Below are positions 1-64,000 of a stretch of 64,000 nt of DNA, piece after piece; within the stretch, counting starts at the first letter, position 1, and each line of letters opens with the position of its first letter. The DNA comes from Vitis vinifera. Taxonomy: Eukaryota > Streptophyta > Magnoliopsida > Vitales > Vitaceae. The position numbers and the translations under genes are program-made. The DNA is taken from assembly GCF_030704535.1 (NCBI RefSeq), contig NC_081822.1:10719001-10783000 (forward strand). Direction: 5' to 3'. Below the pieces are notes generated by a model. That model had not been told where the DNA came from. It ran no database searches and was given only the letters and a program-made list of their open reading frames with translations.

Positions 1-3000
1 CTGGTATATCTGGAGGTTTGTTGAAGGCAAGGGAGCTCCTTCTAGCGCGGCGGCTGTTGCTGGGGGTCCTAGTCTGCAGCAGCAGCAGCAGCAGCAAGAG
101 CAGCAACAACAACATCAGCAGCAACAACATCAGCAGCAGTTTCTCGATCCAATCAATGGCATTCTAAACCTCGGGTATTTTCCCTTATTTTTATATTTGT
201 GCAACTGATTTCAATTATTGACTTGAAGCTGTTCTGAAGTATATTATTGATGTTTCATGCACTTAATTTCTTAACAGTTTTCTGTAGCTTTGGTTGTTTT
301 TGTTATGCTATTTGTGCTTGTACATGCTGTTAGTGGATTTAATTTAATATGTGGCAAATTACTGAATAGTTCAATTTCAATTGCAATTGCCTATGGTTGT
401 ATTTCTTTTTAGGTGCGCTCTATCAAAAAAATAATTTATTTTTCATTGTACCTTAACTCCTAAACAAAATTTAATTCTAATGCTTCTCATTCCTTAATTT
501 TTATCACTAAATAGATGAGCATCTATCCCTGCAACTGTTTAGGTGAGAAGAAGGGCTAGATGTATAAAGAATAAAAACCATTACAAGGGCATTGGACCAA
601 ACGAACCCTACAAGTTTCCTAATCGGTTCATTTGGAGAGTAAAATTTATTTATTTATTTTGATAGATAAACACACAAAATATATATTAGAAAAAGGGCGC
701 TTAAGAGGCAACCCAAAACATACAGGGAGTATGCAAGAGACACTAAAAGGCAAGAACAAAAAAAAAAAAACAAACACTCACCAGCCCTCAACTAGAACCC
801 AACCAATCAAAAAAATTGATTAAAGGTAAGGGTCCTACATCTAAACAAGACTAAGACCAAGACCAAAGATTACAAACAAACGAATTTTTCAACCTTTGAA
901 TCGACAAATCCTCATTAACAAAAGCTATCATGGTTCTTTCCTTCCAAATTGTCTAAAATAAACAAAGAGGAGTTGCCAACCGAGCCTTTCTATGCTTCTT
1001 GCCCACAAAGGAATCATGCCAACCTAAAAGAGTGTCTCTAGCCGAAAGCGAAAGGACCCAATTAACACCAAACAAAGTAAACACAAGCTCCCACAATACC
1101 CTCGCCTTGGAGCAATGAATAAGAATGTGATTTATCGTCTCCTCTTCAACACAACACAGGAAACATCTGTTAGCTAAGTTCCACCCCCTCCTCTTGAGTT
1201 GATCTAGGGTTAGGACCTTCCCCCATGAAGGGAGAGTAAAATTTATTCTTTTGATGTTCCTTTTTCTTACACGCTTAGAACCTTTTGGTTAGGATATTGG
1301 CATGGGAAACACTTCCGAATGGATACCTGAAAGTTTTTTTTTCTCTCTTTTGATAGGTAAATAAAGTGAGTATAATATATAAAAAGCACCAAAAATAGTT
1401 CACCAAGTACATATGATGTATACAATAGTTGTCAAAAGGGATAACCAAAATAAGAGGAAACTATAAAAAACTACTCACTCCCTCAATGAGAACCTAACTA
1501 ATTAGCAAAATCAATTAAAGGAATTGAACCTTTGTTTATCTATGTACAACTTAAACCACAATAAAAGCTTAGTAAGAAAAGTGTTTTCCAGTTTTTGCTT
1601 AGAATATTCCTCATTTTCAAACAATCTTTGATTCTTTTCCTTCCATATTATCCAAAAAAATGCACGAGGAAGCTGCTTGCCACATTTTCATTCATTTTTT
1701 CCCCACAAAGGAGCCATATCATCCTAGCGTCTCTTTGACTATGGAAGATATCACCCAAGACACACCAAACAAAGAAAACAACTACCATGAAAGTGCCTTG
1801 TTTTGGCATCATAAAGGATGATGTAATGAATGGATTCTTCCTCATTTTTACAAAAAAAATTTGTTTGCCAATGACCATTCTCTCATCTAAAATTGATCTA
1901 ACGTCAATATTTTTCCCCATTCGCTTCCTAAGCAAAAAAACTTGCTTTATATGAACCAAAGAATTCCAAATTACTCTCATTGGAAAAGAAATAGATCTCG
2001 TTGACTCCAAGATTGAGTAAAGAGCTTTGATGGAACAAGTTTCATTCATCGGCTTCATCCAAATCACCATATCCTCTCCTTCCCTATCCATCACCTTTCC
2101 TTGTAGTCTATAAAAGCAAAGTTTGACAATGTCTAGCTCCTAATCATTCAAATGCCAGGGAAAACATGGATTCTAGTAACCCTGCTCATTTGATTGGTCC
2201 CATGAATTTGTCACCTATGTTTTCATACCATTTATCATTTCAAAACTTCACTCTCCTTTCATTATCTATAGAAAATAAGACCTTACTATTTTTTTTTTTG
2301 ATAAGTAAAGCAAGATATATTAATGAAGAGGCAGAAAGTTACAAGTATACGGGGGGTATACAAAGTAACAAGCCCCTCACAAAGCCAAAAAAACAACAAG
2401 GCTCACCACCCCTTAGTTGGATGCCAACCATTCCAGGAACCCTATAAGGGACATACGCTCCTCACCAATATACAATCTAGCCCAGCTCCACAAACTACAT
2501 ACAAAAGAATTCTTAAGCTTTTGGATATCTAACACTCCCTCCCTAAAAGCTAGCCTATTTCTTTCCTTCCAAACCGTCCAAAAAATACACAACGGAATGG
2601 ATTTCCATATCTTTTTCCTTTTCTTTCCCAAAAAAGGGCCCCTCCAGCTAGTTAAGACCTCCTTTACAGTTTCTGGAAAGACCCACTGCACACCTGATAA
2701 CCCAAGAACAATATCCCACAAAACTCTGAAAATAAGACCTTACTATTAAAAAGATCTCAATTCTTCTTAATGACTTTTCATAACCCAATCCTATACTCAT
2801 CTCTCGCTTCTCAAGAACGTCATCTCGATTCTTCTTTGTCATATTTTCCACCAAACACCTACTTCCAAAGAGCCTCCATTTAAGATGCATATCACCAACT
2901 CCACTTATGAAGAAGGTTCTTGTTTAAGGAAGAGAGACTTTTAGCTCCCAAACCCCTTCCTTTTCTTTGTGTAGACTATTAAAAGATTAGCTAAAGAAAT

Positions 3001-6000
3001 CAACAATTAATTTTCACACCATATATCTGATTTTTTTTTTTTAATCTTTGTAAAAGTTGACCTATGATTTGTGTACCAAGGATCTGGGTAAATTCTAGAT
3101 AGGACCCTTGCAATCAGATTATTTAATTTAAGGGTTTCTTTTTTGATGGGTAGCTTAATTTGAGGAATCTTGTCAACTTGTCTTCTATATATATTGTAAA
3201 TCAGAATGCACCCATAAAAAAAATATATTGTAAATCAGAATGTAGTGAAGCATACAAGAGATTATTTGTTTTCATTATGGTATCAAAGCAGGAAGTCTAA
3301 TACTGTCAAGATTCATAGAGCCTTCATTGTTACATCACATATAACCTTCATTGTTGTAACTTATTCATTCTTGTAATTGTTGGTAACCTAGTTCCCAAAA
3401 ATAATTACCTAGAGGTTATCTCTTATTTTCTCCGAAAACCAAAAACCTTGGTCTCATTTCCCTAAGATGTCTAAAACTAGTGAAAATACACCATCTTCTC
3501 AAACATCCCTACCCTTCAATCCCTCCTCTACACTCCAAACCTAGCCACCTTTATCTACTATTCATAATGATAGCCCTACACTCTAAATCACCAGTAAAAA
3601 ACTCAATGGATTCACCCAAACTTATGGTATTAATGCCATCAAAGCCAAGGGTATCATACACTATTTATCAAACACAATTCCTCTAGTAAGTTAATTGCTT
3701 TGATAGTTTATGTGGATGACATTATTGTTACTGGAAATGATGAGGGAAAAATGTAAAAGCTAAAAACTTATTTATCTAATAAATTTGAAATCAAGGATCT
3801 AAGGAGTCTAAAATATTTCATTGGGATCGAAGTGACACATTCAAAAGGAGGAATACTTATTTGCCAATAGAAATATATCCTTGATTTGCAAAAGAAGACA
3901 GGGATGCTTAGATGCAAACCAATAGACTTTGATTGAGCAGAATCATAAACTAAGAGGAAAAATAGAGGATGATATAGTAGGCTGCCACCTCTATCAAAGT
4001 TTAGTGGGCAAGTTAATTTGTTTACCTCACACTTGACCAAACATTGCATATGTTGTAGGTGTGATAAGTCAATTCATGTGCACAAGAATCTCCCATGAAG
4101 GCAATATGTTGAATCCTACTTTATCTAAGTCTACACTAAATAAAGGAATTTTATTTTAAAAGATAGGATATATGGAATTTGAAGCTTATAGTGATGTTGA
4201 TTGGGTTAGATCAATTGTCAATAAAAGGTCCACTGCTAGATATTGTACCTTCTTAGGAGGGAATCTAGTTACTTGGAAGAGTAGAAAACAATCAGTAGGG
4301 GTTAGATCTAGCACAAAAGTTGAGTTTAGGGTAATGGCTCAAGGGATTTGTGAACTACGCTAGCACAAAAGTCATTCTTACAGACCTTGGTTTCACTTTG
4401 ATAGGACCTATAAAGCTATATTGTGATAATCAAACTGCTATAAATATAACTTTTTTTTGATAAGTTACTGCTATAAATATAACTTATTACCCTGTTCATC
4501 ACGATCGGACCAAGCATGTGGAGATAGATCGACGTTTCTTCAACGAAAAGCTTGATTCTAGGCTGATTTGCTCTTTGTATGTCCCATATTCTAAATAGTT
4601 GGCAGATATATTGACAAAGGACGTACAAGTTAAACTTTTTATGCAATCTTAGACGAGCTAGGAATGCAAAATATCTTTGCACCAACACCAGCTTGAGGGG
4701 GAGTGTTAGAAGATTAACCCAAGAAGTCAATAATTAATTTTCCTACCATATATTTTTCCTTTTATTTGTAAAAGTAGACCCATGATTTCTGCACTAAGAA
4801 TCTGGCTAAATTTCATATAGGACCCTTGCAATCAAATTACTTAATTTAAGGGATCCATTTTTGATAGGTAGCTTAATTTAAGTGATCTTGTCAATATATA
4901 TATAGATATATATTGTAAATCAGAATCTAATGAAACATATGAGAGATTGTTTTTCATCACAAACAATCACCCACTTCATTAAATATTTTTTTTTTTGATA
5001 AATGAGCGCAAAATATATTAAAAAAGGCCAGAAGGCCGCACCACATACAGGTAGTATACAAAGCAACCATAAGGCCAAAAGCGCAAAAACAGGAACACCT
5101 CACCAGCCCTTAGGGAGTCGCTAACCACTCCAAGAAGCCTAAAAGCGAAGAGGACTCCTCTCCCCTATACACCTTAGCCCAACTCCACAAACTACATACA
5201 AAATTATTCTTGAGAGTCTGAATAGCCAAAGACCCCCCTCTAAAAGCTAACCTATTTCTTTCCTTCCAAACTGTCCAAAAAATATACAACGGAATGGAAT
5301 TCCATATCTTTTTCCTTTTTTACCCACAAAAGGGCCCCTCCAACAGAATAACGCCTCTTTGACCGTCTTTGGACACACCCACTTCATTAAATATTGTTTA
5401 CTCTCTAGAGCCTTGCCACCCTAGTGGAAATTTCTTTGAATCTTTTCTAACCTTAATATGATTGCCTTGAAATGTTGAATAATGACATAAAATAGATGAA
5501 CAAACTGTATAAACAAGGACACAAGATAGATGAAAAACCTGTGTTATTTGCTCCGAATTAGACTGAGCCTCCCCTATTTGGAGATATATTGCCTTTTTTG
5601 TATCGTTGACCTTTTATGGAACCCCTCTTTCACCACATCCCAAGCCGCCAATGGTTTAAAATGGGCACCTAAAGGTAGGACCAAGTAGGTAGACAAAGGG
5701 TCTCCTACCTTACATCGTATTTCAGAGGCAAACTACTCTATGTTATTCACCCTTTCAATTGGAATCAACTCATTCTTCTCTAAGTTTATATTTAGTCCCA
5801 AGATGGCTTTGAACTATATGAAAAACCAGCTCAAATGAGTAATCTGATCTTAAGAAGCCATATAGAAAATTATTGTATCATCAACAAATGGCAAATGGGG
5901 CATTTTCACCCCCTTACCTCCTTTATCACTTACCCCTAAACCCCAACAAGAAGCTTCCCTCCTTAGCCTCTTAAGAAGTCAAGTAAGAGCCTCCATGACT

Positions 6001-9000
6001 AACACAAATAAATAGGGAAAAAGAGGATCTCCTTGTCTTAAACCACTAGAACTTTGAAAAAGTTAGAATGGGTGCCATTAACAAGAACAAAGAAACTTGT
6101 TGTAGATGTGCACCATTTAATTCAATTGATTCATTTCTAACCAAAGCCCATCTTTTCCAAAATAGAAAACAAGAAGTCCTAATTAACACGATCACATGTC
6201 TTTCGAATGTTAAGTTTACACAAGAATCCAAAGGCATTGCTTTTTAACATAGATCAATGACATATGGATCCCTGACAGTTATACTTAATACATAAATTTC
6301 ATTGCAATTGTAGAGTGGGAATGATTCTTGGATTGCTGAGGGAATCTATATATAGAAATATGTCATGTCTAAACACATCCCTCCCGTCTTCATTGGGTGT
6401 AAATTACTGTTCAGAAGCACTTTAGTGATATCAACAATTCCTTGCATAAATGTTTGATTGGAAGAACATTAAGAACATCTGCAGTTCCTTGTATATGTGT
6501 TTATTTTTCTTTATTCTGTAAGGAGACTAATTCTTTGCCATTTAAATTCATGGTTCAGTTCATTCTTTATGGCAATTTTGGGGGTAACATGATGGATACC
6601 AAATCTTCAAAAAGGGCATTTTGAGCACTTTAGGATGAAAGTTTTTCCTGCTTATTATATATTAAGTGTGATCTCACCTTTTTTCTCATATTAACCTTTT
6701 GGATTGGCTCTATGATAGATTAGATTGCATTCTGAAAATTTGCTAAAAAAATTGAGTTTAGGCAAGTATAGTGTTTGTTAACTTCTGGTTTTAATCTAAA
6801 TAGGTTTATTTGATATTAAAGTATTTTAAAATTGTTTTGCACTGGGATAAAGTTTTTAGGAACATTATTTTTTTTTATTAAAGTTATTATATTTGAAAAT
6901 GTTGACCAATGTCTTAATTTGTGTGATCTCTTTTCCTTCAAGTATCATTCTCATTATTCTTCTTGTTCTTTGTTGGACATGCAGTTTCATTTGAAATGAC
7001 TGCAACCTGGTTTGGAGTTTGATCCCTTTATGTTTCTTTCCATTATATGGAAAGAGCACTTCTGGAGAAGTTTTTAGGGAGTAAAATGTTTGATTGTTGG
7101 TGTAAAAGTTTGTTTTCGTAGTGGGGAGGTGGAAATTAGTAATTTCTCTTTAGTGGACTAATAGCTCATGAAAGATTATCTAGGAGTGTCACATTCTCCT
7201 TTTTCCTTTTGGCCTTTGCACTTTTTTATATATTTTGTGTGTTCATAGGTTGCACTTGTTGGAATCCAACAATTTATTCTTGATTTTATGGAGTTTGTTT
7301 GATTTATTCCTTTTTTTGTTCATATTTAAATTAGTTGACTATTTAAATTAGGGAAGTTGTAACTTTGAGGCTTTGTAGGAGGCTTTGTAGGAAGATTTCA
7401 GGAGTAGGTCAACTCTCCCATTTGGTTTCCATTATTGTACTAGTCTGAAAAATGTTTAGACATCTATACTAATTTTTCAACGAGCGAATAAGAAGATTCC
7501 TTATTTTCCAACATGGTATTAAAGTTGTTTTAAAGGTGCAAAAGCATAAGAAATGGAGGAAACCTTGGGTTTTCCCATAATCTTATACAATTGATACAAT
7601 TGTTCCTTTGTGAAAGGGAGAGTATTTGAGGTTGATATAGAACCTGGTTCTCAACCATAGTTTTAAAAGGTGTGTTTGAAGCACAAGGCACAGTGATGCA
7701 CTCCTCTTAGTGGTGCATAGCACCTTTAAGGAGGCATGTTCTAAGCACACAAGGTGCATATCTCTCGTCCAAGGGTAATGCTCCTTACAGACATGCCTTT
7801 TTTCCTCCTCCTAGAATAGGGTCAAAACAACATTGTTTTGCCTTAAAAAAAACCAAATCAAAATAATGTCATTTTTTAGTCTTTTTTTTTTTTTTTTTAA
7901 GGAACTAGTGCAAAACGACATCCTTTTCCCTTCATTTTTCACTTTTTGAAGAGTAGCACCAAAATGGTGTATTTACCTTTTGAAATAAAAGAAAAAGGGC
8001 CCAAATTAGGGCTTCCAATCTCCAAGCTCATGATCGTCGAAGGTGGAGAAGAAGAGTAAAAAGAGAGGGAAGAATGAAGATAGAAAGAAGAAGGAAGAAG
8101 GACATACTTGGGGGGTGCTTAGAGTCTCAGACCTTGAATATAATCACCAAGTGGTGTTTTTTTTTTTTTTTTCATGACTTAGCATTTGCATTTCTCACCT
8201 ATAATTTTATATTTATTTTTTTTAGATCTCATTTATTTTATTTATCTTTATCATACTGGAGAATAATATTTATATTTATTGTGGTAATTATATAATGATA
8301 TTGTAATATTTATCTCATTTTTTAAAACTAAATACATTGTGATTTATTTTTATTTTATTTATTATTCATAATCCAATTTATTGTGATAATTACATAATGA
8401 TACTATGATAGTTTATATGTTTGGAACCTCTTTTTTTCTTTTTAAGTATTTTTTGTTGATTAGATTGGAATTTTGGATAATATATGATGATTTATGTACT
8501 TAGCACAAATGGTTACATTTATAAATTTACTGTATTATATAAAATTGCACATGTGACTTAGGTAAAGCCTGCGCTTTGAGTTGCACCTTGCAGTCAGATT
8601 CTAGAATGACTATGTGCCTTAAGTGCGCCTTTATGCCTTCTAACACTTTGGTCTCTCAACTGACAGTGCATTCACTGCCTCACATTGAAATTCTTTGTTG
8701 TTTCTAAATTGTTTCTTGCCCTTATGGCTGTTCTTGGCCCTTGATTGTGACTTTCCATGCAATCTCTAGCAAGACATCCTACTAATGTTAGTTCTCCGAT
8801 ACCTCGATTTAGATAGGAGATTGTGGAAGGCCTTGGATTCCCCCTCCTTTATATCTACTTCCCCAAGCAATCATTCCCCATTCACTCTTAACTCTAATAA
8901 AAAAATTTCTTCTTTTCCGTGCATTGGCCATTTTATGGAATAATTTAGTATTTTTATCCTCATCTTTAATAAGATTTCTTTTGATTTTTGCCTCCACATA

Positions 9001-11967
9001 GTTTCTTTCACTAAAACCCACTTACTATATTCATCCACTGCTAACATTCTAGCTTCAGATTCTTCCATAGAAAGGGCACCTTCTCTCTCCTTAAAATCTT
9101 AGAAACTAATTGATTAGAGGCCTCACGCTTTGTAGTTGCAACATTCCCAAATACCTTCTTATTCCAAGATTTTAAATCCTGTCTAACTTCAACTTGGTTA
9201 TCAAAATATGATTGTACGAGCCACTCGCATTATGACCCATCCATCAAATCCTCACCAAATCCTTGAAATTTTCTGATCTAAGCCATGTATTTTCAAATCT
9301 AAAAAGAGATTCACCCCCTCATCCCATCTCCATGTAGCCCAATGGGGGAGTGATCTAAAACAGGTTTAGGTAATATACTTTGAGTTAGACTCGAAAAGTG
9401 ATCATACCAATCATTCAACTAGAAAGCGGTCAAACCCTCAAGCAGATTGAAATTTTTTTTAATCAGGTTTCCTATTATCTTTGAAAAGCACCTCATGTTG
9501 GAAGATATACTAGTGCAATTTTTCCTCTATTTGGGGAATCTAACCAAGTTAAAATTCCCTCCCAAGCATCAAGGACCATCCCAAAGGGCTCTTATAGCTC
9601 CCAACCTAACCCACTAGGATAGCCCAGTTGGTCAAGGCGAACACTAGGAAGTGTGGTCCCAGTAAGTGGCATATGGTCTTGGGTTTAAATCCTGCCACTA
9701 ATGATACCCTAAATTTACCCGGTGTTGGTTGTTACAAGGCGGTCAGTACCCCGAGGTTTGGGTCTGCATGGAGAGTCCCAAAGGCTTGGCCATGGAAGGT
9801 TCCTCGGTTATCACAAAAAAAAAAAAAAAAAGCTCCCAACCCAAAAATCCTCTCTCCTACTCCTTTGTACTGACCCATAAATCCTTGACAATAACTAAAC
9901 AAAGCCATCTTTACTTCTATTTAGTTTTCATTTCTTTACTTAGTTGAATAGAAGAAAGGTGACTTTCATTTATGTTTCTAAGTAATTTATTATTGGATAT
10001 TTTGGATTTTTTGTCCAATTTGTAGTAACTTTGTAAGTTCATCCTTACCATAAAAATGACATTAAGTTTAATGATGTTTGACCTCCTCATAGAATCCAAG
10101 TAATACGAGGAATAATGAAAAATCCTACAAAAGGAGTTTTATTCAACATTTAACAAATCACCTGGGGTGTATCTCAGTGGTAGTGCTCTTTAGCAATGAA
10201 CTAGATGTCCCAAGTTTGAGCTTCCTAGGTATCCAGGTGTGTAGGTAGAAGGGTGGTTTATATCCCCTAGGGTTTGCTAGGCCAACAGTGGGAATAAATG
10301 CTCCCTATTATAACTATTATTATTATTGTTATTATTTTTTATAGGTAATTTTTTTGTCCCCATTGAAACTTGAACCTGGAACCTCCCACAAACCCTCACC
10401 AACCCTTTTCCACTTAAGTCAAGCCACGAGGGTGCTCCCTATTATCAGGAAAAAAGAAAAAAATATGTATAAGGTGGTGTTCTCAATTTGATTTGAAGGC
10501 CCTGCCATGTCACATTTGTGAGTAAACATTTGAGTCATAAGTCCGTATCTGCATATAATAGCTGGTAAGCTTTCAGTTTTTTAGTTTGGGGGTCTAAATG
10601 TATGAGGATCTCTACTTTGGTTTAAAATAATTACAAGGTTATGTTTGAGATGTATACGGCCTCTGTATGCAAATGGCTTGAAGGATCTTGCACTACTTTA
10701 ACATTGGTTTGTTGGCCCGATAGCCACTCTTTTTATACTTCTAGTATGTGTTGTTTGGGGCCCCTTTTATTTTGTGCTTCTTCTAATAAACTACTTCATG
10801 CCTATAAAAACAAGTTACAAGAGTATATTCTTTACTCTTTTAAGCCATTTGTATAAAACCTTGAAGGCTATAAGAGTGTCACTTGGTCATGCAAAACCAT
10901 TTTTCTTACATCCAGCTATGCTAAAGCTTATAACAATGAAAAATAGTTGAATCTTGGAGAGCAGTGCATAGAGTTTTTAGCTATCTAGCCAAAACCATTC
11001 AAAAATTGAAAATTTTGAGTTTTGGTGGTGTAAGGATTGACTGGAGGACTGATTAGTGCCAACAAATGCATGGTAAGATTTTAAGTCCATGGATTACTTT
11101 AAAAAAGGAAAAGGAAAAAAAAAAGTAAACCTCTTTGAAATAATGCAAAAGCATAGGTCCTTGGTGGAAAAAACTTCAATGAGTAGTGAGTCTGATTCAA
11201 AATGAGATTAATAAGAAAACACGGAGATTGGGGTTGCATGATATGGTTTATCTTTGACCATATTTCTTATTTTTTTCATTGCCTTTCCATGCACATTTTC
11301 TTGAACTTTAGATACTTTTAAATAAACTATTTTCAAGGATTTGGCTTCCTTTTTATGCTGTTCATGCTAAATGTTGTTACAAAATTTGCATGCGATATTT
11401 ATTGAGTTGAACCTATTCTCAGAATTTGGATAACCCTTTCTTCACTCATTCCTGTTGCTTCTTGTTGGAGAAAATTGTATTTCACTTGTCACTCTTCCAA
11501 CTGCACTTTTTCTTAACAGATTGGTAAGAATCTGCTTTTTGAATTGTGGTTTAGAAACTTAAATGTATTAGCAAGAAACTTGATTCTACATTGTTATCAG
11601 CATATGAATAAGGGGTATTGCAAGTTATCCACAGTTAGTTTCTTGGTTCACATGATGAAAACATTAGTTAATGAACAACATATCTGCTTCAATAGTTCAG
11701 GACCCTTGATTTCTAAATCTGGTTGTTTGTTCACCCCCACTTCTTGTTGGTAGGTTTAGAGCCTCCATTCCAAGTCTGCTCTGCTAAAGCATTCCTACTT
11801 AATGATAAAGAAATATATAGCTTGTTGGACCCTTTTTGTTCCATCCTATATAAGCTATTGTTCAAGTTTTGCCAGTGGTTGTTAAGCGTGTTGTAATGAT
11901 GCTTATTAATGTTGGTTTTTTCCTATGCCATGTGATATGATGCAGGGCCTGTGCTTGGGGACAATGA
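1..11967 (+). CDS. 3' part of an unrecognised gene with a polyglutamine exon and a very long intron
   Basis: Positions 2-174 are open in one frame (it begins WYIWRFVEGKGAPSS) and run into a Gln/His tract made of CAG/CAA/CAT codons at about 78-141, followed by FLDPINGILNLG. A donor (CTCGG, then GTATTT) follows at 175. The next plausible acceptor with a short terminal open frame is TGATGCAG at 11938-11945. Joining them gives a quick stop at 11965-11967, so the protein would end LGACAWGQ. Another frame of the same 3' segment reads GPVLGDNDRDLKWDLK to a stop at about 11994 and would need a different or extra exon. I do not recognise the family; Gln-rich tracts are common in plant transcriptional co-regulators. 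The 5' part lies outside the window. The polyQ exon is fairly sure, the last exon is weak. Confidence 0.4.
651..1230 (-). mobile_element. 5'-truncated L1-type LINE (copy D)
   Basis: A minus-strand LINE 3' fragment. Its A-tail appears as the T-rich start near 651, next to the terminal motif read as TTTTGATAGATAAA on the plus strand. Translating the minus strand gives the C-terminal zf-RVT region of a plant L1 reverse transcriptase ORF, including NLANRCFLC, HILIHCSKARVLWELVF and TIWKERTMIAF, with an in-frame stop before TIWKER. A 17-bp perfect target-site duplication, ggagagtaaaatttatt, is present at 634-650 and 1231-1247, so both ends are fixed. Dead copy. Confidence 0.85.
2291..2727 (-). mobile_element. 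5'-truncated LINE (copy B) inserted into copy A
   Basis: A 437-bp minus-strand insertion with a poly-T start and the terminal TTTTGATAAGTAAA motif. The minus strand keeps an open C-terminal zf-RVT-type segment (GKKRKKIWKSIPLCIFWTVW, KERNRLAFREG, LKNSFVCSLWSWARLYIG), running from about 2721 to 2413. A perfect 20-bp target-site duplication, gaaaataagaccttactatt, lies at 2271-2290 and 2728-2747. The frame is little damaged, so this insertion is younger than the host LINE. Confidence 0.9.
2977..3274 (+). repeat. Copia 5' LTR
   Basis: It begins TATTAAAAGATTAGC, against TGTTAGAAGATTAAC in the other LTR, and ends in TTTTCA just before the primer-binding site. It is longer than the 3' LTR because of a 14-bp insertion with a 20-bp duplication at 3189-3242, plus a longer T-run near 3031. 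Confidence 0.85.
3189..3242 (+). repeat. 14-bp A-tailed insertion with 20-bp target-site duplication in the 5' LTR
   Basis: The duplication atatattgtaaatcagaatg is perfect (3189-3208 and 3223-3242). Between the copies are 14 bp, cacccataaaaaaa. The 3' LTR has only a single copy, so this is a post-integration event. The inserted bases look like the end of a LINE (compare ACCTATCAAAA) with an A-tail, in plus orientation. Confidence 0.7.
4434..4485 (-). repeat. 14-bp LINE-tail insertion with 19-bp target-site duplication in the copia body
   Basis: The duplication actgctataaatataactt lies at 4434-4452 and 4467-4485 without mismatch. The inserted bases are ttttttgataagtt. On the minus strand that is AACTTATC plus six A, the same terminus as LINE copy B. 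It breaks the RNase H frame after the CDNQTA motif. Confidence 0.75.
4704..4956 (+). repeat. Copia 3' LTR
   Basis: It starts TGTTAGAAG directly after the polypurine tract and ends TTTTTCA. It is alignable over its whole length with the 5' LTR and carries a TATATATATAGATATA stretch about 60 bases before its end. Confidence 0.85.
4840..4887 (-). repeat. 16-bp LINE-tail-like insertion in the LTR, shared by both LTRs
   Basis: cttaatttaagggatc (4840-4855) and cttaatttaagtgatc (4872-4887) flank catttttgataggtag, whose complement ends ACCTATCAAAAA like the LINEs here. The 5' LTR shows the same arrangement at about 3129-3170, so it was present before this copy integrated. Confidence 0.55.
4988..5375 (-). 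mobile_element. 5'-truncated LINE (copy C) inserted next to the copia 3' LTR, in LINE A
   Basis: A 388-bp minus-strand insertion starting with a T-run and TTTTGATAAATGAG. It is closely related to copy B: both contain plus-strand blocks such as ttccttccaaactgtccaaa and caaactacatacaaaa. The 20-bp target-site duplication cacccacttcattaaatatt is perfect (4968-4987 and 5376-5395). Confidence 0.9.
6281..7655. other. Intron sequence without recognised content
   Basis: AT-rich sequence inside the inferred long intron. Short open frames (for example 6442-6624) show no recognisable protein similarity. A small tandem doubling of ggctttgtagga is at about 7370-7393. Nothing else supportable. Confidence 0.5.
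7656..8650. mobile_element. Possible non-autonomous DNA transposon with degenerate inverted ends
   Basis: The left end (from about 7656: TTTTAAAAGGTGTGTTTGAAGC, then ACAAGGCACAGTG) resembles the reverse complement of the right end (TGTTAGAAGGCATAAAGGCG, then CACTTAAGGCACATAG, ending near 8650). The interior is AT-rich with long T-runs and no coding capacity I recognise. The inverted ends are imperfect and no target-site duplication was found. Confidence 0.3.
8760..9880 (-). mobile_element. LINE fragment with endonuclease end and start of RT (copy E)
   Basis: The minus strand at about 9068-8820 gives the linker typical of plant L1 ORF2 (ETMWRQKSKEILLK, DEDKNTKLFHKMANARKRRN, then LLSKSRYRRTNISRMSC with breaks). 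Further up, near 9600-9520, it gives an endonuclease-type GREF/GGDF-like segment followed by a RFP-like element. It is the 5' half of a LINE of the same kind as copy A. Since LINEs are normally 5'-truncated, the loss of its 3' half needs a later deletion. It carries the SINE at 9607-9830. Limits approximate. Confidence 0.6.
9607..9830 (+). mobile_element. tRNA-derived SINE
   Basis: An A-box-like TAGCCCAGTTGGTCAAGG at about 9619 and a B-box-like TTGGGTTTAAATCCTGCC at about 9678 form a Pol III promoter. A unique body follows, ending CGGTTATCAC and a run of A. An 11-bp target-site duplication, agctcccaacc, lies at 9596-9606 and 9831-9841. The SINE sits inside LINE fragment E. The 81-aa open frame across it is not a gene. 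Confidence 0.85.
10162..10465 (+). mobile_element. Second SINE-like element, split by another SINE
   Basis: It starts near GGGGTGTATCTCAGTGGTAG (A-box-like) and has a B-box-like CAAGTTTGAGCTTCC at about 10212. Body sequence runs to ATGCTCCCTATTAT and then, after the nested insertion, CAGGAAAAAAGAAAAAAA as A-tail. No target-site duplication of the outer element could be settled. Confidence 0.55.
10312..10432 (-). mobile_element. Nested tRNA-derived SINE, minus strand
   Basis: The perfect 13-bp target-site duplication tgctccctattat (10299-10311 and 10433-10445) encloses 121 bp. On the minus strand it opens CGTGGCTTGACTTAAGTGG (A-box-like), has GGTTCAAGTTTC (B-box) and ends ATTACCTATAAAAAA followed by ATT/AAT repeats. 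The end resembles the ACCTATCAAAA terminus of the LINEs in this window, as expected if those LINEs mobilised it. Confidence 0.75.
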
Positions 11968-13790
11968 CCGGGATTTGAAGTGGGATTTGAAGTGAGAAGT
12001 TCATCTATAGTTAATGGTCATTGATTCATCAGCGTGAAGAGTATTAATTCAAAGCAATTCAAGGAATGGGAGATTTGGTGCACTTGACTTGGTAATTTTA
12101 GGCATTTAGTGATGAATATTATATCTTTTAGTAAATCTGCTTTGAGATTATATAGACCATCTTTGCTCGAGCTTGTTATCTATGCTTGAGTTCTGTTCTG
12201 TAAGTCAAATGTCTAGCCAGAAGAGGACTACTGTCTCTCTGGGATTATTTTTCAACATTAATATTTGATTAGATTTATCTTTTTATGTGGTTTGGCTTGC
12301 TGGAAATTCAGATTTTAAATTTCTGAAGCGCACTTTCAAAGTCCTAACAGCTTTTCCTTATGTTAGAAAGGGGAAGTGAAAAATGAAATCTTAGTAAAAT
12401 AAGGCATTAATGTCGTGGTTGGAAAGTGAAATATTCAAAATGGACAATATTGTTATATTAATATATGGGATGCCCCAACATCGTGAGTTTGATGGTTTTA
12501 TTAGGAATGTGGCCTACTGAGAAAGAAGGTGCTTTCGGGCTTTGAAGGTCAACAGGATTTGTTATTCTGGACCAATGTATCGACTACCTGTTCTGCAGAC
12601 ACTCTTAAAAACCATTTTTGTCCTGATGTTACTTGCTTTGACCTGGAATTTTGGACCTTTAGTAAATGAATGACAGAATTATCTTTTTTGACTCTGTGTT
12701 AGGTGAATTTAAAGGAGTGTCAGGTTTGACACGGTCTTTAATCTTCGCTTTTTCTGGAACAGCTAGGGCATGTATATTATATATAGTCATAGCCTTGGGG
12801 AGAGCATACTCCTCATCATCTCTGCATAGCAGAGTCCTCTGCATCCTCATCCCCTCATGTGAAGTCCCGACCCATTCAAATTAATTGCATGTACAAACTT
12901 CATTATAAAAATACTCCCAAGTTCTTTTCCCTAGTGGTAGCCATTTTCACCATCCACCTTATTGCAGAATCTGAGTATGTGAAGTTGGGTTTAAATTGAT
13001 AAAGCAAATATTTAGTGCTGCAGGAAATGTTATCCTTAGAGAATATCATTAGGTCTATAGAGAAGTAATTCATATTGATCGTATTATTATTATTATTGGG
13101 TTAAACTGAAAATCTCAGTCCTTCCCAGTGTTATGGCTTTATGGACCCATTATTTTTTGGCTCATTCACTGTTCAAACTGCCGCTTGTCTTAGAAATATG
13201 AGAATGATAATGGGTTATCGCACTGGAACCTACTCTTTATCCAATCAGCATTCGGCAGCCTATTGCTCCTTTTTTAATTGGCAAGTAACCTTTTCCATGC
13301 AACAATGATTATACTAGTGATTTTGTTTTAAAAATATAAAAAGGGCATTCGAAAATGGCAACTTGATTGCAGAAAAAAATTTGTATCTTTTTCTTATTTC
13401 TTATAAATTGATCCAAAAAAAGTTTCTATTTTTTTTTTTTTTTGTAAGTTGATGCATTTTTCTTAAATTTGCTAATAATATTTAATTTATCATTTTAAAC
13501 AATTTAAAATTAAGTGACTCCAGTCCAATCTTGGCACTCTTGAGCCCACGAAGGAGGGAAAAGGGAAGAAAATTGTTTTTCTTTTTTCATTTTTATGAGG
13601 GTTTTTTTTTCCTTTTTAGTTTTTATATTGATTTAAAAAGAAAATCTTTAAATATTTTTATATCTAATTTTTTTTAGTGGATTTACCTTTGAGCTAAGAT
13701 GGAGGACGTACTTGGGTAAAATGTGTAATGGCGATAACGTGATAACGTTGGGAGTGAAGGATTTCCAATTTTGACGCCATTCGCCACCAC
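11968..13790. other. 3' flank of gene 1 and intergenic sequence
   Basis: Probable 3' UTR and then AT-rich sequence. There is a short ATT repeat at 13083-13096 and long T-runs near 13430 and 13605. Short open frames at 12659-12884 occur on both strands and show no family resemblance. No gene seen. Confidence 0.5.
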
Positions 13791-15018
13791 CTGAAAGCAC
13801 TACCACCGCCTCAGTGCTTCACATAATGGAAAAAACCCAAGTACCAAAGTAGAGGCTTGGGAACAGAGAGAGACAAATAAAGGCATCAATTGCTTTTGGG
13901 AGGAAGCGTGGAGTTTTAGGCGGGGTGCAGAGGGCGCACAGCATAGTTGCCACTGGCCTTGACCTGACGTTGATGGTGGCCACCAGCATTTCAAACACCA
14001 AGCAAAACGACAAACCCTACTCCATTCTGATGTGGGCCATACGGCCCATTTCCCATGGTTCTCACTCTCACCTTCACTCACACTCTCACTCTCACTCTCT
14101 AATTGAGGTTCAGCTCTTCCTTAGCAGGTGTTTTTTGTTAACAAACAAGAGATTTGCTGGGAAGGATAGAGGCAGGCGAGAGAAAAGCAGTCTTATCAGA
14201 GAGGGGCATGAGACCATAAGAAAAAGGGGAAGGAAGGGAGGAGCAATAATTAAGGTTCAGAGGGGGATGGGGACCAGCAGTCAGAGGTTGAACATGACTC
14301 TTGTCGGCTCCTCATCTTCATGCTTATCTCTCCGCTTCACCACAAGCGACCGAGCTGTCTCTTGTTGGATATGCACTTGGCTCCTTCTTGTTGGAACCAT
14401 CCACACCCACAATCCCCGCCTCCCTTTCTCTCTCTCTCTCTCTCCCCCCTCTCTCTTATCTCAAATCTACGTTCCTGGAAACCATTAATTACTACTTCTG
14501 ATCAGTCCTCACAAGGTGGAGGTAGTGGAGGTGGTGGCCGGTGTTGTTCATGGCGCTGCTGATCTCCTCTATATAACAGTGATTCAGGTGGTGTTGGGGT
14601 CGGTCGGCCCCAAGATCTGAGCCTTGTTTCTTCTATATTTTTAAAATTTATTGTCTGCAGTATCAACAAAAAAGAATGTGTTGTCAATTGTCTCTCCATT
14701 GAGACAAGTGTTGGAATTGGAGGAATAGGTTGGTGGGTGTGCCACTCAAAAAGCTGATCAAAGAAGAGATGAGATTGAGTCATGCTAAGCCACTCTTCTC
14801 CTCGTCTTCTCAATGTTCTCATTACTCATCTCTTTGAATAATAATTCCTTGTTTGGCAAGTCTAGTGGTTTTGAATGGTTTCACTCTTTGATTAGAAGAG
14901 AAACATTGGGATGAGTAGAATCATGGAAAGATAGTATTATTTGAGATGTTCCATGAATGATATTCTCATATAGAATTTTGAGAGATCAAAAGCCAGGGTT
15001 TCAATTTTATCAAGGTTA
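13791..15018 (+). promoter_or_regulatory. Upstream region and probable long 5' leader of the ZF-HD gene
   Basis: Sequence becomes less AT-rich than the intergenic DNA. It has a CACTCT repeat at about 14075-14100, a CT microsatellite at about 14429-14448, and GGTGGAGG-type purine repeats near 14515-14540. CT-rich leaders are usual for plant transcription-factor genes. I could not fix a TATA box or a leader intron. The longest frame here (13925-14488) is low-complexity and not taken as a gene. Confidence 0.4.
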
Positions 15019-15969
15019 ATGGAACTGAGCAAGGAAATGGGATTTCCACCCTCCTCAGGCTATAACCCTCTGGCATCCGCGGGATCTGGAGGAGGAGGAG
15101 ATGATCATCATAATATTGATAATGGCACTACCGTCTTCAAACCACCTCAAATCCCACACCATCATCCTCTTCTTCAACAACAACAAGAGCTGAATCCGCA
15201 ACAGCAGTCACTCGGCCAGGGATGTGATCCAGATCCAGACCCAGACCCAGACCCAGTTCACGTCGCCGGCGTCCTTGCTGGTGCAACAATTGCGTCCACT
15301 ATCGGCGGATCGAACTCCAAGGCCTCCGTTAGGTATAGAGAATGCCTCAAGAACCACGCAGCCAACATCGGCGGCAACGTCGTCGACGGCTGCGGGGAGT
15401 TCATGCCCGATGGAGAAGAAGGAACCCTAGAAGCTCTGATGTGTGCAGCTTGTAACTGCCACCGGAACTTCCACCGGAAAGAGGTCGACGGCGAGACCAT
15501 CGGCAGGAGTGCACCTCACTTTCACCCACTCCCTCCAACTCTAGCATCTCCGCCATATCTGCACCGCCAAAAATTCCCAAAGGCCTTTCACGCACCCCCT
15601 TCAACAATCATCATCCCTCCCATGTCCATGGCTTTTGGGACGAGCATCGGCGCCACCGAGTCTTCAAGCGAGGATCTCAGAGCCTTCGACTCCAATGCCG
15701 GGGCAGCGCCACCTCCTCCTCCCCCTCCCCCTCCCTCGTCTCTGTCGAAGAAGCGGTTTAGGACGAAATTCACTCAGGAGCAGAAAGAGAAGATGCTGGA
15801 GTACGCAGAGAAGGTGGGGTGGAGAATGCAAAAGCAGTACGAAGAACAAGTTCAACAGCTTTGTGCCGAGGTTGGTGTAAAGAGACAGGTCTTCAAGGTT
15901 TGGATGCACAACAACAAGAACACCCTAAAGAAACAGCCACAGCCGCAGCAGCAACCCCCGCCATTGTAA
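15019..15969 (+). CDS. Zinc finger-homeodomain (ZF-HD/ZHD) transcription factor
   Basis: A nuclear DNA-binding protein of 316 aa without introns, as usual for plant ZHD genes. The N-terminal ZF-HD dimerisation domain is at about residues 104-156 ([38 protein letters not shown]), with the Cys/His pattern that binds zinc and mediates homo- and heterodimers. The ZHD-type homeodomain is at about 244-302 ([20 protein letters not shown], then [12 protein letters not shown]); it has the M in WMHNNK in place of the QN of classical homeodomains. The linker is rich in Pro and Gly and has a run of ten prolines near 231-240. Before the zinc finger there is a Gln-rich stretch and a (DP)5 repeat encoded by a six-base tandem repeat. 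The first Met fits; the upstream leader has stops. Full length for the family; the subfamily number was not assigned. Confidence 0.95.
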
Positions 15970-16900
15970 CCAGCAATTAAATTGTACACTGTAGATGGGT
16001 ATCAGAACGAGAAGAGAATGTATAAAGAGAAATGAGGATCATTTGCAAATCCCTTGGCATCTACATAAATCCCAGCTCTCATGCACCTTCAATTCACACA
16101 AAGGTATCATCATCTCATCTCTAGAATTCTCAATTTGTTGGATCTGAGATTCTGCATTCTCTGAATTGATTTTGTTTAAGGTTATATATATATATACTAC
16201 TTAGTCAATTCAACATGCTTGCTTTTCATTAAATATTAATTATTGTCCTTTTTAAAATAATAATAATAATAATAATCATGGGATATTAATCATTGAATGC
16301 ATTTTATGAGTTGTTTAATCATGTTACACGAGATATTTGATTCCAACATCATATTATTATTCCTAATTTACATGTCTTTAATAAGGTTTAGTTAGTCGTG
16401 TTGACGGTCAACCCATGAATTCACGACTTTCTAGATTTTGTTCCCAAATATACCAGGATGAATCATATTGAATCAAGGAGTTTCTAATCATTTTTGTTGA
16501 ATCGTGATTTTACTGTAGTCTTTTATTAAATGAAAAATAAATGATGGACGTGTGGTAGAGGAGTAACATATCAACATGGCCACATGGCCATGTGAGGTGA
16601 GGGTGAGGTGAGGGCCTAAGGTTATCCCTTTTATCGATGTTGATTAGTATGTTTAATCGTGCTTGACTGTTGAAGATAGTAAAAGTACCGATGGACGCGG
16701 CGAAGCGGGGATTATTTAATTTTCTTATACATTACTAAATTAGAGGGAAAGTTTGAAATACGAATCCCATTTTAATATTGACTAATTGGGTTGCTTGCGA
16801 GTCAAGGATGTTATGTCTGTGTGGCATTATAGCTGAGGCCCTGAGGGCAATGGCGTGGACTCCAACGCTTTTTTAGTTTTTTTTTTTTTTTTTTTAATTT
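15970..16900. other. 3' flank of the ZF-HD gene and intergenic sequence
   Basis: 3' UTR, then AT-rich DNA with (TA)n near 16185, an AATAAT run at about 16257-16277 and a direct repeat of gtgaggtgagg near 16593-16613. No gene found. Confidence 0.5.
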
Positions 16901-16910
16901 CATTTCTTTC

Positions 16911-16920
16911 CTTATAAATC
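16911..16920 (+). promoter_or_regulatory. TATA box of the peroxiredoxin-like gene
   Basis: CTTATAAATC follows a long T-run and lies about 160 bp before the start codon; the stretch between is CT-rich as in plant leaders. It predicts a transcription start near 16945. Confidence 0.6.
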
Positions 16921-17078
16921 CCTCTTTCACACCTCCTCTACACTCATCTCTAATCGTCATCAACACTCGTACACATGGCGGAGCGGCGTAACCCCAAATC
17001 AATCTCCCTCACCGTCTCATCTTAAACCCTAATCCCTCCCCCAATTCTCTTCTTCTCAAACGACCCCCTCCCTCCCAC

Positions 17079-17798
17079 ATGGCTGCTTCTGTCAACAACA
17101 TTGCAGCTACATTCGCCACAGCGCCAATTCCGTCATCCTCTTCTTCTTCTTCTAATCAAGCCACCTTTGCTCTTTCCATGTCGCGTAAACCCATTTCCAC
17201 ATCATGGAATCCTCACAGAAGTCTTCATCGGTCCCAAAAATCCTTTTTCATTAATCTCTATGGACCACCGGGCCCGCCGCCTCCCTTCCAAGAAATCTCC
17301 ACAGCCAGAGACCCCAGACTCGCATCCATTTCCATAGGCGGGAAGCTCCCTAATGCGACTCTCTCCTCCCTCGGCCCAAACGGCAGGGTTCAAAACGTTG
17401 ACATTTCGAGCCTCGCCAAGGGAAAGAAACTCCTTCTGGTGGGCGTCTCGGCCGCCTTCTCACCCAACTGCACTCGTTTCGTCAAACGGATTGAGGCAAT
17501 GAAAGGGAAGAGCGCGGATTTGATAGCATGTGTGGCCATCAACGATGAATTCGTGATGAGGGCGTGGGGCCAACATCTTGGGGTTGGTGAGAAGGTGATG
17601 ATGTTATCAGATGGGCGTGGAGAGTTAGCCACAGCACTTGGGCTGTCTACCCATATTCAGAATGATGTTAGCGCCGGTTCGGGATTGGGTGTACGGTCCA
17701 GGAGGTTTTGCTTAGCTGCTGTCAACGGCCTCATCACCACCGTTCACTTGGACGATTCTGATGATTACTGCATTTCTCACGCAACTGGACGGTGCTGA
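17079..17798 (+). CDS. Atypical chloroplast peroxiredoxin type II (PrxIIE-like)
   Basis: A single-exon 239-aa protein. Residues 1-about 75 are Ser/Pro-rich and basic with few acids, like a plastid transit peptide. From ISIGGKLPNATL on, the sequence follows the type II peroxiredoxin fold: GKKLLLVGV, ADLIACVAINDEFVMRAWGQ, MMLSDGRGELATALGL, GLGVRSRRFCL. In PrxIIE the peroxidatic motif is PGAFTPTC; here it is SAAFSPNC (Cys131), so the conserved first Pro is lost and Thr is replaced by Ser. About four to five residues usually found after it (the HVP region) are missing. The expected resolving Cys is present (Cys151, IACVAIND). The C-terminus diverges, ending in Cys. It may be a low-activity or changed paralogue; the family call is firm, its enzymatic activity is inference. 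Confidence 0.85.
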   Translation: MAASVNNIAATFATAPIPSSSSSSSNQATFALSMSRKPISTSWNPHRSLHRSQKSFFINLYGPPGPPPPFQEISTARDPRLASISIGGKLPNATLSSLGPNGRVQNVDISSLAKGKKLLLVGVSAAFSPNCTRFVKRIEAMKGKSADLIACVAINDEFVMRAWGQHLGVGEKVMMLSDGRGELATALGLSTHIQNDVSAGSGLGVRSRRFCLAAVNGLITTVHLDDSDDYCISHATGRC

Positions 17799-18690
17799 TA
17801 ACTTCCCGAGGAATCAGTGGTTACATTTACTTCTCTTTTCTTTTGTCCAACCGGTATTCAACGACGAAAAAGCAATGTTTTTTTAATTACATTTTGGCAG
17901 CTAATTGCTATTGGGCCGAGCTGGAAAATGTGGTATTGTTGGGGCTAAGTGGACAACCTCGGCCATACAAAAAAAAATAGAATTTTATAGGAAACGCTTT
18001 GCAAAGACGAGTATTATTTTCATACAAACATGACGTCGTAAAACTAAGATTTGCACCCGCATAAAGTGCTAATTGTCCCAGAGATATTGAGGTTACCAAT
18101 TCGACACTCAACTTTGCGTCTGAACAAAGTTTAAAAAAAAAACCCAATTGGGCCTGTTTTAATTGGATGACAATGGAAAAACCTGATTGGGGGTTTCTAG
18201 AATGTTTTGATTTGGGCTTTATGGAAATCTTAATGGCTTAGAACAAGCCCAGGTGCTGATATGGTTGAGAAAGCCCAAGTGCTGGCTATCGTGGAAGATG
18301 AAGTTGTGTGAAACCACGAGTAGCAATTGAATAAATGAGAAGTGGTTTTGGATCAATTGTAGTTAGAAAATGTAAATAGCTGAAAAAATTAGAAGCAAAA
18401 AACTGGAAAAGACAAAAAGTATATGATTAAATTCATAAGAATTAGACTAAGCCCATTTCGATGGACGTCAACTAATGACTTGGATTATTTATTAAAAATT
18501 AATTACAAGATAAAATTGCATTTATTATAGGCTCCATTAATGGAATGCAAATGTTCCAAAACGGCATGCAATAGCAGGGCTCTCCACCTGAGCGTGGTTG
18601 CAAACTTACAACTTAAAAGAAGCTACAATAACAAACGACAGTGCTTCGGGTTTTAGGTGAGGGAAGGCAGCATAGGCATTTCTTTTATGG
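17799..18690. other. Intergenic region between convergent genes
   Basis: The 3' flanks of the peroxiredoxin-like gene (+) and the small secreted protein gene (-). Short frames here (17792-17980, 17908-18147) are shadows of each other with no family resemblance. Nothing else seen. Confidence 0.5.
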
Positions 18691-18703
18691 AGGGTGAAAA
18701 GAC

Positions 18704-18931
18704 TTAATCGAACTTATCCTTGACCCAGTCAGCCCATGATTTGGTGGCATCCTTGGCGTCCTCCATCGCATCGGATGCAGCATTCGACGCACTCTTGGCC
18801 TTGCTCGATGCCGATTTCGCGAATTGCTGCATGCCTTGGTCGAACGTCGAGTCCGTCGTCCCAACCACCGAACTGATAGAGAGAACAAGCACCAGCGAGA
18901 ACACCAGAGCAAACGCTATCTTATTCGCCAT
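18704..18931 (-). CDS. Small secreted Ala/Lys/Ser-rich helical protein (LEA/KIN-like composition)
   Basis: A 75-aa protein. Residues 1-about 24 form a classic signal peptide: MANK, then a hydrophobic core rich in V/L/S, with likely cleavage after SVVG. The mature part (TTDSTFDQGMQQFAKSASSK, then AKSASNAASDAMEDAKDATK, ending WADWVKDKFD) is rich in A, S, K and D in 3-4 residue spacing and predicts an amphipathic helix. The composition resembles small LEA or KIN1/COR6.6 proteins, but those lack a signal peptide, so I do not assign a family. A TATA box lies 56 bp upstream, giving a short leader of about 25 nt. The good signal peptide and promoter make it a real gene rather than a chance frame. 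Confidence 0.7.
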   Translation of the reverse strand: MANKIAFALVFSLVLVLSISSVVGTTDSTFDQGMQQFAKSASSKAKSASNAASDAMEDAKDATKSWADWVKDKFD

Positions 18932-18986
18932 CTTCTTCTGCTAACACCAAACTAGCTATGATTCGATCTGAAACATGACACGGTGC

Positions 18987-18994
18987 TATTTATA
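18987..18994 (-). promoter_or_regulatory. TATA box of the small secreted protein gene
   Basis: TATAAATA on the minus strand, 56 bp before the ATG at 18931. A well-placed core promoter element. Confidence 0.65.
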
Positions 18995-19019
18995 GGTGTA
19001 CAAGAGGCCGGGTTCCTCG

Positions 19020-21191
19020 CGAAACTGGTGTATATTGGAAGGAGAAGGTGGAATGAAGGATTTGAGTCATTTGACTTGTCCACGATTTAAGCGCTGCAAA
19101 GCCTACGAAATTGGGAGGGGTTCTAAAAGCGGGTTCCAAGTTTGTGGAGGGGAGGAGAGGTGAGTTGTATTAATGAAGAACGAGTCCACTTCCTCGTGTT
19201 TTCTTATGTGGTTGTTGCTCTGCAATCTCGGTCCTCTGCTCTCGAACTTTTTCTATTTTCTGTTTTTGTCTAATCTCCTCGTGTAGAGCAGCAGAAGAAA
19301 GGAAGAAGTCAAAGCCATCATTGTCTATTTACCGTAAATAAAACACCCATTCATATTCCACTTTTCAATAACACTGAATAATTAAAGAATTCAAACTTCA
19401 AATTTATTTAAACGTGATTTTATAAAGTATTTATAATATTTTTAATATCTAAAATTTTTTCTTATTTAAACATTAAAAATGTTGAAGAGTTTTCCTAAAA
19501 TTACAATCAAATATACTCTAAGAGTGCATTTAACATGATTTTATGAAATGTTTATAGTATTTTTTATATTTGAATTTTTTTATCTTTCAAGTATTAAAAT
19601 ATTAAAAACACTTTCTATAATTACCGTCAAATGTACTTTTATTGTTGTTATATGAGATTACAATGAGATTATATTGTACTCAATGATGGTATATAATTTT
19701 ATGAAAGCCAATTAAGATTTCAATTAAATAATTAAGTCTTTATTGTTAACCGAGGTTTAAGTTAAAATATGAAGCCTCAATTATTAATTTAAACTTCAAT
19801 TTTGTCCAAAGATGATGTGATACTTGTGGGATTGGAAATATGTCACATTGAATATAAGTTTTAAAAATGACCTAAAAGATATCTCTTTTTATCCAAAATT
19901 CTCAATAAATATTTCAAGCTAGTTAATTGAGTTTCATGTTTTATTTATTTAAAATAAAAAATTAATGAAATGTTTATATTAAGAAACAAAAACTCGTAAT
20001 TCAATAATATTACCTCATTAAATTTCATGAGTGCAATTTACTTTAAGATAAGTATCATCTATCGAGTTTATAACATCAATTTAATAACTAGTGTAAAAAT
20101 ATATAAACTCGAGATAAAAATTATCACATGTTATATATATGAAATAGGACTCATGAAGTATTAGAAAGATATATATTATTGACATGTATAAATAATTAAT
20201 TTTGACATGATAAGTTTCATTAAATAACATTACTCGTAAAAATTACTATATATATATATTGTTTGAAACATTGACAAAATATAATATTGTTGTTTCATAG
20301 GTGGTGATTGAGAATCATAAAAAATAATGTCTTTAAATAAATTATTATCTAACAAATAAATATTGACCATAAATTATATTTTATTTTCAAGCAAAAGAGA
20401 TCAAACCCAAGAGAGTGTAATTAAGATTCAATTCCTTATATAAAAGGATAATACGATAGAGTTTAAAATTTAAATCCAATCTTATTCAAACTTTTCTCGT
20501 TCATTTTTATTTCTATAAAATAATTTACTCTCTTGTTATTTCCTCCACATATAAAACCCATTGTTTTAAATAAAAAGAAGCAAATTGAATGATAAATAAC
20601 ACATGTAATATGTAAAATAGCACATCTTTTTTAGGGTTCAACTAACTAAACCCCTATTCTATCGAGTAAAAATCTTTGAATGTTGGCCTTGCCATGTTGG
20701 CTCGATCTAATAGTGTGTCGTAAAATCAAGGAATTGGAAGAAGAAATGAGAAAAAAATGAATAGAAATGTTTAAAGAAATATGAAATTCTAGGAAATAAA
20801 ATTAAATGAATATTTCATTAGAGGGTTTTAAGTCATAAAGAGATTTATATTGATATAGATGATTACCTATAAGTTCCTTCTCACATTTTATAACATACCT
20901 TAATTTAAAAATATTTTTTAAGAGTATAAAATAAATCTATACTTTTTTTGTATAAGAATTTATACTTTTTGTATACAATTTTTTATTTTTAAAACAAAAA
21001 AATCAGGGAAAGTACTGACGAGTGAATAGAAAATCAGGAATTTGTACTTGTTACTCCAATTGGTAACAAAGTAATAGAAAATTTTATTACAAAAATTCTT
21101 ATTTAACTTAAACCTATTTTTATATTTATTTTTCTTCTATTTTCTTTCCCATTTAATTTCTTAGACTTTTCAACATGTCTCCTAAGTTTAA

Positions 21192-21231
<40 letters not shown>

Positions 21232-21480
21232 TTTTTCAAATTTTGTCTTTCCTTCAAAAATTTTGGCCTAGATAAATTTTTAAAAAATGAATAGGATGAT
21301 GCAAATGACACTTTTGCTTGAATGAAAATAAGAAAGAGAAAGAAAATAAAAAAAATACCATATTTAAATTATAATATACTTAAATTATAATATATTTTTT
21401 AAAAAATAAATTAGAAAATTGTAAAAATAAATGAATCGAAGGAGGTTAGCAATTGTTTACTTATTAACAAAAAATTGAAC
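19020..21480. other. Gene-free AT-rich intergenic region
   Basis: Upstream flank of the small secreted gene, then very AT-rich DNA. Two related stretches (near 19410-19500 and 19530-19620: cgtgattttataaagtattt against catgattttatgaaatgttt) look like diverged copies of one sequence. A long AT microsatellite is at about 21197-21222, followed by a T-run. No coding sequence recognised. Confidence 0.5.
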
Positions 21481-21486
21481 GGTAAA

Positions 21487-21559
21487 GGGGATGTAGCTCA
21501 GATGGTAGAGCGCTCGCTTAGCATGCGAGAGGTACGGGGATCGATACCCCGCATCTCCA
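21487..21559 (+). tRNA. tRNA-Ala (anticodon AGC)
   Basis: A 73-nt cloverleaf. The acceptor arm GGGGATG pairs with CATCTCC (one G-T). The D arm GCTCAGATGGTAGAGC contains the A box. The anticodon stem CTCGC/GCGAG encloses loop TTAGCAT with AGC. The T arm CGGGG-ATCGATA-CCCCG contains the B box. The discriminator is A and no intron is present. The gene is nuclear and followed by T-runs usable as Pol III terminators. Confidence 0.97.
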
Positions 21560-21577
21560 TTTATTTTAAAGATATAA

Positions 21578-21646
21578 AATTTTCCCGCCTTTTCGTCGCA
21601 TCTGAAAGCCAGTCTCTCAAATTTTTAACCCTAAAATTCTCCCGCC
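21578..21646 (+). promoter_or_regulatory. E2F-like sites and telo-box without an assigned gene
   Basis: TTTTCCCGCC ends at 21589 and TTCTCCCGCC ends at 21646; both fit the E2F consensus (the first perfectly as TTTCCCGC). Between them AACCCTAAA (21627-21635) is a telo-box. This combination is known from promoters of plant S-phase and translation genes. The open frame downstream (21763-21969) is not recognised as a protein. Confidence 0.4.
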
Positions 21647-22092
21647 TCTCCATTTTCATCGCCATTCTAAATTATTTTATTAATCCAAATCAGCATTCCC
21701 AATCTTTGAATTACAATTGAAAGGAATCAGGACTTCTAATGTTTGAAAGGTAAATCGTCATCATGCAGAGACTTAAATTAGGGTTTCCATTTTGTAAGAA
21801 TTTCTCTCTTGTTTTGTATTCTTGTTTCTGCTTTTTGTCGTTAAATTCGATATACGTAAGTCATAGAAAGCATCATATGTTATTTAATTTGCGAATTCAT
21901 TGCAGTAGCGACAAATTGAGATACATGGACACAGATAACTACTTCATCTTGCTTGCTTCATTAGTTTGAGCCTATATTTATTATTCTTATTCACCTTTTT
22001 CTTTTTTTCTCTTTCTAATACATGCGTCTGCATCTTCTTTTTAGCATATGCTCGAGCTGATGTATATTTGTCGTATAACTGAGTCTTTTGCT

Positions 22093-23712
22093 TCAACGGA
22101 GCTTTAGATTCTTCAGCAAGTGCCTGTTAGGAGAAAGAAAGGAAAGGAAAGATAAATCAGAAACTTTTGAAAACTATTAATCATAGAAGGAGGTACTTAG
22201 TAATATATTGTTGCATTAAGATAAGTTTACGAGGAAGGAATGAGTGAAATCATGCCCTTTTCCACCAAATAAAGGAAAATATTATGTGCCTAAATAATTT
22301 TGAATTGTTGAATATGGGTGAGTTTTCTCTCAAATTGGCAGATTACCTTTACTCCCCAAGCCAAAATTCTACCCGAATCCCCAGCCAATTGCTGCCTACT
22401 TACAAATTAGTTTCTTTGGGGAGTTAAGCTCCCAAACCGACCAACATACACTCATTGATGCACTAGGGTTTTTTTTTTCTAAATTTTTTATTGAAGCATG
22501 GATGCTGCCAAAAGGTTATGCTAGCTAGATCCAAGCAGTTTCACGAGGAAAGGCTGGAGATAAATGATGGGTTACAGAGGAATGTAAAGATCTATTAAAA
22601 AAATGGTGTTGCATCGGATAGTCATCCTCATCAAAGCAACAAGCACTGGCTACTTTACTATTGTTTATAACATTGGGAGGTCTGTGCTCCAAAGTGTATG
22701 ACCAAGTACATGTGATCTAAAATAAGTAGGATTAGATTTCATGTGGGCTTTCTTTCAGAAAGTTGAGTAGAGTATAGACACTCTTCATATAAAAAAATGA
22801 AAAGAATAAAATATTGGGGAAGGCAGTTAGGCGATCGTGGTTGATTGTATCTAACCCAAAATGGAAGGGGAGCTTGGTTCCACAACTTCACAAGAAATGT
22901 GGATAAGTAACAAGCCCTCCATTTTCTTACTAAATGCTGGAGATGAGGAATGAGGAGTTATATAGCATGCAGTGGATATTTGGATTTGAAATTTGGATGT
23001 CTTTCGAATAAGTTTGTAAAGATTTTTATTTGCTTATAAATTGGATTTACATGCATTTCCCCATACTTGAGAAATGAGAACTTGACTCAAAGGACATGCT
23101 CATCCATGTGAAAGAGTGGTAAGTATGATGGGATGGCAATAGTATGGGGGATCACAATGAGCAGAAACTTTGGATATTATTTCCGTAATCATGATTCATT
23201 GCGCTATTGACTCCCTTACCCTGCCATGGACCTTTTAACTTGTAGATCACATTGTGGCTGTCTTATTTGGCTCCAGGGAAAAAGGGCCACATTTTTATTG
23301 AACAGTTATGATTTTTTCTCAGATAGAGATTTAGACTGTGGATAAAAATATATAGTGGTAAGGCAAGAACTAAGCTGAATTTTAAAGGGGTTATTTTGTT
23401 CAAAGTAATGAGAGAAAAGTTACCAGTATCTTACCTTTGTTCATCAACACTTCCTCCGCTGCTACTCCCAGTTGACCTGTAAATGGGTAGAGGGACTTGG
23501 CCGTTTTCTATATGCATGACATCCTGTTCCAGGATCTCATAGTGTCTCTTTACTTCCTCAGCAGATTTCCCACCCACAGCCTTGGCTATATTTGCCCAGC
23601 GGTCAGGAGTGTTCTTGTCGTACAGAGCCAGGGCTTCTTCAAATAGTTTGTTTTGCTTCTGTGTCCAAGAGGAGCTTGAATAACATGAAGAGGAGAAAGC
23701 ATGGGATGCCAT
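22093..23712 (-). CDS. RADIALIS-like SANT/MYB transcription regulator (two exons)
   Basis: Exon 1 runs from 23712 to 23435 and exon 2 from 22123 to 22093. The intron of 1,311 bp has donor AG|GTAAGA and acceptor CTAACAG. Spliced, the protein has 102 aa and ends [14 protein letters not shown], matching the ending of the snapdragon RADIALIS family (DEKR...NLKIR type). A single SANT/MYB repeat lies at about residues 14-64 ([46 protein letters not shown]). The Trp/Trp/Tyr spacing is that of single-repeat RL proteins, which lack an activation domain and act by competing with other MYB proteins. Reading only through the donor would give a false 93-aa protein. Confidence 0.93.
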
Positions 23713-23960
23713 TACTATATTGATGGGGGAATGAAATAAGAACTATAGAAGCTGGAATAATAAGGTCATAGAAGAGTTGGGTGAATATGAAGAAAAAGTA
23801 GATGAAGGTGAGAAGGCGACAGTATACTGAGTATTGAAGTTGGAGATGTAAGAGGAAAAGAACTCACAGAAGGGAAACAAAGAAAAGGAATAACTGCCTC
23901 AGTCAAGGAAAAAGACCCTAGTCAAGAGATGGTGTGGCAAAGAGATTGCCATGCTTGCTC

Positions 23961-23968
23961 TTTATAAG
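23961..23968 (-). promoter_or_regulatory. TATA box of the RADIALIS-like gene
   Basis: CCTTATAAA on the minus strand about 250 bp upstream of the start codon. It predicts a leader of roughly 220 nt, purine-poor on the coding strand. Confidence 0.5.
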
Positions 23969-23974
23969 GGAGGA

Positions 23975-25136
23975 GAAAGTGGTAGAGTTGATTGAGCAAG
24001 TTGGTGAATATTTTTTTAACAGTACAGCAAAATGCGATTCTCCATCTTAGAAATCTCAAAATGAAGCAAGGCTAGGAAGGACAAGATGAGGAGGAGAATA
24101 TGTGTCAAAGCCCGAAAAGACCAGCACTTTATATATATATATTTGAAAGTCCTTTTCTTGTCTTTTACAATCTCATCAGCAAGTGGATTTCCTAGAGAAT
24201 TTACCAGCTAGTGGGGATTAGATCCCAAATCCCAATTCCTAGCCTAGCCATTAAACGATGTGCTAACAAAATGAATCCCTGCCCCAGCTTTTCAAACCGA
24301 CAAAAAATACAATAAAATATTCTTCCATCTTTTGTTGGGAATGGGATTTTCTGTGTTTGCTTATCACATCAACTTGGTAGGATGATATTCAAATTGAAGA
24401 AAAATCCAAGCTGCTCTATTTTGATCATTATCTTCTGCCACTATTGAGGAGGGAAGGTTGGTTGGGTTGATGATCCGCTTCCTCTTCCTTGTTCTACCTT
24501 CTATGTCCTCTGCATGTTACAGTCAAACACCTAAAGTCTGTTGCTATATTCCCCCATGAAAGTAGTGGTTGTGTGGTTTCTTTCCATCAGGAAGAAAGAC
24601 TCCTAATTTTATTTTATAAGTTCTTCTAGTTTTCTGAGGTTTATATGGAAATGATATTTGAGACATAGAAATGTTGTTTTATCATCCTCTGGGCAACATT
24701 CCATGGGCTTCTTGCCAGTTAGTTAGCTGAGACCAGCAGTAGTGATATTTTATTTTGTAGCTCAATCAGCCGAAGGTGAACAGGTGTCTCTTTTAGGAGA
24801 TCTAATTTCAGGTCTTGGGCTAGTCAAGCAGCTAGGTTTTCTCACAACTTGATGTTATTCCCTGCAAATCACATCAGCAGTGCTTGGGGAAAGTATTCCC
24901 CCTCCATGAAGACTTTTATTTCCATTTCCAGTAATGATTTTTCAAGTTGATATCACCATATCTACAGGAAAAAATTCCTTCCTGCTTTACTGTGTGTTTT
25001 GAATCGCTAAACTTGCCCTTGGTTAATTTATTGATATATTTATTTATTTATTTTTGGGGTAAAAGATTCAAGGAATTGGGTTGGGCAGGGTTCATTATGA
25101 TCTTGTTCTTATGCATGCAAGACTACCGGTAGAAAT
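23975..25136. other. Gene-free upstream region
   Basis: Upstream of the RADIALIS-like promoter. It contains a TATATATATATAT run at about 24131-24143 and a TTTA repeat near 25040. No coding sequence recognised. Confidence 0.5.
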
Positions 25137-26024
25137 TAAGGGTCTGTTTGGTTATTGTTCTAGAAAATAATTTTTTAGAATAGTTTTTAAGAATAACTTT
25201 ATTTTCAGAAAAAAAAAAAATTGTACTTGGAAACTGAATTTTGAAAAATGATTTTTATTCTGAAAAATAAAGAAAATATGTTTGATTGAGTTAATAAAAA
25301 AAACTTTTTAGAATAAGTAAAACAAAAAACATGTTTGAAAGTTTTTTTTGTTTTTAATTAATAAAGTATTTTCTTCGATTAACTCGATATTATAAATATA
25401 TAAATAATTTTTATATGTATAATTAATTTAAATTAAAAAAATTGTTCCATTTTGAAAATTGTACACTAGTTATAATTTTCTTAAATAAATGATGACTTTG
25501 TAATTATGTGTAATTATATTAATTTTAGTAATTTTCTTAAAAAACTAATTGCCTTAAACTTTTTGGGGATCCAACAATCCCTCTTTGACTTGTGTAGGGC
25601 AATATGTGAGAGAGTGGAAACTTTTTGGGGAGCCATTTTTTTTTATTAGTTATAGATACTGCATGTCATCGACAAATAAATTAAGGAAGAAGAAAGACCT
25701 TAGGGGTGAGGGTGTGATAGTTGGATGGAGCTCACTTTCGTTTCCTATTGGAGACCATTGGAGGAGAAACCAACAAAGATAGGAAAACACAAAAAGCAGT
25801 TAGGAAACACAAAAAGAAGAAAAAGAAAATACGAAGAACAATCTGTTCTTTAAACAATGAAAAAACAATAAAAATATCTTTTTATTGTTCTAAAGAAAGT
25901 GGTCTTTTGAGAACACGGAAAACACAGAAAACAAAAAGTATCGCCTTCCCCAAACATATTTTTAGTGTTTTTTGTTTTCAAGAACAAAAAATAATTATTG
26001 AAATAACAACCAAACAAGCCTTAA
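25137..26024. mobile_element. MITE-like non-autonomous DNA transposon
   Basis: The left end TTAAGGGTCTGTTTGGTTAT and the reverse complement of the right end TTAAGGCTTGTTTGGTTGTT (26024 inwards) form inverted ends with the common plant motif GTTTGGTT, followed on both sides by A/T-rich TTC...AAATAATTTT sequence. The interior lacks a recognisable transposase. TTAA at both outer ends may be target duplication or part of the ends. Confidence 0.55.
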
Positions 26025-26369
26025 ATTTTTTGTATTTCAGTACTTAGGTTTTCTGTTTCAATTGTTTAGAGAGGGGAGGAGAAACCAACAAAGATAGGGA
26101 AACACAAAAAGAAGAAAAAGAAAACATGAAGAACAATCTGTTCTTTAAACATTGAAAAACAATAAAAATATCTTTTTATTGTTTTAAAAAAAGTAGTCTT
26201 TTGAGAACACGGAAAACACAGAAAACAAAAAGTACTGTCTTCCCCAAACATATTTTTAGTGTTTTTTGTTTTTAAGAACAAAAAATAATTATTGAAATAG
26301 CAACCAAATAGGGTCTAAATTTTTTGTATTTCAGTACTTAGGTTTTCTGTTTCAATTGTTTAGAGAGGG
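25760..26369. repeat. Tandem duplication of about 300 bp covering the MITE right end
   Basis: 25760-26074 (315 bp) and 26075-26369 (295 bp) are highly similar direct copies, both starting GGAGGAGAAACCAACAAAG and ending TTTCAATTGTTTAGAGAGG. Copy 1 has about 20 extra bases (a second AGGAAACACAAAAA block). Both copies contain the MITE right terminal motif in slightly different form. The open frames over it (25721-26047, 26066-26281) are by-products. Confidence 0.9.
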
Positions 26370-29300
26370 CTTAAATTCTATATTGCGATTTCACCCAGCT
26401 ATTTTGTGGTTGACTATATTTTTCCTCATGCTGGAGCTTGTACCCATGACAAAGTTCTACTATTTGAAGATATTACAGTCATGATATTGAAGCTCCTACA
26501 GTTGACTCACAACTCTGCTCTTTTTAACTTGATTTTCACTAATTTGGGTGGACAGACTACATGGTACTAAACTTAATTTATATTTCCAAATAACTCAATA
26601 AAATTGTGCATTTAACTCATTGAGTTAAGAATCATCAGAACTAAAATAAACTTATACAAACTATTTACAGTTGTTCTTATAAAAGTCAGGGGGAGATGGA
26701 GACAGCAAGGAGATTCCTTTGGTAGAGAACCTGGTGACTGGTGGATTATTTGCGTGGTTCTTCCTAGAATATCCTATTACAGCTTTTTACCCTTTTGTAA
26801 AGCTAAATGCAGTACTGAATTGGTGTCCTTAGCTGTGGTCCTGCGTAGCTATTCATGGTTTGAGAGTGTCTGGGCTCTGTGACATGATTTAGGGTGGACT
26901 TTGTGGGGTGATGTGGGGGACCATATGGCCAAATTGAGCCCATTACAGCATCAATTCTAAGAGCCTCCGTGGAGGGACATTCAAAGCTTTTCTTTCTTAG
27001 AATGAGTTCACTTCACTTGTTTGCAGGTGGGCCCAAATATTTGTTTTAGAATTTTAGTTTTTGAAGTTGCAAAATAACTCTACTGTCATGAACCAGCCCA
27101 AATGAATCGTTTTGGGTGCAGGGTACGGTTATTTATTCTGTAAACTTTTTTGTATAAATCAATGGCTATGGCTTTTGTTGTGAAAAATCACGGCAAAGAA
27201 CAATAATAGGGAGAAGAAAATAAGAGAAAATACACAAAGCACATAATGATTTATGCTATTCTGCCTAGAGACTACATTCATGGACAAGACGAAGAAGAGC
27301 TTCAACTATTTTTCAAAGAGATTACAAGTCTAGAGCTTACAAATCCCAAAACCGCAATTGCACCCAAAAAAGGGACACTTTTTCAATTAGAATTTCTAAT
27401 ATTTTACGTAGGAAACAAATTGTATGGTTGTTAGAGATGGTTATTCCTAAAAGAATATCATAGGATATATTCTTTATTTTAATAGGAAAGTCTCTTGCAT
27501 GAATAGATCTTATTAGGAAAATGTCAATGACTCAAAATAGGAATTGTGAGACTTTTCAACAGGTTTTTGGCAATTGATGAAGGTGTGGTCATTGGTAACA
27601 TGATGCAATGTATAATTTGGATGCTGTTAATGCACATATTTACCTGATTATTTATTTATTTAGTTTAGGTTTTTGGACCGGTGGATTTTGTATAACTTGT
27701 TTGGAATTTAAATGGTTACCTTGTAGTTTAGATGGCGTTGGAAGATTTAAGTTCATCACTATACATGGGAGCATTAAAGAATAGAAGAAATTACAGTTAT
27801 AGGATATGACTGATATAGCAATTACATTTATGGGATATGACTAATATTTGGATTCCATTGCAGGTGCTTTTTCAAATTTTTACAGTCATGATAGCTAGAA
27901 TATCATGATTGAAGCAATTCCATCTTCAATGGGCCACTATGCCCTCCTTTAGGAGATTGGTTCATTTTCTTTGCTATTTCTTGTGATCTATACCACTGTT
28001 TCGTGTCATTCATGATGTGTGTGAAATGAAAGCTTTCCTTTTCCCACAGGTTTCGCTCTAGCTCGAACCAGCCTGACGGGTTACCAAAAGAGAATAAAGA
28101 AATTGCTTATGTCATTGTTATGGATCTATTTAATCAAGTTGGTTGGCTCTACCTTGGCTTCAGATAACCGCCCACCTGCTGAAGGAGGGCCTGTCTCGTA
28201 GATGATGTTGAGGTAAATGCACTGAGAATCTGCAAAAAAATATATCTTTGCTTTGATGTTTAGAATCCTTATCATATCAAAGTCTATCGCATGGAATGTC
28301 ACATTTACACGGGTTCCTTATTTTCGTGTAGAAACCGTGTTTCTTTTGATGTGTGGTCCTTTCTGATGATTGGAACTATTAGTTGACCCTAGTTATTTGA
28401 GGGTTAGATGTTTTAAAATGACCATCAACAAATTTCCAAGCTTATAATTAACATTAAATTCTCTGGTTTAAAGGATAAATAGTCAGGAAACTTCCGGCTT
28501 TGGGTAGCTAAGAGACTACCCTTTCATGGTCCAATCATCTGCTAGCTAAACATGAGGACCTCGCTAAGATGGAATCTTTCAAAAGGGGAAAAAACAAGTG
28601 GAAACATTTTCAAAAGTTGAATCTACTTGAAGAAAAGAGTACCAAAGGGGTATTTTTTTGGTGGTGGATGGTCCAAAAGATAAGCAGAAAGAGGCATAGC
28701 CTACCAACCAATCTTTATTGAGGTGACAGATATATGCTTTTAAGAAAGTTGAGCATAAAAATTCAATTATTGGCTAATAAAATTTAACAATCAATTGTTG
28801 ATTGGTGGTTTTATTCTGGTGGATTTGATATGCTCCTCCTTTTTGGAGTAAAATAGGAGGAAGATACTGAGATATAGCGATGGAAACTTTCTTTTTGCTC
28901 TTTCTCAACTGTTATAAGATCCTAAATTTTCATCTCTCTTTTTGTCCAAGTGATGAAATTGGTTTGAATGGGAAGGAATTAGTTAATATTTAGGTGCTAT
29001 GGACCCGAGTTCAAAGACCCACTGAAGATGATTAAAGCTATTTGTCATCTCCACAGTAGAATTGCCACTATTAAGGTGGCATTGCTTCTTGTTCTCACTG
29101 TTAATATTCATGTTTTACTTTCTCATACCCTCTTGATTCTTCCTTTTTCTATTTGATTTGAACTCACTAGTAACTTATCTCGAATATGATTTGTAGCGCC
29201 CATGCCTGTAAGTTATGCAGGGTCTCTCATAAGTTATTATCTCTAGCCTCCTTTAGGTCCATGTGTTTTAATCTCGGATTTTTATTGGCGGGCCTTGTGT

Positions 29301-32300
29301 TAGTAAATAACATGTGGACAGAAATTTGACTACTCATGGTCTATTGAAGCTGACTCATGAAAGTGTACCCACCAAAGATTCAGCATTCTGGATGAGGTTG
29401 GCAGGAAAGGAAGCTATATAGTTGAGCAATGACCATACATTAGGCCAAATGTAGTAAGTCATATGGACCCAGACTTGTATTGGGCTTATTGGATTTGGAG
29501 ATTAGAGGCCAGTGGTTTTTTATATCCTTGATATCAAGTTAGGCTTCTCCGGTAGTGGATGGAACTCGGTGGTGCTTTCTTCTTCAGGTATAGAGACAAA
29601 TGAATAAAATTCCCTTTGGATGGGGAAAGCTGCCATGAGGAGGACCAACCAATGGGGAGTAGGACCTGAGAAGCGTGTGGAATATGTTGGCACATAAGGC
29701 TAGCACATTATAGTCCTTCATCTAGGCCGGGCCCCCACAAATGTTGCTTTTGGAGGGTAATTTTGTTTGAATTGTAGTTGGCCCAAGAATCTAGTTATTT
29801 GGCTTCGCATTCTTCCTTCTGCCGGTTTCCCATTTGCATCATTTAGTCTTGGTGGCTTAGACTTCTGGAATATATTAATGAAATAATCAAATTATCCTTT
29901 AAATTATTGTTGATTTAGAATTATTTTTAAGGGCTATTCGAACTATACTTCCAAACATGCGAGAGGTTAAAAATTATATTTTTGGGATGTACTTTCGAGT
30001 ACCCAGTTACACACCACAAAATCGTTTATTTTTTATTTTTAATTATTATTCTATTTTTTCAAGATTCTTACTTTTAAAACATCTAAATTATTTATAATCT
30101 TTTTGATAAGAAACTTTTTACCGAAATTTACATAGATTATAAATGAAATATATTAACATTGCACCAATATAAATAATATTAGTGTGTAGATTAAAAAAAA
30201 TATCTGAAAAAATTTAAAATTAGCTTTGAACTAATTTTAAATATTTTTTGTTAATAAATCTAAAAGATTTTGGGTTAGGGTTAGTTATTAAGGAAAAAAA
30301 GGGAGGTAGGTGTGGAAGAGAATATTAAGGAAGATATTTTAAGTATATTGAAAGATTTTAGGTTGATATGTTGATAGAATTAAAGGTTTTTTTTTCTCCA
30401 TTTTTGAACTTCAAACATCAAGTGGGGAAATCTTTTTTAAACATGAATGGTTGGAAAAATTAATGTATTTTAATAATGCAAATAGATTTCTTAAAATTAA
30501 ATTTGGCATCAAAACATTAAATAATAGAATTTGACTAGTGATAGAAAGCAAGATATAAAGATTTTGTAATGATTTAATTTATTTTTAACCATTTTCTTCT
30601 ATTGAATTTGACTAATCAAAACATAGAATTTTAAAATGATTCGACGTATATAATGTTTAAATTCTTTTTCAACATTCTATTTATTTAACATACCCAAAAT
30701 AAATTGATTATTCACATTTTTAAAGGAGAATAAAGAGTGCTTTTTTTATTTTTTATTTTTTTTAAATGATCTGCTTTTACTATTTTTTTCTTATTTTTTA
30801 TGATGTGGTTTTTTCTTTCTTTCTTTCTTTTCTTGAACTGCGTGTTAAATTATTCCAAGCAAGCCAAGCATTGGAAATGGTTATTTTCATCTGGTATGAA
30901 CGCAATCACTGACTAAAGCGTCAGTTTCCAGCTTATGTCAATCAGCTTTAAGTCTTTAATACACCCTCGCAATCGCCTTATATACAGGTAACTTTCGAAT
31001 ACAAAGAGTTCATGTCAGGTGTCGCAATACATGATGACTCCCACCCCACCACGGTTCATGGAATTTTCGATTATTGTTGTGGTCCTCACTTCTCCCACCA
31101 TTACGTGTGATAGGCTTATCGTAAGATATTTTATTCTTAAATATAAAATCTAATTAACATAAATATGTTATGTAATATATATATATATTAGTTTTTTTTA
31201 CACACAAATTTAGTTTTATAATAAGTTTTTTATTTTGTAAAATAAATAATATAAAAAAAATAAAAAGTTGATAGAAAGAATAAATTGATAATATATGAGA
31301 TATGTATATCTCATATCTTAATTAATGATTAACCTATCTTATATAGAAGAGATGTATAAAAAAGGTGAAAAATATATTTACCATATTTGGTTAATCATAA
31401 GATATAATAAATAATAGGATAATTTATCCTGTTTAATCATCAACCAAATGAAAAGATATAATGTCCATTGAAAAGATATGATGTCTGTTCTTTTATCCTA
31501 TTCCATATCATATTTATTCAATTAAACATATTTTTATGGTGTTCATTTTATTATTTATATATTAATTTTTTAAGTGAGAATTAAGAATCTTTATTCGGGG
31601 TTTCAATTAATTTCTTACTTTCAAAGTAACATTCCATCTAATAGAAAAAAAATGTGTTTAATTAAAAGAAATATTGTAAATACAAATGAATGAAAACTTT
31701 AAAAAATAAAAATGTTAAAATGCCATTATATATATATAATTTTGGATACATAAAAAAATTATTTTTTAAATAAATATAAGATAAAATGATGAAATATATT
31801 TTAAAATTTAAAATTATATATATATATATATATATTATCATGAAGGAATAAGTGTTTGTAGATGTGAACAATGTAGCAGGATACAAGTGCAGTGTCCAGT
31901 ATCAACTAAGACCATATGCTTCAGTTGTAATGTTGGTTTGCCACAAAAGTTAAAGCTCTGAATAATTATTAAATAGCTGATTTTGGTGGATTCACGCGGT
32001 ATCCGGACTTTTGAAAAAATATTTGGCAGTGGAAAAAACTGCAGCATATGTCCGAGGAAGCCTTGAAAAAGAGTTTAAACATAAGAATGAAAGGGTTTTC
32101 CGTGGAATAATTAATGAAATTTAAATTTTTATATCCGTTTAGGTTACGGCAAAGGAGTACAATATTAATGGAGGAGGGTCACGCGTCATACAAACTAGAT
32201 CTTCTCGTATTTTATTGAAAAAGAACCAACCTTCATGTCCTTGTTACAAATGTCTAGACTATAATAACTCCATTAATGCTGTCGGGTATTGGTAAATTTA

Positions 32301-34830
32301 AATTTCCCTTCATTACCAAAAAGGATAAGGCCAAAGAGACAAGACAGACCGCTGATAATGAATGAGGCATTAATCGCATTGAAAGCCATTTGATTTCTCA
32401 GGGAACGAAAGATGTAGTTGCTGTTGATGTTGGGACCGCAGTTGACCCTCATTCCTGAACCTAAGCATGGGTTTCCAGGGCCAAAAGGGGTCTGTTTTTC
32501 GGTACAAAATATCTTTTTTTGTTGGGTTAAATCTAATTATATATTATGATAAAACTGTAAGGAAGGTAGGTGAAATTAACAAATTTTTTTTTTCTGAAAA
32601 GGGTAAGATTGTCTTTTTCTCGTTTATTTATTTTTGGTGAACGAGTTTTTGGCCTTATGTGATCCGACAAGACAACGTTGGATTCTTGATGGTGTTGGGC
32701 GTGTCTTGAATTGCCATAATAATTATGTGTGCTTTAATTTATTCCGTCTGATTTTTGTGATTTTTGGGATAGCCAGCTCTCCATCACGCATGATTACAAA
32801 TTAAAACATTGAATTTATTAACGATGATGGATTTTTATTTTTTTATTTTCACTCCATTTACTGGAAAGCCGCATCCATGATCCTTGTGACTTTTGTTCGA
32901 GTAAGCCGTCCTTCAACTTTCAATATTAAATGGACAGGAAAAAAAACCACTACAACGGCTAAAGCCGGCCAAAATAATTCTCAAACCACCTCATGTCAAC
33001 CATGTGGACATTCATATGATTTGAGAATTTTTGCTTTTTTTAAATGGTAAAATCATAATCAGTGATTATGGTTTTACATTATTTTTATAATTATAATCAT
33101 TAATTATGATTTTAAACTTAAATGTAAAGTCATAGTTGATTACCAAAGGTTTTTTTTCTTTTGACCTGTTTTGAAGATTCAACAGACTTGTGGTCTATCG
33201 AGGCATGTGTACTTGAGGTGATTTAATTTGACTTGAATAGAAGCCAAATAGCTTTCTTTCTCAAGAAAAGTATTCGTTGACTCCAGCCCTGAAAAGCAAG
33301 ACTTCGCCTGTGAAACAGTCAAATAAGAGCCATGTCTCTCGATTCTCTCCTTCAAGAATTGGTCTTTAACTCTTCTGTTTTTTGAATTTTTGCCTTCCCT
33401 TCACTACTCTAAAAAGAATCAACTATCTGGTTGAAGCATTTTGGCGCCCTTGTAGGATTTCTTGTTTCTGGGTTTCTTTTTATCCTACTTCACTTTCCCT
33501 TCTCATCCTCTTGGCTCAATCTTACCAAAGAACACTTGAAGCCTGCTAACAGAACTCGAATTCTCGGTAGCTGATTCTTTTGTATCCGCTGTAGTGATTC
33601 ACAGTGTTAGGCTTTCTGGCTAACTGGGTTCTCTCCATATGCTCGGTTTTACGTCATTTGAGTTGTTGGGTAGGATTTTTTTACGTGTTATTTTCAGTTA
33701 ATTTTTCTTTGCTTAACAACTGGTGAATGACTTGCCTTTATTTTGAATGAAGATATGGAATTCAAGCATGCGCAGTGTAAATACTGTTTATTTTGTTTGT
33801 CATCTCTTTTGGGGATTCTTTTGGCACTAATACTAAGACTACTGGCCTGGGTTTTAATATCAATTTGCTTGTGTTCTTCTGATTTGAGGCTGAGAAGTTG
33901 CTACAATTATTAAGATTTGCTTCCCCAACAATGTTTCTTTGAAATCCTTTGTATCCTGAACTTGTGGTTCTTCTTGCTTGCCAAAAAAAAAACCAACAAC
34001 TAAAGAGCTTGACGTCATGGTGACTGAATAAAGCAATACCTGAATTTCATTGAAATTTATGAGTCCCCTTTTATTTGAGATGGAAACCATCAGCGGCCAA
34101 AAAGGGAAACCAAAAGAAAAAATCATGTAACCTTAGAATTTATTTTGGCTTCCTCGGCCAAGCACAGATAACTAGAATAAGGCTTAGTTGAGTTGATGTT
34201 ATATTTTCATGGCACTTTCAATACCGTGAAATAACATACCTTTATGGTTTTGTTGAGCATAAGGTTGTGTGATCAAAGATTCATTTGTTTGCATACATCT
34301 TTAAATGATTGTGATCATGCTTTTCAGTGATTCAGTTGTGAAAATACTACATGAGAAAGTTAGAGACACAGTAATATGAAAACAGGTAATATATAATTAT
34401 TATTATATTTTTGTTGCCTTTTTCTTTGGATTCAATGCGTGAAAAGTTTATATGCATAGTGAATATTGGGATAAAAATCGATAGTGAGGAATATTTGTTG
34501 CAAACGCTCATTGATAATTTTGTATGATAAATTATTTTGGTTTTGACTTTTTAAGGTATGATATTATAATTTTTGAGATTGAATATTTATTGGTGAAGGA
34601 AAAAAAATAGAAGTAATAAGCATTCATACGCCATCTTAAGTTGGTTAAATTCGTAAAACTCCAAAGTATTTGGTTGCCAAGCAACAGAATATAATTGATT
34701 CAACATAGGTTTAACTTATAAATTAACAGCAAACATGGTTCATGAACTTTCCTATGCAAAAGGAAACTTTTGTTATATTGTGTATTTGCAGGGAGTTCAT
34801 TTTGTTGACTACTTTTTTTCTTGCCTTGAA
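26370..34830. other. Long gene-poor region
   Basis: No convincing coding sequence. Seen instead: AT-rich DNA; a possible second GGTT(A/G)AT-type MITE around 31,110-31,500; (TA)n at about 31,815-31,836; and short palindromes with gattatg/cataatc at about 33,040-33,120. The part from about 33,300 to 33,700 is pyrimidine-rich and might hold the untranslated first exon of the U-box gene, but I could not define it. Confidence 0.4.
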
Positions 34831-35024
34831 GTTACATTTCTTACTAGAAATATTAATGATCAGTTTCATAATTCCTTAGATCATTAAGGGTTTTGGCTTT
34901 GTTTTGGTTAAAAAAAAAATGGATTCAGTTACATTTCTTACTAGAATTATTAATTATCAGTTTCATAATTCCTTAGATTGTAAAGGGTTTTTGGCTCTGT
35001 TTTGTGTGACAAAAACTGGATTCA
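34831..35024. repeat. 97-bp tandem duplication upstream of the U-box gene
   Basis: 34831-34927 and 34928-35024 are diverged direct copies, both starting gttacatttcttactagaa and ending ggattca. They lie directly before the acceptor of the exon carrying the start codon, so they are probably in the last part of the leader intron. Confidence 0.8.
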
Positions 35025-35076
35025 GCCATTTAAATTGTTAATGGAAATGTGCAGACAGAGGATACTTTCCAACTTA

Positions 35077-38000
35077 ATGGGGAGTGACACTGCTGTTGTG
35101 GAACTTCCTTATTACTGTACCATTAAGGTAAAAAGTTAATGTTTATGACATCACAATTTATTATTTATGAAATTCAATGAAATTTTGGTTTATCTTGGTG
35201 GTTTGATCATCTAAGGCTCAGATTTCTTGTCACCAAACCCAAACATCACCATAGACCTTGGTATAAACTTCATCACAAGTTAATCACATTTGACTGTTTA
35301 GTTGGAGTTTCTTTTAAATGAGTGTGTTTTATATTTGGATGATCAAGAAGACAACAATGAATTCGAATCAAATAAATCTAAATACTAATGGGAAAAGAAA
35401 TCTGCCCATGTAGCTTGTCTCAATTACGAGTATTCACTTGTATTGCTGTTGTGATCAAAGTACTTGATGCAAAATAGCAAGTGTGGGAAAGAGGAAAAGT
35501 TTCTCGTCTTCATTAGGTCAAAGACGTAGAATAGGTCCAATGTTACAAGCCATATGGACTGGGATTTTACCAATTGAAAATTGAATGCTACAAACATATT
35601 TTTCCTTAAGTTGAATAGTGTCTGTTTTTCTCCCCTTTCCATCTCTAATTAATCACATATTGAAGTCAATCAAAATAGTCATTTTTATCAAATGGTCTAG
35701 GTGTTTCTTTTTCAAATTATTAGTACTTATCGTAGTTTTTGTTTTCAAATTCTTTCTAGTCTGGTCATATTTATGAATTTCTTCCATGACTGCAGGTGCA
35801 TCGTTTAATCTGCTTAAAGCTAAAGAGTTATATTGATAGAATATCTCAGATATTTTCTGCCATTGAATCTGCTCGACCACGATGTGGAACAGGAATGCAG
35901 GCACTGTGCTCATTACACCATGCGATGGATAAAGCCAAGCTTCTTATCCAGAACTGCACTGAGTCTAGTAAATTATACTTGGTATTGTTTTACAAATAAA
36001 TATAGCTATGCAACTGTTAGAACATTTTCTCACTAAAACCCTCCCTGTAGAAGACCAACATTATTTGCAGGCTTCTATTAAAAATGTAGTGGATCAGTAG
36101 TAAGGGACTCATGCTTCTTGCTAGATGTTTTAACTTCCTATTCAGTTTGCAATTATGTTAATTTAATTATTTAAAGTACTTTTGCAAGGTAATGAATCTC
36201 TTTGTTTCCTAGTCAGGTTACATCATTTGTTGTATTGTTGTGCTGAACATCATTTTGCTCAATATGCTATGGCTGAGAAAGTCTCTGTTTGTTTTGCCAG
36301 GAAAAAAGGCATTATAGTCTTGTGTTGTGGCTAATGTTATTTTCCACTTGATTTTCCTTCATCTTTTGTAATGTTGATATGAATGATATAATCACATCCC
36401 TGCAAAACATTGCAAACCGTGTTACTTCTCCTCCATTCAATATTCCGAAGTTCTTTGGAGCAGTTTTGTTTGCATAAAATATTGCTGTTTAGCAACTTTC
36501 ATTCTCTGCTACTTCATGTGTTTCCAACGGAATATAGAATTTTGGAGGCACATTAGTAGTCACATAGAATCAATTTTAATTTACTTAATTCTGGTTCATT
36601 TTGTGAAGTATGATATTTTTCCTCTCATGACTTTATACATCTATAGTTCATTGTACTAATATATCATGGCTTTTTACCATACATAATCCTTTGGGTAAAT
36701 AATCTGCTGAATAAATTATTTTTCAGGCAATTACAGCAGATAAAATAGTTTTGAGATGTGAAAGAATATGCAACTGTTTGGAGTCGAGTTTAAGACAACT
36801 TCAAAATAATGTTCCAACATTGTTGGCTGCAAAGGTTTGTAATACTCTATGCCTTTGGTTGAATTACTTCTGTTCTTGAAGGTGAATTTATTGACTAGAT
36901 GAAGTTTAATATGATGTGAATGACCTGAAGTTAGCTGCAATTTCTAGCTTTCAGGCAATATGTTATTCCCTAACCAGTATAACATCCTTATTTAACATCT
37001 TTAGAGCATGCTTCTGCAACAGAGTCATATTCTTTGTTACATATAACTAATTTGCGTTTCTTCAACTTGTAGTTCTTATGATCATTCTTCCCACATGAAC
37101 TCTTCTTCATAATATCTTATACTTTGTATTAGTTATTGATAGGTCTTTTTTTCTTCCTTTTGTGTGTGTAGGTCTATGGTTGTTGATACTTATAAACTGC
37201 ATTAACAGTAGCCCATCACTTTATCTCACTTTCCAGATTATAAGCAATGTGTAAGGTTATGCCTCATATTGATTTATATGTAGAACATTTCCTTAGGACT
37301 AGTAAGTTGGCCTGAGTGGAATACAAGGTATGTGCAGATAACATCACAGTGAACATGGTTGCCATTGGTCAAGGATGTAGAGATATCTTGTAGGAACAGA
37401 AGACTGATCAGTCATCAAATCCGTTTTTGTGAGACCTCTCATTGACTGATTTAGCTATATCATCCACCCATCACCAGAATTCCTTCTCCTAGCATAAATT
37501 ACTCATGGTGAATGGTCTGTCAAACAATTATCACTTAACTGGGTTAGTTATAAACTTCAGATATCTACACAAAGCTCATCCACATGATTTAACCTATGGT
37601 GGTCCAATACTAATGCTTCCACAGGTGTGTCTGCTGATATATCAATGAAAATGATAATTGAAATTGAGAAATGACATCATTTCTTGGAATCGTAAACATT
37701 AGCTAATCATGCATGACATATTGAGGTGAAAAAGTTAGCTCATTTCAAATGGGATGTAAAATGAACTGGAATAATTTCAGTTTTGCATTTTCTTCCGATC
37801 TGTTTGTTCTTCTGGTTGCTGAAGGAAAGTTGGTGGTTGTGTTCTAAACAGCCTTAGTTTGACTTCAATCTGAAGTTCCCCATGTCACTCTGTTATCAAC
37901 CTGGCCCCTTTCTTTTCTTTTCAATTTTTTTTCTATATTAATTCTTTGAGGATGAAATATGATCTGCAGATATCTGGTATTGTTGAAGACCTTAAGGGTG

Positions 38001-40835
38001 CAAAATTTACTGTGGAATCTGCTGATGATGAGGCTGGAAGGGTTGTTCTAGCATTGGTTCGGCAGGGCATGCCTGACTCTGAATCTATAAATATTTCTGA
38101 ACTTGAAGCTATTCAAATCGCTGCTTCAAGGCTGAATATTGCATCCCATATGGCACTCTTGATTGAGAAAAGGTCTATAAAGAGGCTAATCGACAAAGTT
38201 CCTGACACAAACCTAACAAAGATGAAAATCTTGAAGTACCTCCTATATCTTCTGAGGAAGTATGGAGATTCAATAAGGAGCCGCAATACTGAGAGCACTA
38301 CTATGTATCAGTCCATTGAGCAAGAACCACATGAAGAAAGTGCAATATATGAAACTCTAGCTGATGACTTCAGTGTAACCAAACCTCCTGAGGAATTCAA
38401 ATGTCCCATCTCTATGAGACTGATGTATGATCCTGTTGTTATAGCTTCTGGGCAAACATATGAAAGATTCTGGATAACTAAGTGGTTCAATGATGGGAAT
38501 GATACATGTCCAAAGACACATGAAAAGTTGTCTCAGTTTTTCCTCACTCCAAACTCCACAATGAAGAACCTCATTTCGAGGTGGTGCTTGAAGCATGGGA
38601 TCAGTATTTCTGATCCATGTTCACAACAAGCTCCTGAATCCCTTCCTTTGCAGAAACTTTCACCATCCACTTCCATTGCTAGCTTTGCCAGTTCTCTGAA
38701 TGGTCTGTGCCTGCAAACCAGCAGTGTGTCATTACACTCTACAGACACCAATTTTCCTTCAAATAAATTGGACATAAGGATGGATATCCTGCAAACCAGC
38801 AGTGTGTCATTACACTCTACAGACACCAATTTTCCTTCAAATAAATTGGACATAAGGATGGATAATGGCTCTGCACACGAGCTTCCTCAGATGAATGCTG
38901 ATTCTCAGGGATGCCAATCTTCTGCAAATAGGCATGGCATGAATTTTGCCTTTCTCTCCAAACTTGCTGCACTTCCATGGGAATCCCAGTGCAAGGAGAT
39001 TGGAAACGTAAGAGATCAACTGAAAGACAGTATTCAAGCATGTCATTCTACATTTTCCTCTAGTTACATCAAACCGCTGATTAGATTTTTGAAGGATGCA
39101 TGTGAAAATGGCAATTTACAAGCACAGCGAGATGGAGCTCTAGTTCTTTTGTATTTTCTAAATAAGCGCAGGTAATACTTCTCTTTGGTACCTTTATTTT
39201 TTCAGAATAAGGAAAAGCTTCTATACTGCCAAGAAAAACTAACTTAAAGATGATCCTCATTGCTCATATTGAGAAAAAAAAATGTAAATAACTATAAGAA
39301 AATGGTTACAGATTTATTGTTCATGCATACATATATATGCAGAAAGTCAACAAACAATTTATTCATTGTTGAAAAGATGGAAGACAAAAATCTCAAGCGA
39401 GGAAAATTTCTCAATTACAATGAAACATTTGATAAGATAACATACTGAAGAAACAAGGAAACTTTGAGAACTGAATAAACATGAATAGAATTGGCTCCTT
39501 TAAAATCGGACAAGAGTCGCTAAGAAGTAAGAAGTTCTAGGCATGCTATAAAATTTGTTGGCAGCTCCAAACTCATTGAACTATGTTAAATAAAATTTAA
39601 GCAAGATTTATGTCTTATCAGCATTTTCAGTTTATAAAGAAAATAAAAAGTATTTCTATTTTGCCTGGATATTTATTGTTGATGAATGAGAAGCACCAAA
39701 GTTAAAGGCATGCTAGAAGAGCAAGATGCTCTCTGGAAATTTAGGCTTCTATGGTGGCATCATGCCTTAAAGGAATTAAACTGGCTGGGTTTTAATCCAG
39801 ATAATACAAGGTTGACACAGTCAATACCATGTGAATCTGCTGAGAACCTGGATCAAGTCTTCATTTTTCCTCCGAATGATGTTTTGTGATCATGCTGCAC
39901 TAGCTTTTGGGCTCAGCATCATGAGATCTTTATTTCTTCACTTATTCAGGCTTCTATTTACCATGTCATCTATTATAATTTTACACTGCTATTCATAATT
40001 TTCTAAATATACATATTTTCCTGTTGATCTGTAAGTATTAATTTAGTTCCCTGCTAATTGATTTTTTTATGTTTCCCGCAGAAGTGAAATGCCACCCTTA
40101 CATGAAGATGCAATTTATGTTTTAGCATCATTTCTGGACTCAGAAATCACTGAAGAAGCGCTTGCAATCATGGAAGTGTTGTCTTGCCAACGTCATTATA
40201 AGTCAGAAATTGTGGCATCTGGTGTTCTTCCTTCCATCATAAAATTCCTTGACACCAAAATGAAGAAATTCCATGTGCTTGCTCTGAAAATACTCTGCAA
40301 TTTGTCCTCAAACCATGATATGGGATACCACATTGTCTATTTGGATTGCATCCCAAAGCTGGCTCCATTCTTTGTTGATCACAAACTTGCAGGATATTGC
40401 ATTAAAATTTTCAGAAACTTGTGTGATATTGAGGAGGCTAGGATTACAGTGGCTGAGACCAATCAATGCATCGATTTCATTGCTAAAATACTAGAAAATG
40501 GCAGTGAGGAGGAGCAAGAAGATGCCTTGGAAGTTCTTCTTTCTCTATGTCATTACAGGGAGTATGGTCAGCTTTTCAGGGAAGATCACATTGTTCAATC
40601 ATTGTTCCATATCTCTCTCAATGGGAATGCCAGAGGACAGGAGATTGCTAAGGAATTACTCCAGCTTTTGAGAAATATTAAAAATGACCCCGTTCTAGAA
40701 TGTTCAAGTTCTAGTTCTACCTCCGATGAAGTCATACAAGATTTTGTTATCAACTCCAAAGGAAAGAAACTGCCGTTGAAGGCATCTAGAATTCTGGGAA
40801 AGAAAATATTAAGATTCAGAAAACCAAGAAGCTAG
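35077..40835 (+). CDS. U-box/ARM-repeat E3 ubiquitin ligase, PUB5-like (five exons)
   Basis: Coding exons are 35077-35127, 35796-35981, 36727-36834, 37970-39171 and 40082-40835, all with GT-AG borders and matching phases, giving 766 aa. The short first exon encodes MGSDTAVVELPYYCTIK. The N-terminal part (to about residue 250) is the helical UND region of plant PUB proteins. The U-box is at about 255-328 (FKCPISMRLMYDPVVIASGQ, TYERFWITKWF, then CPKTHEKL and NSTMKNLISRWC), the E2-binding fold without zinc ligands. The C-terminal half (last exon and end of exon 4) has armadillo-like helices such as LASFLDSEITEEALAIMEVL and FHVLALKILCNLSS for substrate binding. The closest remembered relative is Arabidopsis PUB5 (718 aa). 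A perfect 26-residue tandem duplication follows the U-box. An acceptor at 35052-35054 implies a non-coding upstream exon. Confidence 0.92.
38711..38863 (+). repeat. In-frame 78-bp tandem duplication in the U-box gene
   Basis: Unit 38711-38788 is repeated from 38789 with no difference until about 38863. It encodes LQTSSVSLHSTDTNFPSNKL plus DIRMDI twice (residues about 363-388 and 389-414), in the Ser-rich linker between U-box and ARM repeats. The lack of divergence points to a recent event. Confidence 0.95.
39172..40081 (+). other. Intron 4 of the U-box gene with an embedded protein-like frame
   Basis: The intron is 910 bp and starts GTAATA and ends CCCGCAG. At 39686-39889 it has a 67-codon frame of normal amino-acid composition (WKFRLLWWHHALKELNWLGF, then IPCESAENLDQVFIFPPNDV) which I cannot place. 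It may be a captured exon scrap or chance. Confidence 0.4.
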
Positions 40836-41574
40836 TGTTGCTTTGACCCTTTGGTGACTTCAAAACTGTCTCAACTGTTCCACATTGCTTGATGGGATTC
40901 TGGGGATGAGCTTTCCACCATTAGTCATTACATGAATCATATATTGTGACTGGCTATATGTATGATCCCAACAATGTGTTCCTGCCCTTTTTGTACTTAA
41001 CAGGTATGTACAATCTGGCTGAGTTTTTGTAGTCGTAAATAGATTTTGTTGTGCACACTTTAGAAATATTTGAGTGAAAGGATGAGATAATAGCCATAGT
41101 TGACATGAGCTCGCAAGTATTATCCAGTGCTTATGTTTCTTCCCCACAACGAGTTCCTTTGTTTTTTCTTGGAAGTTTGCAACCAAAACAATTGAATTAT
41201 GGACTTCTAGCCTAGGTAACACGCCTGGATACTGGTGCTGCAAAATGCAGAAATGGTACCATGGCGCCCCACTTCAAAAAAAAAAATCTTATTTGAGTTG
41301 TGTTGTGCAGTTTTATTATTTTGGTTTAGAAACTGAAACACTTCGGGGTAACCCAAACCATAGGCCATAGCGCATGAGAGAGGGTCGGGGTTAGGGTCCA
41401 GAATCCATGATATTCAAGCCCTGGAGATTTACAATGAAAATCCCATATCTTAATTATGATCCAATAGCTAAATTCAGGTCCGATTCATCATCAAAAGTTA
41501 CAGGATAAGCAAGCTAAACAAGGGATGAAGAGAGTATATTATAAATAATATTTTATTTCTTTGCAGATCAGCAA
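40836..41574. other. 3' flank of the U-box gene
   Basis: Probable 3' UTR and intergenic DNA up to tRNA-Asn. The antisense frame at 40860-41243 has no family resemblance and is not taken as a gene. Confidence 0.5.
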
Positions 41575-41591
41575 GCTGGAGTAGCTCAGTT

Positions 41592-41624
<33 letters not shown>

Positions 41625-41648
41625 AAGGTTCAAGCCCTTCCTCTAGCG
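41575..41648 (+). tRNA. tRNA-Asn (anticodon GTT)
   Basis: A 74-nt cloverleaf. The acceptor GCTGGAG pairs with CTCTAGC (one G-T). The D arm is GCTCAGTTGGTTAGAGC. The anticodon stem TGTGG/CCACA encloses loop CTGTTAA with GTT. The T arm is GAAGG-TTCAAGC-CCTTC and the discriminator is G. A TTTT lies close downstream. Typical plant cytosolic tRNA-Asn, no intron. Confidence 0.97.
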
Positions 41649-43295
41649 TTTTCCGGTCTAGCTGGCTCAGTTGGTTTGCTATGACTTTATATATATAAAG
41701 GACTGTGATATTGAAAAAGAAAGGTGTAGTTCAGTGATATAGAATTTGATTATAAATCAATTTAATTTTTTTATTTATTGTGAAAATTTGCAGGATTATT
41801 TGAATAAATGGGGTAAAATAATCCTAATAGTGTTAAAATAATTCTACACACATTTTAATTTCAAGACTGATATGCCTTTTAAGCATTTTTATTATTTTCA
41901 TTTAGAGGTTCATACAAAAGAGGGGTGAGAAACCACCAAGATGAAGTTTCAGAGAATGGCCTGCCCCCATTTTCCTTCCTGCAGCTTTGTACATCAATTC
42001 ACACGTCTCTATAAAAATCAACCCACATGAAACATGCTCTTAATTAGGTTTCAAAAATGATGTGAAGAAACAAACCACAGTTCTCCCATTCATTTCCTAT
42101 GTTTATGAAAATCTTCATTTTTTGTTTTCCCAAAATCCTTTTTTTTTTTCAACATGCTAGAAACCAAAAAGTGAAAATTTCCTAGTGTTTTACTAATTAA
42201 TAAATGAAAATTTCCTAATTTCCCTTTTTACAATAATAGATATTTTTTAATGAAAATTTTCCTTTATTTTTTATTTATTTCTTCAACATATTAATTAAAA
42301 TTTTCCTTTTTTTAAAAAAAAAATTTCTCCAACTTTTTGGTTTTTTCAAGATGTTAAAACGGTTTCCATTTTATTTTTTTTTGACATTCCTTACTATTTT
42401 TCTTTTTATTTTTTAATGTCCTTCTATTTTCTATCCTTTTTTATATTCCTTACAATTTCCCTTTTATTTTATTCTATATCCTTCTATTTTTATTGATGTT
42501 TCTTACAATTTTCCTTCCATTTATTATATAAACTTTTTTACTTAATTATTATTATTATTATTCTATTTTTTATTTTTTGTGGGGGTGGGGCTTCACCATA
42601 TTAATTCTTAGTTTTTCCTTTCATTTTTTCTTCAATTTTCAATTTTTTTTCCAAAATTTTCTTTTTATTTTAAAATTTTTATTTCAAGAATTAAATATAG
42701 AAATTTATTTTTGAAGATTTGGTTGTAATAAATAATATTTTTAATCATCACCTTTTTTTTTAATATTAGTGCACTCATCATGAGAAACTCATCTTGACGA
42801 TCAAGACAAGTCATCCCTCCAATTAAGAGGTGATGCACTACAATTTCTATTGGATTGTTTAAATCCATGAATCGATTATGGACAACTTATCTACTTATAA
42901 GGAACTCATGATTTGTATCTTTTGTACAACTTTTAATGCATCCAAATCATGTACAATGTAAGAGATATGAGCTAAATGCTCAAATCAATGTCAATACACC
43001 AAATAGATAACAAGAGGATGATTCATGTTAATTGTGTCTAACCTCCTCGTTTGCCACTAGTTCAACTTTGGAGGACTTATATTCACAATTCATCCACCAG
43101 TTTACTATTCATTGGTTTCCTAAGTGTACCTAAATTCTTTGTATCTTTGATTAATACATTGTCTACTCTATTGTAACTCAAAATCTTTGGCATCTTCCAT
43201 TAATGTACCAAAGTATCCTCCCCAAAATTTGTAGAGATAAACTCTCTCCTTCTTGATGTAGCGTTTAGCTAAATATCTAGTGAGTGTTTTTAGCA
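41649..43295. other. AT-rich intergenic DNA
   Basis: A long T-rich stretch with repeated TTTTCCTT-type words lies at about 42,090-42,680. An ATT repeat is at about 42,547-42,562. No gene seen. Confidence 0.5.
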
Positions 43296-43709
43296 TTTAG
43301 GGTTTTAGGGGGTTTAGGGTTTAAGGTTTTAGGTTTTAGGGTTTAGGTTTTAGAGTTTATGGTTTAGGGTTTGAGGTTTGGGGTTTAGGGTTTTAGGTTA
43401 AAGTTCCAATTTCAGTTTTAGGTTTAGGGTTTAAGGTTTGGGGTTTAGGGTTTAGGGTTTGGGGTTTAGGATTTAAGGTATTAGGGTTTAGGGTTTAAGG
43501 TTTGAGATTTAGGTTTTAGGGTTTTGGGATTAGGGTTTAAGGTTTAGGTTTTAGGGATTTGGGATTAGGGTTTGAGATTCAGGGTTGAATGTTTTAGGGT
43601 TTAGGGTTTTAAGATTTTAAGGTTAGGGTTTTAGGGTTTAGGGATTAGGGTTTAGGGTTGTTTGGGTTTTAGGGTTTAGAGTTTGGGATTTAGTGTTTAG
43701 GATTTAGGG
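43296..43709 (+). repeat. Degenerate telomere-like TTTAGGG array
   Basis: About 410 bp made almost wholly of TTTAGGG and close variants (TTTAAGG, TTTGGGG, TTTTAGGG, GATTAGGG), all in the same orientation. TTTAGGG is the Arabidopsis-type telomere unit. The array is broken once by a non-repeat stretch near 43402-43425. It ends directly at the MITE-like element. Confidence 0.9.
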
Positions 43710-44221
43710 TGTGTTTGGTTGGTATGATAAGATATGTATACCTAGGACATGATATCCTTGTATTCACATATATTATGGATATGGTATTTTAAGGTATCTT
43801 ATCCTAATTTTATATTTATATTTTATTTTTGAAATGAATAAAAAAAATATGAAATATATATTATTTTTAATATTTAAAATAAAAATTATAATACATTCAA
43901 ATATTTTCTATTTGAAAGAATGAAATTTTTGTTATGTTTAACAATATTATTCGTGATTGAAATATATGAATTTTACAAATAAACTTTTTGTATTATTTTA
44001 TAAATATTTTTAAAATTTTTCTTTTTTAATCATAAATTTAATTTATAATAAAAAATTTATTTTATAAAATGAGTATATTAAAAAATAAAAAATTGCTAAA
44101 AAAATAAGATTTTCAATTAAAATAGATAAAAAAAAAGGTGGATAATATATCTGATGTGTAACATAGGATATGATAAGTGATGTGATAACTTATCCTATCT
44201 ATTTGATTACCAACCAAATAG
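43710..44221. mobile_element. MITE-like element next to the telomere-like array
   Basis: The left end TGTGTTTGGTTGGTATGATA and the reverse complement of the right end (TATTTGGTTGGTAATCAAAT) form inverted ends, followed by GATAAG-type words on both sides. The interior is AT-rich and non-coding. It has the same TTTGGTT core as the element at 25137. Confidence 0.5.
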
Positions 44222-44225
44222 GAAA

Positions 44226-44229
44226 TAGG

Positions 44230-44277
<48 letters not shown>

Positions 44278-44282
44278 CATAT
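44226..44282. repeat. TA microsatellite
   Basis: An uninterrupted TA repeat of about 45 bases, followed by ACATACATATA. It lies just outside the right end of the MITE-like element. Confidence 0.95.
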
Positions 44283-47200
44283 AATCTATAATTATGTGTG
44301 TTAAAATATAAAATTAACATACTTAAAATGTAAAATTAATATTCTTATAATTTCCATTTTGTTGGAATTTGAATAAGAAGCATACAAAATTTTTATTTTA
44401 TTTTATGGATGATAACCTCATTTAACATGTTAGTATTCATCATATTTCTTTTTACCATCAATTTCTAAAGACTTTCAATACTTTATTTAGATACTCATTT
44501 TTCAATTTCAATGAACAAATTGAGTATTGGAGATTTGAAAATTTTCATTCAACAATCTTGGTTTAAGATTAAAAACTTGTATCTCATTTCAAAACCTTTT
44601 AATGCATAATTTGTGCTTATTAAAAGGGGAAAAAAAATCTCATATTTAATAAGGCATGATTAGTTACTCTTTTTCATTTTGAAAACATTGAAATTTCCAT
44701 ATGAAATGAAACTGGGCAATATGTATTATGTTAACTATATTTGAGAACAAAAGCCACAAAATTCTCTCCTTTTTGTCTTTCATTTAATTTCTTATTACTA
44801 AAAACAAATCAAAAATCAATTCTTTCAAACAAATGGTTTTGTTATATTAAAACCTTAAAATCTACATAATAACAATATATATATATATAGCCACACAAAA
44901 TCATTAGATGTCTATCATCGAGTTTACAATTGTAAAATCAAGCAACAATATAACACATTTTAGTACATGAAAATACAATTAAAGAACAATATATATTATA
45001 TGAAGATGAAAAAAGATCATATCTAAATTAAAAGTAAGACATTACACGAGGATCCACAAAATGCATGTAACAAAGAAAATGCGACCAAATAAATTACAAT
45101 ACAATTGTGAAATGGGAAGACATAAGTAAAAGCTATAAAATTGGATTAATAGAAAGACAAAACATAACAACCATAGAAATATTAGAAATGTAAAACATTA
45201 AACAAATGTTTTAGGCCTTGTGTTCGAGAGCCAATACATCTCATGATGAATGAATTGCATAGAAAATTTGAAGGCATACTTATATTTCATAAGAGCATGG
45301 TTCAAATTAAGTAGATGTAAATAAAGAAATTGATATAGAGGAATCAAGACTTGTTGGTCTAACATTTGTGTTATATTGACAACAATAATAGAGACCTTCA
45401 TTTTCTCCATTATGCTATCAACCACATCCTTTATCTTTTTATAAGATTCAGTCCCCCATGTCCACTTTTCATCACCTATTTCATCTTTATTGTTCTTATT
45501 GTTTTGACCTACACTTCCAAGAGCAATATGATTATTGAACCTTGAATTATATATGAAAGATGAAGATTTAGAAAGACAAGACATCATGTATGTATGAGAC
45601 ATCAATATTACATTTTAATTATTAATATAACATTAAATGATTATTAACATTTTATTCCTTTATTTTTTATTCAATAAATAGAAATTAATATTATTTAATG
45701 AACTAAAATTGAAGGTTTCATGAAAATTAAAGAATTGATATTAGTTAAATAATGAAGAGAAAAAGGAAAAAGTAATGAAAATAAAATGAAGTAAAAAAAT
45801 GGATTACAATTAATAGGAAACCTAAAAAATAAAGGGTGGTTTGCAAATTATGAGGGGGCAACTAAACAAAGTTATGAGTAAATAAAAAAAAAAATCTCAT
45901 TTACACAAATTTGCTTCTAAAAAAATAAAAAATTATATTGAAATTAAAAACTCTTATAGAAAAATTATTGACATATATTATTTTATTAAAAATTATTTTT
46001 TAAAATTATATTTTTAATTCATTTTTTAAAACAACTATATATTTTTTATTATCATTTTTTATTTTTAATTTGATTTTAAAAGTCATTATATTTTTTAAAA
46101 TAGAAAATACCATCTAGATTGAATTAAATAATTTCATATCAAAGAAAAATATATAATATATCAAATTATTCAATAAAAAATAAATATAAATGAAAAATAA
46201 GTTTTATTCTAAAAATATTAAAAAAAAAATCAAAAGAAATCAAATCTCAATAGAAAATTTTTCATTATTTTGATAAATTTTATATCAAAATCTTAATATT
46301 TTGTTTGTTTGTTGATTATGCAATTTAAAGGTTATGAATAAAAGGTAAATAAAACATAATAATGGTTGAAGCATGTTAACCATTAAAGAAAAGAGAAAAA
46401 TAGTAATACATAAAAGAAATCGATACAAATACATCAATTGTTTTATGTTGATGCGTAAAAATCATGTTTTTCTAATGGAGCAGACAACATCCTTCTAGAA
46501 CCCATGCCAATGCAACGTCAGCATCAATTGAAAGACTACTTATCTTCATGGGTTCTACACCAAAACAAACATAATTCAACCATTTGGTTCTTTTGATTTT
46601 TTTATTTTTTATTTTTTATTTTTTTGCTTTGAAAACAAACAAATAAAAAAAGTAATACAAAAAGAATCCCAAAATTTCTTTTTGTTATTTTTTCCTTTTC
46701 ATTTTCTTTGCCAACCGTTTGACTTACTCGAACTACCTTCTTTGAAGATAAATGGAACATACAACATAATGCTCCAAATTTTGTCTTCTTTTCATCATTT
46801 GAAGAAAAAAAATAATTATAAATACAAAAATTAAATAGATTTTATTGTATTTATTAAATAGATTTTACTTATTTTCTCACAACACACTCAAATATAATTT
46901 CAAATACTTCAAATTTGTTATTAAGAAAAAAAAACTAATTTTTAGTAGAGTTCCAAATGAACCCTAATCATTTTTCATCTTTGTTCTGAATTCAAAAAAC
47001 ACTCTGGGACTTCTCTCCTACCAACACCAAACTTTTCTCCATAAATATTGTAAATAAACTAGACTCCATGGTTGAAATTGATAAACATCAAATTGATGGA
47101 TCATGGACGATGCTCCGTCGAACAGAATGGAGGAGATGGGGTACCTGAAAACCAATGTTTCAACAGACGATGTTACCATCTATAGTGAGATCTCATCGAC

Positions 47201-48620
47201 TTCTGATGTTTAAGATCAGTAGTCTGCCTCATCGGCTTTTGACAATGTTTGAAACCATTCCAGCTTGTTGAGTTTGAATGAAAAAATAGACTCTTCCTTC
47301 ACAGTTCCTTGAGACAGTTTCAAGATAGAATTTGAATATGAAATCCAAATTGTTATGAACATACATATTTCCATTATATTAAGTTACAATAAGTAATTAA
47401 ATCCCTATTGAAATGGTTGTGTAAAAATTGGAGGCAAATGAAAAGATTAAATTTTCAATTAAATTGAAAGCAGTTTCAAGAGTATTTTCAGTCATTTTAT
47501 AGGTTTGTAAGGCCAGTTTCAATCCAAATATGAAATTAAAATCAATTTAAAGATTAAATTTTCTTTATTTTGAGTATTTCCAGTTATTCGTATACGTGTG
47601 TGAGGGCAGTTTCAATCCGATTATGAAATCAAAATCAAGTTATCAACATTATAGATTTCTGTTGCATTAAGTAATTAAAGCCCTAATGAAACGATTGATG
47701 AAATAGAAATTGTAGATGAAAATATTAAATTTCCATTTAGGTTGGTTATTAGTATTAATAAGGGTATTTTTGAAAATAAAAAGGTGAAAAACACCTCATA
47801 TATAATAGGTAGTATAGATATTTCTTTCTTCAATCAAATACATCCTATCTATCAAGTTTTAAAATATCACCTTTAGTTTTTTATAAGATGTGAAAAATAT
47901 AGATTGATACTTGAGTTTCATGCTACCAATTGAACCTATAAGAATAACCCATACGTCGATCATCAAGGGTGAGAGTAAATATGTAAATAATCCCTAAAGT
48001 CGTGACAGTAGTGGATTCTTTTTGCACAAGCCTTTTAAGTAAGGATCATCTTTGTTGAGTTGCTTTAATATGAATTTCTTGAAGTCTTGTATTTCATTTT
48101 CTTATTACGTTATGTTCCCTTATACTAGATGCTAAGAGAGTTTCCTTCCCACCTTGATATGATAGATGAAATGAGAGGTTATCCTCGACATGGTAGATGA
48201 TGAGAGGCCATATCCTCATCTTCACTTGACCTCACTAACCATTTCTCACATCATTAAATAGGCACTTTCAAATAGTCATCTCTATTTTCAATCATCAGGA
48301 GAGTTGCTTGAATTTAGTATTATTGTATTGAGCATTACCTATACTTCCTTTCAAAGGTGCTCGATAGCGCAAAACTTAGATGCTTTATTCTTGTTTATTT
48401 CAAGAGCAAGTTTAGAGAGTCTAATTAGGCTTGTTTCGCCCCACCATAAGCATATGAGATGACTTGATGGTCTTAGTTTGATTGCTAGAATTGGAGGCCT
48501 AGTAAAGCAAAATTGACCTAAGTACTAGCAAGCTCGTTTTGAGCAAATTAAGAGGAAGAAAACTCACTTATCTAAACATATATATATAGTTATTATTGCT
48601 ATCCAATCACTCACTCATGG
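44283..48620. other. Very AT-rich, probably repeat-derived region
   Basis: One 135-codon minus-strand frame (45198-45605) stands out from the AT-rich background, containing DEKWTWGTESYKKIKDVVDS and IPLYQFLYLHLLNLNHALMK. I do not recognise it; it could be the remnant of a transposon protein. The rest holds homopolymer runs and no supportable gene. Confidence 0.35.
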
Positions 48621-48699
48621 AAAATTGACATTATTTTATTGGTCCATATACATATGTCATTATGTTATATGTCCATGTATACATGTCATCACTTTGTTG

Positions 48700-49150
48700 G
48701 TTTGTGTTATACCATTAGATTTGCTCTTATCCATGATTCCCTTGCCACCTTTATTGAAGTTTTTCACAAGCCTGACATATCCAATTGAGCTAGCTTGTCA
48801 ACCCCATCCTCTCTGGTATTCCACGACCACCTTTGTTCTATTCATTAACTATTCAAGTAATCCATATGAACGTATCCATCACTTCATCAATGCTCTTAGT
48901 GTTTACGAGGCAGATTGTAGTATTTGTTTACATGCACTCTCCAAGCCCCTTACTGATAGGGCATACTCATGGTACTCTCCTAGCCCTTAGATAGTTAATT
49001 TACTCCATAGTAAATTTTTCAATATAGAAAAAGATTTTACATCCATTGCCAGTAAGCCAAGTGCTACAAAGTGCTATGAACCAAAATTTGTGAAGATGTT
49101 GGCTGGTTTATGTGTTGCTAGCATGATACCATATTATAGGGTGCATATGG
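48700..49150 (+). mobile_element. Degenerate gypsy-type gag remnant
   Basis: The frame at 48625-48990 ends NPYERIHHFINALSVYEADC, then LHALSKPLTDRAYSWYSPSP. The pattern (region of HxxxFxxAL, then CxxxLxxxLxxxAxxWY) is that of retrotransposon gag capsid domains. After a stop, the gag-like trace continues as LHSKFFNIEKDFTSIASKPS and KMLAGLCVASM to about 49130. No LTRs or pol seen. Confidence 0.45.
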
Positions 49151-49730
49151 GAATCTCCCTATATTGATGTACTACTTCCTCTAAATGATTCATCTTTTTA
49201 TTTATTTTATTCAACTTTTAGTATTAATATTTTTATTTTCATGTTGTTATAATCCTAGTATTGCTTACATGGAAACTCATTTCTGATGTGGCAATGCACA
49301 CCCAAGGGATAAAAAAAAAGTGTATTATTACTATTATACCCAAATACAACACCTAAAATATAAAAATAAAAATTTCATTTTTTTAAAAATATTTCCAAAA
49401 CTATCATAATTTATATATGCCATAATTTATATGCAATGGAATCCATGTGAAAATCATCTTTTAAAAGATAAAAAAAAGGGAGTACAATATAAAAAATATT
49501 ACTTTTTATATTATTTTTTTAAAATAATGAATTCATTAATTTTATATTGATTTTTTTTTAATTATATGAATTTAATTTTAAATACTAAATTTTCAAAAAA
49601 TTATTTTGGCGTGATAATATTTACTTCATAACTCTCATGTTGAAGTCACTCATCGTATTTTAATAATATTGTTTGTGAAAAAAAAATCCGAAAAAAAAAA
49701 AGGAAAAAAGAAAAGAGGGAAAACGAGTTG
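49151..49730. other. Upstream region of the PPR gene
   Basis: AT-rich DNA with A-runs at 49678-49712. It ends where GC-richer leader sequence begins. No other feature seen. Confidence 0.4.
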
Positions 49731-49853
49731 CCGGGTCGGCTCAAGCGGAAGCCCTAGCTGCTGACTCACGCCTACTCTCTCCACTCTCTTCACTCTCCAA
49801 TCTCAGCTGTTACCATCGCCGTCGATTAGTGCTTCTCATCATCATACCTTCAG

Positions 49854-50104
49854 GTGACATCCTAATCCTCTTTTATATGCTTGAGTTCTGTTTGGTTTCC
49901 GGGAAAAATATTAGTTGACGAAATGAAATCTTCCAACCTCCAGTGATCGATTTAGTTATCTGGAAACCAGAGAGTTTAAACCCTTACTCAACTTACTGCA
50001 ATGCAACTATTTTACCAAAAGAAATTGGAATCTCAAGCCACTGATTTTCCCTCTTTTTTCGAGAGCAAGGATATTCAAGCTTCTATTGTGTTTTCTTGTT
50101 GCAG
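49854..50104 (+). other. Leader intron of the PPR gene
   Basis: CTTCAG|GTGACA at 49853/49854 and TTGCAG|GTGGCA at 50104/50105 give a 251-bp intron in the 5' leader. The upstream leader exon starts somewhere near 49,730. Its exact start is not visible. Confidence 0.6.
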
Positions 50105-50225
50105 GTGGCAGTCATCGGTTGTTTAGGGTTAGTTCTACAACATCATCTGGAAAATAGGGTTTTGATAGAAAAAAATTGAGCCAAGTGCTTTGCTTGTCCG
50201 TTTATTATATTTCTTCCCCAAAATC

Positions 50226-53200
50226 ATGAATTTGAAGCACTTGCTCTCCAGGCAGACAATTAAAGGCTTATCAAGATTCAATGGAAGAATACTATCTCCG
50301 TACTCCTATATTTATAAGGATTCTTTCGCTATCACGACCCCCATTTCTCATTCAATTTATTCATCAGGCAGTTATGATTCTACTTTTCAGAACCTTGCAT
50401 ACCCAAAACTGGCTCCGTCCTCAAATAGATATGCTCATTCTCTTCCAGAAACTAAACTGGGCGGCTCAGGCACGGACCCAGAACTTGAATCTGATGATTC
50501 TGACGATGGAACCATGAATGAGTTCCTTTCCCGATTTGTCTGGATAATGCGTGGAAAGCTCATGGAAGTATACACTGGCTGCGACAAGCAGACAATTGAT
50601 GGGATGCTTTTGATCATTGTTCGCAAGGTTGTATCAGAGATGGAGAAGGGTGGCCTTGAGCAGATGCTTAGTGCAGCAGTGGCTGCACCATCTCAGGATT
50701 TTAGTGAGGATTTATGGAAGACAGTTTGGGAGGTTAGCAATTTGGTATTGGATGACATGAAGAAGGCAAGAAACAAGGAAAAAATGAAGGGTTTTCTCCA
50801 ATCTGAAGAAGTTAAGGAAATGTCTAGATTTGCAGGTGAAATAGGCATTAGAGGGGATATGCTGAGGGAGCTCAGGTTCAAATGGGCTCGAGAGAAAATG
50901 GAGGAAAGTGAGTTTTATCAGAGTTTGGACCATCTCCGAGAAGAAGCCCAGGCTGAAGAAGGAGAAGAAGCAGTAGGTAATGAGGAGGTTATTGGGGATG
51001 ACCTTGTAGAGGATGAAAAGAAAGAAAAGGTTGTATCTCTCCCCAAGAGACATGGGAAGATTAGATACGAGATTTATGGTCTTGATCTCTCTGATCCTAA
51101 ATGGACAGAAGTGGCTGACAAAGTCCATGAGAGAGAAGAAATTATTTGGCCCCAGGAACCCAAACCAATATCAGGAAAATGCAAATTGATAACTGAGAAA
51201 ATCCTTAATATGAAAGAGGAGGATGACCCTTCTCCCTTGTTGGATGAATGGGCAGAGCTTCTCCAGCCTAGCAGGATTGACTGGATTACTTTACTTGATA
51301 GATTGAAAGAAAATAATAGTCATCTATACTTTAAGGTAAACAACTCATTCTTTTTTCATATTTATATCTATAAAAAAAATAAAAAATTAACTTAGCTCCT
51401 AATACATTACCTCTCATGCACTTTACTTCATTTCTTGTTGTCCACTACACTTTCTTGAAAAAAATGTTAAAATGCTATTTGGCCATATTATGCTCTGGGA
51501 TGAAGCTTATAAATAGATGAGGAGATGGAATTTAGTTAATTTTGACTTAGTTTCTGAAAATTTTATGTTGTTAATGATATATCGCTCAATGTTCCATTCC
51601 AGGTCTATAAACCACTAAACTTCCTTATTTGAGATAGGTTCCCTTTCTTTGGAATTATCTAGGAAGAGTCTAGTTTGTTATTGTATTTGGTAGATGGATG
51701 AATTCACTTAGATCTATAAAATGTAATTCTCTCTATATTTTAGCTCTGTCAGTAGTGGGAAAAGTAGATCATGCTGCATTCAACACAGTTTAGATACTCA
51801 TAAATATGTACCCGTTCTTTATTTGCTTCTGAATTGTGCAGGTGTGATGTGTATATGGTGCATATTTATTTCATCCTGCCACCTTGTATAAGGTTACTAT
51901 CACCATTGTTTTACAATGAAAGTTGTCTTTAAAATCAAAAGCCCACTTGTGCCACAAAAACAACCAGTTGCTAGTATATATGCTTTTGTAGAAAGCCTCC
52001 TTGTTGAAAGTAATCCTCAAATGAGCCTTTGCTAAGCATCTCAAAGAAGATGTATTGATTTTAAACTTTCTGTTTTATAGAGCTTATTGTGTTCTGCATC
52101 AACTCAACTGCATTTTTGGGTGTTGCTGGTATGAGTGAGCTTACTTAGAGGAGTGTTAGGATCAGCAGTCCCTAAAGGCTGGGACGCTACAGAGTGTTAG
52201 GATCTTGAGTACTTGTGGTGGTTTTTTTCCATCTGTTGCATGTTATCTAACCATTTATTGGGGCATTAAGATTGATAACATTGGATCTGTCGGGGTGTAA
52301 TTATTGTAGTTTTGTTGGAAAAGAGCCAAATCCTGGGAGAAATTTTGATGGTTCATTTCAGCTAACTTGATGTGGAGGTCACTGATCTTACCAAAGTGCC
52401 AAAACTTCTATACCTTTTTCTGCTTACGTGCATATGGGAGTTGCATGTTTTGTTTCTTGTCTTACCCATTTGGTTGATAAAAAAATTCATCATTTGGGTT
52501 TGGGTGTATGCCATATGCGCTGTATATGCAAATGTAGGCGCATGTACATAGATGTTAGTTGTTCGAAACCTCTTACACAGAAATTGCCACTTCTATTTTG
52601 TGCAGACCACTGTTCTCATGCTGCTATCTTGTGGGATATTCAATTATTGCCTTTTATTGGTTGTGGAACCTAAAGGGATGTTGAACAATTTGTTTTGTAG
52701 GTAGCAGAACTTGTTTTGAGCAAAAAGTCTTTCCAAACTAATATTCGTGACTATTCAAAGCTTATTGATGTGCATGCTAAGGAGAATCGCGTGGAAGATG
52801 CTGAGAGGATTCTTAAGAAGATGAATGAAAATGATATCTTACCTGATATTCTAACATCCACTGTTTTGGTTCACATGTACAGCAAGGCAGGCAACCTTGA
52901 GCGTGCAAAAGAAGCATTTGAAGGCTTGAGGAGCCAAGGCTTCCAACCAGACACAAGGGTCTACAACTCAATGATCATGGCATATGTGAATGCTGGCCAA
53001 CCCAAGTTGGGTGAGTCACTCATGAGAGAGATGGAGGCAAGGGATATCAAACCCACAAAGGAGATTTACATGTCATTGCTTCAGTCATTTGCCCAACGTG
53101 GTGACATTGGTGGAGCCCAACGTATCTCAACCACCATGCAGTTTGCTGGGTTCCAGCCTAGTTTGGAGTCTTGTACATTGCTTGTTGAGGCATATGGGCA

Positions 53201-53753
53201 AGCTGGCGATCCTGATCAGGCAAGGAACAGTTTTGACTATATGATAAAAGTTGGACACAGGCCTGACGACAGGTGCACTGCTAGCATGATTGCAGCTTAT
53301 GAGAAAGGAAATTTATTGGATAAGGCTTTGAATCTTCTATTGCAGCTTGAGAAGGATGGTTTTGAGCCGGGGGTTGCTACATATGTTGTTCTGGTGGATT
53401 GGCTAGGGAAGATGCAGCTGGTTGATGAAGCTGAGCAACTACTGGGCAAGATAGCTGAGCAGGGTGAGGCTCCTCCTTTAAAGTTTCATGTAAGCCTTTG
53501 TGATATGTATTCAAGGGCCGGGGTTGAGAAGAAGGCTCTTCAAGCTCTAGGGGTTGTGGAGGCTAAGAAGGAGCAGTTGAACCCTGAGGATTTTGAGAGG
53601 ATTATAAAGGGGCTTATAGCTGGTGGGTTTGTGCAGGATGCTCGAAGGATACATGGGGTGATGGAGACTCAGGGGTTTACTGCATCTGAGCAGCTTAAGA
53701 TCATCCTTATGTCATCTCAAGCCGTTGGTCGTGAAAGACCAACATTGCGATAG
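50226..53753 (+). CDS. Pentatricopeptide repeat protein, NFD5-like (two exons)
   Basis: Exons 50226-51335 and 52701-53753, intron 1,365 bp (CTTTAAG|GTAAAC; TTTTGTAG|GTAGCA), phase 0, product 720 aa. The start is ATG at 50226; the frame extends upstream only through non-ATG codons. The N-terminus (MNLKHLLSRQTIKGLSRFNG) is basic and amphipathic like a mitochondrial presequence. A non-PPR domain follows (FLSRFVWIMRGKLMEVYTG...), then an acidic stretch near 240-270 and the conserved IRYEIYGLDLSDPKWTEVAD. Exon 2 is almost all P-type PPR motifs of about 35 aa (for example DYSKLIDVHAKENRVEDAER, VYNSMIMAYVNAGQPKLGES), seven to eight in number. The layout matches what I remember of Arabidopsis NFD5 (At1g19520), reported as mitochondrial and needed for polar nuclear fusion; the orthology is a memory-based inference. 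No E/DYW tail. Confidence 0.9.
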
Positions 53754-55170
53754 TTTGATGAGAGTCAGTTAGGAGCACTTTTAACGCATTGCTTGGCCGG
53801 AAGTGATTTAATCGACAGAAAGAGCTAGTTTCTTTACCATATTGTACTCTGAACCTGGCAATGTGAGTTTTGCCATGTTCCCATACCCACATATCAGATG
53901 CATCTCACCTTTTTTGTGAACCACCAGTGACTGGTCCGCTGTGTGAACTAAGAGAGATGAGTTGTTTAGTTTGCAATAAACTTATTGATGATTGAATTTG
54001 GCATCATTTGTTATTGCTTAGCACCATATGAAAGAATTATTTTAATTTCTTTAATCCCGTTGACATGAAGTACAAACTTGTGTTGAATGGTTCCTAGATT
54101 CTGTTTTAGAGATGCTTAGATCCACCATGTCAAATAAAAATTTAGGAGCATCCGGCAGAAAAGAGCTAACAATAATATCTTGAAATTCATGTATTTTTCT
54201 AGTTAAGGGCAAGTTTTCCCGTTTTTCTTAGATCATTGTTTGATTCCTCCTTTGACGGGGAAAGAGAGTTTCTGCTTGGACTGCACAGCCATATGAAGAG
54301 AGGCAAATTGAAGGAGCATGTATCAGGTGGTTGGAAATGGGAAGTCTCTCAAATTTGTATTATATATATATATACATATATATATATATAGTATAAAGAA
54401 TATTGAATAGAATATTACATTTTCTTATAGAATTAAAAAAGTTATTAAAGGACATGAGCGAAAAATATTATGAAATAGGGATGAGTTTGTAGAGGTTATA
54501 CGAATAGAGATGTCATGAAGGGTGAAAGATATTTAGAGTAAGGGAGTTTGTGGTTTAGGATGGAGATATATAAAGAGTGGGGAAAAGGAAATGTTACATG
54601 ACCTATAGATATTTCACAACCCAATAATTATATAGATTTTTATCCTTTGTGATATTCTTTATAATATAATGAGATGATGTTTTTTATCTTTAGATGTTAA
54701 CATAATTGATCCAATTATATTAAAATCTTAAATACTATTATGGGAGTATTATTCTATCTTTGTATGTTTTGCTTGAACATGTCTGCATTGAAGTTTCTAC
54801 GACACAACTCAGGTAATTGTGCATTGGCAGCCCTGAATCATTTAAGCAAATTTTTATTGGTTTTGTAAATCAAATGAGTTCAACACCTTGAAAACACAAT
54901 CCAGCACCTTAACAAGATCGAACTTCTCATTCCCATGAAGTTGTTTCACATGTTTTCCACACAAATAAGTATGAAGGAGGGATGCTTGTTCAGGCAACAG
55001 ACTGCAAATTTACATCTCCCATATAAGCTTGATGAGCATCCCACCTAGTTTGGCATTCTTTTTATAGTCATTAATATACACTCTTATTTGCCTATCAAAT
55101 AAAAATAAAAAAAGACTTTTGATGGGCATCAGATTTTACAGTTTGCTCTAATAGATCTGGACATCATCCG
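53754..55170. other. Intergenic region with microsatellite
   Basis: 3' flank of the PPR gene. A TA/CATA microsatellite is at about 54359-54391. A short LINE tail lies at 55041-55118. No gene recognised. Confidence 0.5.
55041..55118 (+). mobile_element. Very short 5'-truncated LINE tail
   Basis: About 78 bp ending TTTGCCTATCAAATAAAAA plus TAAAAAAA. TCATTAATATA followed by a T-rich stretch and CTATCAAA matches the 3' end of LINE copies B and D. Likely target-site duplication ttgatgagcatc (55029-55040) and ttgatgggcatc (55119-55130), one mismatch. Confidence 0.6.
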
Positions 55171-55177
55171 GTATATT

Positions 55178-56202
55178 TCAATAGTAATCTCCTTTAATGA
55201 ACTCGTTCAGTCTCTTCACTTCCCCACTTTGCAGCTCCACCACCGCTCGGACAATGTCTACTATGGAAATCATGCCTACTATCTTTCCATCTATCACTGG
55301 TACATGCCTTATCTGATACTCTGCAAACACCCACATCTCTCATTATTCCTTTCCCTGCTTTTCATACACTTACCCAGGATGATTTTAGAGCATAATCACT
55401 ATTGTAATAATTTACCTGTCAAAAGCTGCATTGCTTGGAGAATGTTTGTATCAGAGCTCACAGTCACCAACTTGTTCTGTTGGAGTTCAAGCTATAAGGT
55501 TTAGAAAGAACAATGAAATTTCTAGTGTCCCAACAAAGGTGAAAGTTGGACGGGGATAGCAAGAAATAACCTCATCAGTCATGATTTCCCCAACTTTAGT
55601 GTCTTTGGAGGATCTTCCATGTGCTATTATCTTCCTCATGTAGTCTGTTTTGGCATTGCTTTCATCATCAGCAATAAACTGAATAGGTCTATTTTACGTT
55701 CGTAAAATTTTCAAGTCATCTATAACAATTTAGAGTAACGTCCTAGAACAACATTACCTCTTTCTGTGAAAATGCCAGCAATATGTTTTGGCTCTCCTGG
55801 CTTTAGAACCACTAGAGACCCAATGTTATTTTCTGCCATCTACAACATTTGCCAATATAGTCATGAGGGACAGATTCAAATTAAGTTCAGTAGGGATGCT
55901 TGTTTTACATTTATTTTTTAAATGTACTAAAACCTTACATGCTTTGCAGCATCATAAACAGTGTCATTGGTGCGGCACCAGAGCCAAGATCCACTTTTCT
56001 CTTCTCCCTTTGTCATCAGTACTTCTGCCACTGTTGTATTCTCCAATCCCTTCTGCTCCATGGTGGGGTTGGAGGTGGTGACACATTCATGACGTGAAAA
56101 TACATTTTTCCTCCCAGCTGTACTCCTTCCATGGCAGTGCTGTAGAATTGCAAGCTTAAGCGTTTCCTGGCAAGATCGTGTTGCTCGGCCAATTCCTTGC
56201 AT
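55178..56202 (-). CDS. CBSX3: CBS-domain protein, CBSX3-like (five coding exons)
   Basis: Minus-strand exons 56202-55939, 55839-55758, 55644-55571, 55476-55416 and 55320-55178 join in frame to 207 aa, against 206 aa for Arabidopsis CBSX3. All borders are GT-AG. It starts MQGIGRATR, close to the MQGVIRS start of CBSX3, with a basic presequence. The block MEQKGLENTTVAEVLMTKG, SWLWCRTNDTVYDAAKHM follows. CBS motif 1 includes NNIGSLVVLKPGE, IAGIFTERDYMRKII and HGRSSKDTKVGEIMT. CBS motif 2 includes NKLVTVSSDTNILQAMQLL and YQIRHVPVIDGKIVGMISIV, then DIVRAVVE. CBSX3 is reported as a mitochondrial, adenosine-ligand binding activator of thioredoxin o. An acceptor-like AACAG just before the ATG (near 56208) suggests a leader intron. 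No damage seen; the open frames in other frames here are shadows. Confidence 0.93.
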
Positions 56203-57315
56203 TTGTCCTGTTGATCAAAATTGAAACAAATGTTAGCAGCTTTGATCTTCAGCAAGTGATTCTATATATATTGAAGCATTTGTCTAAGTGCAGGGCGGCA
56301 GTAGTTTGAACCTTTTCAAAGACTAGTTTCAGAAAGGATTTCTGAGACCGCAGCAAAAGAAAGAAAACAGGTGACAGAACACAAGGTAGCTTGGGAGGGT
56401 TGAAGGGATCGGAAGCTTGCCTAGTGCCTAAGGTAGTGGAGCTGTTCCATTAATGGAAATTCAAAGGAGAAGAGAGGAGAATATCTTTTGTTCATCTCTG
56501 ACTTGGAATGAATGTTCCTTTCTTGAACTGGGTGAAGGAAAAGGAATATTTGCTGGATTTTTAGCTTCCTCGGCATGTTGCTTCTGCAGGCAGGCATGAT
56601 GTGCAAAGCTTTCCAGTCACAATGTTGTAACTTGTATGGTTTGTGGCCGCTACTCCAAGTAACAATGATCTGGATTTTACACTATGGACACCTTTCCTTA
56701 ACAGAAGTAAATGAGGAGCCAGTGTAAACTAATGTAGAAATTTTTCTTGGATTCTTTTTGGATCGCTTAGACTCGTGTTAGTGTCTTTCTATGCACTGCA
56801 ACCGGGTAGGAGCTACAATTGACGAGAATTAGAGATAATTAGGGATGATAATTGAAGTTCAGAATCAAGGGTAATTGTATCCATTCTTATAATTTACTTT
56901 GATAATATGATGAAACAGCCGCGTGAGGAAATTATGTATAATGTTTTACTACTCTTCTTCCCTTCACAAGGTCAAGGTGACTGCAAAGTATCTGATTGGA
57001 GTTTAAGACGAACAGGAGTAAGGAAAAAGGAACATCCCTAAAGGCAGCTGTAACAAGATGCTAGTCCTTTCGGAGAAGGAAAATCTATCTGAAGAATCTC
57101 TTCCCTCTTCGTGCAAAAGGCTTATTCCTGGGAGAGAGGCGCAAGGAAGCTAGGGGTAAATCTGAAACTAATGCAAAAGTCCCATGGACTCTCCAAGGTA
57201 TCAAATAGAAACCTATAAATCGCAAACCTTACATTGAATATTGAGCATCGACTTCGGCAATAACTCAGACATCCATCATCCATCTTACCATATTATTTTT
57301 TTGGCTTAATATTCA
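56203..57315. promoter_or_regulatory. Shared upstream region of the divergent CBSX3-like and proline-rich genes
   Basis: About 1.1 kb between two start codons that point apart. It should hold the leader (probably with an intron) of the CBSX3-like gene and both promoters. A frame at 56421-56606 is not convincing. No TATA box could be assigned with confidence. Confidence 0.45.
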
Positions 57316-59400
57316 ATGGCAGAACAGAGGCAACCATTCCGCTTCCGACTCCCTTGGCTGCCAGCACCTGCGGCTCCACGTCCAAGCCCAACACCAACTC
57401 CAGCACAGCCAGCCCCAACCCAGTCAGCCACCGCAGCTCCCATTCTGCGGCCTCCATTTCGGCCTCCAGGGATAGTCCAGGTACAGCCACCTCCTCCTCC
57501 TCCTCCTCCCCCCCAAGATCAAGCACAAGCAGCACCGAGGACAGAGTCTGAGGTACAATCACCACCTTTGGCAGCTGTACGATCACCACCTTTGGCAGCT
57601 GCACGATCACCACCTTTTGTAGCTGCACGATCACCACCCTTTGCAGCTGCACGATCACCACCCTTTGCAGCTGCACGATCACCACCTTTTGCAGCTGCAC
57701 GATCGCCACCTTTGGCAGCTGCCCGATCACCAGTCACTTCTCAGCCAACATCACCAACTCGAGCAGAATACCAATTCCGGACTGGCTCTGTGCCTTCATC
57801 CCCATCTCGTGGGCCCTCTCAATATGCTGGGCCCACATCCTCACAGCCCACTTCTCCATCTCGGACAGCTACTCGGGTGCCACCAACAAGTCAAGTTGTA
57901 TCCCAGCCTGCATCTCCGTCAAGGAGATTACAATCCAGCATTCAAGAGAGCTCCCAGGCTCCTCCCACTTACAGGAGACCCCAAACACTGGCCACCGGGC
58001 CAGAAGAGATGAAGCCAGCAGTGTCTCAGATGTGGTCGCAAGAGCCTCAAACAAAGGCACAGATCACAACCGAGACTCCCAAGTCCCAGGACCAAAACAT
58101 CCTTGGAACCACCGTGGTGGTGGCAGCACCAAAGGCTCCTGCCTCACCTCAGAAATCAGATTCTTCTACCTTAATTGATGATGCAAAGCCCGTCGGAGAA
58201 TATGATCAAATATCAAAAGCGTCTCAGGTAGACACGCAAGAACCTCAATCAAAGGCAGAAATACCATCTTGGACTCTTCCAACCTCACGGGTGGTAGCAC
58301 AGCCTTCACAGGCTCCAGGTCCTGTAGCAGCAGCACTACCAACATCTGCAGCAATAGAGACGCCTTCCGGACCTCAGAAGCCAGATTCTTATGCTGTTAC
58401 TTCTGTTTGGAAGCGCTTTTCATCAGAACCAAAGTCGGAGGAGACTGAAGAAAGGAAGAAAGTAGAGCAAGAACTCATAAAAGAAGAGAAGACCAATGGC
58501 CCAGCTTATGAGACACCAAAGCAGATGGCAGAGGCTGAGATTCATACAATTACACCTCATTCAAAAATACAGATCAAAGAGCAGCAGGCTGTCACATTTC
58601 CAGGTTTACAAAAGCAGCCGGGGAAGCGAGAGATTCTTGACAGAAAAGAGATATTATTGACTTCTGGCACCAGTGGAAAACAGAGTAAGACGGTGATTTC
58701 AACACATCCAAAGGATCGGAGCCCAGTAAGTGAACCCCGTCCAAAGCCTGCTACATTCAATGGGGAACGAGCACCCCTGCACAAAGAGATAAGAGAAGAT
58801 ATCTCCAAATTTGTTCATAAGCTGACCACCGGGCACCCAAAACAACCAATGGACGAAAAGCCAATTAGTATCACAAACCTAGTTGGTGAAAACAGAGGAG
58901 CATCAATGCACTTTGTTCCTGAGTCAGCAAAGAAAGATGCATCGCTTCACATTCATAGGGGCTATAAGGCCAACACAGATGAGGGCGGCGTTGAGAACAT
59001 TGAAGGAGAAGGAAGTTCCAGGGAGGATTCAATGATCAAAGAAGTTGAGGCAACCAAAGCATATATTAACAGCAACGTACAGAGCATCAATAACTCGATT
59101 TTTTGCGATGCTGCTGTTACAGAAAGGAATCCTGGTGTTCAGTTGGGAATCTCATGTACCCCGACAGCACAGGCGAAGTTTGGTTGTAAAGAAGAGCCCC
59201 TAGAGGCACACAAGGCCGAATTCAGTGTTACCCCTTCTCAAAAGCTGACGTACGAGCCTGTCATCAAGAGACGATGCCTCAGAGGCCTCTTCTTGGAATC
59301 AAGCGATTCTGACCCAGACAATCCAGAAAAGCCTAAGCGTCATGGCTGCCGCTATAGCTCTGGGGAGAAGAGCAAAGGCAACAATACAGATGTTGTGTGA
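57316..59400 (+). CDS. Proline-rich low-complexity protein with RSPPxAAA repeats, unknown function
   Basis: One uninterrupted frame of 694 aa. The N-terminal third is very rich in Pro, Ala, Ser and Gln: MAEQRQPFRFRLPWLPAPAA, a run of nine prolines, then about seven tandem RSPP(L/F)AAA units (about residues 80-138), then SQPTSPSR-type repeats. The middle is hydrophilic and Lys/Glu-rich (KSEETEERKKVEQELIKEEK). The C-terminal part has the less repetitive, probably conserved segments DISKFVHKLTTGHPKQPMDE, KPISITNLVGENRGASMHF, AYINSNVQSINNSIFCDAAV and ERNPGVQLGIS, ending with KRRCLRGLFLESSDSDP. No signal peptide or membrane segment, so a cytosolic or nuclear disordered protein is likely. Plant homologues are often labelled proteoglycan-4-like or mucin-like because of composition only. 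The uninterrupted length and the C-terminal part make it a real gene; function unknown. Confidence 0.85.
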   Translation: MAEQRQPFRFRLPWLPAPAAPRPSPTPTPAQPAPTQSATAAPILRPPFRPPGIVQVQPPPPPPPPPQDQAQAAPRTESEVQSPPLAAVRSPPLAAARSPPFVAARSPPFAAARSPPFAAARSPPFAAARSPPLAAARSPVTSQPTSPTRAEYQFRTGSVPSSPSRGPSQYAGPTSSQPTSPSRTATRVPPTSQVVSQPASPSRRLQSSIQESSQAPPTYRRPQTLATGPEEMKPAVSQMWSQEPQTKAQITTETPKSQDQNILGTTVVVAAPKAPASPQKSDSSTLIDDAKPVGEYDQISKASQVDTQEPQSKAEIPSWTLPTSRVVAQPSQAPGPVAAALPTSAAIETPSGPQKPDSYAVTSVWKRFSSEPKSEETEERKKVEQELIKEEKTNGPAYETPKQMAEAEIHTITPHSKIQIKEQQAVTFPGLQKQPGKREILDRKEILLTSGTSGKQSKTVISTHPKDRSPVSEPRPKPATFNGERAPLHKEIREDISKFVHKLTTGHPKQPMDEKPISITNLVGENRGASMHFVPESAKKDASLHIHRGYKANTDEGGVENIEGEGSSREDSMIKEVEATKAYINSNVQSINNSIFCDAAVTERNPGVQLGISCTPTAQAKFGCKEEPLEAHKAEFSVTPSQKLTYEPVIKRRCLRGLFLESSDSDPDNPEKPKRHGCRYSSGEKSKGNNTDVV
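57556..57732 (+). repeat. 24-bp minisatellite encoding RSPPxAAA
   Basis: About seven units of CGATCACCACC(T/C)TTTGCAGCTGCA with small changes (TTGGCAGCT, TTTGTAGCT). The unit is eight codons, so length changes keep the frame. The opposite strand is also open over the array, which explains false antisense frames. Confidence 0.95.
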
Positions 59401-59944
59401 CAAAGTAAGTTACAATTGCATATTGGCTCCTGCCAGGCGGCAAGGTAAAAAAAAGGTGCATGAAATAATGTTAATACTTACAATAAAGGAAGAATGAGGA
59501 TGCTATGTCATCCACAAAGTCATACTTTATTTATGTTCTGCTCTTGCATGCTTTGCTAAAGAACATGCTGCAGGGCAATTTGCGTGTATATGTCAAAATA
59601 AATTACATGTGTTTTCAAATATACAGCTAATAAGAAATCATTTTGCTACTGAGAGGAGTATCTTTGAGTTTCTGCAAAATTAGGCATAAAATTCTCCAAG
59701 AGTGATGAAGTTACATACTTGGGGCAAACTCTTATGGAACTGCCATTCCACAGATAAAATAGATTTTGCCACTTACAAATACACTCTGGATCATTGCTGT
59801 TACAAAAACTAATGCCTGCACATAAAAGGCGCTCTGTGATGAGGATGGACAAAGCCTAGAGAGCTTCCTTTGAAGAATATATATACAAGAGACTATGGGG
59901 GGAAGCATAGCAAGATCATGACCTATAATGATAATACAATGTGA
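59401..59944. other. Intergenic region between convergent genes
   Basis: 3' flanks of the proline-rich gene (+) and the tubby-like gene (-). No other feature seen; the frame at 59646-59852 is not convincing. Confidence 0.5.
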
Positions 59945-61722
59945 TCATTCACAGGCTGGTTTAGTGTCAAAGCTGCTCAAGCAGATTGCAAATGCTTGGA
60001 AGGCAGAGAGGGGGTATCGATAATCCATGGTGAATATGTCTTTCCCAATCTTTCCAAACTGTAGTATTACTTTTTCTTGCTCTGCCACAGAGACATTTTG
60101 GCAAGGCTCCACAGCTGCCACCAGCTGGAAATTTTTTACGGAGGCCACTGTAACACGTCCTTTGAAATTCAGGCACCAGCATTGCAGCTGCTCATGCCAT
60201 CTAGGAGCTTTATTTTTCAAAACCAGTGGATTTCTCGTGTCTTGGATGGATTCTGGTGTCTCAGCAAGACTGTTGGAGCTAAACTCAATGAGTGGGTTCT
60301 TTCCTTTTGGATCCGCTGACTGAGGAAATTGATCCTTTTGGCATTTTGCAAATGTCATTGGAGTTGGGGCGGTGCCACCTTCCTGAATTGCAGAGATGGG
60401 GATCCAATGCATGGTGCAGTGCATTCTCCTAGGGCCTCTGGTACGCAGAACGTTGAGCTCATAAGATATGGTGGCCACATTATAGTTACCACTGGGTGAC
60501 CTGGTAGACCCCTGCTTTGAATGTAATCTTCCGTTTGACTGACAATTCGACTGGACTGCAGGGTCATGTGGCGGCTGACTGTCGTAGATGGTGAATTTAG
60601 TACCCAGAAAATTAGACCTGTTCAAGATTTACCCATAAATTGCATGAGAAGAAGAATGCAGCAATAAAAAGATAGGGAACTCAAGTTAGCTAAAACCTTA
60701 CTTTAATTTTCCAACATATGCATTGGTTGCTCGAGAGAAATCGTCCCCAAGCAAGGATATCACAAACTCCGTGCTCGTCGCCCTTCTGATCTTTCTGGCA
60801 GCCAATAATAATTTACTGGCATCCCCCGATAGGGCTGCAATTTAGTAAACATCAGTTAAATATGCTTTAGTAGCTGAAAGCAGAAATATCTAATCCTTTT
60901 TAAAACCTAATCTGTAAGAGGCCGGTTTTGAAAAGGCACAACAAATTTCGTGGCCCTCTGTTTCAATATATCTATGATCAGGAGTGTTACATCTAAAGAA
61001 ATTCTATGTTAAGCAATAAAGCTCCTCTGGTTTTCAACTCCAAACCAGATAGTAGCTATGTTCAGGTAGAGACTCCAGAGAGACTCGAAATTTAACGAAT
61101 TCCATGCAGCAGAGTACCGTTCCCAAAAACAACTAAAGAACAATTTATATAATCCACAGTCAATACAGACAAAAAGCACAATTTACCAGGGCTCAGACCA
61201 AGATACAATCGGAAAGTTGAAGTCGCCCTTTCTCTCTTGATAAAGCATTGAATTTGGGATTCCCTTGGCCCAGGCTAATAGAAATTGAAAATAAGGAGTT
61301 AGAAAAAAGAATAAACCCTATACCCAAGGAGTTATAACTCCAACAGAAAAGAGAAAAAGAACTACCTGCTTCAATGAAATAGGGAACGTGAGGCAACCAC
61401 ATTGCTCGGGAGTCTTGACTATCTCTTTGGTGATATCCCGCCATGACCTACAAACTGATCCACAAGAAACAACATCCCGACGGGCAGGCCATGAAGCCTC
61501 GGCGGCTTCCACCCTCTGGATTATATCAAGAAGCAATTCGGGAGGCATGTTAGCCCACTGACTTTGTTGTTGAAAGAGTGCAGATGAAGATGGAGACCCT
61601 TCAGGGGCTATATGCGATCTTCCACGACGGTTCGTGTGCTTCCCCTCTGCTCTCCTTCTCGACGAGTTTCCTATACTATCTCTCATGTCCCTAAGCTCGC
61701 GAACAATGCTTTTAAAATGCAT
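59945..61722 (-). CDS. Tubby-like F-box protein (four coding exons)
   Basis: Minus-strand exons 61722-61366, 61274-61187, 60834-60702 and 60617-59945 join in frame to 416 aa with GT-AG borders. It starts [18 protein letters not shown], usual for the plant TLP family. The F-box is at about residues 56-96 ([31 protein letters not shown]), which joins SKP1 in an SCF ubiquitin ligase. The tubby domain runs from about 115 to the end ([56 protein letters not shown], and the family end [15 protein letters not shown]); it binds phosphatidylinositol 4,5-bisphosphate in the family. A leader intron lies at about 61925-61764 (CTTCAG|GTAATG; TTTCAG|CTG). Full length; subfamily not assigned. Confidence 0.95.
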
Positions 61723-61763
61723 TGTTACAGAACTTGTCGTTTCTCTACCTCAAAACTTTACAG

Positions 61764-61925
61764 CTGAAATTAAAAATACAAAATGAAGAAATGTGAATGT
61801 GATGACAAATTGATTTAGAAATCATCGATGCGCTTGCCAAAATTGTACATTGTTTTAGCAGATCTGCCTATCGAAACTGACAAATTCAAAATATAAAGAT
61901 TCGGCCTTCTTTTTCTTAGCATTAC
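61764..61925 (-). other. Leader intron of the tubby-like F-box gene
   Basis: On the minus strand CTTCAG|GTAATGC at 61926/61925 and AATTTCAG|CTGTAAAG at 61764/61763 bound a 162-bp intron 41 bp before the start codon. Further leader exons up to about 62,340 are likely, with another possible donor near 62,291. Confidence 0.55.
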
Positions 61926-62299
61926 CTGAAGACGAGAACTTATCGTTTCAAATTCAATCAAAACCCCAAAATTGACCGCAAGTTGAGACGCTCGATCAAG
62001 TTTTTTCCTCAACTCTCACCAAAAATGCTACGTGACTCTGTAAACATTCAGAAGGATTCAAATTTAAAAATTTATTCATAAAATAAAAAAGAAGAAAAAT
62101 AAAACTCACGCATTGCCCTCATGAAAAGATTTGAAAACGATGTCTTGAGGAATCTAAAACAATCAAATTACAGCCAGGAAGGCTAAAAGATCAGCCCAAA
62201 GCTGCGTTTATCTCAAACGATAATTTTTAAACATGAGTCCAGAGAAATTGAAAAAGGTAGAAGAATTTACGGATTCAAAAACCTCACCAAATCGGTAGG

Positions 62300-63799
62300 A
62301 GGAAATCAAAATTCCAGATCCGACGGACAAGAACGTGTATGAAGAACAAGAATGGAAATTGCCCCGGACGCTTCAGATCGGAATGGGAAAAGCACAGAAC
62401 TATTAGAGGATGAGGGGTGCAATGTGCCAATGTCTCGGAAAAAACAAAAGGCTGAGATGTGGAAGAAGCACGGCCAAACTACAAAATGCCGACCACCTCC
62501 TCAGTCTTTGTTATTCCGAAACACTAGGTCTACTTTTGCATCCCTCTCTACGAGGACCACCGCCACCACCACCACCTCCTCTTAACCTTGACCCTCACCA
62601 CCACCACCACCACCACAAGAAGAGCACAAGCCTCTCTCGGATGCCAATTTCTCATCTTAAACTTATTTAACCTCCTTTTTATTTTTGTCCGTTAAAATAA
62701 TAGCTGGGTGTCCTTGTGTATGCGGTCTCACACCATTAACCTGCTTGCCACGTGGGTTGTTCTGTTGAGCACCCCTTCCATGTCCTCACTCCCAAGTCTC
62801 ATCCAATCCCCACTTTTCCTTTCTTATTTCCTATTTCAATTCTACCCTATCTTTCTCTTGCATCTTGCCATGTCAGCTTCCTATTCATTCCACCCAGGAT
62901 GGGCGGCTACCCACTTCTTGCTAAATATCAGCTTTAATTAATCATTTTCCACTCCTATCATCGATTTTTCTCTCATCTCATTTGGAACCTAATTTTTTTT
63001 TCTTTTGGTTTCCAATTTATAAAACTCCTTATCTCATTTGAAAAAAGATGTCTCCAAGAGAAAATAGTAAGACCTCGTCAATTTTCCTTCTCCTGCAAAT
63101 TCCTTTTTCTTCTTGGCAAACAAGTCGTTGCCACGGTGGCACTTTGGTGCACCAAGATTCCTCTCGTGACTCTCTAATTTCTTTTTTTCTCGTAATTAAA
63201 TAATATTAATGTGAGCTTAAAGATTATGTCATCTCCCATCCCAAGACCTCACCGTGGAATGGCCTTGAGGGTCGGTCCCACCAACTTTCGAGGGACCAGA
63301 AGGAACCCCGAAGGCGATATGAGGATTCACGACCATTCGATGCTGAATCGGGTGCGATTAGAGTCAACAATGCGCGCATAAGATTACAACCAAATACTTA
63401 ACTTATCTATAACAGCTTTTTAGTACTATTCTTTTCATAGAAAGCTTTCCAAATCTTTTCGTTTCCTTTTTATATTGTTTTGATAAAACCTTTTAGCATG
63501 GAAAATGGAGACGCCTTTTATTTTAAGGAGAATAGGCTCGTCCGTCGTCCTGTCAAAGTCGTTAATAGGCCGTCAAGTCAGACGGAAATCGTCGTATTCC
63601 AAGTGGACCCGCATTGGGAAACTACCTGGAAGGCAGTGCACAGTCACACAATGCAACATGGACCCCACGTCATTTGTACTCCTTAACCCCAGGCCCAATC
63701 TTGAATTGGCCAGAGCTGCGGCCCAACTCTAAAATGGGCCCCGAAGCGCAGTCGAAGGGGGGAGGGGGAATCTTTTCGAGAGACAGCCCAGTGAGGTGG
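62300..63799. other. Upstream flank of the tubby-like gene and intergenic DNA
   Basis: A CAC trinucleotide repeat is at about 62560-62618. A perfect G-box palindrome, GCCACGTGG, is centred at 62749-62754. Short frames at 62352-62670 and 62708-62941 are low-complexity or unrecognised. No gene supported. Confidence 0.45.
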
Positions 63800-63801
63800 T
63801 A

Positions 63802-63886
63802 CACGTGACGCGGGGAAACAAAATTCAAGTCATCACAAGCGTGCACGTGTCAGATGTGTTGGCAGCAGAAGGCAGGATTGCACGTG
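63802..63886 (+). promoter_or_regulatory. Cluster of three CACGTG (G-box/ABRE) sites
   Basis: CACGTG occurs at 63802-63807 (ACACGTGACG), 63844-63849 (GCACGTGTCA) and 63881-63886 (GCACGTGCCA). Three sites within 85 bp and ABRE-like flanks point to bZIP or bHLH control, for example by ABA or light. The target is probably a gene starting beyond 64000; orientation unknown. Confidence 0.55.
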
Positions 63887-64000
63887 CCACCACACCCTCT
63901 AATTTTATTATGATTATTATTGTTATTTGAATTTGGTCAAAGAGCGGAGCGTGGTGAGTGGAGGGATGAGGAAGGAGGGAGGAGCGTATCTCAAGATTGG

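What the first reader, a model, noticed from the sequence alone, without database searches (positions are those of the whole stretch)
4434..4485. A 14-bp insertion with a 19-bp target-site duplication: a nearly vanished LINE
The copia internal region has two exact copies of a 19-bp sequence around ttttttgataagtt. On the minus strand the insert is eight LINE-like terminal bases plus six A, the same terminus as LINE copy B. Target-primed reverse transcription normally gives 5' truncation, but stopping after about 8 bases of template with a normal duplication would show that second-strand attachment can occur almost at once. Such events are invisible to repeat finders that need longer matches.
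Basis: partly seen in the sequence, partly recalled or inferred. Interest (0 to 1): 0.72.

Follow-up and report, generated by a model that had tools for sequence, protein, structure and literature searches.

The report
Near-zero-length LINE insertions with normal duplications
A 14-base scrap inside a dead plant retrotransposon is what remains of a jumping gene that copied only its last seven or so letters before being sealed in, and the same genome holds many more such scraps, which ordinary repeat searches would miss.

Summary
Five distinct paralogues of this copia segment in the same genome lack the 33 bp, so it is an insertion with a target-site duplication. T8GATAAGTAA is the antisense 3' end of an abundant LINE family (1013 genome matches against 3 reversed; zf-RVT upstream of one copy).

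T8GATAAGT followed by a non-A base occurs 232 times (39 reversed). Of the first 100 listed, 52 have hugging direct repeats of score >=13, against 5 of 993 flank-swapped controls. After dropping four duplicates, 44 of 96 carry a LINE part of 3-11 nt. In 60 T8GATAAGTAA sites, lengths were 6-12 nt (6), 22 (1), 49-143 (10), 180-399 (6); 37 unresolved. Events per nucleotide at 6-12 nt are roughly 22-fold those at 13-150 nt (about 8-fold on conservative bounds).

Best reading: target-primed reverse transcription halted almost at once, with normal nicking and attachment. Whether the peak lies at 6-8 nt or continues down to pure poly(A) is untested.

The parts
4434..4452 (-). target-site duplication, copy 1 (3' copy in LINE sense)
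   Evidence: 19/19 identical to 4467-4485; single copy in 5 distinct paralogues
4453..4466 (-). mini-insert: LINE sense AACTTATC + A6 (A8 with the flank)
   Evidence: same terminus as LINE at 2291 and as the 1013-copy genome motif
4467..4485 (-). target-site duplication, copy 2 (5' copy in LINE sense)
3189..3208 (+). target-site duplication copy 1 of a second mini-insertion, in the 5' LTR
   Evidence: 20/20 identical to 3223-3242
3209..3222 (+). second mini-insert CACCCAT + A7 (A8 with the flank); source RNA unknown
   Evidence: the 3' LTR of the same element has one copy only (last base differs), an internal empty site
3223..3242 (+). target-site duplication copy 2 of the second mini-insertion
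4840..4887 (-). possible older mini-insertion fixed in the copia LTR: 16-bp repeats (1 mismatch) around CATTTTTGATAGGTAG; a decayed counterpart near 3122-3170 in the 5' LTR
   Evidence: score 13, shared with several unrelated pairs, so weaker than the other two
2291..2727 (-). 5'-truncated LINE of ordinary size (437 bp), 20-bp exact TSD at 2271-2290 and 2728-2747
   Evidence: encodes a tail 80% identical over 49 aa to a zf-RVT LINE protein in L189
4988..5375 (-). 5'-truncated LINE of ordinary size (388 bp), 20-bp exact TSD at 4968-4987 and 5376-5395
2979..4967 (+). decayed copia-type element; LTR segments about 80% identical over 230 columns; both ends approximate

Best explanation
The feature is a LINE insertion reduced almost to nothing. 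A plant LINE endonuclease nicked the plus strand at ...AACTT/ATTA. The poly(A) end of a LINE RNA annealed to the T-rich 3' end, and the reverse transcriptase copied the poly(A) and only about 7 bases of the LINE. The other strand was cut about 19 nt away, and the tiny cDNA was joined to it (one extra base at the junction). Fill-in made the 19-bp duplication. Shown: exact duplication, empty sites in paralogues, LINE terminus, A tail at the expected end, tens of further independent examples. Inferred: the nick, that synthesis stopped early rather than that a short RNA was copied to its end, and that host end-joining made the junction.
For: Exact 19-bp TSD; empty site in 5 of 5 distinct spanning paralogues fetched. 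LINE 3' motif T8GATAAGTAA: 1013 against 3 reversed control, with zf-RVT E=2.5e-22 upstream in L189. T8GATAAGTB: 232 against 39 reversed; 52/100 with hugging repeats against 5/993 swapped. 49 of 96 non-duplicate sites pass with score >=13; the base before the inferred nick is T in 35/49, a figure inflated because T's shared with the run are assigned to the duplication. 44 of the 49 have a LINE part of 3-11 nt; flanks share no similarity at E 1e-4, TSD median 19, 23/49 exact. Sites with T8GATAAGTAA: 23/60 resolved, 6 at 6-12 nt. In the window, 4 of the 10 A-tail hits have exact 19-20-bp TSDs: two inserts of 14 bp, two of 437 and 388 bp; the reversed control gave 5 hits, four of them repeats of 40 bases and one of 12, none of that kind.
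Against: The insert also carries an 8-bp inverted match to its flank (ATAAGTTA at 4460, TAACTTAT at 4480), so snap-back repair could write half of it for this one site. The eighth base does not match the window's LINE. The second mini-insert (CACCCAT-A8) has no identified source. In 200 kb of random genome (20 stretches, 5,000 of the bases N) no exact repeat of >=16 bp with a gap of 3-70 bp had an insert bordered by T6 or A6 in this way, though at the density found (a few hundred per 496 Mb for this motif) none is expected there. 37 of 60 long-class sites are unresolved, so the density ratio is rough. The fetched sites are the first listed (contigs C1-C9 and C1-C3), not a random draw.
Confidence: 0.92

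Rival explanations
1. Double-strand-break repair: staggered nicks filled in by end-joining make a duplication, with templated filler between the copies.
For: Short duplications with unrelated inserts exist in this window (11 exact pairs of 12-15 bp). The insert has an 8-bp inverted match to its flank.
Against: Does not explain why 52 of 100 sites with one LINE-terminus motif have hugging repeats against 5 of 993 swapped controls, nor the A tail on the correct side.
Confidence: 0.04
2. Template truncation, not early stopping: nucleases or decay leave LINE 3' fragments of a few bases plus poly(A) bound to the LINE protein, and these are copied to their end.
For: Same product structure; a narrow length class would fit a fixed protected footprint as well as a stop.
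Against: No such RNA was looked for here; it needs very short RNAs to stay bound. No call separates the two.
Confidence: 0.25
3. The 6-12-nt class is only the visible shoulder of pure poly(A) insertions, with no preference for 6-8 nt.
For: The searched patterns demand at least GATAAGT, so 0-5-nt events could hardly be seen. One poly(T) insertion is on record in human NF1, read there as a severely truncated Alu, L1 or processed pseudogene (PMC3219598, passages).
Against: None direct; the T10GATA search meant to test it did not complete (and repeats).
Confidence: 0.4
4. Simple-repeat slippage or unequal crossover made the two 19-bp copies.
For: AT-rich site.
Against: The 19-mer is not a simple repeat and slippage does not add a LINE terminus; five distinct paralogues have one copy.
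Confidence: 0.01

Closest known systems
Severely truncated L1/Alu insertion seen as a bare poly(T) stretch (human NF1 exon 25; PMC3219598, passages read; first author Wimmer recalled)
   Same: Read by its authors as an L1-endonuclease event with almost no element sequence
   Different: One human case, origin unassignable; here the last 6-8 LINE bases identify the source and there are tens of copies in a plant
5'-truncated L1 insertions with TSDs (PMC2912911, abstract and passages read; author Kojima recalled)
   Same: Same mechanism class, TSD and junction features
   Different: That survey kept insertions of 50-10,000 bp only, so this class was outside its reach
Patch-mediated tandem duplication with filler in plants (recalled; only a search listing was seen)
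   Same: Short direct repeats around a filler
   Different: Filler there is not known to be a LINE terminus with an A tail (recalled)

Membership tests
LINE (TPRT) insertion | target-site duplication | tested here: met
   19/19 exact; empty paralogues
LINE (TPRT) insertion | 3' A tail on the correct side | tested here: met
   A6-A8 next to the 3' copy
LINE (TPRT) insertion | terminal LINE sequence next to the A tail | tested here: met
   ACTTATC as in LINE at 2291; 1013 genome copies of the terminus; only 7 bases here
LINE (TPRT) insertion | endonuclease-type nick (T-rich/A) | tested here: inconclusive
   CTT/AT here, compatible; T before the inferred nick in 35/49 class members, but the assignment of shared T's inflates this
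LINE (TPRT) insertion | source family encodes reverse transcriptase and endonuclease | tested here: inconclusive
   zf-RVT found upstream of one T8GATAAGTAA end; RT core and endonuclease not found in the two ORFs tested of the 5.5 kb read
LINE (TPRT) insertion | L1 clade | not tested
   clade recalled, no tree made
Double-strand-break repair with filler | filler unrelated to a single RNA terminus | tested here: not met
   52/100 against 5/993

The most novel reading that the evidence does not exclude
LINE insertion has an early checkpoint: after poly(A) and about 6-8 template bases, either the enzyme passes into processive synthesis or the nascent cDNA is captured and sealed with a normal duplication. 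The failed events form a hidden, discrete class in this genome, comparable in number to LINE copies of 13-150 bp, and possibly more numerous.
Probability: 0.35. Interest if true: 0.78.

Novelty: new variant of a known kind. Interest (0 to 1): 0.62.

Why it matters
How the second end of a LINE is attached is poorly understood. These scars indicate that attachment and a normal duplication need almost no cDNA, and their lengths may record where early synthesis fails. They also add a source of short insertions with duplications in plant genomes that repeat annotation, which needs longer matches, would likely assign to slippage or repair. The class can be counted in any assembly with a known LINE terminus.

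Tried and rejected
Slippage and unequal crossover were rejected. Filler repair was rejected for the class. A random survey was started (20 stretches of 10 kb) but is too small for this density. Its A-tailed TSD scan gave 23 hits against 25 in the reversed control, so that scan alone has no power. Pfam on the short copia and LINE-tail pieces gave nothing. Structure prediction and the viral, phage, plasmid and bacterial collections were not used: not relevant to a plant nuclear repeat.

Rows dropped: one search left out the arrays at 43250-43700 and 57450-57750, low-complexity repeats and gaps under 3. Searches dropped L064, L065, L066 and L090 as duplicates. One search used 60 of the 100 listed T8GATAAGTAA places (of 1013): the first 20 were picked by eye at roughly every fifth, three of them fetched short (L134 607, L144 137, L145 674 bases; the slip is mine); the left-flank-swap control was run on the first 40 only. 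L004 and L006 are the same place and count once.

Literature: no paper on 6-8-nt plant LINE insertions was seen in the listings of the nine answered searches (two searches listed nothing). Passages of three papers were read; PMC4859970 is not used. The library lacks most subscription journals.

Full report
Observation. The two 19-bp copies and the 14-bp insert are exactly as described. The window's Markov-4 simulations gave on average 0.45 exact non-low-complexity repeats of >=12 bp within 60 bp, none longer than 14 bp in 40 runs. The window itself has 47 such pairs; outside two tandem arrays and one 77-bp tandem duplication there are 13. The two longest (20 and 19 bp) both surround 14-bp inserts with a run of 7 A or 6 T at the border; the other 11 are 12-15 bp and lack this. 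One of the two is the finding; the other lies in the 5' LTR of the same copia (3189-3242).

Setting. The site lies in a decayed copia element (LTR segments 80% identical over 230 columns). The frame reads through a recognisable RNase H motif (recalled) that the 33 bp interrupts with two stops. In the same genome, 54 matches to the segment were listed. Eight loci were returned, one of them the window itself and two of them the same place. All five distinct places that span the site align across it without the 33 bp, and a sixth partial one (L008) also lacks it. For the LTR event, the element's own 3' LTR has a single copy of the 20-mer, its last base different. At about 20% LTR divergence a 19-bp and a 20-bp pair would stay identical with chance about 1% each (a crude figure), so both insertions are probably younger than the copia.

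LINE terminus. Two ordinary truncated LINEs sit nearby (437 and 388 bp, 20-bp exact TSDs). The first ends ACTTATC-A(n), as does the mini-insert; the second ends ATTTATC. T8GATAAGTAA occurs 1013 times in the 496-Mb assembly against 3 for the reversed pattern. One copy fetched at length (L189) has a zf-RVT domain upstream (E=2.5e-22), and its protein matches the tail coded by the window's LINE (80% over 49 aa).

Genome test. T8GATAAGT followed by C, G or T was counted: 232, against 39 reversed. The first 100 listed places (contigs C1-C9) were fetched. 52 have a direct repeat of score >=13 hugging the insert, against 5 of 993 when right flanks are swapped between loci. Of these, 44 have a LINE part of 3-11 nt, most often GATAAG (18) or GATAAGT (11); five have 15-51 nt. 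The pattern itself demands GATAAGT, so the preference for 6-7 nt inside this sample is forced. TSD median is 19; 23 are exact, 17 have one mismatch; flanks show no similarity to each other. The base before the inferred nick is T in 35/49, inflated because T's shared with the run go to the duplication. Of the 100, 16 exceed the shuffled maximum in similarity to the window's LINEs, that is, they read on as LINEs; by eye some others belong to one unrelated repeat.

Lengths. To see longer truncations, 60 of the 100 listed T8GATAAGTAA places (contigs C1-C3) were fetched, nearly all with about 640 bases of element side. 23 resolve with score >=11: 6, 7, 7, 9, 11, 12; 22; 49, 58, 60, 77, 81, 88, 123, 125, 134, 143; 180, 231, 265, 281, 345, 399; 37 do not. 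Left-flank swaps on the first 40 gave 2 of 197 at that score, none with an insert under 60 even at score 9. Extrapolated, about 106 (83-131) of the 232 and about 101 (38-208) of the 1013 are mini-insertions, against about 186 (96-308) of 13-150 nt among the 1013. Density at 6-12 nt is about 22 times that at 13-150 nt, about 8 times on conservative bounds. Minis whose duplicated flank does not happen to continue the motif (GATAAG followed by A, C or G) are not counted, so the mini total is likely an undercount.

Against. For this single site an 8-bp inverted match to the flank allows snap-back filler. The eighth base is not LINE. Lengths under 6 nt could not be sampled because the T10GATA search did not complete. 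The 200-kb random sample holds no example among its 79 listed pairs, which the estimated density predicts; its A-tail scan did no better than its control (23 against 25).

Reading. The event is a TPRT insertion that copied about seven bases. That such events are frequent, keep normal duplications and are concentrated at very short length is the real finding. Whether synthesis stops early, a short RNA fragment is copied, or this is the edge of a pure poly(A) class remains open.

Noticed in passing
3189-3242: A second 14-bp A-tailed insertion (CACCCAT-A8) with an exact 20-bp duplication in the 5' LTR of the same copia; its terminus is not the LINE's, so it may come from another RNA.
   Followed up: partly
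4840-4887 (and about 3122-3170): LINE-terminus-like TTTTTGATAGGTAG between imperfect 16-bp repeats inside the copia LTR, present in both LTRs: perhaps a mini-insertion carried by the copia family itself.
   Followed up: partly
42247-42313: AT-rich near-repeat of 19-23 bp around a T-rich 21-25-bp insert, of uncertain origin.
   Followed up: no
38710-38864: 77-78-bp tandem duplication, in frame (26 codons), inside the ORF at 37946-39175.
   Followed up: no
43309-43680: Array of degenerate TTTAGGG-like units (telomere-like).
   Followed up: no
57558-57704: 24-bp tandem repeats in a proline-rich ORF (57316-59400).
   Followed up: no
634-1247: Further LINE remnant; flanks read GGAGAGTAAAATTTATT on both sides by eye.
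   Followed up: no
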